Shown piece after piece: positions 1-64,000 of a stretch of DNA of 64,000 bases. The stretch comes from Antedon mediterranea. Its lineage: Eukaryota; Echinodermata; Crinoidea; Comatulida; Antedonidae. The number at the start of each line of letters is the position of its first letter. The first letter of the stretch is position 1. Position numbers and translations under genes: made by a program. The DNA is taken from contig NC_092673.1 in NCBI RefSeq assembly GCF_964355755.1, positions 23,069,001 to 23,133,000 on the forward strand. The letters are read 5' to 3'. Under the pieces are notes generated by a model, which worked only from the letters and a program-made list of their open reading frames with translations, made no database searches and was not told the origin of the DNA.

Positions 1-1112
1 CATCTCCACATTACCAGAACATGCTATACCACTATCACCACCACTTCTCTAATGTCACAATGATGTTTCACTATCCAGCACCAGGTTACCAACACACAAA
101 CACTTCACCAACACACCACCACGTCACCAACCCACTACCAGTGCCACCACTTCACCAGATGACAATTCAATACCAACCCACCACATCTTCACCAGATGAC
201 AATGAACCAACCCACCACATCTTCACCAGATGACAATGCACTAACCCACCACATCTTCACCAGATAACAATGAACGTACCAACCCACCACATCTTCACCA
301 GATGACAATGCACTAACCCACCATATCTTCACCAGATGACAATGCACCAACCCACCACATCTTCACCAGATGACAATGAACCAACCCACCACATCTTCAC
401 CAGATGACAATGCACTAACCCACCACATCTTCACCAGATAACAATGAACGTACCAACCCACCACATCTTCACCAGATGACAATGAACCAACCCACCACAT
501 CTTCACCAGATAACAATGCACCAACCCACCACATCTTCACCAGATAACAATGCACCAACCCACCACAACTTCACCAGATGACAATGAACCAACCTGCCAC
601 ATATTCACCAGATGTCAATGCACCAACCCACCACATCTTCACCAGATGTCAATGCACCAACCCACCACATCTTCACCAGATGACAATGCACTAACCCACC
701 ACATCTTCACCAGATAACAATGAACGTACCAACCCACCACATCTTCACCAGATGACAATGACCCAACCCACCACATCTTCACCAGATGTCAATGCACCAA
801 CCCACCACATCTTCACCAGATGACAATGCACCAACCCACCACATCTTCACCAGATGACAAAGCACTAACCCACCACATCTTCACCAGATGACAATGAACC
901 AACCCACCACATCTTCACCAGATAACAATGCACCAACCCACCACATCTTCACCAACGCCACTACCAGTGCCACCACTTCACCGGATGACAATCAACCAAC
1001 CCACCACATCTTCACCAGATAACAATGCACCAACCCACCACAACTTCACCAGATAACAATGCACCAACCCACCACATCTTCACCAGATAACAATGCACTA
1101 CCAACCACAATT
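1..1112. repeat. 34-bp minisatellite, about 30 copies
   Basis: Head-to-tail copies of a unit containing ACCCACCACATCTTCACCAG followed by a GAT(G/A)ACAATG block. Spacing between successive copies of the core is 34 bp, with some 38-bp variants that carry an extra CGTA. Because 34 is not a multiple of three and stops recur, the array is not coding for a repeat protein. It runs off the left edge and ends about 70 bp before the first exon of the gene starting at 1179, so it probably lies in an intron. Confidence 0.9.
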
Positions 1113-1178
1113 TTTCTAGTGTCACATCCCACACCATGAAACACAAGCAGCTATTGATATTGTGTTTGTCATTTACAG

Positions 1179-4011
1179 GATGAATTCAAAGACCTGCCTG
1201 CCTTTCAGGAAGGTATACTCCTTCTAACAAAATCTTTACACTACGTTTGTGGTGAACGACGACATGAAAACATGGCAGCTTATCAACATGAGGTAACTAT
1301 ATTTTCCAATTTAAGGCCCCTCCCCTGAGTAGCCCATGAAATATTCCCTCAATGCACATCTTCGTCTCTTAGATGATTTGTCAAATTAATTTCTTATGTT
1401 GCGGTTACATCCCTGTGTTGTCTTCTAGTGGGAACCAAGCTTTAGAAAGTAGGCAAGATCAAACATGTATGACAATAATGTATTGGGGAAAAGGTCTATT
1501 TTTTAAGAATATGCTGAGAGAATAATAAGGTTTGGTTAATGCTGTTTTCCTGCTATTACCACATATCTTTCCTGTTTTCTTTATTAAAGGAATTAAGTAT
1601 GATAAGTGCATTAAGAATTTTGTTATGTCCAACTTGGGCAAAGAATTTTTCTTTTTAACTCATAAACTCATCTCTGTTCTTGTGGTCTCATTTTCAATTG
1701 TTTCTTCTGTGTAAGGTTGGTGTGCCACTTGATATAGCAAAAAGGATCGCATTGCTGTCAGCAGATCGATACGACACAGTGTTTAGCATAACTCTATACG
1801 TAAGTTTGTTATAAGCTCAACGCAAAATCAAAGATATACTGTTTTGTATATCCTAAATTAAGATTTTTTCACACTATATACACAAATAGTTTAGATTACT
1901 TTCATCGCATTGTATTGGTACATAGGGCTCCCTCTTGTTTCTGTAACAGCGTTATTCAACTGGGTTTAGGGTCTGCTTTTTGTATATGAACTGAACAGAT
2001 CCTTATTGGGAGAATTTTCAATTTAAATAAGCGACAATGGCCGTGGCCAGCCAAATATGTGTATGTTTCTGATAATACATGTATGGTACGACATGCTCAA
2101 ACTAAGGATAAGTACAGTACAATATCTATAAACACCTTTTCCTCCTTATTATTTATTGTGTCTGCAAAATTGTATCTGGTTTTTTTTTCCTGTTTTTGTA
2201 ATATTTGCCAATAAAAAATTAATATTCTGTATTGAATTACAGTAAAGCATATTCATACATTATTAAACTTGATTGTAAATTAAAATTGGCATATCATGCA
2301 AGGATCAAAGGGCGGACGTTTCACAGGGAAGTACATGGTTAATATTTTTTTCAAAAACACTTTTTTATTCTCGTGGGAGTTGTCACAATACTGCCGGATG
2401 TAAAACTCTGCAATTATGATTTTTCATTTATAGAAATTATTTTCAATAAATAAAAAATTACTTATAATAATGTAGTATAAGTGAGTGAGTTTACCACATT
2501 TAAACCACAAATAGATATACGATAACGGATTAATCCATTAAATTTTGGAGGCAATCCTGACCAGAATCCCAATTCTAGACCACTTTTTATTATTTTACAA
2601 TAGGTAGTACATGAAAACAACAGACAGATCTTTACCACATTTAAACCACAGATAGTGATGTGGTTACGGACAGACTAATTCTTGATAAGTTTTGATCCGG
2701 ACCAGGATCCCAATTCTGGACCACTTTTTATTATTTCAGACAGATTTTTATCACGATTCTTGGTCCCTTTTTTCTTTTTACTCCTGTCAGAGGTTGCAAA
2801 TCTCTGACTATGATTCCTCATGTGATTATTGTTTTCTTGTTATGTTATGATGTCTTATGAAAATGATATTAAATATATAATTCAATATATTATTATGCAA
2901 TTACAATTATTTTGTTGTTTTCATTGTTATGTTATAATAGTTTCTGAAATCATATTTCTTTTTCCTTAAGGATTTAAGGACACCTAGACATTTCAACTGA
3001 TAATGTAACAGCTGTGTTAATAGTTGTTAATTCCTGATGGATGTTTAAAATTATTAGTGCCATGCTTATAACCTAAATAATATTCATACAACCAAATTGT
3101 ATTCCATAATGATTAAAAGTTAATATTGACAAATTTATATAAAAATACTATATTTACTGTATGCATTGACAGTATCTGTTGTAGGAGTACTTTGAAATAT
3201 TACCACTCATTAGGCGCTTCCTTTACATAGACTCATGCCTCCCTTTTTAGAAAGTTGAATTAACAGTTAAAAGGGCTTACAAGAAGGGAGAGGAGTCTGT
3301 ATCTCTTCTCCACCTTCTCTTTCTCCCCCCCCCCCCCCCCCTTCATCATGAATATAATAATTGTAGGCCTGTGGCAATAAAACCCTTTCACAGGGATGTA
3401 GTAGTTGAAATCTGACAGGATCAGATGATTTTAGAGTGGATGCTGATACATTAAAGTTAGTCATTTTAGAGTGGGTGCTGATACATTAAAGTTAGTCATT
3501 TTAGAGTGGGTGCTGATACATTAAAGTTAGTCATTTTAGAGTGGATGCTGATACATTAAAGTTAGTCATTTTAGAGTGGATGCTGATACATTAAAGTTAG
3601 TCATTTTAGAGTGGATGCTGATACATTAAAGTTAGTCATTTTAGAGTGGATGCTGATACATTAAAGTTAGTCATTTTAGAGTGGGTGCTGATACATTAAA
3701 GTTAGTCTTAGCAGAAACAGTAAAATATTACATCCTTTATTTTTATTTTATTTTTTGTTCATTTTTCATTTTTTTGACAAGCAATTTTTTTTTAGATTAA
3801 AGAAATATGTTTGCTGAATCTAAACGAAGGTAAAGCTGCGAATTGGCCAGTTTATCTAAAAATCAGCATAATTGAAAGGTATATGGCAAATGATGCAGAT
3901 ATCCAAAAGCTAATCTACGACAGGCAAGGTATTTACTCTGCGATTATTGGTTTTATACAATGGCTGCGATGGAACATGGATTATTTCAAGTCTTTTGTGA
4001 TTTCATGGTAA
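1179..4011 (+). CDS. Unrecognised multi-exon gene, partial at the 5' side
   Basis: Three exons can be seen, all open in one continuous frame. Exon a is 1179-1292 (after TTTACAG, before GTAACT; 38 codons, begins DEFKDLPAFQ). Exon b is 1716-1799 (before GTAAGT; 28 codons, begins VGVPLDIAKR). Exon c starts at 3796 after a polypyrimidine tract. Exons a and b have lengths divisible by three and join in phase 0. Exon c either uses a donor at 3929 (GTATTT), uses the strong GTAAGT at 4008, or ends at the TAA at 4009-4011, which has an AATAAA at 4085-4090 downstream. The product looks alpha-helical and soluble, without an obvious signal or zinc motif. The gene begins left of the window. I could not assign a family. 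A chance run of three well-bounded open exons is unlikely. Confidence 0.6.
1424..1446. mobile_element. Solo terminus of MITE family B
   Basis: The stretch TAGTGGGAACCAAGCTT matches the terminus of the complete family B copies at 17537-17718 and 25712-25897. Only one end is present, so this is a remnant inside the intron between exons a and b. Confidence 0.5.
3426..3706. repeat. 35-bp minisatellite, 8 copies
   Basis: Eight near-identical copies of a 35-bp unit containing AGAGTG(G/A)(A/G)TGCTGATACA and ATTAAAGTTAGTCATTTT. Only one or two positions vary between copies, which suggests recent expansion. It lies in the intron before the exon at 3796, and is preceded by a poly-C run near 3326-3342. 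Confidence 0.9.
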
Positions 4012-4954
4012 GTATACAAATTGATATAATTATAGAAAAAAAATTAATGAAAACAGGCCACCGCAAACGTTTACAAGAAATCAAAATAAATACTGTATAT
4101 AAAAAAAATTTGTTAACTATAGAGTTTTTACTCACATACGGACGAATTCCTGCTTTACAGTAAGTGTAAAATTATTTATTTGGTTTATATAATGTTTTAT
4201 TAATTTGTTTGTAGTTTAAAGGTATGTTCAGGTTCATGGTTATGCTTTCGTATCGCAAGCAATGTCATATTTTAATTAGCGTAGCAGCAAAGTGTTCAGA
4301 CTATCTTAACTAACGCTTTGGTTAGAAGTGTCACCGATTTGGGTGAATCTGGTATGCAGCAGTAAATTTGATTGGTTGGAGGTCAAAATCATTGATACAT
4401 GGCTTTCATATTGTAAGCGTTGTTCACTAATCTTATACCTTCGTAACCAACGAAAGATCAGTGTCATAAGAGGTGGCTTACACTAATCTTTTCCTGGTTC
4501 AGACATGACTTTTTACGCTGCGTATAATACGAAGCATAAGTCTGTAGGTCTGAACAGGCCCTAAGCTTAAATTTCACTGCACCACTAGTAAGTGTGATGG
4601 TCAATAAGTTTATTATATTCACTGGGAATTTCCCGCCGCTACAAGAAAGGGATGTAGCGAGGAAGCACGTTCCAACTTTCCCGCCATGCACACAATGAAT
4701 TAACATGACATAACTAGGACGTCCTTTAGGATTTCCTCAGTTACACATGGGACTGATGTAAATGGAATGCTGTACTGTATTCTCTTCTCTGATCTTTTGT
4801 CAAGGCATATTCCATACAACAATAATTGCAATGTTTTAAAATGGCACATTCTTAAAATTTATTTTTGGAGAACAATGCCTTAGAACTTCTGTGAAAAAAA
4901 TCTACAAACTACGCATACGTAATATAGATCACTATCAGTTGATGCCCTACTTTT

Positions 4955-5072
4955 AAGCTCTGTCTACACTATCAAACTAGTTTGACAAAAAAAAGTGTGA
5001 TTTGCCCAAATTTGGTAGTGATATGTCCAAATATGGTAGTGATATGACATCATCATGTCCATATGTGGGCAT
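4955..5072. mobile_element. MITE family A, copy 1 (3' end lost)
   Basis: Begins with AAGCTCTGTCTACACTATCA followed by the palindrome CAAACTAGTTTG and the internal motif CAAATATGGTAGTGATATGA, shared with five other copies in this window. The far end is replaced by an (AT)n run at about 5072-5086. It is non-coding; mobilisation must have been by an enzyme encoded elsewhere. Confidence 0.7.
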
Positions 5073-5744
5073 ATATATATATATATTCTGTTCATATAGT
5101 TGCACATATACAACATTACATTGTGTTTTGTTATGTTTCACAGAAACTTAATGACACTTATAAATGTTGTATGAAATCCTGTGAGGTTTATTACCCATGT
5201 TTAATATACATCTTGTATTTCATTTATGTATTTATTATTAAAACAATGTTTTGCAGATGTAATATGAGGCCACTCAAAATAGGTGAAGGTCAGGCCACTC
5301 AAACGGCGGCTTTGATGACATAACACAACGTGTCACCAAAAAAGAGCGTTTACAATAATGCATATTCATCAGGGGAAGCAATTTCAACCAATGCAAAGTA
5401 GCATTGGTTTTATAAACACCAAATTATATATTAAGATTATGAATATTCATGTGAATGATAAATCTCATGAATATATAATTAGCAAGAAAGGATAATATTG
5501 AATAAAGATGTTATACCATACGGATCTATAGGCTACAATGTACATGATGATTACACTAAAATAATCAGAGTCTATGTAAATTATGTTAATTTAAATATTC
5601 ATGATTGGAACGTAAATTGTTCTGTTGAATGTTTATAAATGTAAATTAGTCTTTGAATGTTTATAGATAACAGTGAGTAGTATTAAGTATTTATCTTTTA
5701 TTTGTCTAGTTTATTTTCTTATAATTTCAGAAGTATTAGAAAAA

Positions 5745-5910
5745 TATATATAAAAATATGTTGTTTATCTATACTTTTTTGTAGTTTCTTTTTAAGGTGT
5801 TTATTTTTCAATAGGGACAAATGTTGTGTGGAAAACGAAAAATTTATATAAAAATATGTTGTTTATCTATACTTTTTTGTAGTTTCTTTTTAAAGTGTTT
5901 ATTTTCAGTA
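5745..5910. repeat. Two-copy ~100-bp direct duplication
   Basis: The block AAATATGTTGTTTATCTATA followed by CTTTTTTGTAGTTTCTTTTT and GTGTTTATTTT occurs twice, about 100 bp apart, with few differences. No gene is affected. Confidence 0.7.
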
Positions 5911-7225
5911 GGTGTAAATTAACGTCATGTGGAAAACGTTACAGAGTTTTAAAAATGCAGGTTCCTTTTTTACAACATTGATGGTTGTGGAAATAATCAT
6001 AAATATTTGAATGCAAGTTTTCCCAGACACTTATGATGGGTGGAGACACGTGACGTGTGTTGGGAAAAGTTTGAAAACAAATAATTTACAAATCAGAGGA
6101 TACACATTTTGACAGTTATCTTATATCCTGTCGTCCGATTGGTTAGAAGTCTAAAAGATGCATACAGTCGGGCGTCGCATACAAGCCGTTTCGTCGACGT
6201 CTTTTAAAAATGTAATTGCGTATAGGTACATTGTAAAAATAATCTCAACAACTTGTTTAACCTACAGGGAAATCGATGATGTTGTAAAAATGTGATATCA
6301 CACAGGGAAGTTACATATTAGCCAAGTGGGACGTTGGCCTGGGGTAGTGGTATCAAGGGAAGTTACGTATTAGCCTAGGGGGGTACTTCGTCCCGATGTA
6401 ACAAGCGAGATCACGCTTGGAGAAAAATATACAATACCAAAATGTCATCACATGTAGCCATATAGCAGGTGGTTTATAATATATGTCTCAGCTTGAGTAT
6501 TTAATCAAGGTTTACGTCAAATATTTTGACTAGAAAAGTGTTATGGCCTAAATGTGATTTATGTTTAACGTTATATAATGTAATTTAATAGTTGTATGTT
6601 ACTTTGAATTAATGTTGAATGACATTTCATGGCTTTGAAAATACATTACATTAAACCTAATCCTACAGAGGACTAACATATTTTCAGTACGGAGTTTATT
6701 CTACTTGACGTCGGCCCCGCCTTCCTGTCGGAATGGAATAGTTCTGTGTAAAAATGATCGCGTACATTTACTATAACCACTCCTTTCAATACACACATAA
6801 TCAGGGAGACACCTATAAAAAGAACGGACGAAAAAAGTGTAGGAAGGACGCCCCTTCCTATTCTGTTTGGGATACTTTTCCACGAAGGAACGGCGGAATT
6901 ATACCGTGTGGTTTTACAATTGTAAGGGACAACCCTGAGGCTTTGTTGGGATTAAAGGCGTCTCTTAATTCGACTGTCATTTTCAGGGACACCTCTATAT
7001 TGGGGACACTTTGTTGAGTCCCGAAATTACCCCCTCCCCCACCCCCTCCCTTAAAAAAGGGGTATTACTGGATTCCTAATTAGTATCGAAGTATCATTTG
7101 CGTATAGGCCTAGACCCACATTTTTTCCCAGACTCGAACATAAAACTGGCCTGTGCTAAACAGTTTTATGTTTTATCATTTCTCGCAGTGTTTCTTCTAA
7201 ATATTGGCCGTTCAACAATGGTTCT

Positions 7226-7346
7226 AAAGCTTTGTCTACGTGACTATAACACTTTATTTGACAAAAACATGTGCAATATGGACATGATGATGTCATCACC
7301 GCCATATATTGTTGTCAAACTAGTTTGATAATGTAGACAGAGTTTA
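7226..7346. mobile_element. MITE family A, copy 2
   Basis: Both ends are present: AAAGCTTTGTCTAC on the left and the inverted CAAACTAGTTTGATAATG/TAGACAGAGTTT on the right, with the central ATGGACATGATGATGTCAT block. The left terminus is diverged from copy 1. Confidence 0.7.
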
Positions 7347-7956
7347 TATACAAAAATGTAGACCTAGTATACGAGGTAAAGAATCGCACTGCAAATATTC
7401 TGCCGTGTGAATCGTTTCCTAAGAGAATTATAGTCATCTGGCCAATTACCACCCACTTAAAATCAGTATGCGCATAATTAGAAAATGCGTCGACCTTTGG
7501 GAACCTGTTGCACCATGACGTGTGTTTCGAACGCGTCAACAAAACGTCAATATTAATTTGTTGGACAAATAGCAACGTACTTATTGTTTGTGTTAATAAA
7601 CCTATCTTACAGTTGGCGCCGTTTATTCCCATACGACATTAATGAATGTTATTGTTGATGAATTTTGCTTTTGTTATATTTAGTAGGCCTACTGCAATAC
7701 ATTAATATTAATAGGCATATTACCGTTCAAGATTTCATTCCACGTGTCGTAGGCCTATGTGTTTTTGTCTTTGGCGAATTTATTGAATGGAACAAATTTG
7801 TTTCAATGCGTTGGGTGATTAGGCCTTAAACAATGTTTATATAATTTTACGAATACCGTCCAAAACCCTCCCCATCACCCTACATCATCCCTCCCCAAGT
7901 ACGAAGGTAGAAACTCGGGGAAACATAAAACGTCAGTAAAAACCGGTGACCAATAT

Positions 7957-8056
7957 TGTGGAGCACTGTGGTGCAATGGCTAGAGCATTGGACTTGCAAT
8001 CAAGAGGTTGATTGCAAATCCGTTGAATTTGTACATGTGTAAAAAAAAATTGGTTT
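7957..8056 (+). mobile_element. tRNA-derived SINE fragment
   Basis: TGGCTAGAGCATTGG resembles a pol III A box, and AGGTTGATTGCAAATCC, about 35 bp further, resembles a decayed B box; a short A-run follows at 8041. The acceptor stem does not close, so this is a SINE head or tRNA pseudogene rather than a working tRNA. Confidence 0.45.
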
Positions 8057-8610
8057 TTTTTTGTGTCGCCGTGTTTGCCATATAAATCATAAATTTAATT
8101 AACAGACCTACATTAATAATATTTCTAAAATAGCCTCTTATCCTTAATAGATTCTCCAATATTACGCCTACTGTCATTTTCCTTTGCAAGTAAAATATTT
8201 GTGAAATAAAATGTTGTGCCGCGTGCAGCAACTAGACTGCCATAAAGAAAACGATGATTTAGATTCACGTCAGGTCAATAATAATTGTTTCTGAAAGGAT
8301 GAGTGTGTATACTTATTAAAAGTATAATGACGCCAGCTTCAAGTTTATTATACTTTATCCGTCGATTTTGAAGACACAAAATACGAATTTATGTTTCCGT
8401 GATGACACCTGCATGTTCTGGTGAACGTCAACTTAACTTTAATTGGAAATGCAAGTTTGGTAGTTCTATCGGTTTGTCGTGTAGGCCTACCGTGTTGGAC
8501 AGTATTTTGAGATAAAGAATGCGTTATACGTCGTGACATAATCATTAAAGACACAAAGGTTTGCTGTCAAAACTCATTTAGAAACTGTTTAAATTTACGA
8601 AACAATGGAC

Positions 8611-8740
8611 AATAGTTTGACAAAAATAGTGTGATGTGCCCAAATATAGGACTGATATTCCCAAATATGGTAGTGATATGACATCATCAGGACCATTTAG
8701 GCACATCACATTTTTGTTTGTTAGTGTAGACAGAGCTTTA
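8611..8740. mobile_element. MITE family A, copy 3 (left end clipped)
   Basis: Contains AATAGTTTGACAAAAATAGT, CCCAAATATGGTAGTGATAT and ends with GTGTAGACAGAGCTTTA, the inverted form of the family terminus. The first ~20 bp of the left terminus are missing. Confidence 0.7.
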
Positions 8741-8954
8741 GCCTATCGACTCGTTGTTATAGTACGGTATTGAGCTATTGTTTACGATACTGTGATACCC
8801 ACCGAGTCGCGTATCTTGCAGTCTAACTGACCTTCCCCGTCCCACACTTTCATACATGCGTATAGGATTCCTCTGCTAAAAAAATGAAAGCCAGCTTTCT
8901 TGTCGATGAATAGCTAATATAGGGATTTACACCTGGCCTCCTTCAAGACACACC

Positions 8955-9175
8955 ATCACCGTCGGACAAAAAGTGATTACTAATACTATAAATATACCGA
9001 AGATCCTATATTCTAATTTTCCATTTCTAGAGGCCTAGATGGAACCCACAGATTTACTCCTGACCACTTTCAACACACACCATCACACCGGCAAAAATCG
9101 ATTAATATTAACATACCGAACTTGGTAATCCTATATTAGATTTTCCATTTTTAGAGGCCTGGATGGAACCATTGC
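8955..9175. repeat. Diverged tandem duplication
   Basis: Two ~110-bp segments share ACACACCATCAC, then CCTATATT, TTTTCCATTT and AGAGGCCT(A/G)GATGGAACC in the same order, separated by substitutions. No coding content was recognised. Confidence 0.5.
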
Positions 9176-11667
9176 ACGATGCCTTCATTTCCGAGGATCT
9201 TACCTGGATTTGAAACCTAACCCGATAGATCACTTTCAGTCCCATAAATTTAGTCCAGAAAATGTTAATTTGAAGTCACAAGGAACATTATTGCTAAATT
9301 GGAAACACGAGTTTGACACATACACAGGAAATCGGATACAACATAATTTGTCCTGAATCACAAATCATCTTAAAAAGATATAATAGACATAGCCTATTTT
9401 TGGCCCAAACTATTTAACAATTTAATATTATCTGCCGTGTCCATGGCAAGGTTTATATTTAATTCTGTACAGTACAGTATATTATATACATTCGTAAAAT
9501 AATGGGTTTTTTTCTCCACTGGGTCTTGCCAAGAACTGTATTCCGTCTTCAGATAGAAGTTAGTCAATGGTATCCTTTTTCATGAGGATGCCTTGGGCTT
9601 ATTAGCTTTAAAATGTCACAGAAAGCGACCTTACACTGTAGTCGTGCACGCGCGAATTTGCACCCCTTTCAAATTTCCAATAATCGATTAGAATGTATCT
9701 ATAGGCCTAATATCGAATAATGTTTTACACGTACGGAAACTTTGATTATATACCATGGAAGAGATTACTTAAATTCCTCCATGATTTATATACGAACACT
9801 TGTTCTTAGATGGTAATAGCCGAAACAAATATCGTAAGCAATCGCGCAAGCATAAGTGATGATGTTTCGTGTTAGGCCTATAGAACCGTATCTTGCATGA
9901 CGTATTTTTTAAGGATTTCCATGACGCCAAATGTGTAGCTAGGCTTATACAACCATCAGATATTACAACAACCAAGGCTAATTGTTCTCGGTGGGCCAGC
10001 AAACAATTAGGTTAAAATCATTCATGTTTGGAAACATACGGAGGTAATATGCAACATGACCTAGAACCGTAGACTGGCAAGTCCGTTGTGGGCCTACATG
10101 TAGATTACTTTAAAATATATTTCACCTCATTTTCACGACGAATCACAAAAGTACAGAAAAGTTAGTTAGTTAACAGTATTTAATTTATGTTCAAAGATGT
10201 ATTTTTCCCCTTGAAAATGGAATTTGTCACTTTAATGTCACATAATAGTTATTCACTTTGACCAAAATGGGCATGTCCATGGTAGTGTAGCACATCATAT
10301 TTGATAGTGAGACATAGCTTAAGATACAACAGGCTTATTGGTATAGAATTCGTGGGTAATTTAGGTCGGATTTGGGTATCATCGGCTGAAAAGCTTAATT
10401 AAATTTCCCACTCGGTACCGCTTGTTGATTGCCTTGGTTGATCACCCCATCGCCTTAACGTTGCCTGGCTTTTAAGTCACACTCTCCAATATCCGTCCTA
10501 ATGACTATTCTAATTACTGAATGCCCACGCCTTGTAGGTTTGTAAGAATGAGTTAAATATATTAATGTATAAACTAAAAAGCATCTTATCCAACCTAAAT
10601 TCAAATTAGAGAATTGCAATAGCCCATACTTCTAAAAATACACAGCTATAGGTCTATAGCTATAAGATGTGGTCTGTCGAAAGACAAATTAAAACAGTTT
10701 CGGAATTGAGTTTTAGTGAATTGAATTTGTTCAACGCCTTTAAGTACGACCCCTGCCCTTTTTATTTTACCTCATTGCTGTACGGTAAGTAAGAGCCCGG
10801 ATAAAATTACGGAAAACACATTTTGAATTCTGCCAACGGAGTTTCCGTCTAGTGGATTTTATAGTAGATATGCATTACCATGATGACGTGTCTGACTGTA
10901 GGCATTATGCAAATTGACGTTAGTGTCTCATACATTGCATTGTCTCTATTTAAGTGACAGATAACACATGGGGGTAAATGTTATGCCTCCATGGATAACA
11001 TAACATTAATATCAACAACTCTCGCAAAAAATATCTGTTCTTTTCAGCTTTTTTGTCCCCCACAAAGCATTTGTCATACTGCAGTGTGGTTTTTCAGTTT
11101 TTTTTTATAAGAGTTGGTTAAGGAAACATCACATAATGTGCGTTGTGAAGATAATATAAAGAATGAGCGAAAGTTTTCATTATGTCGAATTTATAAAATA
11201 TATGTAAAACAATCATCATCAAAATAAGCTCCTCGAAGCCCCGGGTATACAGCCATCACCCCCGCCCTATGTCCGTGGCCTATTTCTTTGGTTTTATAGG
11301 AAGGAAATTAATGTATTTGTTTAATTATTCGAAATGATTTGTTTGTGCTTCCTGCTTTATTGTTCATCATTAATACCCTTGAAAATGATTATGAACCAAA
11401 AACACCGATACCACTCATGGTTTCTCAAATATCTCTTTTACGACAACGTAATACCAATGGCCCTAAATCATTCGTACATAATTCGTTTACGGTATGGGTC
11501 CAGATATCCAAGTAAGAGTAAAGCATGGAGATAAGGTCAAAGGTTGGGATGGATTAAATCTCACACAGTTTAAAGACCCTTTTTATGGTACTTCCATGAG
11601 TGCTATATGCTGTTTATTTGAATACGTAAAATGTATGTTAGGCTATTATTATGTAGGCTATCCGATA

Positions 11668-11912
11668 GAAATTGCGGTTAATGGGTGCGTTCGGGCTTAG
11701 AATTGCGGTAAACCCTTCTGGAGAAACGCGTCAATGGGTGCGTTCGGGCTTACAATTGCGGTAAACCCTTCTGGAGAAACGCGTCAATGGTTGCGTTCGG
11801 GCTTAGAATTGCGGTAAACCCAACTGGAAAAACGCGTGAATGGGTGCGTTCGGGCTTAGTGGTAAACCCTCCTGGAAAAACGCGTCAATGGGTGCGTTCG
11901 GGCTTAGTAACT
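11668..11912. repeat. 53-bp minisatellite, 5 copies
   Basis: Five copies of a unit with TGGGTGCGTTCGGGCTTAGA, ATTGCGGTAAACCCTTCTGG and AGAAACGCGTCAA. Spacing is 53 bp, with the fourth copy shortened to 48. It contains repeated MluI-type ACGCGT palindromes. It lies downstream of the sulfotransferase gene. Confidence 0.85.
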
Positions 11913-12528
11913 GGTTGGTTCCTATCCACCAAAGTAGCGATAACTGTGCCCGTGAAACAAGCTTAGCGAGTAAATTCTACAGTACACTAAAGTATAGACT
12001 GAAAGAAAAATACATTAGCCTAGAGATAAAAATTCCGTTACATTTATTTAAATCTAAAAAACTTTAAAAAAGTACGCATTATGAATTCAAATTAATACAT
12101 TTACGTGCGACATTTGTAATAATAATTATAAAAAAGTACAGTAACTACATTTTCAGCAATTTTTAGTAAACATAGTAAACATCGCATTGTTTTACAAGAG
12201 TTTTATTGCGATGCCATATACTTGTTTGTACTTTTATGAAAGACATTGAACGTTATCAGCAGATAGTTTTGAAATCAAGCAGTGGAGAGACAGGGAGAGA
12301 GAAAGTGGGATAGGAAAGAGACCAACATACCTCCACTCCTCCCGAAGTATAATAATATGGTATTACACTTTATAGTCTTTCAATTGAGAAATACAGTAGT
12401 GTTCATCTCTCGCCAGAGGACACTCTGTTGTTGGGTCTCGAAAGAGTTCTAACTATGAATGAAAAAATATTGTTACAAAATAATAATAATATATAAATTA
12501 TGGCCAATAATAAAGATCTAAATCGATT

Positions 12529-13839
12529 TTAAAATTCTTTATCATACTTCATCCACGTGTAGTTTTGTCCCGTTACTTCTACAAGCCATTTATCGTAAGG
12601 TTTATAAAATTCTCTCAATTTTTTCAAAACTTTCGGGTCAATATTAGGATGTTTACGCCCTTTTACTTTTGGCATACATGACTTTTCTGGTTTTGATACG
12701 CAGTAAAAATGCTTCTCTTCGTCAAAATAAAAATTGTCTCTAGAAAAATAACTGTTTACACCAATGAAATCCTCAACTTTTTGAAGAGCTGGTACGGGAT
12801 CTTTAATAAACGCATCGCCATCTATAATTAATATTTGGTTACGCGGAAAGTATTCCATCCACCGCAAGATATGAACCACATAAATTCCACTATCCACAAT
12901 TGCGTTTGTGCGTACTACGTCACCATTTTCGTCAACTACGCTATCCTCAAACGTTTCACCCAATTTAGAATAAATATTCAATCCAGCTCTTTCTATGTTT
13001 TGTTTGTCTATTCTTCTATGAATGTTTCTTATTGCCTCCATCTCAGGGGATAAAGATGGAGTTAAACGGTCCTTTCGCTGTCCCTCCACCTTCATTCGTG
13101 CACGTGATTCGTCCTCGTGAACATAGTCTGAGATAGCCCTCGTCACTGGATCACGTACAATAATAATTATTTTCACGTTCGGAGATATGTCGTCGCATAT
13201 TTTTCTAGGGACATCTGGATATATAAAATATTTGGGCGTTTTTTCCATTACTTTCTGTTTGGATGTGGCATAAGGTAGATTGTCAAAGTACCATTCTATA
13301 CCAAGAAAGTATCTCACGTCAAAGTAATGCAATTCAAAATGACTTGCAATAACATCTGGGTGAAAGCACAAAAATGATTTCAATGCACTGGTTCCCGCCT
13401 TTTTCACGCCGACAATCAAAGTATCTGGAAGACGTTTTTCACAGCCCCTCTTCTTGCGTAACTTGGGCGATACCGGCTTCATCCGCGCACAATCGCGCGT
13501 CTGATAACATTGATTAGCGTTTGGATCATCGTCCGGCTCTTTCAACTTCTTCACCGGTTTTGATTTAGGTTTATTCAACTTATTATTAGTTCTTTGGAAA
13601 TGAAATGAAGTGTTTTTTGGTGCAGTCACCACTGGTTGGTCTGCCGCGTTAAGCTCCTGTAATTTACGCTCGTGGATAGGTTTCTGGACAGCTTGCTGCT
13701 GAGGATAGTCATTCTGTAGCTTGAGTAAACTCTTCTTAAACACAAGCAAAAACAGGCAAACTGTCGTCATAACCAGTATAGGCCTAGTTTTCTTGCCAAT
13801 TCTACACAACTTTCTGGCATTATAAGTAAAGGCTGACAT
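12529..13839 (-). CDS. Heparan sulfate glucosamine 3-O-sulfotransferase-like protein
   Basis: Single-exon gene for a 436-residue type II Golgi membrane enzyme that would move sulfate from PAPS to the 3-OH of glucosamine in heparan sulfate. A basic cytosolic tail (1-19) precedes one hydrophobic span (about 20-35), then a low-complexity stem rich in K, P and N, and the sulfotransferase domain from about 136. The PAPS 5'-phosphosulfate loop is VGVKKAGT (143-150), followed by FELHYFD (168-174) with the likely catalytic base E169. IIVRDPVTRAISDY (226-239) holds the 3'-phosphate-binding Arg229 and Ser237. C380 and C388 match the family disulfide, followed by KGRKHP (393-398), a PAPS-contacting loop. 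Potential N-glycosylation sites are N76 and N426. The usual GVKKGGTRAL is altered to GVKKAGTSAL, and the usual EPHFFD-type motif to ELHYFD, so this is a divergent member and exact specificity is uncertain. A candidate AATAAA (minus strand) lies at 12202-12207. Confidence 0.93.
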   Translation of the reverse strand: MSAFTYNARKLCRIGKKTRPILVMTTVCLFLLVFKKSLLKLQNDYPQQQAVQKPIHERKLQELNAADQPVVTAPKNTSFHFQRTNNKLNKPKSKPVKKLKEPDDDPNANQCYQTRDCARMKPVSPKLRKKRGCEKRLPDTLIVGVKKAGTSALKSFLCFHPDVIASHFELHYFDVRYFLGIEWYFDNLPYATSKQKVMEKTPKYFIYPDVPRKICDDISPNVKIIIIVRDPVTRAISDYVHEDESRARMKVEGQRKDRLTPSLSPEMEAIRNIHRRIDKQNIERAGLNIYSKLGETFEDSVVDENGDVVRTNAIVDSGIYVVHILRWMEYFPRNQILIIDGDAFIKDPVPALQKVEDFIGVNSYFSRDNFYFDEEKHFYCVSKPEKSCMPKVKGRKHPNIDPKVLKKLREFYKPYDKWLVEVTGQNYTWMKYDKEF

Positions 13840-14153
13840 GATGATTCATAAAAATAATCGCTGTTCGTCAGCTCGTATAAACTTGTGATTTACCAAAACA
13901 AATATCATGGAGTTTTGACAATACTTGTAAATTGTGACTTGTAGTCATGATATGTTGATGTCGGCGATAACTTGCACCTACAAAATATACAAAGACATGA
14001 TTTACAAAGTTTACAATGTTTTAGCAAGAAATAATAATAACAGTATTTAAAATAGTTTAATTTAAATTCGTCTTTGTCTAAAAAAAAATAAAGACCTGAT
14101 TCACAAAAGGATATGTTCACAAAATTAAGAACTGAACGTTTGGCATTTCATAC

Positions 14154-14290
14154 TAAAGCTCTGTCTACACTATCAAACTAGTTTGAAAAAAAAAAGTTCG
14201 ATGTACCCAAATATGGTTGTGATGTCTCAAATATGGTAGTGATATGACACCATCATGTCCATTATGGGCACATCACGTTTTTTTGTTCTA
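14154..14290. mobile_element. MITE family A, copy 4 (right end interrupted)
   Basis: AAAGCTCTGTCTACACTATC and CAAACTAGTTTG open the copy, followed by CAAATATGGTAGTGATATGA. Near 14290 the sequence changes into the Penelope-like repeat that follows, so the right terminus has been replaced. Confidence 0.7.
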
Positions 14291-14552
14291 TAGCAAGTTT
14301 CCATTCACTATTGTTCTTGAGAAACAATGCTCTGCTATAGCTAGTTTCAATCCTTCCCACCGTGTGAACTTGCCATTGTTTCTGGCTTTCACACCAGTCC
14401 CACCCTTTCCACTTATATTCCGAGTTTCCTGGACTTTATGCATTCTCACTCCTGAGGACGATCAAAGTATATTGATCGAAACGTCGAGAAACTCAACAGT
14501 TCTTTTCAGAACTAATACACGTGGTGTACCGCAAACTTTATATCAACATTGA
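14291..14552 (+). mobile_element. Penelope-like or related retroelement 3' fragment
   Basis: A repeat whose related copy lies in inverted orientation at about 21840-22090; both share ACCGCAAACTTATATCAAC-like ends and GAGAAACAATGCTCT. This copy includes CTGAGGAC, a 6-bp stem (GATCAA/TTGATC) and GAAACGTCGAG at 14452-14486, a pattern resembling hammerhead ribozyme cores of Penelope-like elements. No reverse transcriptase or GIY-YIG coding part is present, so the family assignment rests on this motif and is tentative. Confidence 0.4.
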
Positions 14553-16325
14553 TTTCGCCATGCAAACCTTCAAAAAATATAAGATCTGGTACAATTATCC
14601 ATCTACATTTTTTCCATTGAATCATGAACTGCTGCAGTAACATCATCAGTCAATCGGTATAAAGTTGAGCATAAGATTTAAAATATAGTTAGTCAATGCT
14701 AAAATCTTCGAAATATTAATACTGATTGTAAATAAAACAATATCGAAAATTTCTCAACGATATCACTTCTTTAAAGTTGGCTGGCATAATATTATCGTAC
14801 GTGACAGTTGGCTATCGCAGGACCCGTAGGAAAACAATCGTAGCTATAGTTTAACCCTATGCATATATACAAAGATATCGAAATGGAAATGGATGAGATT
14901 TAAATGTATACACTTTGTTTTTAAAAAAACAAATCATATAAATCCACTGGAGCTCTTGACTAATTTACTATTTGTTATTATTACAAAATAGGATCAATTT
15001 ACACTGTGTTAATTTGTTGTCTACTAAAAGGTTGCGTCTTAGCTCAGTGTCAGACGGTTCATTTGTGAAAAGTGTTCTCAGTGTTTTGAGCAGTGAGTGG
15101 GTAGGTCTACAATAGACTTGCCCCAAGTCTGTTTTTATTGTCTTTTCTTATTTATTTTATTTTATTTCGATTTTTGTCTGAAAATATCCAAGCTCAAGTA
15201 TACGTATGAAACGCCATATGTGCCAAAATATTTATCTGTTTACTAATATTAAGACAAAACTCCGTCTGGGAGGTCTACAATTACGAAATACATTTTATAG
15301 AATGGAGACATTTTATTATGTACTTCAACGCACAATAATCGTAGCTGAGTGGTGCTAAAAAAATGAATTTGAAGATTAGGCCTATGTGTATAAACAATAA
15401 AAATGTTTTTACCATTATTTTGTCATTCATTTATTGATTTTAATCTTTTTTACAGACAAAAGGCCTATTTACACTTTACAACAACTATCGACGATAAATA
15501 GGCATTTTTCAAGCTCAATTTTTCATCCTATGATAACCATAACCATCTACGATTCTTTTGATGAAAATAATATTTTCACACGTCCAATCAATAATATCGT
15601 GACAATACAACGATTTTATTGTTTTTATTAATCATGACATCATTTGATTGGGTTTAAAAAAAATATTATTTTTTATCAAAGACAGCATAAATGATTATTC
15701 TATAGTTCTTGAAGGAAAACCTGTTTAATTTCTTTTGTTTTATGTAAGAAAATGCATGCTTATCTATTTATCGTCGTATCGTATCGTTCTAGTGTAAAAT
15801 AGTTTTAGTGTCATCATGGAGGTATGTGTCATAATGTTCGTTCGTCTGTTGTATTTGTATTCTGAGCATGGATCCCGGCATGCGATGGATCCTATAAATT
15901 ATATTTATAGGTACATATTCTGAGCCTCAATTATTTGTCCTATCCATTGTTGGGGCAATTTTCTATGTAAGTTTGATAAAGTGTGTGCGGTTGTTTTAAA
16001 GAGTATACAGTAGGAAAGTATAAGATTAAGAGGAAGTCATTTACTGGCTGTTGTCTTTGTATCTCTCAAGGTTCTTTAAAAAGTGTCTTCCGATACACAA
16101 TCAGTAAGAATATATATCTACAGGCTCTGCAATTGTTATTATCCTCATAAGTTTGTACAAGTCTGAGACATATTGCCAACTAAAACGTGTATTCCTCATT
16201 ATGTTCTCTGTAGACTTAGTCTCTATATTATATCCTTACATTTTCTTTAAGCATCAGGATAGATATTTCTAATCTAACAAAACAAGGGCTCGTTTGTTAA
16301 TATATCTTTTTTCTGCCATTAATAT

Positions 16326-16450
16326 ACCGTAAATCTTCTAATAGTAATCCACACTCTAAATAGTAACCCTCTTCTAATAGTAACCCACTCTAAAAAACAA
16401 TCAAATAATAATAATAACCCAGGATTACAATTATTAAAAAGATTTACGGA
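16326..16450. mobile_element. MITE family C
   Basis: A ~125-bp non-coding segment with inverted ends: TACCGTAAATCTTCTAATAG on the left and AAAAAGATTTACGGA on the right, with internal repeats of CTAATAGTAACC. Target duplication could not be fixed. Confidence 0.55.
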
Positions 16451-17336
16451 AATTTAGTAAATATAAATAATGTATTGATTAATTCGGCTCTTAGAATAAT
16501 AATGTGATAGGCCTACTTATTATAGGCTAAGTTGTGGGTTTTTATATCATTATTGGCCCTATTATTTTTTTACTATTTTCATTTGGAAATACAATGTAGT
16601 CTACTATCCTCCTACTCTGTAATGCAAACAGGTATCTTAGTTTTAAATGGAAAAAAAAATAGGTTCCAGATGATCAACCCCACAGGGTGTATACCCTAAT
16701 TACGCCTATTATAATGCATGGTCCAACGCGCTCCTGTCAAGCAGATAAATAAAATTTCATGTACTTACCTCTGACCAAATTATTAGGTTATCGAATTGTG
16801 ATGTTTTTATTAGATACTGTACTGTAGTATAACCTGTATGGTCGTCACATTTTTAATGTATGTCAAGCTTAACGATGTTATACATCTTAACCTTATACCA
16901 CAATTTAACCGGTTACAAGAACATGACCTTTCATCGACTAGTCCATTAAAAAAAGAGGTGTAGAACAAAAAAGATTTTATAGGTTTGCTAAAACAACACC
17001 GATATTTTTGTGGTACAGTCCAAAAATGTATTAGTGAGGGCGTTTTTAGTAACTTTTATTAAACAATTTAAATCAAACTAAACTCAAAATAAATGTCTTT
17101 TCCATTTCAGAATTGGAATAAAATCAAACCAAAAGAATATTAGTTAATTAAATGATTTTAATTTTATTAAAGTATAGGCCTATTGTGTTCTGAAATCAAT
17201 TTTTGAATGATGAATAAAAGCCATAGGCGTAGTTTGGACATGGAGAGCATGAGTAGGAGCACTTTTAGACTTTAATATAGTCTCTAATTTCACGCAAAAT
17301 ATATAAAACAATTGCTATGCGAATCGTGTTATTATA

Positions 17337-17454
17337 TAAAGCTTTGTTGTTCCCACTTGCGACGCAACGTAACGCAACCTACAATTATTGCAATAACAAT
17401 ACAGCACTTTTCGTCGATACGTCATGATGCGTTTTAGTGGGAACCACGCTTTAA
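17337..17454. mobile_element. MITE family B, short copy
   Basis: Inverted termini AAGCTTTGTTGTTCCCACTT and TAGTGGGAACCACGCTTTAA enclose CGACGCAACGTAACGCAAC. Shorter than the 182-bp copies, with the middle replaced or diverged. Confidence 0.65.
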
Positions 17455-17536
17455 GTACGTATTGAATAACATGTGCGTAGGCCTACGTATTACGTAATAC
17501 TTGGTTCCCACTTGAGACGCAACGCAATGTACCGGT

Positions 17537-17718
17537 AAAGCGTGGTTCCCACTAGCGACGCAACACAAGGACGTAACGCAACGCAAGTGAATTGACCAAT
17601 CACAAGCGATGGCTTATTCGCTTGTGATTGCTAACTGTCTATAACTTCGCCTGTCATTGGTTAAAACGCTTGCGTTGCGTTTACGTCCTTGCGTTACGTT
17701 CTAGTGGGAACCAAGCTT
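17537..17718. mobile_element. MITE family B, full copy
   Basis: Termini AAAGCGTGGTTCCCACTAG and CTAGTGGGAACCAAGCTT flank a palindromic interior with GACCAATCACAAGCGATGGC and its near-complement. It is almost identical to the reverse complement of the copy at 25712-25897. A partial terminus also sits just upstream at about 17500-17530. Confidence 0.8.
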
Positions 17719-19187
17719 CAGTGGTTTGACCAATCAAAAGCGATTAAAAGCGTTAAAATTATATACACAGTATACCATATAAAATGTATACATTCGTCAC
17801 TTTTTCATTAAACAGGGATATAAATTCAGTATAATTTAATCATTATTACAAATAACTTCATCATATTATTATTTATTATAGATATTTTATAATTCTTTAC
17901 ATAATTACCAACATTTGTAGAAACAAAATATTAAATTAATAACATTAGTTTTATTATATATATTCTCTACATATTTGATTAATTTACTTTAAAAAAACAG
18001 GTTATATGTTACTAGGATGCAATGCAAGCAGAATTTGACCAATCACAAGTGATGGATTATTCGACAGTCGCTTGTCATTGAGTCCTAGTGGGAGTGTCTA
18101 ATGAAGATAAAGTCAAAGGGATAATATATTTATTTGTTTTTATGAATACTGCATAAAAAAAAACTAAACTATTCATGCATGACCCAAAATGTGTTGTTTC
18201 AACGTATACAGTAGTTACAGGACGTAAACTGCACAAGAGAGTTTTTTTAAAAGTGTATCGCCTATTATAAAATAAAGTTATGATTACCGGACACCAGTAA
18301 CATGGACCTCAAAAGCATACACTCTTCTATCTATGACTTTACTTTCTTACAATTTGTAATACTTATTTTTCCTAATCATACAGAAAACTAAACATTATAC
18401 ATAAATACATTTTTTATTTAAAATGTTCTCAATTTAGAACTCTGGACACCCTTGGGCTTAACGACCGAAATTGTTTGTTTCCAAGAAAGGCTGGTTTAAG
18501 GGCAATTTTTTCACATATTGGGTAATAAAGATCCCGGTTTTCAGGGAATCTACAGTAAAGAGGAGCGCTGACTGTATCATATTAAAGGTATTACACAAGT
18601 GACATCAAACTAGTTTTAAAAGGGAAACAATAAATACATTCACAAATCACATGTTATCACTATAACATGTTATCACTATCACATGTTACAACTATCACAT
18701 GTTATCACTATAACATGTACAGTAACAACTATACAGTATCATTATTTTTTTTTAAAGTAGAATAAAATTATTATTTGGTCTCTCTGAACACAATTGCATA
18801 AACATAATATATGCCACGTATCCATTTTAAAATAATATGTTGTGTGAATAAATTAAACTTCAAATTACATTACGCATGGTTTAAAAGCTAATCACATAAC
18901 CTAGCAAACCTTTGAAGTTTACAAACACAGGACGCACAGCATACAAAACTCTAGCATTGACGGCCAAGTGTGTGGAAACTCAAATTTTACTATGGGATGT
19001 GAAAGGGTGAAAGGGTAACACCATTACTGTACTGTACACTCTAAAGTGTTGGTCCATGTACTACTCAATTTACCTACTGGTATGGCAAATTCCTTTCGAC
19101 TTTAAGTATATATTTCTTTAATTCATATGAAATCTGTTTTCAAAGCTCTTGCATTTTCTTAATTAATAACATGTAATTTTACTGTAA

Positions 19188-19437
19188 TTGGTCAGATGTT
19201 TGCCCTACTTTGACGTAATTTGCATACCAAGTACATTGAGAATAATTTTCGGGTGGGACTCGAACCTACGACCTCCAGATCACTAGCCTGGCGTTCATAC
19301 CTCTAGACGACCGATGTTGTGCTGACGGCTAGGAGTTAGATTTGGGCACAAGTATTAAGCAGCAGGTACTGCACAAACAGGATTGTAATTGTTTGTAACT
19401 AAGTTAGAGTAGGGCAAACATCTGACCAATAACTCAA
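19188..19437. mobile_element. Palindromic element carrying a tRNA-like core
   Basis: The ends ATTGGTCAGATGTTTGCCCT and AGGGCAAACATCTGACCAAT are inverted repeats about 210 bp apart. Between them, on the minus strand at about 19257-19320, lies a tRNA-like segment: an A-box-like GTCGTCTAGAGGT, a 5-bp anticodon-type stem (CCAGG/TCTGG) around the 7-nt loop CTAGTGA (Thr-AGT-like), and GGTTCGAGTCC matching a pol III B box. The acceptor stem does not pair, so it is not a functional tRNA. Confidence 0.6.
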
Positions 19438-19626
19438 CACCCTGACGCAAAGCTACTCCACAAATGATTTTACTGTGTTAACAGAATTGTTAGGAATGTA
19501 TAACATTTTGAAATCCAGAGAAAACTCACTTTTTGAATATTAATAATATTTATAAAGGATGGACATTTTCAAGTACAATATTGTTGTTATATCTCACTGC
19601 CGATTAGCTGTTGTTCATTGCATGCT

Positions 19627-22600
19627 TCATGTTCGTACCTGGAACTTGCCTGCTTTTGTTATATACTTAACTCCTTTAAATGGTTTATATTTCTAGAAAA
19701 AAAACAAATAGTTAATGTTAGATAAACAGAGTCAATCATGTTATATACTTAACTCCTTTAAATGGTTTATAATTATGAAAAAACAAATGCTTAATGCCTG
19801 TTCACACTATCAAACTAGTTTGATAAAAAAGTGTGATGTGCCCAAATATGTTAGTGATATGCCCAAATATGGTATTGGTAGTGATATGACACGTCCATAT
19901 ATGGACACATCACATTTTTTGTCACATAAAGTTTGAAAGTGTTGACAGAGTTAAAAATGAGTCAAATGTAAAACACCTTTACTTTATATAACTATAAATT
20001 TGCTTTAAATACACACACATGAATCAAAACAATAATTATAACCCCTGGGAATTTCTAGTATATTATTGATTTGGTATTGAATGAAATAATAATAATAATA
20101 ATTATACTACAGTATTATTATAAATGAAGTAACTTACTTCTCCATAAATGTCCAGACGATTTACTTTAAGTCCTGATATGGCGAGTTGGGAGATTGAAAA
20201 TTGCACCTTAATAGAAAACATAATACAGTACAGAAAATAAATCAAAGAGCATGTTTCAGACATAGCCAATCATCAAATCAAATCAATTTATTTCCACAAT
20301 ATTATAACATACATACAGAATAATAAATGCAATGAAGTATTCATGTGGGGGGAGAGTCATATAAGTCAGAAAGACTTTAAGTTTGACCCACCTCAAGATA
20401 TAACTGCTTTTTTTTATATTTTACAGTTTGAATTTCATATGGAAGGTGTATACATTTTTCTATCTTTGACCTGATATGTACTAAGGAGGACATACTGTAC
20501 AAGAAAGCTTGTGAAAAAATTACATCTACACTTTCCAACTAGGTACTCATTTGCAGCTAAGTGGACTGGAAAGGAGAGGAACCCTAATCTTTCTGTAAAA
20601 TGTCCTAACCACTTTGCTAATAAACAGACTATATATAGAGTCGAATAGCAAGTCCTGTATCGAGGGGAAGGAGCTCATTGTACTAAGCCTCTGCATTTTG
20701 TGGCCTGTTCCTTTCCATGCTGCTTTATCCTCCAACTAGGTACTTATTTACAGCTGAGTGGACTGGAGAGGTCCTAACATCTTGAATATGTACCAGTAAC
20801 CATGGAGTAATATTCTTTACTCCATGCAGTAACTCAATGACAGAAGATAGGAGGAACATCAAATTAGATATTTCCTATTAACTAATCTTATATATATATA
20901 TATATATATATACACGCTGGTGTGTTAATAGTAACAATATATATATACAGTATAAAAGAATAGTAATAATACTTACATTAATTGAAGGATTTGATTCTGG
21001 GGGTGGAACTCCACCTTGAAGGGCCAACTGAAAATACACACATTAAAAATTAAATAATAGTTAATATTAAGATGTTTGTTGTTCTATAACTTTTTTAAAA
21101 TAAAATTTAGTAATTTACTATATTAAACTGCAACTTGGCAAAAATAACTGTATTCATAATTTGGTTATGATGTTATCAGTGCCTGTGGAATCTGTGATTG
21201 GGAGTAATAAAGATTGTAAAACCAAATTGTAATGCAATATCAATTACTTATAGGTTTAGTTCACACACACACACAATTTTACATTGTGAATGGGTGCGAT
21301 CCTATGTCACTACTTCTACAATGGATCACAATCACATCTAAATCGGGGTATAAAGCTCTGTCCACACTATGAATTTTTATGTGACAAAAAAATGTAATGT
21401 GCCCATATATGGACATGATGATGTCATACTACATTTGGGCATATCACTACCATACTTGGGCACATCACACATCAAACTAGTTTGATAGTGTGAACAGAAC
21501 TTAATAATATTAATGTTGGCTCATTTCATTTTGCTAGGAAGATAATATACATAATTTTTATATGTAAATACTAATGATTGATAAACAGATATATAATCTT
21601 ACAGTTCCCTTGATTGAAGGTATTTTCTGTGGCGTTATTTTGCCAACCTCCCAACTCAGCACCTTTGAGACGGGATCGAAGCTGTGCGATCCTTGCGTTG
21701 TTGTTAGTGTAACGTTGAGTACAGTCTTAGGCATGTCACATGTTAGTACAACATTGTCAACCTAATGTAAATAATTAGTAATTAGGCATTGTGACATTTT
21801 ATATATTCATAAAACATAAAAACTTTAAACAATATCACATATGTTATGTTGTTGATATAAGTTTGCGGTACAGAAAGTCCAGGAAACTTGGAATATAAGT
21901 GGACAAGGGTGGGCATATCACTACCATACTTGGGCACAGTGGGAGGGATTGAAACTAGCTGTAGAAGAGCATTGTTTCTCATGAACAATAGTGAATGGAA
22001 ACTAGTTATAGGAGAGCATTGTTTCTCATGAACAATAGTGAATAGAAACTAGCTATAGGAGAGAATTGTTTCTGATACAATAGGTGTGAAAAGCAAGGTG
22101 TTACGTTATCATTTTTTCATGGGGAGGGGGGGGGGGGATTTATCTTTAGCAATGGGTAGTACTAAGAGATATGATTTTTACAGCCATCTTTAAGATATAT
22201 ACAAAATATTAATTTTAGCATCAAGTTTGATGAACTTACAACTTTTCCCATAGTTTGTTTTGGTCCTACTGTCAATTCAAATTTACCAGATCCTTCACGA
22301 AATGATATAGTAGGCTTGATGTATAATGGAATAGCTGTTAGACTAGAAGAAATTGAAAAGTTATTAGCATAAATTATTCACTTCTCCAGATGTTATTGGC
22401 ATAAATTATTCACTTCTCCAGATGTTATTGGCATAAATTATTCATTTTTCCACAAATTATTAATTTCTTTAAAATCTATTGGCATAAATTATGTGCTGTA
22501 TTTATACAAAAGGTATTCAATTTAATTCAACTTTATTTCAGACAAACTGTCCATATGAAACTTATCAATACAATAAAAAAAAAAGAGAATGAAATACAAA

Positions 22601-25600
22601 GAATTATGTGACAACCAACATGGAGAGAGGAGCAAGAATTATCTGTTGACATATAGTATGTATTATGTGACAACCAACATGGAGAGAGGAGCAAGAATTA
22701 TCTGTTGACATATAGTATGTATTATGTGACAACCAACATGGAGAGAGGAGCAAGAATTATCTGTTGACATATAGTATGTATTTCTCAAGAATTTATTGGC
22801 ATAAATTATTATGATCACCTAACAAACTCCTAAGTATACCTCTCTCAATTAAAGCATTATAATTGAAAAACTTATCGATTATTTAGACTCCTAATACTGA
22901 AGGGATTACGTGCAATAGAAAGGCAATGCAATAAATAAACATACTTAGATGCTCCAACATGGTATGTTAAAAGCTGAAAGTTGCCATCTGGAGGTACAAA
23001 TGAAATCACACGCTCAGACTACAAGAAAAAAAAATTATAGTAATTCTTATGCTTATTTTATTTCACATTTACATAAACAGTCATGCTCAATAACAGTCTT
23101 AAAGACAAATATAAATATATATTTAAAAAAACACAGAAACAACAACAATAACACGAAAACAACATGCAGAAAGGCAAAGGTGCTTTCTCAAAGCACAAAG
23201 TAAAGTAAAGATGAAAATGTTTTTTTATGGTACAATTGTAGGTTTTCACGCCACGCCATAGGCAGTTATATTCCCAGAGGACATTAATTAGCAGTACCAC
23301 ATGCGAAGCTATAGTACTACAGTTTGACAGTACAGTAGGCCAGACTAAATTTATGTTACACAAAATGTTTACTACTGATTGTTAAACAAAAATAATTGAT
23401 GATAAATCATTATTTCTGAAGAAAGAATAACGTTATGTCAAAAGGTCGAGCAGCGTTTCTTGTGAGAAAAATGGTGTGTTAAAAATAGTTTTACTTAGAT
23501 AAATATGTCCATTTTATAAGATAAATAACTGCTTCGATAAATAAAGCCTCACTCACAACAATTTTCACTTATTAATAATCTTCACTTAAGCAAAAAGATA
23601 ATTTCAAATTCTTTTATATCATCAATTAATTGTGATTGGATATAATAAAAAGATTAAAACATAAAAGATAAATGCCAGCCCTGTTTTTTACTCACCTCCC
23701 ATCGTTTGTAACGGACACATGGATGGAAGCTGACATCGTCCATAATTCTGTGATTCATAAAAGACATTGTAAGGTCTGGCATTCCTGATAGTTTGACAGT
23801 GCAAGCTATCGCACCCTGGATGTCGGCAAACACAGTAGAACCCTATAGTAAATAATTTGTGATATATTAATAAGTATCAAAGAACTTATAACACAAGAAT
23901 CTCCTGTTCGTCCGAGGCGCGTAACAATTTCGAAAGGCATTGTGGGATAGAATAGAGCTATGGGTGGCGCCATTGTGAGCCATGGAGTAGGGCGCCCGCA
24001 TCAAATTAGAAAGTCAAAATCATAGAGGGGATCTGCTAATGCTCTAGGGGGGATAGAGTAATTGACTGAGGAGTAGGGCGCCCGCATCAAATTAGAAAGT
24101 CAAAATCATAGAGGGGATCTGCTAATACTCTAGGGGGGGGGGGGGGGTAGAGTAATTGACTTCCTAGTTTGGAGGGGGCGCTGCTCCATGCTGTGAAATG
24201 GCGTCGCCCAGTTTGACCTTTTAACCCTGTACTTCCGATACTGTGTTTTGAATGCAAATTGAAGAACAGGAGATTCTTGTGTTATAAGTTCTTTGATAAG
24301 TATGCACCATACTGAAAAATGATTGACCAAATAATGTGTATATTCATTCAGTCATTTCAAAGTGAACATTTCCTATGGAAAAGACATTGGGAGAGATATG
24401 ACAATTAACCAGTCCAAGTATATCTTGGCAAAGTGTATGAATGGGATACTGCAGAAGTGGTTAAAACCATAGAATGTTCACTAATTTGCCTCACAGGACT
24501 TCACTTGAGTAAATCTATACCCATAAACTATCCTAGAGTTTAGAGTTTGCTTTAGTAACAAGACTTGGTTAAACACACCAGGATGTCCCGTCAGTGTAGC
24601 TTCCACATTTGATGACAGGTAGACCAGCGGTACTGTAGTTGCTGATACAGGTACTATCGTAAATAAAGATTGGATGATAGTAATTACAGACCGACTTATG
24701 CGTATCATATTAATAATAGTTGATTATCCGCTACCCATATGAATGCATTGGGACCCAATATGAGGGTAAATATATTACACCAGAGAGGCATCAACACTAC
24801 AGTTTCATTTTAAGATGTATATTATTAGGCATTTAAACGTACAGATTTATCAATTATGCAATCAACTTCTTCAACGACGTCAAAATAAGCCTCATTATTT
24901 GTGTACTTGACTCCACTACGCCTCCATGGTACATTTGAGAGTTGGCCACTTGGAAGTACATCACTGACACTGAAGAAAAACACACACAGAAATTATATTG
25001 TTTTTGTAATAAAATTAGTATAATTTTGTATTGTTAGATTTTAAGATTTATATATATTTTTATATGGTATAGTTTATTCCATTCTGTAAGGGGCGGGTTT
25101 CCCACTGTTGAATGAGTTTGAATAAAATAAAATAAAAATAAAAATATACTATATTCTGAATAACAAATTTACTTTCAGAAGCATTTAAAATAAAAGAATT
25201 AAAAAATAACACATTTATATATAGTTAACATTATTTTTTGTTGGCATGCAAACAAGACAAAAGACATACATTACTTTATTTCCTTCCCTAGATAATGTAA
25301 ACTCTGAATTAAATTGCTATGTGCAATGCACCAAGGACAAATAAAGGTTCGCCCAGATACTAATTTTTTTTTATTTCTCGTTCAAAAAAAAAAAAAAAAA
25401 AAATCGATTATTTTCTTTGAAACAACCCATTGTCTAATATTATGGGTGGTGATTTCAATCACAAAAAAAGAACCTAAAAATCTACACTACCAGCCATAAC
25501 GTTTTAGAGTTTTACTTTTTACTTGCTTATCCATGTGTACAGACAGACATGGGTACCAGTAAGTTGTTGGAAGTAATTTACAATACAAAGACCTACAGTA

Positions 25601-27949
25601 GTGTGATCTAGCCAGGGAACCCACTCTTTCAGAAAATAGGAAACACTCTAGGAATACTATACCTTATTATGCTTGTTTAAGAATGTCTTTCCAAAAACAA
25701 AAGAAACACTCTTAAGCTTGGTTCCCACTAGAACGTAACGCAAGGACGTAAACGCAACGCAAACGTTTTAACCAATGACAAGCGAAGTTATAGACAGTTA
25801 GCAATCACAAGCGAATAAGCCATCGCTTGTGATTGGTCAATTCACTTGCGTTGCGTTACGTCCTTGTGTTGCGTCGTTAGTGGGAACCACGCTTTAATAA
25901 AAACAATATAAGCCCACCATATTAACGTTATTGTTGCAATTTTCCCTTCATTTTTCATGAATTAATTATTTTAAATTCGCTTTTTAAAAGCATTTTTTAT
26001 GTGACTATATTTGATAATAATGTGATTGTTTTATACTTTGAACTGCCAGTAACTGTATTGACAACAGATCTCAGAATATTTAAAATCTGGTTTTTTTAAA
26101 GGTGTTTTTAATATTACTATTGACTATTTCATAATAATGTGATTGTTTTATAGAACTTACTTTGAACTGCCAGTAACTGTATTGACAACAGATCTCAGAA
26201 TATTTAAAATCTGGTTTTTTTAAAGGTGTTTTTATTATTACTATTGACTATTTCATAATAATGTGATTGCTTTATAGAACTTACTTAGAACTGCCAGTAA
26301 CTGTATTGACAACAGATCTCAGAATATTTGGAGGTTTAATGAGTTCTTTCAACACATTAGACTCTGTGGCTAATGGATATCCATTATCAAGCATCTCTTC
26401 CAACAACTAAAGCAAAAAAAAAGGTCAAGTTTAAAATAAGTTCATTAATATCAACGTTTACTTTAATGAATTCATTCGTATTTTGTTGGATGTCCATTAT
26501 CCAGCATCTCTTCCAACAGCTAAAACAATATTTGACATCTTTAAATTCAAAAGCCTGGTATTATTGTTATTTCAATAATAAAATAAAAAAAATAAAAATA
26601 ATAATAAAATAAAAAAAATGTACATAAAATATATTATCTGTTTTATATACAATCATATTATTTAGAATATAAAATACTTATCTGTTGTTACCTCATAAAC
26701 TACAACATAATTATCTTTAATATTAGTCTCTGTACATTCACCAAAGTAATCAATAAACATGTCCACAATACGATGAAGAAACTCTATGACAAACAGAGGT
26801 GGAGCTGAAATAACATAGAGAAATCAGTGTAAAGTTATTATGTAATATATATAATAAACATATTATAGGAAAGTTGTATTCACATTGTACAAAATATTCA
26901 ATGAATGACCCAACATCAAAGTAGTTACTGTAAAGCAAAAAAAATAAGGGTATGTTCACACCTGAAATGGTTTTGTATAGGAAAGGATTTCATATTTTAA
27001 TTTGATTGATTTAAGTTTTTTGTTATCCCTCAGTAATCTGTACATTGAGCTTTTTCAAATGAATCCAGTTTAGTGTTGTAGGTGGTTTTCACTATTAATC
27101 TTAGTTCAGAAATACAGTGTTGTATGCTGTGTGCAATATGAAACTATTTAGCCTGTACAGTAGGTGTGAACAAGCTTTTGGTCTTCAGAATAGTTTTAAA
27201 TATTAAAATCTTAAATCACTTTACCTTCTGTTTGAACTACAGCTACATAAAATAGTGAGTTGCGGTATATGCTTATCAAGTAATGATGAGGAGTGGCGAT
27301 GATAGGAGGCACATTCTCCTTGCTAGTGGCCTGTATCAAAAATTTATGTTTATAATTCATTGTGTTAATAGTAGTCTACTATTTTTATAGAATTGTAAAG
27401 CATGTGGGCGAAGTAGAGAAGAGTAGTAATAGGCCTACAGTACTAGTACATCATTTTATTGACATAAGAAATCTTGTTCACTTATTTATAATAGATTATA
27501 ATTGACAATATCATCACCTTATTCTGTGCTTCAAAGAAATAATCACACACCGATCTTGATATAACACTTCGCCAATGCTTTTCCATGAAAATATCCCTAA
27601 CAAACAATTCAAAAGGAAAATAAGTATATTGGAATTGATGATACTACTGAGCCTAGGTCTAGTGTAGTAGAGGGCCTAGGCCAATTACAGTGGGCAGGGC
27701 CAGGGCATATTGCATACATATATAGACAGGCTTAATTCGTAGAGGTCAAGGCGGTCTCGGCGCAGGCAAGCTAGCTAGAATAGCCTACTTCTACTAACCT
27801 AGGCTATATAGGCTAGGCTAGCTAGCCTAGGTCTAGACCTCACTTGGATTAGCAGTTTCTACACATTATGAACAATTTATAGGGGCCCAATTTCTGTATA
27901 TTTAAAACACTTACCCGGAGCCGTTTATCATAAATAAGCTGCTGATCAT
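19627..27949 (-). CDS. AP3M: AP-3 complex subunit mu (complete, 13 exons)
   Basis: Medium subunit of the AP-3 adaptor, which selects YxxPhi cargo for transport from endosomes/TGN to lysosome-related organelles. Exons, in transcript order: 27949-27915, 27596-27518, 27330-27225, 26804-26692, 26406-26285, 24969-24843, 23842-23696, 23018-22945, 22342-22240, 21761-21603, 21027-20977, 20206-20138, 19692-19627. All have AG/GT borders and matching phases; total 1,251 nt, 416 residues plus stop, close to the ~418 of vertebrate AP3M1/2. The start MISSLFMINGSGDIF aligns with the family N-terminus. The longin domain covers roughly 1-140 (EKHWRSVISRSVCDYFFEAQ; TPHHYLISIYR), and the mu-homology domain runs from about 165 to the C-terminal GKFQVRT. 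NNEAYFDVVEE places Asp182 at the position used for tyrosine-signal binding. No frameshift or stop was seen. Introns carry MITEs, a hAT-type insertion and tandem duplications. Confidence 0.97.
19739..19776 (-). repeat. Duplicated fragment of the last AP-3 mu exon
   Basis: TTATATACTTAACTCCTTTA and AATGGTTTATA recur here ~80 bp from the true last exon at 19660-19692. The copy keeps the coding-like part but has AATTATGA in place of the TTCTAG that forms the acceptor, so it cannot be spliced in the same way. It lies in the last intron. Confidence 0.75.
19791..19954. mobile_element. MITE family A, copy 5
   Basis: Left end CTGTTCACACTATCAAACTA, right end AGTGTTGACAGAGTTAA, interior CAAATATGGTATTGGTAGTG. 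It sits in the last intron of the AP-3 mu gene, next to the duplicated exon fragment. Confidence 0.75.
20270..20395 (-). mobile_element. LINE 3' end, minus strand
   Basis: On the minus strand this reads into ...AATAAATTGATTTGATTTGAT, a LINE-type end with a short repeated tail (ATCAAATCAA on the plus strand at 20271-20288). No coding part is attached. It lies in the AP-3 mu intron between exons 12 and 11. Confidence 0.5.
20889..20912. repeat. (TA)n microsatellite
   Basis: Twelve TA dinucleotides in the intron between AP-3 mu exons 12 and 11. Confidence 0.9.
21352..21502. mobile_element. MITE family A, copy 6
   Basis: Left end AAAGCTCTGTCCACACTATG; right end CAAACTAGTTTGATAGTGTG then AACAGAACTT; the interior TGGACATGATGATGTCAT is palindromic. 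It lies in the intron between AP-3 mu exons 11 and 10. Confidence 0.8.
21840..22090 (-). mobile_element. Second copy of the Penelope-like repeat
   Basis: Inverted relative of the repeat at 14291-14552, sharing GTTGATATAAGTTTGCGGTA and GAGCATTGTTTCTC. The hammerhead-like block is absent, and a 60-70-bp segment (GAAACTAG(C/T)TATAGGAGAG with AACAATAGTGAATGGAAAC) is repeated three times. A poly-G run follows at about 22120. Confidence 0.5.
22374..22470. repeat. 31-bp tandem repeat, ~3 copies
   Basis: GGCATAAATTATTCACTTCT followed by CCAGATGTTATT, repeated with decay. It lies in the AP-3 mu intron between exons 9 and 8, just beyond the exon 9 acceptor side. Confidence 0.8.
22510..22585 (-). mobile_element. 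LINE 3' tail, minus strand
   Basis: On the minus strand, a sequence ending ...TGAAATAAAGTTGAATTAAA, resembling a LINE polyadenylation region with a short repeated tail. No coding part is seen. Confidence 0.35.
22600..22782. repeat. 60-bp tandem repeat, 3 copies
   Basis: Three almost identical copies containing ATTATGTGACAACCAACATG, GAGAGAGGAGCAAGAATTAT and CTGTTGACATATAGTATGT. Near identity indicates recent duplication inside the AP-3 mu intron. Confidence 0.92.
23878..24295. mobile_element. hAT-type non-autonomous transposon (418 bp) in an AP-3 mu intron
   Basis: Perfect or near-perfect terminal inverted repeats of over 30 bp start CAAAGAACTTATAACACAAG on both sides. An 8-bp target duplication, ATAAGTAT, lies at 23870-23877 and 24296-24303, the length typical of hAT elements. 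The interior holds an imperfect tandem duplication (AGGGCGCCCGCATCAAATTA) and a poly-G tract at 24134-24147, and codes for nothing. It sits 36 bp upstream of AP-3 mu exon 7 in transcript direction, close to where the branch point should be. Confidence 0.9.
25020..25145 (+). mobile_element. LINE 3' tail, plus strand
   Basis: GGGCGGGTTTCCCACTGTTG then GAATGAGTTTGAATAAAATA with an AAAATAAAAAT tail resembles the 3' end of a CR1/L2-like LINE. Only the terminal ~100 bp are present. Confidence 0.4.
25712..25897. mobile_element. MITE family B, full copy with TTAA ends
   Basis: TTAA at both borders (25712-25715 and 25894-25897) and termini GCTTGGTTCCCACTAG / CTAGTG-type GTGGGAACCACGCT. The interior contains CGCAAGGACGTAAACGCAAC and GATGGC-type palindromes. 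Nearly identical in reverse complement to 17537-17718. TTAA borders suggest a piggyBac- or Kolobok-type mobiliser, an inference. Located in the intron between AP-3 mu exons 6 and 5. Confidence 0.75.
26021..26285. repeat. Tandem copies of the AP-3 mu exon 5 donor region
   Basis: A ~122-bp block containing the last ~45 bp of exon 5 plus its 5' splice site and adjoining intron is present three times: the genuine junction at 26285, and extra copies at about 26158-26210 and 26038-26087. The middle copy keeps an intact donor (AAAG/GTAAGT on the minus strand); the outer one has lost ~9 bp at the donor. No acceptor was duplicated, so these are decoy 5' splice sites, not alternative exons. Confidence 0.85.
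27640..27860. repeat. CTAG-rich palindromic tract
   Basis: Dense overlapping CCTAGG, CTAGCTAG and TAGGCCTA motifs in opposing orientation (for example GAGCCTAGGTCTAG and CTAGCCTAGGTCTAGAC). It lies in the first AP-3 mu intron, between 27596 and 27915. A similar tract is at 31490-31590. Confidence 0.6.
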
Positions 27950-28690
27950 ATTGATAGATTTGTCTGTATTATACAGAATTTATAAAAACAAAATTGTTAC
28001 GCGATTGAAGTATTGACTTTTCTGTCGATATGTTATGAAACGCCATAAATGCCTTTCATATTTCCGGCCTTTTATTCTTATCACGATTTAACGGTTTTTA
28101 TTTGATGCGCGTCCTCATGTCTTACGTGCTAGATTATAGGTCACTTACGGGACTTTCTTATGGTCTTCATATAGAGCTAGTTTTGTTATCTATTAGTAAT
28201 GACACATTATGTTCCGTTCTTAATGATTAAGAGGCCAATATTTAAATAAAATTTATAATAAATACAAATAAATAAAAGAGATGAGATAATAGTGTTGATA
28301 CTGACTGAATTGATGGCCGATATACATTATTACATTGTTATTATATAAGCCTAAGAAATGTGATGTTACATTTATTAGGTTGGTGTTCGGCATCGCGTAC
28401 GTACTAAATCACAGCGTACTGTGTCTCCATGGTCTCCTTCTCCCCTACTTAGAACTTAACAGTTCATGCATGCTACATCTTTCTTTAAATATCTTCCTTT
28501 GAGATCCGGCGCTGCTTCATCTTCTTTCAAATTCTGATTAAAAAACATCCCTCCTTAGTTTAATAATAGCGTCCTCGTCTCCTGTGATTCTTTCTGAGAA
28601 TTCGTACTTATATTGCAGCATTATTTTGGCCGGGTCCTATAGCTATAAGTACCTTTTTGGGATCGATCCTCATAAAAATTGTTGAACTTT
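27950..28690. promoter_or_regulatory. Presumed 5' flank of the AP-3 mu gene
   Basis: Sequence upstream of the AP-3 mu start codon (27949). No TATA box in a convincing place, no CpG-rich island and no clear initiator were seen; the 5' UTR and start site cannot be fixed from sequence alone. No gene is visible in this interval. Confidence 0.3.
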
Positions 28691-29297
28691 AAAAAGAAGG
28701 AAAAAAGATTGATGATGTTTTAAACGATCTTGAATATATGTTAATCGATATCAATCGTTTAGAAGTATGTGAACATTTTATCTCTGGTGACCTGAACACC
28801 AAATTAAATCTTGTATTAGGTGGAACTGATAACTACTATCATTATATGTATGACGTCGATTCCATATCAAATGTCTTTGTTACTGTAAGCACTATGTTAA
28901 AAGAGCATAGGCACACAGATGTAATGTTCTAGGCGAGTAATGTTCATATCAATCAAACTAAATGATTGATATCTATCTCATTATAGTGTTAGGTCTACAT
29001 TGTTGTTGCCCAATTCATTTTATATTGTACAGTTCCTACCTATTCTATTATTGTTTATTTCTTGTAATTTTGTATTTTTAGGTGTCAGTGGGTTTCCTGC
29101 TGCTGTAGTGTTATCAATGGTACTGTAGTTGAATTGTTTTGACATGTTGACCTACCTCGACTTTTTATTGTAATTGTTATTTTCTATATCATGTTTTTTT
29201 TTTTACATTTCTTTTGGATGCGGCACCTTCCATTTGGTCGAGTGCCACTGATGTAAAAGTGTAATCTCCAAATAAATTAATATTATTATTATTATTT
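28690..29297 (+). mobile_element. Degenerate LINE 3' region
   Basis: A 64-codon open stretch (28738-28932, with HFISGDLNTKLN) is followed by ~340 bp of T-rich sequence ending CCAAATAAATTAATATTATT and (ATT)n. The ATT-repeat tail after AATAAA is typical of LINE 3' ends. I do not recognise the open stretch; GDLNT hints at an endonuclease-like fold but is too short to rely on. Confidence 0.4.
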
Positions 29298-29718
29298 AAA
29301 ACACTAATTGAAAAAAAAAATTGATTGATTGAGGATTTATTATTGGAACACCACTATGAACGCATGGTGGCGGTGTTCATCGTGATTAAAAAAAGAACCA
29401 CGTGATGCTCATCAACCAACCAAAACCCTAACCACACACACACACCGCGTCCACCACCACCACAACACACACACACACGCGGGCTCAGCTGCTGCTGCAT
29501 AACATGAAACAAGAAGTGTAGGCGCGGCCTAGGCCTATTCCCAATCACGCACCGCGTACCCTGGAACATGACGAATTGGAAGAAGTTAACGTGTACATTA
29601 CAAGAATTACGCCTGGATGTTGCTTTAGTTTGTGGTCAGAGTTTCAGGTATGAAGGAGCAATGGAGTATAGGAAGCCCAACAGCTAGCCACACACTCACT
29701 GTGTCAGTCACTAGAGTA

Positions 29719-31471
29719 GGTATGTCAAGAAAAATTTCAAATTTATTTGATTTTAACCAAACTATTTTTTTATAATTCTATTTAAAAAATGGAATTCAAC
29801 AAAGTTTAAATGAACAAAATCAGTCAACTATTTTTTTTTATACGATTTCTTTTAATAATCAAATTCGGTGATAAATTGTATATACAAAGTATACAAAATT
29901 TTGTGACCTTTCTTTTACTTCTGAAAATATAAAGTCATAACTTTTTTGTTTGTAATTCTTTTTTAATTCTTTTTTCACACCAGTCGAATATCAAACTGAT
30001 AACATCAAACACAACACATTCATCTGTATATCAAGATGATTTAGAAAAAAAATGTATTTAAACTTTACCCCCTCCCCAATAATAGAAATACTGGAACCAT
30101 AAACATAGCATATTTTAACACATAAAATCATTTGAAATTTGTTATTCACACAGGTTGAATGACAAGATCATGTATCTACACTGTACATTAAGATGAATTA
30201 AAAATAAATTATATTTAAACGTTACCCCCCTCCCGCAAAATAGATATTTGAACCATAAACATAGCATATTTTAACACATAAAAATCATTTGAATTTTTTT
30301 TTCACACAGGTTAATTGGCAAGATCATGTAACTATACTGTACATCAAGATGAATTAGAAATAAATGATTTAAAACTTTATCCCCCTCCCAGAAGATACAG
30401 GAAACAATTATATACAGTACTGCTAATATTGCGTTAATAAATCGCCTTTCACTTTTACTGGTAGCATTCTCTTCTCTTTTTTATGTGTTCCTGACATTTC
30501 TATAAAAAAATAAAATATAATCATAACTATAACATTTTTCAAAACATACAAAATCAAGTTTAAACAATAAATAAATATTGCATTTAAATAAAATTCTATA
30601 TTACTTTCAATTAATAGAATGGTCTTACCAGACAAATCGTTGAAATAATAGTTGGATTTCTTGATTCTTGAAATTAAAGTCTGATATCTACTGTAAATAA
30701 AGCAAAATAAAAAGTTAAAATAAAACAAAAGATGATTATTACTTATACTATTGAAATCATCCAATGGCAGACCACCATTATGGTCACGTGGCATATATCA
30801 GCCAATGACAGAATAGTACACCGCCATATGCAATTTCCAAAACCACACCAGTTATTCAAATGGTGTTTTAATCTTAAATTATCTAATTAATTACATTGGA
30901 ATCTAAACAAATATCGTATAAAATAATAATAATTAATATTTATATTTGACATTTTAGTCACAAATCTGGCTATAGTACGTCGATTTCATAACAAATATGG
31001 CATTTTTAATCTTCTTTAACATGCACTATTCATTGAATATAGTGTATTGAACAACATCCATTCTCAACCCCCAGCTCTGAAGTTGGGTTATTTGTTGTGG
31101 GCTAAACTGTGATTGATTAACGATCAATTTTCTTCAAACTTAGTAGGAATACTGTTTATATTATAAAGAAAAATACAGGATATTTTTTGAAAAAGACAAT
31201 GCTTACGAAATGTGTAAAATTAATGCGTTTTTCCAATGCTAAAATTAACTTGTGTACCACGTCGCGATCGCTTTTCTAAAAATGTTGTTTTTTTGACAAA
31301 AATAAACTTTGACCTGTTCACTATGTAAACAAGTTCAAAGGTTAGTGAAATTCAGCCAATAAGCATTTTAAATTAATTTTTTAAATCAAGCACCATTATG
31401 AAGACGAAAAAAACAGGAACGAGTTTCACGACGAAACCCACAGTGTGTGACGTCACGTATCTTGACATACC
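29719..31471. mobile_element. TA-flanked DNA element, 1.75 kb, no transposase seen
   Basis: GGTATGTCAAGA at 29719 is inverted as TCTTGACATACC ending at 31471, and both sides are bordered by TA. The interior is AT-rich with a tandem repeat at about 30040-30420 and a 123-codon low-complexity minus-strand frame at 30423-30794 that I do not regard as a gene. Termini are short (~14 bp), so assignment as a Tc1/mariner-like derivative is tentative. Confidence 0.5.
30040..30420. repeat. ~125-bp tandem repeat, 3 copies
   Basis: Three diverged copies of a block with GAACCATAAACATAGCATAT, TTTTAACACATAAAATCATT, TTCACACAGGTT, AAGATCATGTA and AAGATGAATTA followed by a C-rich CCCCCTCCC run. It lies inside the TA-flanked element. 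Confidence 0.75.
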
Positions 31472-31688
31472 TAACTAGAGACCTACTCTACTAGTACTAG
31501 CTAGGCCTAGGCTAGTACGCTAGCCTAACTAGCTAGGCCTACCTCTACACTACAGTCAGAGATGTAGGGCTAGACTAGACCTCCTGACCGGGATGTATTT
31601 AGTATGGAACGCCAAGCTTGCTTGCATTGTTTATATATTGTATGCATTGTTTAGATGGTGACCTCCGTGGCGTATTCCATTAGTATTA

Positions 31689-32415
31689 CGCCGTGGTTAG
31701 GATTCCGGCACCGGAACTCAACTCAACAGCGTTGGGAATCCGACACGCTATTGCGCATGCCCAGAGCGAGGTAATTGGCGACTCTATACTTATCAACAGC
31801 GATGGATCATTTCATAGCTGCGCCACACGGCGAACTAGCCTAGATGCCTACTAATACGGGCTACCAGTTAGACGTGACCAGTGGGCCTCATTATTTTGTA
31901 ATTAAAAAGTGGTTGCTTCATTCATATATAAACTTCATATCATTATGAATTATATAATTACTGTACATGACTAGTTTTATGATTTTTCATAACGCATTAT
32001 ACTGTACATAACAACATGCAATCACAAGTTGATTTATTGACGGCAGCCACCGCGTGGATGTGAAAAAACTGTTCGGGAAGTCAGGGTCGCAACGCTAAAA
32101 ACAGCATTACGATTCTTAAATACTGATACTTATTAATATCATTATAATTATTTTAACGCGTGGCGTAGTCGTATTTTAATTATTAATTCATGTATGGCAT
32201 AGGCCAAGTTTCATCCATCACTCTCTCGCTCGCGCAACGACTATCTAGGCTACAGTAAATCCCTATAACACTCCCACTCTCGGTGGTGTGGTGTGTGTGG
32301 CACTATTAGTGCAAGCTATAATTCACTTCCCAGAGCTCTGGGCATGCGCAATAGCGTGTCGGATTCCCTAAACGGTGGGCAGTTGAGTTCCGGTGCCGGA
32401 ATCCTAACCACGGCG
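31689..32415. mobile_element. Mutator-like non-autonomous element, copy 1
   Basis: Terminal inverted repeats of about 80 bp begin CGCCGTGGTTAGGATTCCGG at the left and end CCGGAATCCTAACCACGGCG at the right. The interior (TCAACAGCGATGGATCATTT; GATTTATTGACGGCAGCCAC) is shared with copy 2 and non-coding. A 9-bp direct repeat ATTCCATTA follows the right end and occurs on the left, 6 bp before the terminus, so the left border may have been altered. Confidence 0.8.
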
Positions 32416-32437
32416 ATTCCATTATTCATTAAAAAAA

Positions 32438-33138
32438 CGCCGTGGTTAGGATTCCGGCACCGGAACTCAACTGCCCAGCGTTAGGGAATCCGACACGCTA
32501 TTGCGCATGCCCAGAGCGAGGTAATCGGCGACTCTATACTTATCAACAGCGATGGATCATTTCATAGCTGCGCCACACGGCGAACTAGCCTAGATGCCTA
32601 CTAATACGGGCTACCAGTTAGACGTGACCAGTCGGCCTATTTATTTTGTAATTATCATTATGAATTATATAATTACTATACTGTACATGACTAGTTTTAT
32701 GATTTTTCATAACGCATTATACTGTACATAACAACATGCAATCACAAGTTGATTTGTTGACGGCAGCCACCGCGTGGATGTGAAAAAACTGTTCGGGAAG
32801 TCAGGGTCGCAACGCTAAAAACAGCATTACGATTCTTAGATAGATACTGATACTTATTAATATCATTATAATTATTTTAATGCGTGGCGTAGTCGTATTT
32901 TAATTATTAATTCATGTATGGCATAGGCCAAGTTTCATCCATCGCTCTCTCGCTCGCGCAACGACTATCTAGGCTACAGTAAATCCCTATAACACTCCGA
33001 CTCTCGGTGGTGTGGTGTGTGTGGCACTATTCGTGCAAGCTATAATTCACTTCCCAGAGCTCTGGGCATGCGCAATAGCGTGTTGGATTCCCTAACGGTG
33101 GGCAGTTGAGTTCCGGTGCCGGAATCCTAACCACGGCG
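32438..33138. mobile_element. Mutator-like non-autonomous element, copy 2
   Basis: Same ~80-bp terminal inverted repeats as copy 1 and in the same orientation, 22 bp away. It has an exact 9-bp target duplication, TTAAAAAAA, at 32429-32437 and 33139-33147. Long inverted repeats with a 9-bp duplication are the hallmark of Mutator-like elements. It lacks ~20 bp found in copy 1. Confidence 0.88.
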
Positions 33139-33519
33139 TTAAAAAAATAGGGGTACATTGCTTAACCGATTTTCTAATCAATTTCTTATAAAATAAACTT
33201 TCTAGGCCTAGTCTAGTAGGCCCTCTAGGGTGATTGCATATGAGGTCAAAAGGTTATAAAAGTTGACCTCGCTACGCTCCAATGCTCCTGGTAGACAAAC
33301 AACCTCCAGTTACTATGCTCACACATGGCATGGTGTTTACACACACAGTGATTACATGTATTATTTGCTCTTCAATTGTATATTATTTTTGAGTAATGCC
33401 AAGTTTCTGTGCAGTGAAAGATTGTGGTAGTCGTTCAAACAGAGATGTAGGAGTTTCTTTTTTTAGAATTCCTAAAGTTTCGAGGCTACAGTACAGAAAG
33501 AAATTACTGCTTCGTATCT

Positions 33520-33850
33520 ACGCGTAGGCTTTCGTAGGTAGATCGTAGGTAGAACGTAGGTCATTGTTCTCTCCTACGATGTATTGTTCGTAGCCTACGA
33601 TGTATTGTTCTCTCCTACCTACGATGTATTGTTCGTAGCCTACGATGTATTGTTATGAAATCTAGGCTACGTCTCGATCGTAGGGTGGTTCGTAGAAGCA
33701 TGGACAATGCAAACAAACAATGTATTGTTTGCTAATTAAAATCCTACCTAAAGATAGTAGGTCAATTTTTGTAGCCGCCCTACATTGTAGGTAATTGTTC
33801 TCTCCTACGATGTATTGTTTGTAGCCTACGATGTATTGTTTGTTATCCTA
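33520..33850. repeat. Short tandem repeats in the nested element
   Basis: Repeated TCCTACGATGTATTGTT and GTAGCCTACGATGTATTGTT units, irregularly spaced, with CGTAGGTAG variants. This is subterminal repetition of the kind seen near ends of DNA transposons. Confidence 0.75.
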
Positions 33851-34639
33851 ATTTGGACGGAAATCCGCCGACGAAACGACATCGGGCCGGTGGACATCAG
33901 CTCACGTAGAGAGAGTCGAGGCTAGGCTAGGCCTAGCTAGCCTGTTTCGGCGGCCCACACTATAAATTATTTATTCCTACCTTGTTGGGTTAGCGAATTA
34001 TAAAAACAACGACAACTAGGCTAGGACACCAACAAAACATATGCAAAATAAATATATATTCCATATTAAGATTTAACATAAATAAATAGGCCTTTTAAAA
34101 TGATTACGACATGTATAAAGAAAAAGGCCCGACCAGAATTTGGAGGGGAAAAAACATGTGAGCTGAGCAGTTTAAAGAGAGTATTAAGTTTCATGTCATG
34201 TGACACAAAATCCAGGTACACGATCTTAATTACTGTTTTATCGTCGTCAGACGGTTGCCACCCTAAAAAAAAAAACATGTGAGAGATTGCGGTAAGCAGA
34301 GAGTATCGCGTTTCATGCCAAGTGACCCAAAAAAAAACTAGGTCTGTATTAATTACGGTCGTTCTGTCGGCAGTCTTTTTGAACGACCGATTGAACGTCC
34401 TGATGCTATATTTAGAATGAATTGTTTACGATCTTTTTTTCTCGGCATCGTTTCTGGATGGGACGTTCGCTATATTATGTTTATTAGTTGGCCTGTTCGT
34501 TGCGGTTCACCTGTGTTGGATCGTGTCTCTCTCTACGTTATACATCGTGGGAAATTTATATTTGCCGTTGAGTAGGTAATGCTATACACTTATATAACTC
34601 CAGAGTACAAAGGTAAAATGTAACCGATAATTTTTTATC

Positions 34640-34786
34640 TAATTTTAACAATTTTTAGCCTCTTAACTTTTTGTGTGTGTTTTTGTAAATTGTATTTTAT
34701 ATTTTTGTATTTTGCCAGTTTTCAAATCACATTTCTGTTTTTAAATGGACAATAAAGTATATATGACTATGACTATGACTATGTAA
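34640..34786 (+). mobile_element. LINE 3' tail with (ATGACT)n
   Basis: A T-rich segment ends AAATGGACAATAAAGTATAT and three ATGACT repeats. This is the form of an L2/CR1-like 3' end. It lies within the nested TA element. Confidence 0.5.
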
Positions 34787-35270
34787 ACACGCACGAAGGA
34801 AAATATTACGATTAAAAAATATTATTTATTTTTTATTAATTTACAACTTTGTCCTCCGCCAATTAAATTTAACACATTAATTTCACACCTTACTTTACTA
34901 AGAACATCGTAGGGTTGTTTATTTTGGTTACGAACTCCCTACGAAGTTCAGAACGTAGCTCATTGAAAGTTTATTGAGGTTACGAAGCCAAACAATGGAA
35001 CCTACGAAGCCAACAACGTTGCCTACGTTCTATCTACAAAGCTACTTCGTAGGTAAAGTTGCAGTATTTTCTTTCTGTACTGTACATGGTGCTGAAAAGC
35101 AAGAAATAAAGGGAAAGGCTAAAAGGCAGAGGGTCTGGCTAGCCAACATTCATCATAGAGAGGACATAAATGTTAACAAAATCGAAAATTATCGTGTATC
35201 TTCTAAACATTTTATTGGAGGTATTTGATTTTCAACATAGTTGAGTATTGTATGTTAACCTAGACTATAT

Positions 35271-37149
35271 TTATATACATATATTTGATTGGTCAGCCAC
35301 CTCCAAACAAAACTTTCTGTCAATTGCAGAATCTTCAATGCTCTTGTTTCTCTTACAAAATGGGCATTTGACCTCAAGTACACCATCACCGCAGCAATTG
35401 CATGTTATAAAGCCATCAGGCGATGCACCTATAAACGGCCATTTCTCATTCAGCATTAGACCAGAATCAGTAACTTTAAATTCGACATGATTTGCCTTTG
35501 TGATTGATTCATACTTTTGTCTAGCTCGTGGTTGCAGCCCCATCTAGTCGCATCAGTTGAAAATTTCATGGTTTCTGGATAACAGATGCTTTTTATTAGG
35601 CTTACACTTGGTGCCCCAGCATCAGTTCTGGAAACCGCTTTCATTTTGGATGCTGTAATTCTACCCGCTCTGTAACGAAACCAACTGCTCGACTTTGCTT
35701 GTTCCCTGGTCTGTTTTTCAACATTCACAATTTCTTCTTTCGTCAAATGCAAATGGATGTTTTCACATTTCTTAACAAGCTCAGGATACGAAAGCATCAG
35801 CGCCTCTGCATCATACAGCTTGCTCATAACAGGTGGAAACTTTTCCTCAACCTCTACTGGAACAAATGCCTCACAGTATTTATGCAAAGTACTCAGGACT
35901 ACAGATTTTGGTGCAATCAGTGTCAGCTGCTCGACAAGGAATGCAAGCCCTGGGTCATTCATGACATGGAAAGCCGTTGTGCATGTTTCCACTGATGGTG
36001 TAGTAGTTGAAACTGGTGGATCTGGGGTGCCCTCATCAATTTACTCATCTAGTTTTCTTTTTTTGGCCTTTGCTGATGAAACGTCAATTGAAGCCACTGG
36101 TTTTGCCACCACATACTTTCGGTTTGGTTCCATCCAATAAGCTTTAACTTGGGTTACCATTTTCTTTTCTCTGATGCGTACACCTGCTTCGATGCCAAAT
36201 AGCAAGGTTGAAACATGTGTGCACACCTCCAATTCCTGCCACACAATCACAATGTGCACCATGGATTTTGCCCTCACTGCAGATAACCCAAGGTGACAAC
36301 GGTTTCTTAGAGACCGACTGTGAGTGCAACACAATAGTCAATAAAATAATATTAACAACAAATAATATTATTCCTTTAGTTTACAGACATTATATAAAAG
36401 ATTGCATTGTGTTTATTAATTATACAGTACTATTAATAATTGTTTATTTCAGTCGGTTTCCTGCTTATCTTATCAGTAATTAACCATGCTTATCCATCCA
36501 TGGTCCGGATATAAATTAAAATAACTTCATGGTTGTACCATAAAATAATGGTTTTACATACAGTACATAAAAAAGGGCATAGGCTTTTCTCCAAAAAAGG
36601 TTAGAACTTAATAAAATTATTAAATAAATAAGTAGTACAATTGTTTGTATCCCTTCTATCTAGCTAGGCCCAGTCTTACACAAGGCATAGGCTGTAGGCT
36701 ACTACTGCTAATAATAATATACTATTACTAGCCTACTAGCCTCCTCCTAGTTAGCGGCGGAAGACCTACTACAACAAAGTAAATTCAATATTACTTGCAT
36801 CTCCTCTAACAACTTTAAAATCTGGTCTGTGTGGGGGACAAAAAATGCCCATATCCGACAGAAATCCATTAGCAAATTGATTGTAAGCCTCTGTAGATTT
36901 GTAGGCTTGAAAATTTTCAGCTGTGTATGGGCTTGGCGTAGCGATTAAGTATGCCATGATATCCATCGATGTGAGGTCCGACAGACTGTCGATTTCGTGC
37001 GAAAATTCATCTTTATTGATCAAGTATGGGTCTTTACCGATACCTGATATTTTCTGAAGATATCTTCGACGTTCAGTTGTTGATAAATTATCAGTTATTG
37101 CTGATAAAACAATGTTTGGCAACGACAAACTAGCGGTGCTGACTGCCAT
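35271..37149 (-). pseudogene. SWIM zinc finger / YqaJ-type nuclease protein of a DNA transposon, broken
   Basis: The start codon at 37149 opens a 380-nt frame (MAVSTASLSLPNIV) with the family region AYKSTEAYNQFANGF. A second segment (about 36350-36041) has VLHSQSVSKKPLSPWVIC and the SWIM finger (CDC, then CTH after a one-base frame change at about 36222). A third (35992-35456, continued 35543-35271 after a second frame break) has the YqaJ fold: SSWFRYRAGRITASKMKAV, TRWGCNHE, MLNEKWPFIGASPDGFI and GVLEVKCPFC, i.e. the D/ExK nuclease residues. With at least two frameshifts and an unclear acceptor near 36360, it cannot make the full protein. YqaJ is a phage-lambda-exonuclease-like fold. Confidence 0.8.
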
Positions 37150-37748
37150 TGTCTATACGTAAACACACTGACCACGCTGTACTCAGAGTTTGCTTGTCTA
37201 CCAGAAGCAACTCGAGCGGAAAATCATTGACCCGTGACATTATGCAATCACCCTCTACAATTTCTGAGCATTTTTAAGCATTTCACATTTTTAAAAAAAA
37301 ATTGCGCTGCGAACTTGCTTTTGCGCACTTGGCCCGTACGCAGCTTAGAAATACCGTTTTTGCACTTGATTATTGTTCTTTTTTTTATGATGTATTTCAT
37401 TTTTGATAAATGAGGAGGAATGTAAAATAATTACACACTTGCACATCAAACTTCAAAAATCGTGCGCTTGAAAATGGGTTATTTTATTTCAAGCACATCT
37501 AACAGCGAAAATCGCCAATTACAGGATGCCTTAAAGATGAACTTGAGTACAGTATATGATTTTGAGTTTCTGATATTAAAATTACATAATATTCTTAACA
37601 ATTTTATTACGTGGACTCATGGTTATATTGGCAAGAGTAATCGTGTAGTACTGTAATACCTTCGTGTGCCGTTTCCAAGATAAGAAATAAATTTAGGTCG
37701 AAGAAATACAAAGGGTTTTAATACCCAACTTTGTAAATTACAGCATGT

Positions 37749-38875
37749 TTACCTAAGGAAGCGCGTCCGGTGAGCAGCAATAGCTTCTGCTTTGTTAGGC
37801 TGTTCAAATCTGTTACATAGAGGTGGAGGGACATTAAGTTCTGGCTGAATAGCATCATCAGTGCAGCATATGATCACAGAGTCCAAAAGTTTGTCAACAT
37901 ACTCTGAAAAAAAATTGAATTGTTTTAATCAAAAAATATTTTAAATACCTTGAACTGTTTAAAAAACTGTACTGTAACATGATTACAATGGATGTACAGT
38001 AATAAACTCCCTTTCAATTGACGGGATAGAAATTGGACAAAAATTGTATTAGTTTACCAGATAAACAATATCATAAAAAATACACAGTACACATTTTTCA
38101 TTCATTCAGAAATTTAATTTGTACTCTCAATTGTCGTATTCGATTGGGAACTTTCGTTGTCAACGTAAAGATTCGTTGAGTACTTTTTGTATTCAAATTA
38201 TAAATTTGTGCAGAAAGTCATTTGAATAGAAAACGTTGAAAACGAAAGCTTTTTCGTTAAGAACAATCTCAACGCTCAAAATACTCCGTTAAAGAAGTAC
38301 TCAACGGAAAAACTGTACTCAACGGTGAAAGTCTAAATCGAATACGACAATTCCATATTTTAATAATATTTTATCAACACAGGCAGTAATCATATATTTC
38401 AAACTGTAAAATTGGAATTTTAGATTATAACCATATAATATAATATATATAATTACCATATGTTGGTGTCTAACTGTTTAATAACTTAATAATTTATAAA
38501 CATGTGTTGACTAACTCTGTGAAAAAAAGTTTTAATAAGAAAATATTACATCACTACCACCACTGTTGGTTTCACTTTCACTATCGGGGAATATTAGATT
38601 TTTTTAAAAATAAAAAGTGTACTGTATGTAGTCTAACAAAATAAGAGAAAAAGAGAGAGCAGGTTATAGTTAGTATTAATTTTTTTTTATGTGAAAATAC
38701 CTTTGTCTGCCATTTTAGGGACAAACTGGAATGAAGAACACTCCATTGTCTTCCTGACTTTTCCAATACAACAACCACAGTGCTCGTCATATGCATCAGT
38801 TTGCACAGCAATGTTACACATTCTTGTAGTTTCAGGCATGTCATCACTCATCATACCTTCATTGTTGAAATCAAC
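37749..38875 (-). pseudogene. Last two exons of an unrecognised mobile-element-type protein
   Basis: An exon ending at 38701 (before GTATTT) contains CNIAVQTDAYDEHCGCC and FQFVPKMADK. It joins in phase with the exon 37903-37749 (after TTTTTTTCAG), with YVDKLLDSVIICC and PPPLCNRFEQPNKAEAIAAH, ending HRTRFLR and TAA. A VQTD motif is common after THAP domains, and PPPLxxR...KxEAIAxHxxRF tails occur in transposon-derived proteins; I do not know the family name. A LINE tail is inserted at the 5' edge of the first exon (38876), so it is probably non-functional. It lies just outside the two-gene transposon. Confidence 0.5.
38129..38352. mobile_element. MITE family D, 224 bp
   Basis: AATTGTCGTATTCGATT at the left and AATCGAATACGACAATT at the right are exact inverted ends; inside, repeated AGTACTCAACG and CAACGTTGAAAACG-type motifs form further palindromes. 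It lies in the intron between the two exons at 37749-38875. Non-coding. Confidence 0.8.
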
Positions 38876-38965
38876 GCATTGATTGATTGATTTATTTCGA
38901 AATATCCATATATATATAAATATACAATACAATTTGATAAAACAAGAGACGACAAGTAACAAATA
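38876..38965 (-). mobile_element. LINE 3' tail with (ATCA)n
   Basis: On the minus strand the sequence runs ...TTTCGAAATAAATCAATCAATCAATG, a LINE end with a 4-bp repeated tail, directly abutting the exon at 38875. Confidence 0.55.
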
Positions 38966-39334
38966 AACTTACATAGACAAAGAAATGAATATAACAAGGA
39001 TAACACAAAAGTTTAAAATTAATTCAACTTATTTCCATTGTGGTCCTTACTGCACCAGTAACTAATAGAATGGCAAGGTTCGATTTTATCCGCTATATTA
39101 GAATCGGTTGGTGGCGTGCGTTGGAATGTAAACTTAATTTGCATACCATGAGTCTCTTCCGTTATAAGGCTTGTTGTTTGTTGCCGTCGGGAGAAGACAA
39201 TTTTGTTCTTCTATCCTAGGCTAGCCTATAGGCCTAGCAATCATGACTCATTCACTCAACTTGCACGCTCCCTCTCTTCGTATGCCCCTGATCTTCTCTT
39301 TTTTTTTTAAATTTAGAGAGTATGGCTCCCTTTT

Positions 39335-40044
39335 TTAATGTTCTGTTGTGTTTCCCAGAAACATCAAATTCATCTGAGAGGCTGAAGCGAACCTCGAAAT
39401 CCTCTTCTGAATAATGATGGTTGCACACAGGACCGAGTAGTCAGACGGGGTGAAATTCAGTCTTGTACGGGAAACGGCAGCAGTCCAAAGTTTACGAATA
39501 TTCTCAATGGCCTTCATGCGCGACAAATCCTTCAAATTCACTAGTGAGTCCACTAGTGATGGCGTTACTTTTTTGGCTGTCAGTTTTCTTCCATAATTGC
39601 AAGCAGTTGATCTGCCTTTCCTCATCTGCTGCCATAACAGGGTTATCTTTTGTCCTACTGTTATGAAATTTATGGAACTCATAAAGCTCAACAATGACCA
39701 AATACGTTTTACTATTATCTCGGCCACAGTGTGAACAGGAAGCATCATGTTTTCTGGGGGGGCGGGGCGAATCACTTAATAATGTTTAGAAAGGCTGTAT
39801 CTAAGATTTTTTAGTTATTTGATTTTTTTCTTACCACGTTTGCCTTTGCGGTTGAATCGATGGTGCCTGTCTGTAGACTACCAAAGCTTCCGGTCCAAAC
39901 ACCGCTCCATCTATCCAAAATGACCGCATGTATCTCATTAGCTGTTGCATCGCCAGTACGTCTCCAGTCGATTCAAGGTGTCTAAACGCTGCCTGTATGT
40001 GTTCTAGCGGAATCACCGGTAATGACATCAACTGCCTGATGATC
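39335..40044 (-). pseudogene. MULE-type transposase remnant
   Basis: The exon starting after TTTAG at 40045 reads IIRQLMSLPVIPLEHIQAAF, then LMRYMRSFWIDGAVFGPEA and VVYRQ, which fits the region after the MULE transposase core in FLYWCH/MULE proteins. The usual RTNNDVEGW segment is missing and the frame changes, resuming as HHRFNRKGKRG before a GTAAGA donor at 39836. A second, frame-broken piece (39775-39335) includes VELYEFHKFHN and ERQINCLQLWKK, and TPSDYSVLCATIIIQKR. Internal deletion and frame breaks mark it as dead. It may or may not relate to the Mutator-like elements at 31.7-33.1 kb. Confidence 0.6.
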
Positions 40045-40339
40045 TAAATTAAAAATCATTTTTTTAAATAAAGTAGACGCATGAGGATTTTCTTACCAAG
40101 TGTGTAGCAGCGTCAAATACAAATACAAATATGGCCAAAAAAAATGTTGGTACAATAAAATTACCTTTGTTTTGAGTGAAATAATGAGTACCTACCTGTA
40201 CTTACGGTAGTTCGCCTGAACTGTGTTCGCAGATTTCTGTTTCACTTTCTGCAGATACTTCTCTCTGTTAGTTTTTTTATTATTTAGAAATTCAATTTGG
40301 TCAAGTGTGATCATATTCACACAAGGCGGTGTTGCTTAC

Positions 40340-40424
40340 CTTTCTTGAGGGGCTTGTCTCGCCCAGTGGCTCTTTGCACTAATGTTAATCTTTTCAATAA
40401 AAAACACAGGGGAGTGGTATCCAT
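40340..40424 (-). pseudogene. Orphan leader exon A0 of the array
   Basis: Same 85-nt open segment as the other A exons (28 codons plus one base, before a GTAAG donor), with AAG at codon 27. No exon B lies downstream: the sequence below 40335 is unrelated. It marks the truncated lower border of the array. Confidence 0.6.
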
Positions 40425-40642
40425 ATTGATTTAGAATTTAGAAGGGCTCTGTTCGACCTGGTAGGATGCGTCCCACTGTCCAGTTCGTTGTGGAACATGT
40501 ATTACATGGCAGATATCTACAGTATACCTAGTATATACCTGCTATAGCGGTAAGCTGAACCACTATCAGGAAGGGTATTTCACTACACTGTAAAATCGTT
40601 GCCTTTCTGTTTGCCTTCACATTAACTCGTCTAGGCATTCAC

Positions 40643-41002
40643 TTAACCATTCTCTTTTAAGGTTTGTGTTCTTTCTGCATCAATTTGTTTGTTTTGCAAA
40701 CAAAGCATTCTTGCCTTTGAAAGTAATTCTTCCTTATCTGATTTTATTGAAAGCCATTCCAACGTCTTATTGCATTTATGCACTATCTTACTTTCCACAT
40801 AACTTAAACTGGCATTCGGAGCTCGCTTTATGTAATGGTCAGTAATCCAAATACTCTCACACCACTTGTACATGACTTTGCATGTTCTTTTAACTTATCA
40901 CTGGCGGTTTTACTTACCTTTCTTGAGGGGCTTGTCTCGCCCAGTGGCTCTTTGCACTAATGTTAATCTTTTCAATAAAAAACACAGGGGAGTGGTATCC
41001 AT
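40643..41002 (-). pseudogene. Array unit 1: open leader, truncated main exon
   Basis: Leader 41002-40918 is open through codon 28 (RDKPLKK). If the 42-nt GTAAGT...AAG intron at 40917-40876 is spliced, it joins in frame to MYKWCESIW at 40873. The main exon stops at 40643 after ERTQTL: its second half is replaced by the flank-type sequence TTCACTTAACCATTCTCTTT. This is the only unit with both a stop-free leader and an attached main exon, but it lacks the second half of the protein. Confidence 0.55.
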
Positions 41003-41186
41003 ATTGATTTAGAATTTAGAAAGGCTCTGTTCGACCTGGTAGGATGCGTCCCACTGTCCAGTTCGTTGTGGAACATGTATTACATGGCAGATATCTACAG
41101 TATACCTAGTATATAGCTGCTATAGCAGTACATAAGCTGAAACCACTATCAGGAAGGGTATTTCATTACACTGTAAAATCTTTGCC

Positions 41187-41762
41187 TTAATGTTCCCTTT
41201 CCAGAACCTGAATTTTTCTGACATTTAGCTGCGCCTTTAAAGCTAATTCTTGTTTCTTCTTTGTTCCTAAACCTTCAAATTCATACTTGTCATGCCGCAG
41301 CTCTCCATACTGCATCAAGTTGTTTAGCGTGTTTTCATTTAACAGCCTAGCTCTATCAACTTTTTCCACCATGCCTTTGCGATTGTCATCTAAGTGCTGC
41401 TTCTTGTCTTCTGCTAAGGTTTGTGTTCTTTCTGCATCAATTTGTTTGTTTCGCAAACAAAGCATTCTGGCCTTTGAAAGTAATTCTTCCTTATCTGATT
41501 TTGTTGAAAGCCATTCCAACGTCTTATTGCATTTATGCACTATCTTACTTTCCACATAACTTAAACTGGTATTCGGAGCTCGCTTTATGTAATGGTCAGT
41601 ATTAATCCAAATACTCTCACACCACTTGTACATGACTTTGCATGTTCTTTTAACTTATCGCTGGCTGTGTTACTTACCTTTCTAGAGTGGCTTGTCTCGC
41701 CCAGTGGCTCTTTGCACTAATGTTAATCTTTTCAATAAAAAACACAGGGGAGTGGTATCCAT
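41187..41762 (-). CDS. Array unit 2: 148-codon open main exon
   Basis: Main frame 41633-41187 is fully open: MYKWCESIW, HKCNKTLEWLSTKSDKEELL, a K/E/R-rich helical stretch, and KAQLNVRKIQVLEREH at the end. The NKTxxxLxxKxxxEExxLxxxAR pattern followed by charged helices and a KAQLxxRK tail resembles the C-terminal part of mobile-element-derived proteins in invertebrates. The leader (41762-41678) has TAG at codon 27. It carries one extra codon (WINTDHY) relative to other units. Confidence 0.5.
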
Positions 41763-41997
41763 ATTGATTTAGAATTTAGAAGGGCTGTGTTCGACCTGGT
41801 AGGATGCGTCCCACTGTCCAGTTCATTGTGGAACATGTAATACATGGCAGATACCTACAGTATACCTAGTATATACCTGCTATAGCGGTAAGCTGAACCA
41901 CTATCAGGAAGGGTATTTCATTACACTGTAAAATCTTTGCCTTAATATTCCCTTTCCAGAACCTGAATTTTTCTGACATGTAGCTGCGCCTTTAAAG

Positions 41998-42525
41998 CTA
42001 CAGTAACTCTTGTTTCTTCTTCGTTCCTAAACCTCCAAATTCAAATTCATACTTGTCCTTTCGCAGCTCTCCATACTGCATCAAGTCGTTTAGCGTGTTT
42101 TCGTTCAACAGCCTAGCTCTATCAGCCTTTTCCACCATGCCTTTGCGATTGTCATCTAAGTGCTGCTTCTTATCTTCTGCTAAGGTTTGTGTTCTTTCTG
42201 CATCAATTTGTTTGTTTCGCAAACAAAGCATTCTGGCCTTTGAAAGTAATTCTTCCTTATCTGATTTTGTTGAAAGCCATTCCAACGTCTTATTGCATTT
42301 ATGCACTATCTTACTTTCCACATAACTTAAACTGGCATTCTGAGCTCGCTTTATGTAATGGTCAGTAATCCAAATACTCTCACACCACTTGTACATGAAT
42401 TTGCATGTTCTTTTAACTTATCGCTGGCGGTGTTACTTACCTTTCTAGAGTGGCTTGTCTCGCCCAGTGGCTCTTTGCACTAATGTTAATCTTTTCAATA
42501 AAAAACACAGGGGAGTGGTATCCAT
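41998..42525 (-). pseudogene. Array unit 3: frame lost near the C-terminus
   Basis: Open from MYKWCESIW (42396) through FEFGGLGTKKKQEL, then an insertion around 42000 (CTACAGTAACTC in place of CTAACTC) ends the frame at KKQELL. Leader 42525-42441 has TAG at codon 27. Confidence 0.55.
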
Positions 42526-42704
42526 ATTTATTTAGAATTTAGAAGGCCTCTGTTCGACCTGGTAGGATGCGTCCCACTGTCCAGTTTGTTGTGGAACATG
42601 TATTACATGGCAGATATCTACAGTATACCTAGTATATACCTGCTATAGCGGTAAGCTGAACCACTATCAGGAAGGGTATTTCATTACACTGTAAAATCTT
42701 TGCC

Positions 42705-43280
42705 TTAATGTTCCCTTTCCATAACCTGAATTTTTCTAACATTTAGCTGCGCCTTTAAAGCTAACTCTTGTTTCTTCTTTATTCCTGAACCTTCAAATTC
42801 ATACTTGTCATGCCGCAGCTCTCCACACTGCATCAAGTCGTTTAGAGTGTTTTCGTTACACAGCCTAGCTCTATCAGCTTTTTCCACCATGCCTTTGCGA
42901 TTGTCATCTAAGTGCTGCTTCTTATCTTCTGCTAAGGTTTGTGTTCTTTCTTCTGCATCAATTTGTTTGTTTCGCAAACAAAGCATTCTGGCTTTTGAAA
43001 GTAATTCTTCCTTATCTGATTTTGTTGAAAGCCATTCCAACATCTTATTGCATTTATGCACTATCTTACTTTCCACATAACTTAAACTGGTATTCGGAGC
43101 TCGCTTTATGTAATGGTCAGTAATCCAAATACTCTCACACCACTTGTACATGACTTTGCATGTTCTTATAACTTATCGCTGGCGGTGTTACTTACCTTTC
43201 TAGAGGGGCTTGTCTCGCCCAGTGGCTCTTTGCACTAATGTTAATCTTTTCAATAAAAAACACAGGGGAGTGGTATCCAT
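42705..43280 (-). CDS. Array unit 4: 148-codon open main exon
   Basis: Main frame 43151-42705 is open to KAQLNVRKIQVMEREH. Unit-specific changes include an extra Glu (DAEERTQ), Cys for Leu (ARLCNEN) and Cys for Tyr (LMQCGEL). The leader 43280-43196 carries TAG at codon 27. No transmembrane or signal segment; predicted mostly helical and charged. Function unknown. Confidence 0.5.
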
Positions 43281-43461
43281 ATTGATTTAGAATTTAGAAG
43301 GGCTGTGTTTGACCTGGTAGGATGCGTCCCACTGTCCAGTTCGTTGTGGAACATGTATTACATGGCAGATATCTACAGTATACCTATAGTATATACCTGC
43401 TATAGCGGTAAGCTAAACCACTATCAGGAAGGGTATTTCATTACACTGTAAAATCTTTGCC

Positions 43462-44040
43462 TTAATGTTCCCTTTCCAGAACCTGAATTTTTCTGACATT
43501 TAGCTGCGCCTTTAAAGCTAACTCTTGTTTCTTCTTCGTTCCTAAACCTCCAAATTCAAATTCATACTTGTCATTTCGCAGCTCTCCATACTGCATCAAG
43601 TCGTTTAGCGTGTTTTCATTTAACAGCCTAGCTCTATCAGCCTTTTCCACCATGCCTTTGCGATTGTCATCTAAGTGCTGCTTCTTATCTTCTGCTAAGG
43701 TTTGTGTTCTTTCTGCATCAATTTGTTTGTTTCGCAAACAAAGCATTCTGGCCTTTGAAAGTAATTCTTCCTTATCTGATTTTGTTGAAAGCCATTCCAA
43801 CGTCTTATTGCATTTATGCACTATCTTACTTTCCACATAACTTAAACTGGCATTCGGAGCTCGCTTTATGTAATGGTCAGTAATCCAAATACTCTCACAT
43901 CACTTGTACATGACTTTGCATGTTCTTTTAACTTATTGCTGGCGGTGTTACTTACCTTTCTAGAGTGGCTTGTCTCGCCCAGTGGCTCTTTGCACTAATG
44001 TTAATCTTTTAAAAAAAAAACACAGGGGAGTGGTATCCAT
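43462..44040 (-). pseudogene. Array unit 5: stop at codon 4 of the main exon
   Basis: At 43911 the main exon begins MYK followed by TGA (from TGG), the rest being open to 43462 (KIQVLEREH). Leader 44040-43956 has TAG at codon 27. The same TGA is found in unit 7, exactly 1,523 bp away. Confidence 0.6.
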
Positions 44041-44219
44041 ATTTATTTAGAATTTAGAAGGGCTCTGTTCGACCTGGTAGGATGCGTCCCACTGTCCAGT
44101 TCGTTGTGGAACATGTATTACATGGCAGATATCTACAGTATACCTAGTATATACCTGCTATAGCGGTAAGCTGAACCACTATCAGGAAGGGTATTTCATT
44201 ACACTGTAAAATCTTTGCC

Positions 44220-44802
44220 TTAATGTTCCCTTTCCAGAACCTGAATTTTTCTGACATGTAGCTGCGCCTTTAAAGCTAACTCTTGTTTCTTCTTCGTTCC
44301 TAAACCTCCAAATTCAAATTCATACTTGTCATGCCGCAGCTCTCCATACTGCATCAAGTTGTTTAGCGTGTTTTTGTTCAACAGCCTAGCTCTATCAACT
44401 TTTTCCACCATGCCTTTGCGATTGTCATCTAAGTGCTGCATCTTGTCTTCTGCTAAGGTTTGTGTTCTTTCTGCATATGATCAATTTTTTTGTTTCGCAA
44501 ACAAAACATTCTGCCCTTTGAAAGTAATTCTTCCTTATCTGATTTTGTTGAAGCCATTCCAACGTCTTATTGCATTTATGCGCTATCTTACTTTCCACAT
44601 AACTTAAACTGGCATTCGGAGCTCGCTTTATGTAATGGTCAGTAATCCAAATACTCTCACACCACTTGTACATGACTTTGCATATTCTTTTAACTTATCA
44701 CTGGCGGTGTTACTTACCTTTCTAGTGTGGCTTGTCTCGCCCAGTGGCTCTTTGCACTAATGTTAATCTTTTCAATAAAAAACACAGGGGAGTGGTATCC
44801 AT
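44220..44802 (-). pseudogene. Array unit 6: double frameshift
   Basis: Opens MYKWCESIW at 44673. A one-base deletion near 44551 shifts the frame (LEWLQQNQIRKNYF), and an insertion near 44476 (ATATGATC) follows; the original frame is open again from about 44441 to 44220. Both lesions recur in unit 8. The leader 44802-44718 has CTAGTG in place of CTAGAG, still giving TAG. Confidence 0.6.
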
Positions 44803-44989
44803 ATTTATTTAGAATTTAGAAGGGCTCTGTTCGACCTGGTAGGATGCGTCCCACTGTCCAGTTCGTTGTGGAACATGTATTACATGGCAGATATCTACAG
44901 TATACCTAGTATATACCTGCTATAGCGGTAAGCTGAACCACTATCAGGAAGGGTATTTCATTACACTGTAAAATCTTTGCCTTAATTAA

Positions 44990-45563
44990 TGTTCCCTTTC
45001 CATAACCTGAATTTTTCTGACATTTAGCTGCGCCTTTAAAGCTAACACTTGTTTCTTCTTTGTTCCTAAACCTCCAAATTCAAATTCATACTTGTCATGC
45101 CGCAGCTCTCCATACTGCATCAAGTCGTTTAGCGTGTTTCATTTAACAGCCTAGCTCTATCAGCTTTTTCCACCATGCCTTTGCGATTGTCATCTAAGTG
45201 CTGCTTCTTGTCTTCTGCTAAGGTTTGTGTTCTTTCTGCATCAATTTGTTTGTTTCGCAAACAAAGCATTCTGGTCTTTGAAAGTAATTCTTCCTTATCT
45301 GATTTTGTTGAAAGCCATTCCAACGTCTTATTGCATTTATGCACTATCTTACTTTCCACATAACTTAAACTGGCATTCGGAGCTCGCTTTATGTAATGGT
45401 CAGTAATCCAAATACTCTCACATCACTTGTACATGACTTTGCATGTTCTTTTAACTTATCGCTGGCGGTGTTACTTACCTTTCTAGAGTGGCTTGTCTCG
45501 CCCAGTGGCTCTTTGCACTAATGTTAATCTTTTCAAAAAAAAACACAGGGGAGTGGTATCCAT
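44990..45563 (-). pseudogene. Array unit 7: stop and frameshift
   Basis: Main exon starts at 45434 as MYK then TGA, as in unit 5. A one-base deletion near 45139 (GTGTTTCATTT) breaks the second half. Leader 45563-45479 has TAG at codon 27. Confidence 0.6.
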
Positions 45564-45742
45564 ATTTATTTAGAATTTAGAAGGGCTCTGTTCGACCTGG
45601 TAGGATGCGTCCCACTGTCCAGTTCGTTGTGGAACATGTATTACATGGCAGATATCTACAGTATACCTAGTATATACCTGCTATAGCGGTAAGCTGAACC
45701 ACTATCAGGAAGGGTATTTCATTACACTGTAAAATCTTTGCC

Positions 45743-46325
45743 TTAATGTTCCCTTTCCAGAACTTGAATTTTTCTGACATGTAGCTGCGCCTTTAAAGCT
45801 AACTCTTGTTTATTCTTCGTTCCTAAACCTCCAAATTCAAATTCATACTTGTCATGCCGCAGCTCTCCATACTGCATCAAGTTGTTTAGCGTGTTTTTGT
45901 TCAACAGCCCAGCTCTATCAGCTTTTTCCACCATGCCTTTGCGATTGTCATCTAAGTGCTGCATCTTGTCTTCTGCTAAGGTTTGTGTTCTTTCTGCATA
46001 TGATCAATTTTTTTGTTTCGCAAACAAAACATTCTGCCCTTTGAAAGTAATTCTTCCTTATCTGATTTTGTTGAAGCCATTCCAACGTCTTATTGCATTT
46101 ATGCGCTATCTTACTTTCCACATAACTTAAACTGGCATTCGGAGCTCGCTTTATGTAATGGTCAGTAATCCAAATACTCTCACCCCACTTGTACATGACT
46201 TTGCATGTTCTTTTAACTTATCGCTGGCGGTGTTACTTACCTTTCTAGTGTGGCTTGTCTCGCCTAGTGGCTCTTTGCACTAATGTTAATCTTTTCAATA
46301 AAAAACACAGGGGAGTGGTATCCAT
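45743..46325 (-). pseudogene. Array unit 8: double frameshift
   Basis: Opens MYKWGESIW at 46196 (Cys to Gly at residue 5) and shares the deletion and the ATATGATC insertion of unit 6. The frame is open again from 45964 to 45743. Leader 46325-46241 has TAG. This is the upstream-most unit on the minus strand. Confidence 0.6.
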
Positions 46326-46455
46326 ATTTATTTAGAATTTAGAAGGGCTCTGTTCGACCTGGTAGGATGCGTCCCACTGTCCAGTTCGTTGTGGAACATG
46401 TATTACATGGCAAATATCTACAGTATACCTAGTATATACCTGCTATAGCAGTAAG

Positions 46456-47940
46456 CTGCCTTCACATGAACTCGTCTAGGTATTCACTTAACCATTCTCT
46501 TTTAACACCCTTCATGACATTAAGTTACGATTTATTAATTCCAGCTTTGACTGCTTCAAGATGGCGGCACACCACCACCATCTTGAATTATTGTGAGTTC
46601 GATGTCGCTTTCTTCACCATTGCTTTTTTGATGTACACAATTCTACCTTTTTGCTGTTTAGGAGGTATATTGATAATTCGTGGGGTTTAAATTAGCTTTA
46701 CCTGCAAAAACCTAACCATAAGCTAAAAAGAAATTTACATTAGAGTTTGGATTTGTTTGTATTCCGGCCCATGGTGCCACACGTCACCCGCTGCGCCGGG
46801 GGATGGATCGAGGCTAAGAATCAAACTTTTCTTTTAACGACAAATTACAGTTACAACTTAAATAGTATTATATGATCTGGAACTAAATAATTTGACTTAA
46901 CTCACCACGTGGACAAGATCGATGACTTCCTACAGGTACCCCTACACTGCCTTCATCTTGAAATCCAGATTAACTTTTTTTATGGTGCAATGTGAGAGCA
47001 TTGGTCTCCTTCATCTTCTTCCTCTTGCATTTTAACTTGTGTTGTTGATCATCCAATTCAGGAACATTCAATTGTTGCTCAACAAATCTTTCTATGATTG
47101 AAAATTTTGTTAAGCTCTTCCATTATACTTAGGCCTAAAGTAGTTGGCTATTATTATCTTTGGCACCATTCGGTAAATCTTAATCAGTGACCCCCATTGC
47201 ATTTTAACTCATGAAATGTCAATGAATTGACAAATGATGGTTATTATTTCAATCATTTATACAATACCTGTATAAGAATTGTACTTGTGATACTAGTGAA
47301 TATCATTTGTTTTATATGATTATTCGGGCACAATGTTTGTATTTCTTAAAGGCTAAGAATTATGCAATTAAAGTAACTTTATCCTTTAAAAATTGGTTTC
47401 TTTGTGTAGTGTCTTCTGTGGTTCCACTGTACTAATTTTGTTCCTATCATTTATTGAGTGAGTGAGAAGGTGTAAAATTGTCCAGTATTTCCCACTGGAC
47501 ATAATCTTTGCAATGCCTTTCTGTTATGAAAGATGGTTGCACAAGATGGCATGTCGGTTGCCTGAAAGCACACTGTGTTATCCTTTTTCAACTGTCGTGA
47601 TATTATTACAACTAAATTTCTAATGCGATGATATTCCTATTACGATCATCAATACCTGTAAATCTATTTACAGTATTTCCCACCAGGAAGCTAATATGAA
47701 AATGCCTTTCTAATTAAGTCAGGTTGCCCAAGATGATTCTACACTATATCAGATTGCGCCTGTATGCTAATGATGATGAAATACCTATTACTAACATCAA
47801 TATCTGAAGAACCTCTCTATTTGGCAAGTCTTTACACACAGCAAAGGCATCTTATGGCTCATGACATGAGTGACCCCCACCAATGATTATTGGTAATAGT
47901 AACCAAGAATTTCCTCATTTCTGTCTTAGTGGTTTTTTAA
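46456..47940. other. No gene recognised
   Basis: Sequence past the upper end of the array. It contains a palindromic CAAGATGGCGG...CCACCATCTTG near 46556-46586 and many short repeats, but no exon series that I could support. Frames of 60-75 codons here look like chance. Confidence 0.5.
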
Positions 47941-47949
47941 CTTAAAAGT

Positions 47950-48470
47950 GTACTATCTGCATTTGAACTTAATTGTCTGTGAGCTCGTCTTCTCTCGGCT
48001 TAAAACAAGCAGCGCCAAACTGCTTCTGCACCTGTAGGATGGTTGCCGTGATTTTGTCTGGACACAATGGCTTCTTATTTGCCAATTCGCCATTTCTTTT
48101 TCAGTAAAAATAACTGACATCAGTGCTTTTAGCAATGAACTTGACTTTTTTTTCTTAGAAGGCTTTCGTATGCGCTAACCTCCATGGTGTAGCAATGTGT
48201 AATGTAGACCACCTATGGTGATGATTGACATCTAAAATTTCTTGTGTTACCTTCATATTCCATAGCAGTAGCTAACCCCTCATGATTTACACTGCGATCC
48301 AACTGATGCTACAGTTCCTTCACTATTTCTTTTATGGAACTCGACTTCCTTTGAAGCTGTGTCTGCCTGCTTGTTTGCATAATATTTTTCTGAAGAATTT
48401 ATTACAATGTTAAATGTTTGTTTTATTTGTTCTGATTTGGTAAAACTTTTTTGACCATACAAAGATTGAA
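47950..48470 (-). pseudogene. BEN-domain-like fragment
   Basis: LLKALMSVIFTEKEMAN at about 48130-48080 followed, after a one-base frame change near 48060, by PDKITATILQVQKQF and FKPREDELTDN then TAA fits the C-terminal part of a BEN domain (helix, FTxxEx, LDPxK...I). Upstream, STLHI-type residues near 48200 hint at further coding remnants, and an open stretch (48462-48280) includes NSSEKYYANKQADTASKEVE. Frame breaks suggest a pseudogene or an unseen intron. Family call rests on pattern only. Confidence 0.35.
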
Positions 48471-48479
48471 TTGCTTAAA

Positions 48480-51400
48480 AATAATAACAAGTTAAAATAC
48501 TTTTTAAATTTATGTAAATCTTAACAACATGCACATTGAAAGAATAACTTTTTAGATTATAATCTTGTAAAATTTCAATCAAGGTGATTTCTGAACACGA
48601 ATTGGTTCCTCTGTGAGAACAGTCTTGTAAAGAGTTCACTGTATTTTTTTTAAATGAAAATTGTTACTTACCCAATGTGTTGTTTTATCATATTTTACCA
48701 AGGTTATGTTAACCTGATGTTATAGCTAACACTGGTCTTAGATTATTAATTGATGTTAACCAGCCTCTTCTATCTGTTGTTTGAATACATCTGAGTCCCA
48801 GTGATTTTATCATTGCTTTAAAATAAGCCATATGCTGATTAACAATTTACAAGGAATTTCTTCAAGCAAAAGAGCAAGTGAAGAAGGATGTTCGATGGCA
48901 ACAATGCTTATGAGCAACTGAAATCTAACCTCGCACTAAGGCAACTTATGTAGTAGATGTGTAAAAATATTGTGTAATGTTACCTGTAATGCAGCCTTTT
49001 TCGTACACTGGAAAAATACTATACTACACAATAATAAGTGCTACTGTACAACAACATAAGAGATGGATAAGATGAGAAAGTTGATAAACATCTATTAAAA
49101 TCCAGATTGAGTAGTATGTGATACTACTGTACAGTACATTCAAAAGTTGTATTATATTGTACACAATGTGGACTGGTCATTGGAATCGCATCTCTGAATT
49201 ATAACCAAATACACAGAGGAGAAACATTCAAAACATTGAGACATGATTATGCAAGGGCTATGACGAGATTGAGTTGAAATTAATCCAGACATGTCGTGAA
49301 AAAGAAGTGGATAAAATGGATTGTCAATGTCAAGGAAAAATGATATTCTTCAAAATCAAATATGAATACTGTACATATGGTATATGATGATATATATATA
49401 TTGGAAGAATGCTAGCTGGAATCACTTTAGGACTGCCCAGAAGCATTTGAATAACAGATATTCAGTGGTCAATCGTGTTAAATAACATGCCTCGAAAGTC
49501 AGATCAAAATCATTGTTTACAGATATAACATCAGAGTTACTTAATTTTGGTAAAGTATGATAACACATAAAACATCAGGTTAGTAACAACAGTTTTACCA
49601 AAATAGAAACAAAAAGAAACGCAATAGAAAAAGAAACAAATGTACCATACTCATTTTAAAAGGTCTCAAAAGACCTTATTATGTTTATCAATTTGGAAAT
49701 ATTCAGAAGAAACAAAGTGTGAAGAAATTATCCAAATGAGTGTTTAAAAATTATTTTTATTCTTTAAGAAATTGATGTATGCTTTGGCGACCTTCTTGTT
49801 AAGACCAATTTCTTAAAGAATTGTAAAACGTTCGCCATTTTTCCCAGATTTATTTTTATTATATTTGAATGTAACACTATTTCTAAAAAATATCCTATTT
49901 TACATTTTACAAACATATTTCGGGGGCTCACGATTTACAAATAAAAGAAAGTTATATTTAAATTGATGCGATATAATATCAAAATTGTCCAAATTGTAAT
50001 TTTTGTATTGTTCAATTTTAGTACATATTTCATTTTTTTTTTCAGTTTCTTTAATTTAATGAATAAACAACTTTTCCCTGTTCTTCTGTACCTTCTCTTT
50101 TTTTTGACCCATTTATCATATTCATAGCTGAACTTGGTATTTGGCTATAGTTTTTAGTACCCCGTACGTAAAAAATATTTCGGTGGTATTTCATCCTTTT
50201 ACTGAAACTGTACGCGAGCCGGAAGTCCGTGTTTGACCCAAGTATACTGAGCGTGTGCGCTGTAACTCCACTCTTGTTATTTTTTTTGTTGTAATGCTTT
50301 CGCAGGCTCTTCAGCTTTGAGTTTACTTGTTTTAGAGACAAGTCTATGCCGTAATTCTGCTTTATTTTTAGTTTTACGCCTCACTTTCTACTACTTTGTA
50401 CCTGGTTTCGATCCATTAGGTAATGAGGAACAGCTGTGTGGCTCGATCTCCTAATATTCTGTCCAAAACCTCGTAATGGGAACAAGCAATTCTGTCCCTC
50501 CCAGACTCGGAGTTATTTTTTTTCCAATGTTGTTATTCCATAATCCTGCTTAATTTTTTTAGAAATGTCTTTATAAATGTGGTGGCCTTTTAGTTATCCG
50601 GAAATTTTAGCTTCCCCTCACAGATTTATATCTATATACTACAGTATACACAAAATCAAATCACTTTCATAATGTCACAGATAAAAAAATATAGGCCATT
50701 TTCTATTGGCAGCCGAAAAGGGTACAGAAAATACGGTAAAAATTTTTAAATACCGTAGTTTATCCACAAATTTGGTACGGTATTTTTTTTGTGACCATCA
50801 ACTTCGACGACTGGAGGATAATAATAAGTATATAATAAAAAGTCCTCAATCGAATCACCACCAGGAGAGATGTACTGTAAATGTATTTGTGGCTTGTCTT
50901 CTGGGATTGTCATTTAATAGTAAGAAACGTTCAAATAAATTGTGAATGTTGCATTTCTTTTCCATTTTCCACTACCGAGTCTACCATCAGTTGCCTTTAT
51001 GCAGTATGCAGTTACCTCTGTTCCACTCTTTGTTAGCTTGCAGTAAGTCTATAAAAAAAGTTCTATAAAAAAAGTTCTCGCCTAACAGTTCCTTACTAGT
51101 CTAGGCAAATTTTCTTAAAACATTCTGTTAATGCAATACATTCCAGGTCATTTACTCTCTTTCTTGTACAGTAAATTCATCTGCCGTGTGTCAACAGCGA
51201 CATTCCTACAGCATAAGCCTACAATTGCCGCAATGGCACCATTCGGTTGTATTCAACCTGCTAGGCCTTGGTGGTTACAGCCTAGCCTGTTGTTGCTGTC
51301 CTATCTGCAGAACTAACAGTGTACGATTCAAATCAAGCAGAGACAAAACCTGGAGAAAACATCCGTTTGCATATATGCATGAGATTCTGTGACGACACGC

Positions 51401-51690
51401 TTCAACGTCACTTACTTTAGCTGCATGCGAAGTAGTCACTGTTTTAAATCGGTCGGATATAAATACGTCCAGACACAGTTCTATCTTTGATGTTTTTTTG
51501 TGTGTATGCACAACTTCTTGCGACTAAAATCCTATTGTTTCCGGAACATGAAAGCAGCTCATAGCCACCACCTTCTGTAAGCTTTGGAAATAACTCCATC
51601 ATTACTTACTTCCTTGGATGGTGACAAATTAGAATTTCAATTATTTCAAGTTTTAATTCAAACTCTTTATTTCAAGTTTTAATTCCAACT
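48480..51690. other. No gene recognised
   Basis: AT-rich sequence with scattered inverted segments (for example AATTGGTC/TTTCTTAAAGA repeats near 49765-49820, and ACGGTA palindromes near 50730-50780). A 96-codon minus frame at 50341-50051 (SKLKSLRKHYNKKNNKSGVT) is basic and low complexity; I found no splice context or family for it. Confidence 0.45.
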
Positions 51691-51694
51691 CCTA

Positions 51695-51860
51695 CCTCTA
51701 CAGACATTGATGTTGTCGAATCTATCCGCTTGACATTTTTGTATTCGGTTACCAAAACGCCACTCGCTTGTATCTTTTGGTCCATGACCAGATCTATGGA
51801 CGTGTGGGTTCCCCACAAAGATAGATCCACCGTGTTTGGCCCATCTGTTAGTTGGATGTA
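51695..51860 (-). other. Short open segment of unknown origin
   Basis: On the minus strand ~57 codons are open, with RWAKHGGSIFVGNPHVHRSG and EWRFGNRIQKCQADRFDN. Composition is more protein-like than neighbouring chance frames, but there is no start codon or confirmed splice signal. It may be an exon of a mobile-element protein. Confidence 0.25.
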
Positions 51861-52019
51861 ATGTTTTAAATAGTCCTGCTATTGATCACAAATTATTGAA
51901 ATGATGGTGGCTAGATCTTAATGAAAACGATAAAGCAAAAGGCAGAAAAGTACTAAATATAAACGCAGGGTAAAACATTTAAAATTGTATATAAAAGTAA
52001 AACTTACCAATGACAATCT

Positions 52020-53160
52020 TTTTTTTTTAAGATGAAAAACATTCTTTTCGTTTTCTTTTTTGTCCTTTTTTCAGTAGTGTATCTAATTCACATGGATTCC
52101 AAACCTGATTGTCATGCTTGCCGATTGTACAGCAACTAGCAAGTCGCTGACAATACCCAGCTCTCTTGCTGGATCGTTGTGGAATGTTTTTCAATTAGAA
52201 TCCACCAACCATTCTCTTTGGTAAACAAGATTCCATGTATAGCATAATCGCATTCAGTGATAGCGGGCTCACTTCAGCTGCGACATCCTCCGCTATGCCC
52301 TGTTGTTTGCGTGGAGGATGACAAGACGGCTACGGGGCCTTCTTTCCTCGTACCCATTTTTTAATTTGGTGGGTTCTTTGGCCTAGCACCACCAGTTGAT
52401 GTCGGCTGCTTATTTGTTTTTTTTTTAATGAATCCGTGTCTGCAGTGCTTGTATTTGTGGTCGGGAACTTTTTTTAAAAAAAGTACTGCCTCCCTGCTGT
52501 CTCCATTAACCACTCCTTAAAGAACAATTCTAAAATACTCCTTTCTGTTAAAATAGTCTTGTGATTGATCACGGGAAACAGACCATGCAAGCAGTTGATT
52601 TCGCACAACCAAATTGATTCGCGGTCTTGTTGAATGGCATTCCAGTGGATAGTCTGTACTGAATTTTGTTTCAGTGTAATAATAATACTCAACTTTTAAC
52701 TCATATAATGTTGGGGATGATGCTGGAGAGGTTGGTGATGATGGTGATAGTGATGTTTGTTATTCTTGTTAATTTAATCATTTCTCTTTCTCTTTGTCGA
52801 TATTTTTTGTCTGCTTATTTTCAATAGTCAGATTATACAATTTCACCGACTACAAAAATTAGCTTCTACTTAATATTGGCTTGATGAAATACTTTATATT
52901 AATGTAAACTTCTCTTCTTCTAAAAATTCTAATAAATAGCAGATTCAAATAAAAGTGTGATACAGTACACCATCTGCCGCCCAGGAATTGAATCACGCAT
53001 TTCACATTCTTTATTCAGTTACCCCTCGTAGATACTCTCTTTTGAAGAACCTAGGCCTATGGTAGTGGGTATCATCTGGTTTTGGATACCGCAAAATTTA
53101 GGATAGCAAACTCCATAGCTTCTTTAATTTGATACCTTTTATGCTTGATATTAATTTTTG
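52020..53160. repeat. Repeat block R, copy 1
   Basis: Contains CACATGGATTCCAAACCTGA, TGTACAGCAACTAGCAAGTC, TTTTTTAATTTGGTGGGTTC, TGTGATTGATCACGGGAAAC, TTCTCTTTCTCTTTGTCGAT and AAAAGTGTGATACAGTACAC. The same strings recur, split, at 56030-56160, 57400-57830 and 59570-60365. No coding content was identified; probably untranslated parts of a large mobile element. Confidence 0.75.
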
Positions 53161-53654
53161 GAGCAGCACTCTGAGAAATATAAATTACAGTATAAAATTG
53201 ATGTGTGCCTTCATTAGTTATTAAACAAATACATAATTCTATTAAGCACAGTCCAGCTCATTTTTTCACTACATGGTCATTTCAGTCAAATTATCTAAAT
53301 CCCTCTGTAGTAGGACCAATCAATGAGTGCATGTAATAAAATACATAACAATGCTAATACTTATCTTCCACAAATTCCTGTCACTGCAAATCTCTAACAA
53401 ATGAAGCCATGTGGGATGAGGCGCATTCTCTGTTGTTTGTAATGCCGTACTACAGCAGATGTACTTGCTGCCAGTTTCCATTTTTACGGTGGTGGTGATC
53501 GCTTCTTCATTCTCTTTAAAGGAAGCTGTATACAATTAAATTTCAAAATCAGTTTTCTGCTATTCGTGTCTTCCAGACCTTCACAGAAATTTTCAAATAA
53601 AGTAAAAAACAGAAAAATACTAAATATAAACACAGGGTAATTGTGTATAAAAGT

Positions 53655-53770
53655 AATTCCAACTTTTTATTTCAAGTTTTAATTCCAACTTTTTATTTCC
53701 AGTTTTAATTCCAACTCTTTATTTCAAGTTTTAATTCCAACTCTTTATTTCAAGTCTTAATTCCAACTCT
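53655..53770. repeat. 26-bp tandem repeat, ~5 copies
   Basis: AATTCCAACTCTTTATTTCA followed by AGTTTT, repeated with minor changes. A two-copy version is at about 51648-51700. It abuts the LINE endonuclease fragment. Confidence 0.85.
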
Positions 53771-54203
53771 ATAAAACAAAGTTATTAGTACTGTTTTGAA
53801 AATAGTCAAGTAGATCCTGATCAGATTTAACATCACTTTGTGGTGGCCTATAACATACATAAGTCAAAATCGTCCAGTTTGAAACTTGTATTTCACACCT
53901 TATCACATCTGACAAGAGATCATTACAAATACGGGAATCAACTAAGTGTATAGAATTAGATATGTAAAGAGCACATCCGCCGCCATGGCGGTTTCTATCA
54001 TTTCTAATAGGTTCTTGATAACCGTCTAGTAAAATGTCATGGTTCAAGATAGTTTGATCTAGCCATGTTTCTGTTAAAGCAATAATATCATAGTTATTTA
54101 AATTTGCTAGGTGTTGAATTTCAGCTAGTTTACCTGGAACGATTAGACTACGTATGTTAATATGGCAAACTGTAAACTGTTCCGGACCAGGATTTGGATG
54201 TAT
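53769..54203 (-). pseudogene. LINE endonuclease fragment
   Basis: Open from about 54203 to 53769. HPNPGPEQFTVCHINIRSL, then DIIALTETWLD (catalytic Glu of the APE fold), RNRHGGGCALYI and TILTYVCYRPPQSD are the motifs of the apurinic-type endonuclease at the N-terminus of LINE ORF2. The C-terminal SDH part and reverse transcriptase are absent. It begins immediately beyond the 3' end of the LINE at 54205-54955, so the two are head to tail. Confidence 0.85.
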
Positions 54204-54204
54204 A

Positions 54205-54955
54205 TTTATTCTTTATTCCATTTATTCTTTATATCAAACCAACAGTGTAAAACACCAATAACAGGTTGAAAATAAAAGCTAAACTATAAAATATGAGCCA
54301 ATATAAATATATACAAATGAAAAAGAAAATTTAAATAATTTAAATAATAATAATTTCATTAATAATACATTTAAATTGAGAAAAATTACAGTTAAAAATA
54401 TCTAAAGAATTATTTTTTTAAATACAAGAATTGTACAATGACGAGAGTCTACAGAAAATACCATTTTTACAAACATTGACACGAGAAAATTTAACATGAA
54501 AAACGGGTTTACTACGAAGATTACGAACAGGAACATTAAAATAAAACAACGAAACAAGATCACAATCAAACTTAGAAGTAAGACATTTATACAGGAAGTG
54601 CAAGTCCTGTCTTGCTCTCCTAGATGTCGGGGAAACAATAGGAGGCAGGTTGGCTGCTGGGCCGACAAAGCGCAAGAACTTGTTATGGGTCCGATCAATT
54701 CTGGAGGCTTTGAGAAGCAGAGAGTGAATTGTAAATAATTGAACAGAAATTAAAAGATGGTTGGACGAGGGAAAGATAAAGCGCACGTTTGGTGTATGGA
54801 GAAAAATGTTTGCAATTGCGCCACATCAGCCCAAGCAGCCTATTGGCCTTTCTGACAACATGATCAACGCCGCACATTAAAAGCATGCACATTAGAATAC
54901 TTAATTTGATAGCAACATTATTGCGCCCCAAATTTATGATAAATAAATTATCCAT
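54205..54955 (-). pseudogene. LINE reverse transcriptase C-terminal fragment and 3' end
   Basis: DHVVRKANRLLGLMWRNCKH and ALYLSLVQPSFNFCSIIYN belong to the thumb and post-RT region of LINE ORF2. After a frame change near 54740 the frame continues with DRTHNKFLRFVG and RRARQDLHFLYKCL to stop at 54418. A 3' untranslated region ends with tandem AATAAA-like AATGGAATAAAGAATAAATA at about 54205-54230. The catalytic FADD box and everything N-terminal are missing. Confidence 0.8.
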
Positions 54956-55218
54956 TATCAGTAAAAAAAATAAGTAAAGTACTCACTTTAAAAACGCTAG
55001 CACATATGAGAACACTTAGCCAAACGAACATAGTAAACATTGAAATAAAAACAAGAGAACACGTTTTTGCTATCTAAAATCAACAAATAATGGTCATATT
55101 CCGTCGGTAAGAAACGAACTGTTAATGACACAGCGCACAGTCTAAACGTTCTTAATGTTCAGCAATCAGTCGTTCAAAATCATTTTCATTCTTGATATGC
55201 TTCGGTTTTTCTTCACCT

Positions 55219-55710
55219 TTACACAGGGCATCTGTTAGTCCAGGCACGTTGAACTCCATCATGGTGTCTTACCTTCCAAAAGAGATTGAAATTTGCTTTT
55301 GTTAAGTCTTCCGAGATATAAACCGGCATACCCTTCAGTTTGGATTTGGCTGCAAACACATTGTTACGGGTCCTGATTGAATTGAACCGAACAATTATTG
55401 GCCTAGGCTTGTCAGTAATAGGACCGATTCGATGAGATACTTCAATATCGTCGGACTTGAAAGTGATACCCATTTTGTCGCGAATAACCTCCGCCACCAA
55501 ATCATCAGTTGACTTTGTCGAGTCCTGTAAACCGTAGAATCTAAGGTTATTGCGACGTGAATATTGTTCTAAATAGTCCAATCTGGTTTCAATATTACTG
55601 ATTTGCTCCTGCAGCTTATCAAATGCTTTGTTTAATGTTTCAGTAATAGAAGTAGTCAGCTCCTGAAGCAAGTCTTTCTTCAGCTTATCAACATCTAACT
55701 TCGGGGCCAT
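55219..55710 (-). pseudogene. LINE ORF1 protein (coiled coil plus RRM-like), C-terminal frame lost
   Basis: From the ATG at 55710: MAPKLDVDKLKKDLLQEL and a coiled coil (to about residue 55), then RLDYLEQYSRRNNLRFYGLQ, the entry to the RRM-like domain of L1-type ORF1 proteins, with VSHRIGP and RPIIVRFNS further on. ORF1 proteins bind the element RNA as trimers. Around 55270 the frame shifts (LFWKVRHHDGVQRAW). The following ORF2 start is gone; the reverse transcriptase piece at 54955 may belong to the same insertion after an internal deletion. Confidence 0.8.
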
Positions 55711-56029
55711 GATTACACTTACTTTTATACAGTACCACCACTGTTTTACATATCGGGTCACAATCACAGCTGGTAATTTCGGCCAAATTTACTAATTTGC
55801 ATAAGTGACGCAGATGTTTGGAAACCTTATTGAAGGATTTTGATTTGAATATGGCTAGCACAGTAATAGTTAACCTTGCAGTGCTTTCAACGGCGAGCCA
55901 ATGGCAATAGATGCGGTATCATGGGGGTAAAATACTCACTGCTTATTTACACCGAAAAAAAAAAAATACTAAATATTAAAAACAGGGTAAAACATTTAAA
56001 ATTGTATATAAAAGTAAAACTTACTAATG

Positions 56030-56160
56030 ACAAGATGAAAAACATTCTTTTCGTTTTCTTTTTTGTCCCTTTTTCAGTAGTGTATCTAATTCACATGGAT
56101 TCCAAACCTGATTGTCATGCTTGCCGATTGTACAGCAACTAGCAAGTCGCTGACAATACG
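56030..56160. repeat. Repeat block R, short copy
   Basis: Shares AGATGAAAAACATTCTTTTC, CACATGGATTCCAAACCTGA and TGTACAGCAACTAGCAAGTC with 52030-52160, almost without change. Confidence 0.85.
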
Positions 56161-56634
56161 TCACTTTGTTGCTGCATCCTTTTTTTCCTGTTGTTGAAAT
56201 AATAACAATATGAATAACAAATGTGTAAATAATAGAGCACGGGAGCCAAGCCCATCGGGCACACAATTTGCAAATCCCGGCTATGTGAAGTGTTACCTAC
56301 AAAAAAGTACCACGCCAGCCAATGCCGGGGAGAAAGCTATTATAAATAATTGGCCTATTTGTACTAAGATAATAACGTAGTAATCTATCAAGATCAGTTT
56401 TAGGTTAAGTTAAGTCAGTATATTGTAAATGCACCAGCATCGCACGATACAATCCCTAGCATGACGAATGTATAGTGATTCGTCAACCTAGAACTACGTA
56501 TACATAACGAGTCATTCAGGTGCTTAAATACTATTCAAATGAGCCACGCTATACGGCGACAGGTGCGAAAATTAAAATAATAATTAAATAATATTATATT
56601 GATGATAATATTTTATAAATATGGCATTACCCTG

Positions 56635-57090
56635 TCAATTTTCGCATCCTTCTAGCTGGCATGATCCAGATGTAGATGTACACTGTAGGCCATATCGTCT
56701 GCAGCCACATTGAGGTGTACCACGTCCAGTCTTACAATTGCAATGTATCATTTTGAGCAGATGAGGTGGTGCAGCATCCTCGGTTGTCATTTGTAGAACT
56801 AGGCGGTTGTATTCTTCCTTCCATCCCCACTCTGACATGGTCTATGAATGATACAGATATGGTGTTGTCATAATCTGCAAATAAGAGCTTAGAACTTTAT
56901 CATCACCAAGCAGCTTTTTAAAAGCTGCCTTTGAACGAAGGTTAGATCCAAGTGCTTTCTTTAAGGGGAGATATCTGTCGCTGTTGTAGCTGATGCGTTG
57001 TCGGATCTAAAAATTATCCTATTGAAGCTTAGACGGGTATGATGCAAAAGGAGGATAAGAAGGTCTGTATCCTCTTTCTTCCAGACCTTC
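56635..57090 (-). pseudogene. C-terminal part of a cysteine-rich mobile-element protein
   Basis: On the minus strand EDTDLLILLLHH, then FRSDNASATT, KKALGSN, FKKLLGDDKV and finally APPHLLKMIHCNCKTGRGTP with CGCRRYGLQCTS. The last part is a CXC-type cysteine-rich tail (CNCK...CGCRRYGLxC) that I have seen at the end of transposon-derived proteins in invertebrate genomes that also contain a DTDLLxLL motif. A stop before MSEWGWKEEYN and missing segments (including the GCDTTS-type core) show it is broken. Function unknown; perhaps nuclease-like. Confidence 0.55.
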
Positions 57091-57399
57091 ACAGACTATT
57101 TATTTCAAGTTGGATACCTCTAGCATGAATTTCGTCTATCCTCTTCCTGTGACATTCCACACTTGATACTTAAGTAATCAGATTTGATACCATTTATACA
57201 AGTAGTTTCAATCACTTTGGTAACTCTTAAACCAGTTACAATATTTACTACAATTTTACATTTTTTATTAATGTTGAAAAATATGATTTTTAATCTTTGC
57301 TTTTGTTTCTTTGTTTTTCATGTACAAGCTATGTAAATATGCCAGTTTGCATAGTATATTGCGTTACCACCAGGCAACTCATCGAGAGCTAAAACTATA

Positions 57400-57830
57400 G
57401 AAATTTTGTCAGCAGTACGCTAATGTGTATCTAATTCACATGGATCCCATCCTGGGTTGTCGCATCAAACCCGATCGTCATGCTTGTCGATTGTACAGCA
57501 ACTAGCAAGTTGCTGACAATACCCAGCTCTCTTGCTGGATCATTGTGGAATGGTTTTCAATTTGAATTTGGTAAACAAGATTCCATGTGTAGGTAGCATA
57601 ATCAAATTCAGTGATAGTGGGCTCACTTCAGGTGCACCATCCTTCGCTATGCCGTGTTGTTGGCGTGGTGGGTGACAAGACGGTGGGGACTTCTTTCCTC
57701 GTACCCATTTTTTAATTTGGTGGGTTCTTTGGCCTAGTACCACCACTTGATTTCGGCTGCTTATTTGTTTTTTTCAATGAATCGGTGTCTGCAGTGCTTG
57801 TATTTGTGGTCATCAACCACTCCTTATAGA
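57400..57830. repeat. Repeat block R, partial copy
   Basis: Matches 52070-52470 with indels: CACATGGATCCCATCCTGGG, CCAGCTCTCTTGCTGGATCA, TCGTACCCATTTTTTAATTT and CAGTGCTTGTATTTGTGGTC. Confidence 0.8.
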
Positions 57831-58083
57831 AACTGCCACCGCCAGCGTTTTTAGCCCAATTCGATGTTTTTATTAAAGCTGATTGAAACTATGTATGTGA
57901 TCTGATTTATATGTAATTTAGACTAAAATAATCATAAAGATTTTAGCTTTACAATGGTATCATTGATTTTCAAATCGCAATATGTAAATCGTAATAGTAA
58001 AATAAAAGTAACCCACTTTTTGAGTTTTTTGTAGTTTCGCGCAAGAAAGTCGAGATATTCGCGATTTTGTGCAAGACAAACTT

Positions 58084-58790
58084 CTAATCTTCATTCGCTA
58101 ACTGATAACAAAACGTATAAAATAGTTACTGGAAAATGTGGTGAATGTTTAAAAAACATACTTTCTTTAGATTCAATATATTCATGTGCTAATTGTTCCT
58201 AAGATTTTCATGCAAATTGTGTAATTGATAATCAAAATCAGGAAAGTAATTGGCTTTGCCATTGTTGCTTCTTTAAAATTGCACTTAATGAACTTCCTTT
58301 TAATGATGGGTTAATTGACCTTAGATGCCCCCCTGATAAAGGTTTTAGAATTGGTCATCTAAACATTCAATGATCATTTAAGAGCTTTTTTACACACAAA
58401 CAAATTTGACATACTGTGTATCTCTGAATCATGGCTTACTAACAATATGCTATGTCAAATGTGGTATTGTACACAAAGAGGTAAATACTCTTAGACATGA
58501 TGATATTGAGGCTCTCTGGGTTGAAGTTAATCTACCCTATACAAAACCTATGCTAGTTGGAACTGTATATAGACCACCCAGTGCAAATGCAGACTATTTA
58601 TCTAAACTAGATTTGATGTTCCAGCAATGTACCACACTATATGAGGATGAACCTAAGAAAAATTAATAATTTGGTAAAACAAAGTAGCCTACACCAAATT
58701 GTAAAGGATTTTACAAGGATAACTGAAATTACTAAAACAACAATAGATTTAATATTTGTTACAAATCCCATATATATATATATATATAAA
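58084..58790 (+). pseudogene. LINE ORF2 N-terminus with PHD-like finger and endonuclease
   Basis: CGECLKNILSLDSIYSCANC, then HANCVIDN and WLCHCC form a PHD-type zinc finger, followed by FRIGHLNIQ, LCISESWL, VNLPYTKPMLVGTVYRPPSA and TTIDLIFVTNP, the order of an APE endonuclease domain. Stops (after CANCS and after HLNIQ) and frame shifts interrupt it. A PHD finger before the endonuclease is known in some CR1-like LINEs. It ends in a (TA)n run at 58772-58788. Confidence 0.75.
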
Positions 58791-58819
58791 TCTAAATGGT
58801 AATACAAATCCTTCTACTA

Positions 58820-59275
58820 CTAGTTATCATTTTCCAATAAAATGACTAATTTTGATATTGGACATTCAAATACAGAATTCTTTGTCTGTACTTCAACAAT
58901 TCTAACTACTCCGTTGCTATCTGGTTTAACTTTTGTTATCTTTCCTAATAGCCATACATTCCTAGGTGCTGCATTGTCGACTACAAGTACGACATCACCA
59001 GGTTCAACATTTCTCTTTGATCTCATCCATTTCTGTCTCTCTTGTAAGGCCGGCAAATACTTTCAGCCATCTTCTCCAAAACACGTCTGCCATACTGAAC
59101 TTGCTTCCAACGGCAACAAGCATAGATGTCGTTCTTTTGGAATAATCCTGGAGGTAAACTTGTTAAGTAGGAGTAGATGATTTGGCGTGAGAGGTTCCAG
59201 ATCATTATGTTCACCTGAGACGGATGTTAATGCTGCTTCAGCATTGAAGATAGGATGCCAATCCACAAAAACCTT
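58820..59275 (-). pseudogene. BEL/Pao LTR retrotransposon pol fragment (integrase end)
   Basis: Minus-strand frames contain NDLEPLTPNHLLLL and, after a frame change, LQERQKWMRSKRNVEPGDVV, APRNVWLLGKI and ISKLVILL. These are the C-terminal integrase signature (LTPNHLL; GDxVLxxDxxxPRNxWxxGxI; RPIxKLxLL) of BEL/Pao elements. The catalytic DDE region, protease, reverse transcriptase and LTRs are not seen. Two or more frame breaks are present. Confidence 0.8.
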
Positions 59276-59569
59276 TGTAATGCTTCGGCGGCATAGCTAG
59301 CGCGCGACCGATACACAATGCGCCAACCCATCGCTCTACGCGCCTGTGATGTGCGGTGTATGTTATTTCGACAGGTACCAATTTGACAGTCGTTTGTAAC
59401 CAGATTAGTTACTTTCAAATAATAAAATACTGACGGTTCAGACCGAATATAGTGTCCATATTTATAGTATACCAACAATTAACCTATCTACCGCATTTCG
59501 TAAAAAAACACGAAACACGAAAGTCAAGCGTTGTGTTTCCAAACACGAAGATCTTTGTGTTTGGCAGTC

Positions 59570-60365
59570 AAAGTGTTAAAATAGTCTTGTGATTGATCAC
59601 GGGAAACGTAGGCATTAGTACAGCTTCAATAGTTTGAAATAGTGGTCAACATCATCCACCGCAATGTTGGTAAGATTGGAAGAGATGCTGGAGAAGTTGG
59701 CGATGATGGTGATGGTGATGGTGATGTTATTCTTTTTAACATTAAAGATTTGAGGAATCTTTCTCTTCAACTCCCTTTGATAAGCCTTGAGTATTAAATT
59801 TGAAAATAGAAATTAGAAACAAAAAAGAATATATAATTTAATTATTTCTCTTTCTCTTTGTCGATATTTTTTGTCTGCTTCTTTTCAATAGTTAGATTAT
59901 ACAATTTCACTGACTACAAAAATTAGCTTCTACTTAATATTGGCTTGATGAAATACTTTATATTAATTTAAACTTCTCTGTAATACTTGGTTATGCTAAA
60001 TAGTTTCAGATTGTAATTTGTATTCTTTTTACAATTCTACTAAATAGCAGATTCAAATAAAAGTGTGATACAGTACACCATCTGCGCCACCCAGGAGCAT
60101 TTGTTAAATTCCAGAGGAATGCATTTGATACTTTTGTAATAAACTTTTGTTTAATATTTGTTTCTTTGTGATAAGCTTCTGTTTATCTTCAAGATTCTAC
60201 TAAATATTTTATGTTTACATTTTCTTTAAAATTCTCTTTGTGTTGTGCTAAAATATTCTTTATTCGGTTACCCCTCGTAGATGCTCTCTTTTGAAGAACC
60301 TCATCTGGTTTTGGATACCGCATAATTTAGGATACCAAACTCCATAGCTTCTTAAATTTGATGTA
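59570..60365. repeat. Repeat block R, second large copy
   Basis: Matches 52545-53130 in order (TTGTGATTGATCACGGGAAA; TTCTCTTTCTCTTTGTCGAT; GCTTGATGAAATACTTTATA; CCCCTCGTAGATGCTCTCTT) with several hundred extra bases, including (GATGGT)n and a second CAGTACACC block at 60070. Confidence 0.8.
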
Positions 60366-60689
60366 CTCCGAGTGGATAGTGGGAAGTCTAAGCACCACAC
60401 TGCATGTGTTTATTGTGGGCAATTCTGTAAATGTTGTTATTGGGATGCTGGTGATTCCGCTAATTTGATGGCTTGTTCAGAGCCTAAACCTGTCCATTTG
60501 CCTTCAGGTCACTTTGGAAGAATGTGTTGCCTGGGTCTGCCTTTGTTGCTGCATCCTTTTTTTCCTCTTGTAACATACAACAATCACAACATGTCTATCA
60601 ATGAGGTACATGTCTTACCTGGACAAGTTGGGTATAAAGAAATTTGTTTCTCTATAAATCGATCATTGTGTATGATCCGAATTTGGCTG

Positions 60690-60835
60690 TACAGTCTTAC
60701 AATTGCAATGTATCATTTTGAGCAGATGAGGTGGTGCAGCATCCTTGGTTGTCATTTGTGGAACTAGGCAGTTGTCTTCTTCCTTCCATCTCCACTCTGA
60801 TAACACCATATCTGTATCATTCATAGACCATGTCA
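60690..60835 (-). pseudogene. Second fragment of the cysteine-rich mobile-element protein
   Basis: Minus-strand LSEWRWKEEDN, MTTKDAAPPHLLKMIHCNCK matches 56700-56830, then ends before the cysteine-rich tail. Only ~45 codons survive. Confidence 0.65.
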
Positions 60836-60889
60836 TAATCTGACCTTTGACTATGAAAATCGGTTGCACAATTAGGCCCAACAAATTAC

Positions 60890-61500
60890 GAATACGAATA
60901 GAACTTTATTGCAATCAAACGAAAGATTGAAAGGTAGAACATACAATCAAATTATTAAAACAAAATTACAATTAAATATCACTTATTATAAACACAATAA
61001 ATATATATTCAAAATGTTAACAAATTTAAAAGAGCGTCAGTGGTAGACACACCCTTAGAGCAACCAAATTGATTCAACTTGATTTTATCTTTAATTTAGA
61101 CCCAAATCATTTCCCCTACGATCCCTTCAATAACTTTCATGGTGGTGGAAGTCAACGAAATAGGACGCAAGTCATTCTCAAGAACCTAAGGTGGGTTAAC
61201 CTTTGGAATGGGGATTATATCGGCTGACTTCCAAAGGATGGGGAGAACCCCTTTCCTTAAACTGGAGTTATTGCACTTATTGGCTTGGAAAGGACATTGG
61301 CAAAATCATGTAGTACCCACGGAGTGATTCCGTCTGGGCCTGGGGCTTACAGTATTACATTTCACAAGTTTAAGCTTAGACTCAATTGTCTCTGGCGTGA
61401 TAATTAAATGGGGTGGAACTACAGTGTTACTATCATTGGTTTTTGGTTCAAGGGGTTTGAACTCAGAAGTAAGGGACTGGAAAAAAACCACTAACTTTCG
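60890..61500 (-). pseudogene. LINE reverse transcriptase fragment and 3' end
   Basis: Minus-strand FFQSLTSEFKPLEPKTND leads (after a frame change) to PDGITPWVLHDFANVLSKPI, LPILWKSADIIPIPKV and DLRPISLTSTTMKVIE, the first RT motifs of a non-LTR retrotransposon. The FADD catalytic box is not reached; the sequence jumps to a 3' end with AATAAAGTTCTATTCGTATT near 60895. Internally deleted. Confidence 0.75.
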
Positions 61501-61559
61501 TGGTAAGATCGTATACGTTACCGTTACATTTCTGGTTTGTGTAGTCTATTACTTGCCTA

Positions 61560-62225
61560 GCTTACCTGGATAAACCGACAAATGCCAGTGTAGCACCGGA
61601 CTAGGTACTAATCGGCGGTGGGAGACAAGCTACCAATGAGCTTTGTGTGTCCATCACTGATGTGGCTACAGGCGCAAGGTTTGCGGAGCTGTCCAAGGTA
61701 ATGTGTTCACCATCATGCCTCTGTGGACAGATGGTGCACAACAGCGGCACAGGTAACGTTCGGTTTCCCAAGTCCGTGCATCGATTCACAACTCTTTAGT
61801 GGCTCTGACGATATCCTTTTCAAAAGAGCACCTCGCTCACCGAGGGCTCTGATTCGATGCAGTTCATTAACTACTAGCTGCACCCTCCACAATTACCTCC
61901 GACTTGGTTCTAAGGTAAGAGCGAACACCTTGCCTCAGCATTTACCTGGCGCAATTGGCGGTCCAAATGCTATTATAAGCAGGCTATTACGATAAAAATC
62001 ACCTCTCAAAGATTTAGCCATTCGGTTAGATAAATTTCTAAGTTTCTTATATTCGGCAGACATGGGGTCAATTGCAAAAGCTGCTTGCCGTCTAGAAACC
62101 TTTAAACGCATTATTTACCCATGGCTTCTTTAAGAAGTCTTTTAATCGTTACTTGGGGGAAGTGTAAATTTAAGAGTTCAGAAATGTTCTTATGATACAG
62201 TTCAAACTGGTTACAGCATCCATAC
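61560..62225. other. Unassigned GC-richer stretch in a LINE context
   Basis: Lies between the RT fragment and the endonuclease fragment of a minus-strand LINE, so part is expected to be ORF2, but I could not recover its motifs. A GC-richer segment at about 61600-61980 (GTGGCTACAGGCGCAAGGTT; CGAGGGCTCTGATTCGATGC) differs from its surroundings and may be a separate insertion. Confidence 0.35.
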
Positions 62226-62227
62226 AT

Positions 62228-62625
62228 TCAATATAGATCTTGCCATCCAATGTTGTTAATGTCGCGTTCGAAGTTTTCCTTGGCACCCGGTTTACAGCTA
62301 CGTTTTGTATGGTAAGCGAAGACGTTAGGCGACTTAAATGTTCCTACGATTGGGGTGCATACGATGACGTTGTGATCAGACAGTCCTAAAGGTGATTCTT
62401 TAGTAGGTGCATTAAAAACATCGCTCATCGCTTTAAGTCGTGACTCCCATATGCCTATAAGTATACTAACATTGCTACAGAGTAGACTAAAATATGAATA
62501 TATAATAGTGATTCGTTATTAAGTTCAGACCAAACTCAATAAGATAGGTGTTCACGAACATACATGATGATCCCTCCGCCGCTGCGATTTTGCCTATCAT
62601 GTCGCGTCGTTGTAGCTGATGCTTT
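62228..62625 (-). pseudogene. LINE endonuclease C-terminal fragment
   Basis: RQNRSGGGIIMYVREHLSY at about 62590-62530 then a stop, and GLSDHNVIVCTPIV (catalytic SDH box) at about 62390 are the later motifs of an APE endonuclease. Orientation matches the RT fragment at 60890-61500, so these are probably one decayed LINE. Confidence 0.75.
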
Positions 62626-62765
62626 GTCGGATCTAAAAATTATCTTATTGAAGCTTAGACGGATATGATGCAAAAGGAGGATAAGAAGGTCTGTATCCTC
62701 TCCTATGAGTGTGACTGATTTATTTCTTCCAGACCTTCACAGACTATTTATTTCAAGTTGGATAT
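62600..62765 (-). pseudogene. Third fragment of the cysteine-rich mobile-element protein
   Basis: EDTDLLILLLHHIRLSFNKI and IFRSDKASATT match 57000-57080. It is spliced onto the LINE endonuclease at about 62610, so the two repeats are fused by insertion or rearrangement. The plus strand also shares CAGACCTTCACAGACTATTT with 57085-57115. Confidence 0.6.
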
Positions 62766-63087
62766 CTCTGAGGCGATCCCTGACAATGGCCAGGCAGTCA
62801 GGCGCAGGGATCGGATGTTTGTTAGTAAGAGATGTGCTGTGCCCTGCGATAGAAGGTCCGCTCGGACCGGTAGTTGCAGTGGGTGATCGTACAGTAAGCT
62901 GTAGAGGAGTGGGAACCATGACTGGCGCGTCCAGTATGGAGCCACTAGGAGCACACGGCAGTGATGGCGATGAACATGCGACAACACGAGCGGAAGGAGA
63001 GAGATCGGTGGGAACGCATATGCCACGCTTGAGCTTCTTGGAACCGGCTGCAATAGGTCGAAAGCTGAGCGTTCCGCGCCGTCGCAA
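62737..63087 (-). pseudogene. Probable 5' part of a LINE ORF
   Basis: A 116-codon minus frame, rich in Pro, Ser and Thr, with RRGTLSFRPIAAGSKKLKRG and CLAIVRDRLRDIQLEI. Both strands are open over part of this GC-rich segment, so coding is not certain. Its place upstream of the endonuclease fragment and its basic, proline-rich composition suggest a LINE ORF N-terminus. Confidence 0.35.
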
Positions 63088-63553
63088 AAAGGCCTACGAG
63101 CGAGAATTAACCGAAATTGCACTATAAGAAGCCAAGTAACATCCACAAATAAGGATGGAGTGAGTTGGTGGGAGAAAGCAGCAGAACAACTAACAATCTT
63201 TGGGAGTGTAGCTGCTTTTCAAAGATAAGATTAGTTTCTCAAAACATGTCGCATTCAAATTTAAAAGGTACTGATTTTATTCATTCATAATTACTGTTGG
63301 GTATATTAATGTCAGCAAGTTGCCTTATCAAATATGCAACAAAATAAACCTGACATTACTTACAACATTGCTTTCAGACAAGCCAAGTGACGCTGGGTGT
63401 GTTGCTGCGCCAATTTGAATACTGTGCCCTTTGTATTTAGAAGGATCCAGGCCAATAAATGAGATAGCTCTGTTAATTTTGCCGAAATGAACTGAGTTGA
63501 AACCAATATACCAGTGGTATGCCTAAAATGACCAGTGTGTCGACATTATCCTT

Positions 63554-64000
63554 AAGCCTATTTTACACTAGACGAATTTATTCGCGCGACACAAATTATT
63601 TCGCGGCGAAAAAGTTTGTACGATTGTATATTTTATTTTACACTAGCAATTCGTGATTCGATTCGCTCGGTAGTTTTCGCGCCATTAGCGATGATTAGCG
63701 CGAAATGAAAATGGCTGCAGTGAATGTTAGACAACAGACACGGATGCATCAATTTAGAAGAAGACGACGGTTTTGGGTAAGGAAGATATATGAAGAACGT
63801 GAGCAAAAGGGAGAATTCCATCTTCTCGTTTGTCTGAGATACTTACTGACTGGAGATGCACAAGTAACAATAGGTGCAAGTTACCACATGAGCCCAGCAA
63901 CAGTAGGAATTATAATAAATGAAACGTGTAATGTTCTCTGGACGGTCCTAAACCAGGAAGGTTACATCAAACACCCATCGTCGGAGGATGAATGGAAATG
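63554..64000 (+). mobile_element. PIF/Harbinger transposon, 5' end
   Basis: AAGCCTATTTTACACTAGAC next to TTA at 63553 is the kind of terminus found in Harbinger elements, with a second TTTTACACTAG copy at 63634. The transposase gene starts 150 bp in. The element runs off the right edge, so the other terminus and the 3-bp target duplication cannot be confirmed. Confidence 0.7.
63705..64000 (+). CDS. PIF/Harbinger transposase, N-terminal part
   Basis: Open from ATG at 63705 to the window edge (98 codons). MHQFRRRRRFWVRKIYEERE and GEFHLL are the usual N-terminus of HARBI1-like transposases; VCLRYLLTGDAQVTIGASYH, MSPATVGIIINETC and EGYIKHPSSEDEWK follow the helix-turn-helix region before the DDE domain. 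In relatives some 40 residues lie between GEFHLL and the CLRYL motif; here they are joined directly, so an in-frame deletion has removed part of the DNA-binding region or an intron boundary was lost. The DDE catalytic domain would lie beyond the window. Confidence 0.85.
   Translation, partial: MKMAAVNVRQQTRMHQFRRRRRFWVRKIYEEREQKGEFHLLVCLRYLLTGDAQVTIGASYHMSPATVGIIINETCNVLWTVLNQEGYIKHPSSEDEWK

Follow-up and report, generated by a model that had tools for sequence, protein, structure and literature searches.

In the DNA analysed here, a window of 64,000 nucleotides from the crinoid Antedon mediterranea (contig NC_092673.1, positions 23,069,001 to 23,133,000; coordinates below are those of the window), a row of similar units carries a long reading frame on the minus strand. 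Such an arrangement raises the question whether the units encode a protein held by selection, or carry the remains of one. The first-pass annotation had placed an array of roughly 760-bp units at 40340–46455 and had proposed that it is a coding-capable satellite. The array is indeed present, with slightly different edges, and comprises seven full units of 755–763 bp, preceded by a rearranged unit and followed by a partial one:

40325–46456 (edges approximate), no strand assigned: whole tandem array.
40365–40942, minus strand: unit 1, rearranged; the transposase-derived part has lost its middle, in place of which there is a short stretch akin to the right flank.
40943–41702, minus strand: unit 2, full; 148-codon ATG frame intact at 41187–41633.
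41703–42465, minus strand: unit 3, full; a five-base insertion cuts the frame near its end.
42466–43220, minus strand: unit 4, full; 148-codon ATG frame intact at 42705–43151.
43221–43980, minus strand: unit 5, full; in-frame stop directly after the ATG.
43981–44742, minus strand: unit 6, full; one base lost and five gained.
44743–45503, minus strand: unit 7, full; one base lost.
45504–46265, minus strand: unit 8, full; two indels identical to those of unit 6.
46266–46456, minus strand: partial last unit, containing non-transposase sequence only.

Measured from a constant anchor, the units are spaced 578, 760, 763, 755, 760, 762, 761 and 762 bp apart, followed by a partial copy of 195 bp. The array is not a product of chance, because whole-unit matches to the sequence of unit 2 are 94–96% identical; pairwise, the seven full units diverge by 1.2–4.3%. 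Tandem Repeats Finder, whose longest period is 500, did not list the array. Head-to-tail repeats with high similarity between units are present, as in a satellite. The abundance, long arrays or presence at several loci that also characterise satellites were not found: there is one locus with seven full and two incomplete units, as judged from searches whose match counts are lower bounds.

The frame could be traced to a family of transposase-like proteins. When the 155-residue array frame was used in a protein search of the same genome, 19 matches were returned, 13 in the array and six elsewhere. The relatives include an open frame of 724 residues on C8 (62% identity over 133 residues), one of 842 residues on C5 (46% identity), one of 397 residues on C4 (53% identity) and a broken copy on C7 with eight stops (67% identity). 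The first three lie at G000 C8:25890712, C5:1367926 and C4:12862686 (loci L002, L003 and L004). With the C5 protein as query, 43 genome matches were obtained, eight of them in the array, and 15 of the 43 contain stops. The C8 locus has a 724-residue frame and another of 366 residues, with intervening stops that are perhaps an intron; an initial family size of about 1,170 residues, taken from the 1,176 printed for C8, was dropped for that reason. The three adjoining frames at L004 (360, 255 and 397 residues) total 1,012 residues, and the family size is therefore roughly 1,000 residues.

Five of seven extracted pieces were taken into the family alignment. All five have in common the aspartate in TM.D, a C..H pair and the glutamate in (G/S)E(R/F), while an upstream aspartate, in DGT, is present in all three aligned pieces that reach that far. 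The conserved D, D, E pattern resembles that of DDE-type transposases, to which the family would then belong. Among five frames from the three relatives, none matched a Pfam family above the cut-off, and these proteins may possibly form an undescribed group. A solved-structure search with the 842-residue relative gave one match, with an E-value of 0.2, which was set aside. Convincing terminal inverted repeats were not found around the parents among the 25 longest of 88–94 pairs per locus: those at L002 and L003 are AT-rich and chance-like, and none was recognised flanking the L004 frames. The homology of the array unit to the transposase-like family is clear by sequence, and the family is presumably mobile.

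The unit is a composite. About 460 bp of it derive from the carboxy-terminal helical tail of this family, and the remaining 300 bp or so have no relatives outside the array that could be detected by DNA search of the same genome. The two parts are exemplified by:

43488–43942, minus strand: transposase-derived part in unit 5, 81% identical to L001:3660–4107, the broken C7 copy.
43935–44215, minus strand: part for which no relatives could be detected; it includes the short leader frame and a GTAAGT site resembling a splice donor.

The DNA searches covered 354 Mb in 18 contigs, and their match counts are lower bounds, very common words having been skipped. A query of about one unit gave at least 12 matches, of which the array accounts for 11; the remaining one, on C7, is 81% identical over the transposase-derived part. 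The non-transposase part as query gave nine matches (E-values up to 10; again a lower bound), all nine inside the array, so that genome-wide, array-type matches are confined to a single locus. Composite satellite monomers resemble several different elements; in the present unit, one part could be assigned and the other gave no matches.

The leader does occupy a constant place on the minus strand, as had been noted, although its length is 26 codons in unit 5 instead of the 28 given earlier. It lies in the 300-bp part, for which no relation to the family is apparent. By eye the leader looked like a further piece of the transposase, a likeness ruled out by shuffle tests. Its DNA score on the minus strand was equalled by shuffles in 12 of 60 cases for L001, 56 of 60 for L002 and 20 of 60 for L003; the figure for L004 was 60 of 60, and on the plus strand 11 of 60 (L001) and 38 of 60 (L002). 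In nine protein comparisons, each score was equalled by 60 to 195 of 200 shuffles.

A functional transposase would hold catalytic-like residues in an intact frame, and the array fragment does not. The D, D and C..H positions conserved in the family are absent from it, and its beginning lies near the conserved glutamate, where all seven full units, in the ancestral frame, read valine (GTG). The 148-codon frame is intact in two of the eight units, as originally reported, and lies there within stop-to-stop frames of 155 residues. In the other six it is broken by loss of the middle (unit 1), by frameshifting indels (units 3, 6, 7 and 8) or by an early stop (unit 5); some other indels between units, of three and six bases, keep the frame. 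Compared with L001–L004, one base is missing just before GACCATTAC in all seven full units, and the letters of unit 1 are identical here, so the loss is present in all eight units that include the site. Upstream of the loss, the ancestral frame reads ...DKLKEHAKSCTSGVRVFGLL, followed by a stop. Because the base is lost relative to the four other copies, the 148-codon frame is read out of phase over its ATG and first eleven or so residues (MYKWCESIWIT in unit 4). Past the loss the frame is the ancestral one, except where a five-base loss and a one-base loss enclose about ten codons, and the likeness to the relatives stops shortly past NVRK. Towards the end of the fragment, the array and the C7 copy have a one-base loss in common, which is compensated upstream. 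A two-base loss, or frameshift, that had seemed to be shared with the C7 copy was withdrawn after wider alignment, in which the array differs at that place by a substitution and by the in-frame loss of 12 bases.

A structure model built for the unit 2 frame from its single sequence consists largely of helices (mean pLDDT 71, pTM 0.30). Together with the long relatives, it bears out the original suggestion that the frame comes from the helical carboxy-terminal part of a protein like those of mobile elements, amplified in tandem. Pfam searches with two array frames gave one weak match each below the cut-off, Peptidase_C58 and SIR4_SID, which we take as noise of helical sequence.

Selection on the frame was assessed by counting changes over 154 codons in the seven full units, with unit 1 and the partial last unit left out. 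Of the changes, 29 alter an amino acid and 11 are silent, where random placement of the same base changes leads to an expected 29.5 changing ones (SD 2.7); the ratio of changing to silent changes is 0.94 of the neutral value. The variable sites are distributed over the codon positions as 13, 12 and 14, without bias, and variable columns make up 8.4% both inside the frame (39 of 462) and outside it (25 of 298). When the three minus-strand frames were compared over 153 codons, the changing and silent counts were 28 and 11, 29 and 11, and 30 and 10, against neutral expectations of 28.9, 29.7 and 30.8 changing. In a binomial estimate, which assumes independent changes and would be weakened by exchange between units, the probability of 29 or more changing sites is 0.0006 for a true ratio of 0.3, 0.009 for 0.4, 0.048 (marginal) for 0.5 and 0.13 for 0.6. 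Weak constraint, with a ratio of 0.5–0.6 or above, is compatible with the counts, marginally so at 0.5. Units 2 and 4, taken by themselves, differ by nine changing and six silent changes, which is under the neutral proportion and too few to judge. Purifying selection, as expected of an array of protein-coding genes, is not seen in the full-unit counts, and variation in the frame looks neutral, like that of non-coding DNA. The near-neutral ratio across units is the sequence half of the outcome that the first-pass annotation had named as speaking against its own proposal. With a ratio of 0.94, the other frames behaving alike and the start out of frame, the coding-capable satellite is not upheld.

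Units 5 and 7 diverge by 1.72% and units 6 and 8 by 1.18%, whereas the neighbours 5 and 6 diverge by 3.43% and 7 and 8 by 2.91%. Because of this closeness, and of the two indels common to units 6 and 8, the pairs 5–6 and 7–8 would fit a duplicated block of two units. This was probably not the sole event, as the similarity of units 3 and 5 (1.85% divergence) is left unexplained by simple block duplication. At its left end the array contains a piece related to the sequence beyond its right end:

40612–40660, minus strand: 49-bp piece in unit 1, with 47 of 49 positions the same as in the right flank.
46457–46560, minus strand: right flank, a remnant of another transposase, of which 49 bp (46457–46505) match the piece in unit 1.

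We take the right-flank remnant to be a Merlin/ISXO2-like transposase; Pfam gave an ISXO2-like transposase domain only below the cut-off (E 0.039). Related sequence is found at two more places (L005 and L006), where the frame reads GVKREWLSEYLDEFMWR. The simplest account of unit 1 would be a break repaired with a patch from a remnant of the flank type. Compared with L005, the insert in unit 1 seems some bases longer than the present right flank, so an earlier copy, or a different one, may have served as donor.

Very probably, the locus is a dead, composite transposon relic that was multiplied in tandem on the spot, an event of a familiar kind. The starting point would have been a decayed transposase-like gene copy, cut down to about 460 bp of its carboxy-terminal helical tail, which came to adjoin some 300 bp of unrelated DNA. 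The composite piece would then have been duplicated head to tail at one locus, amid other transposon remnants. The array presumably expanded by unequal exchange, and unit 1 appears to have been patched with a short piece akin to the flanking remnant. The reading frame would be an inherited leftover, decaying neutrally, and we infer that the array lacks function. There is a small chance that it is a new repeat near its birth, assembled from the dead transposase tail, a stretch of other DNA with its splice-donor-like leader and, in unit 1, a patch from a second transposon, and with units that are possibly transcribed.

It is very unlikely that the units are clustered small genes maintained by selection, each encoding a helical protein behind a leader exon. 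The frame present in two units, the leader with its GTAAGT site upstream and the helices modelled for unit 2 agree with such genes, but the neutral pattern of changes, the equal variability inside and outside the frame, its breakage in six of eight units and the out-of-frame start argue against them. Small-RNA pathways can draw on arrayed transposon fragments, a general precedent by which the array might be a source of small RNAs silencing the parent family, whatever its frame. We consider this highly improbable: with L002–L004 the array shares exact runs of at most 14 bases on either strand, and a longer run, of 41 bases, occurs among the four fetched loci only with the broken C7 copy. Equally slight is the chance that the number or order of units is an error of assembly; tandem arrays are easily miscounted, but the units of this one are 1.2–4.3% apart and carry distinct indels.

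Interpreted as a local array of a dead relic, the locus is a small instance of a published kind, satellites with a mobile-element frame. The review PMC9659126 describes partial mobile-element frames in the satellite units of chicken (HinfI, with CR1), Phodopus (PROsat, with LINE-1) and rye (E900, with gag). Like these, our unit is a partial mobile-element frame amplified in tandem; unlike these satellites, it comes from a transposase-like gene, occupies one short locus and includes a part of unassigned origin. Composite satellite monomers are hypothesised in PMC12628747 to arise in 'TE graveyards', and our unit is likewise chimeric and close to degraded transposon remnants. Unlike the monomers described there, only one part of it is tied to an element, and no spread past one locus was found. 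With the parent family (C8:25.89 Mb, C5:1.37 Mb and C4:12.86 Mb) the array shares a homologous carboxy-terminal tail, but its frame is broken and the D, D and C..H positions conserved in the family are missing. By itself the array is of little weight. It does show clearly how a broken mobile-element gene turns into a tandem repeat, and it cautions that open frames handed down from a parent gene can mimic coding satellites while evolving neutrally.

Several other features are present in the window. At 39255–40043 on the minus strand there are degenerate frames, presumably pieces of THAP-like and MULE-like transposases; Pfam gave no family for the four frames tested there. An exonuclease/recombinase remnant in two frames is located at 35274–36040, also on the minus strand, with YqaJ (E 5.7e-10) recognised in one frame and Viral_alk_exo (E 1.9e-5, just above the cut-off) in the other. 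A 438-residue open frame at 12529–13845 on the minus strand is sulfotransferase-like (Pfam Sulfotransfer_1, E 1.1e-25), and a minisatellite array with a 34-bp period and about 28 copies extends from 150 to 1109.
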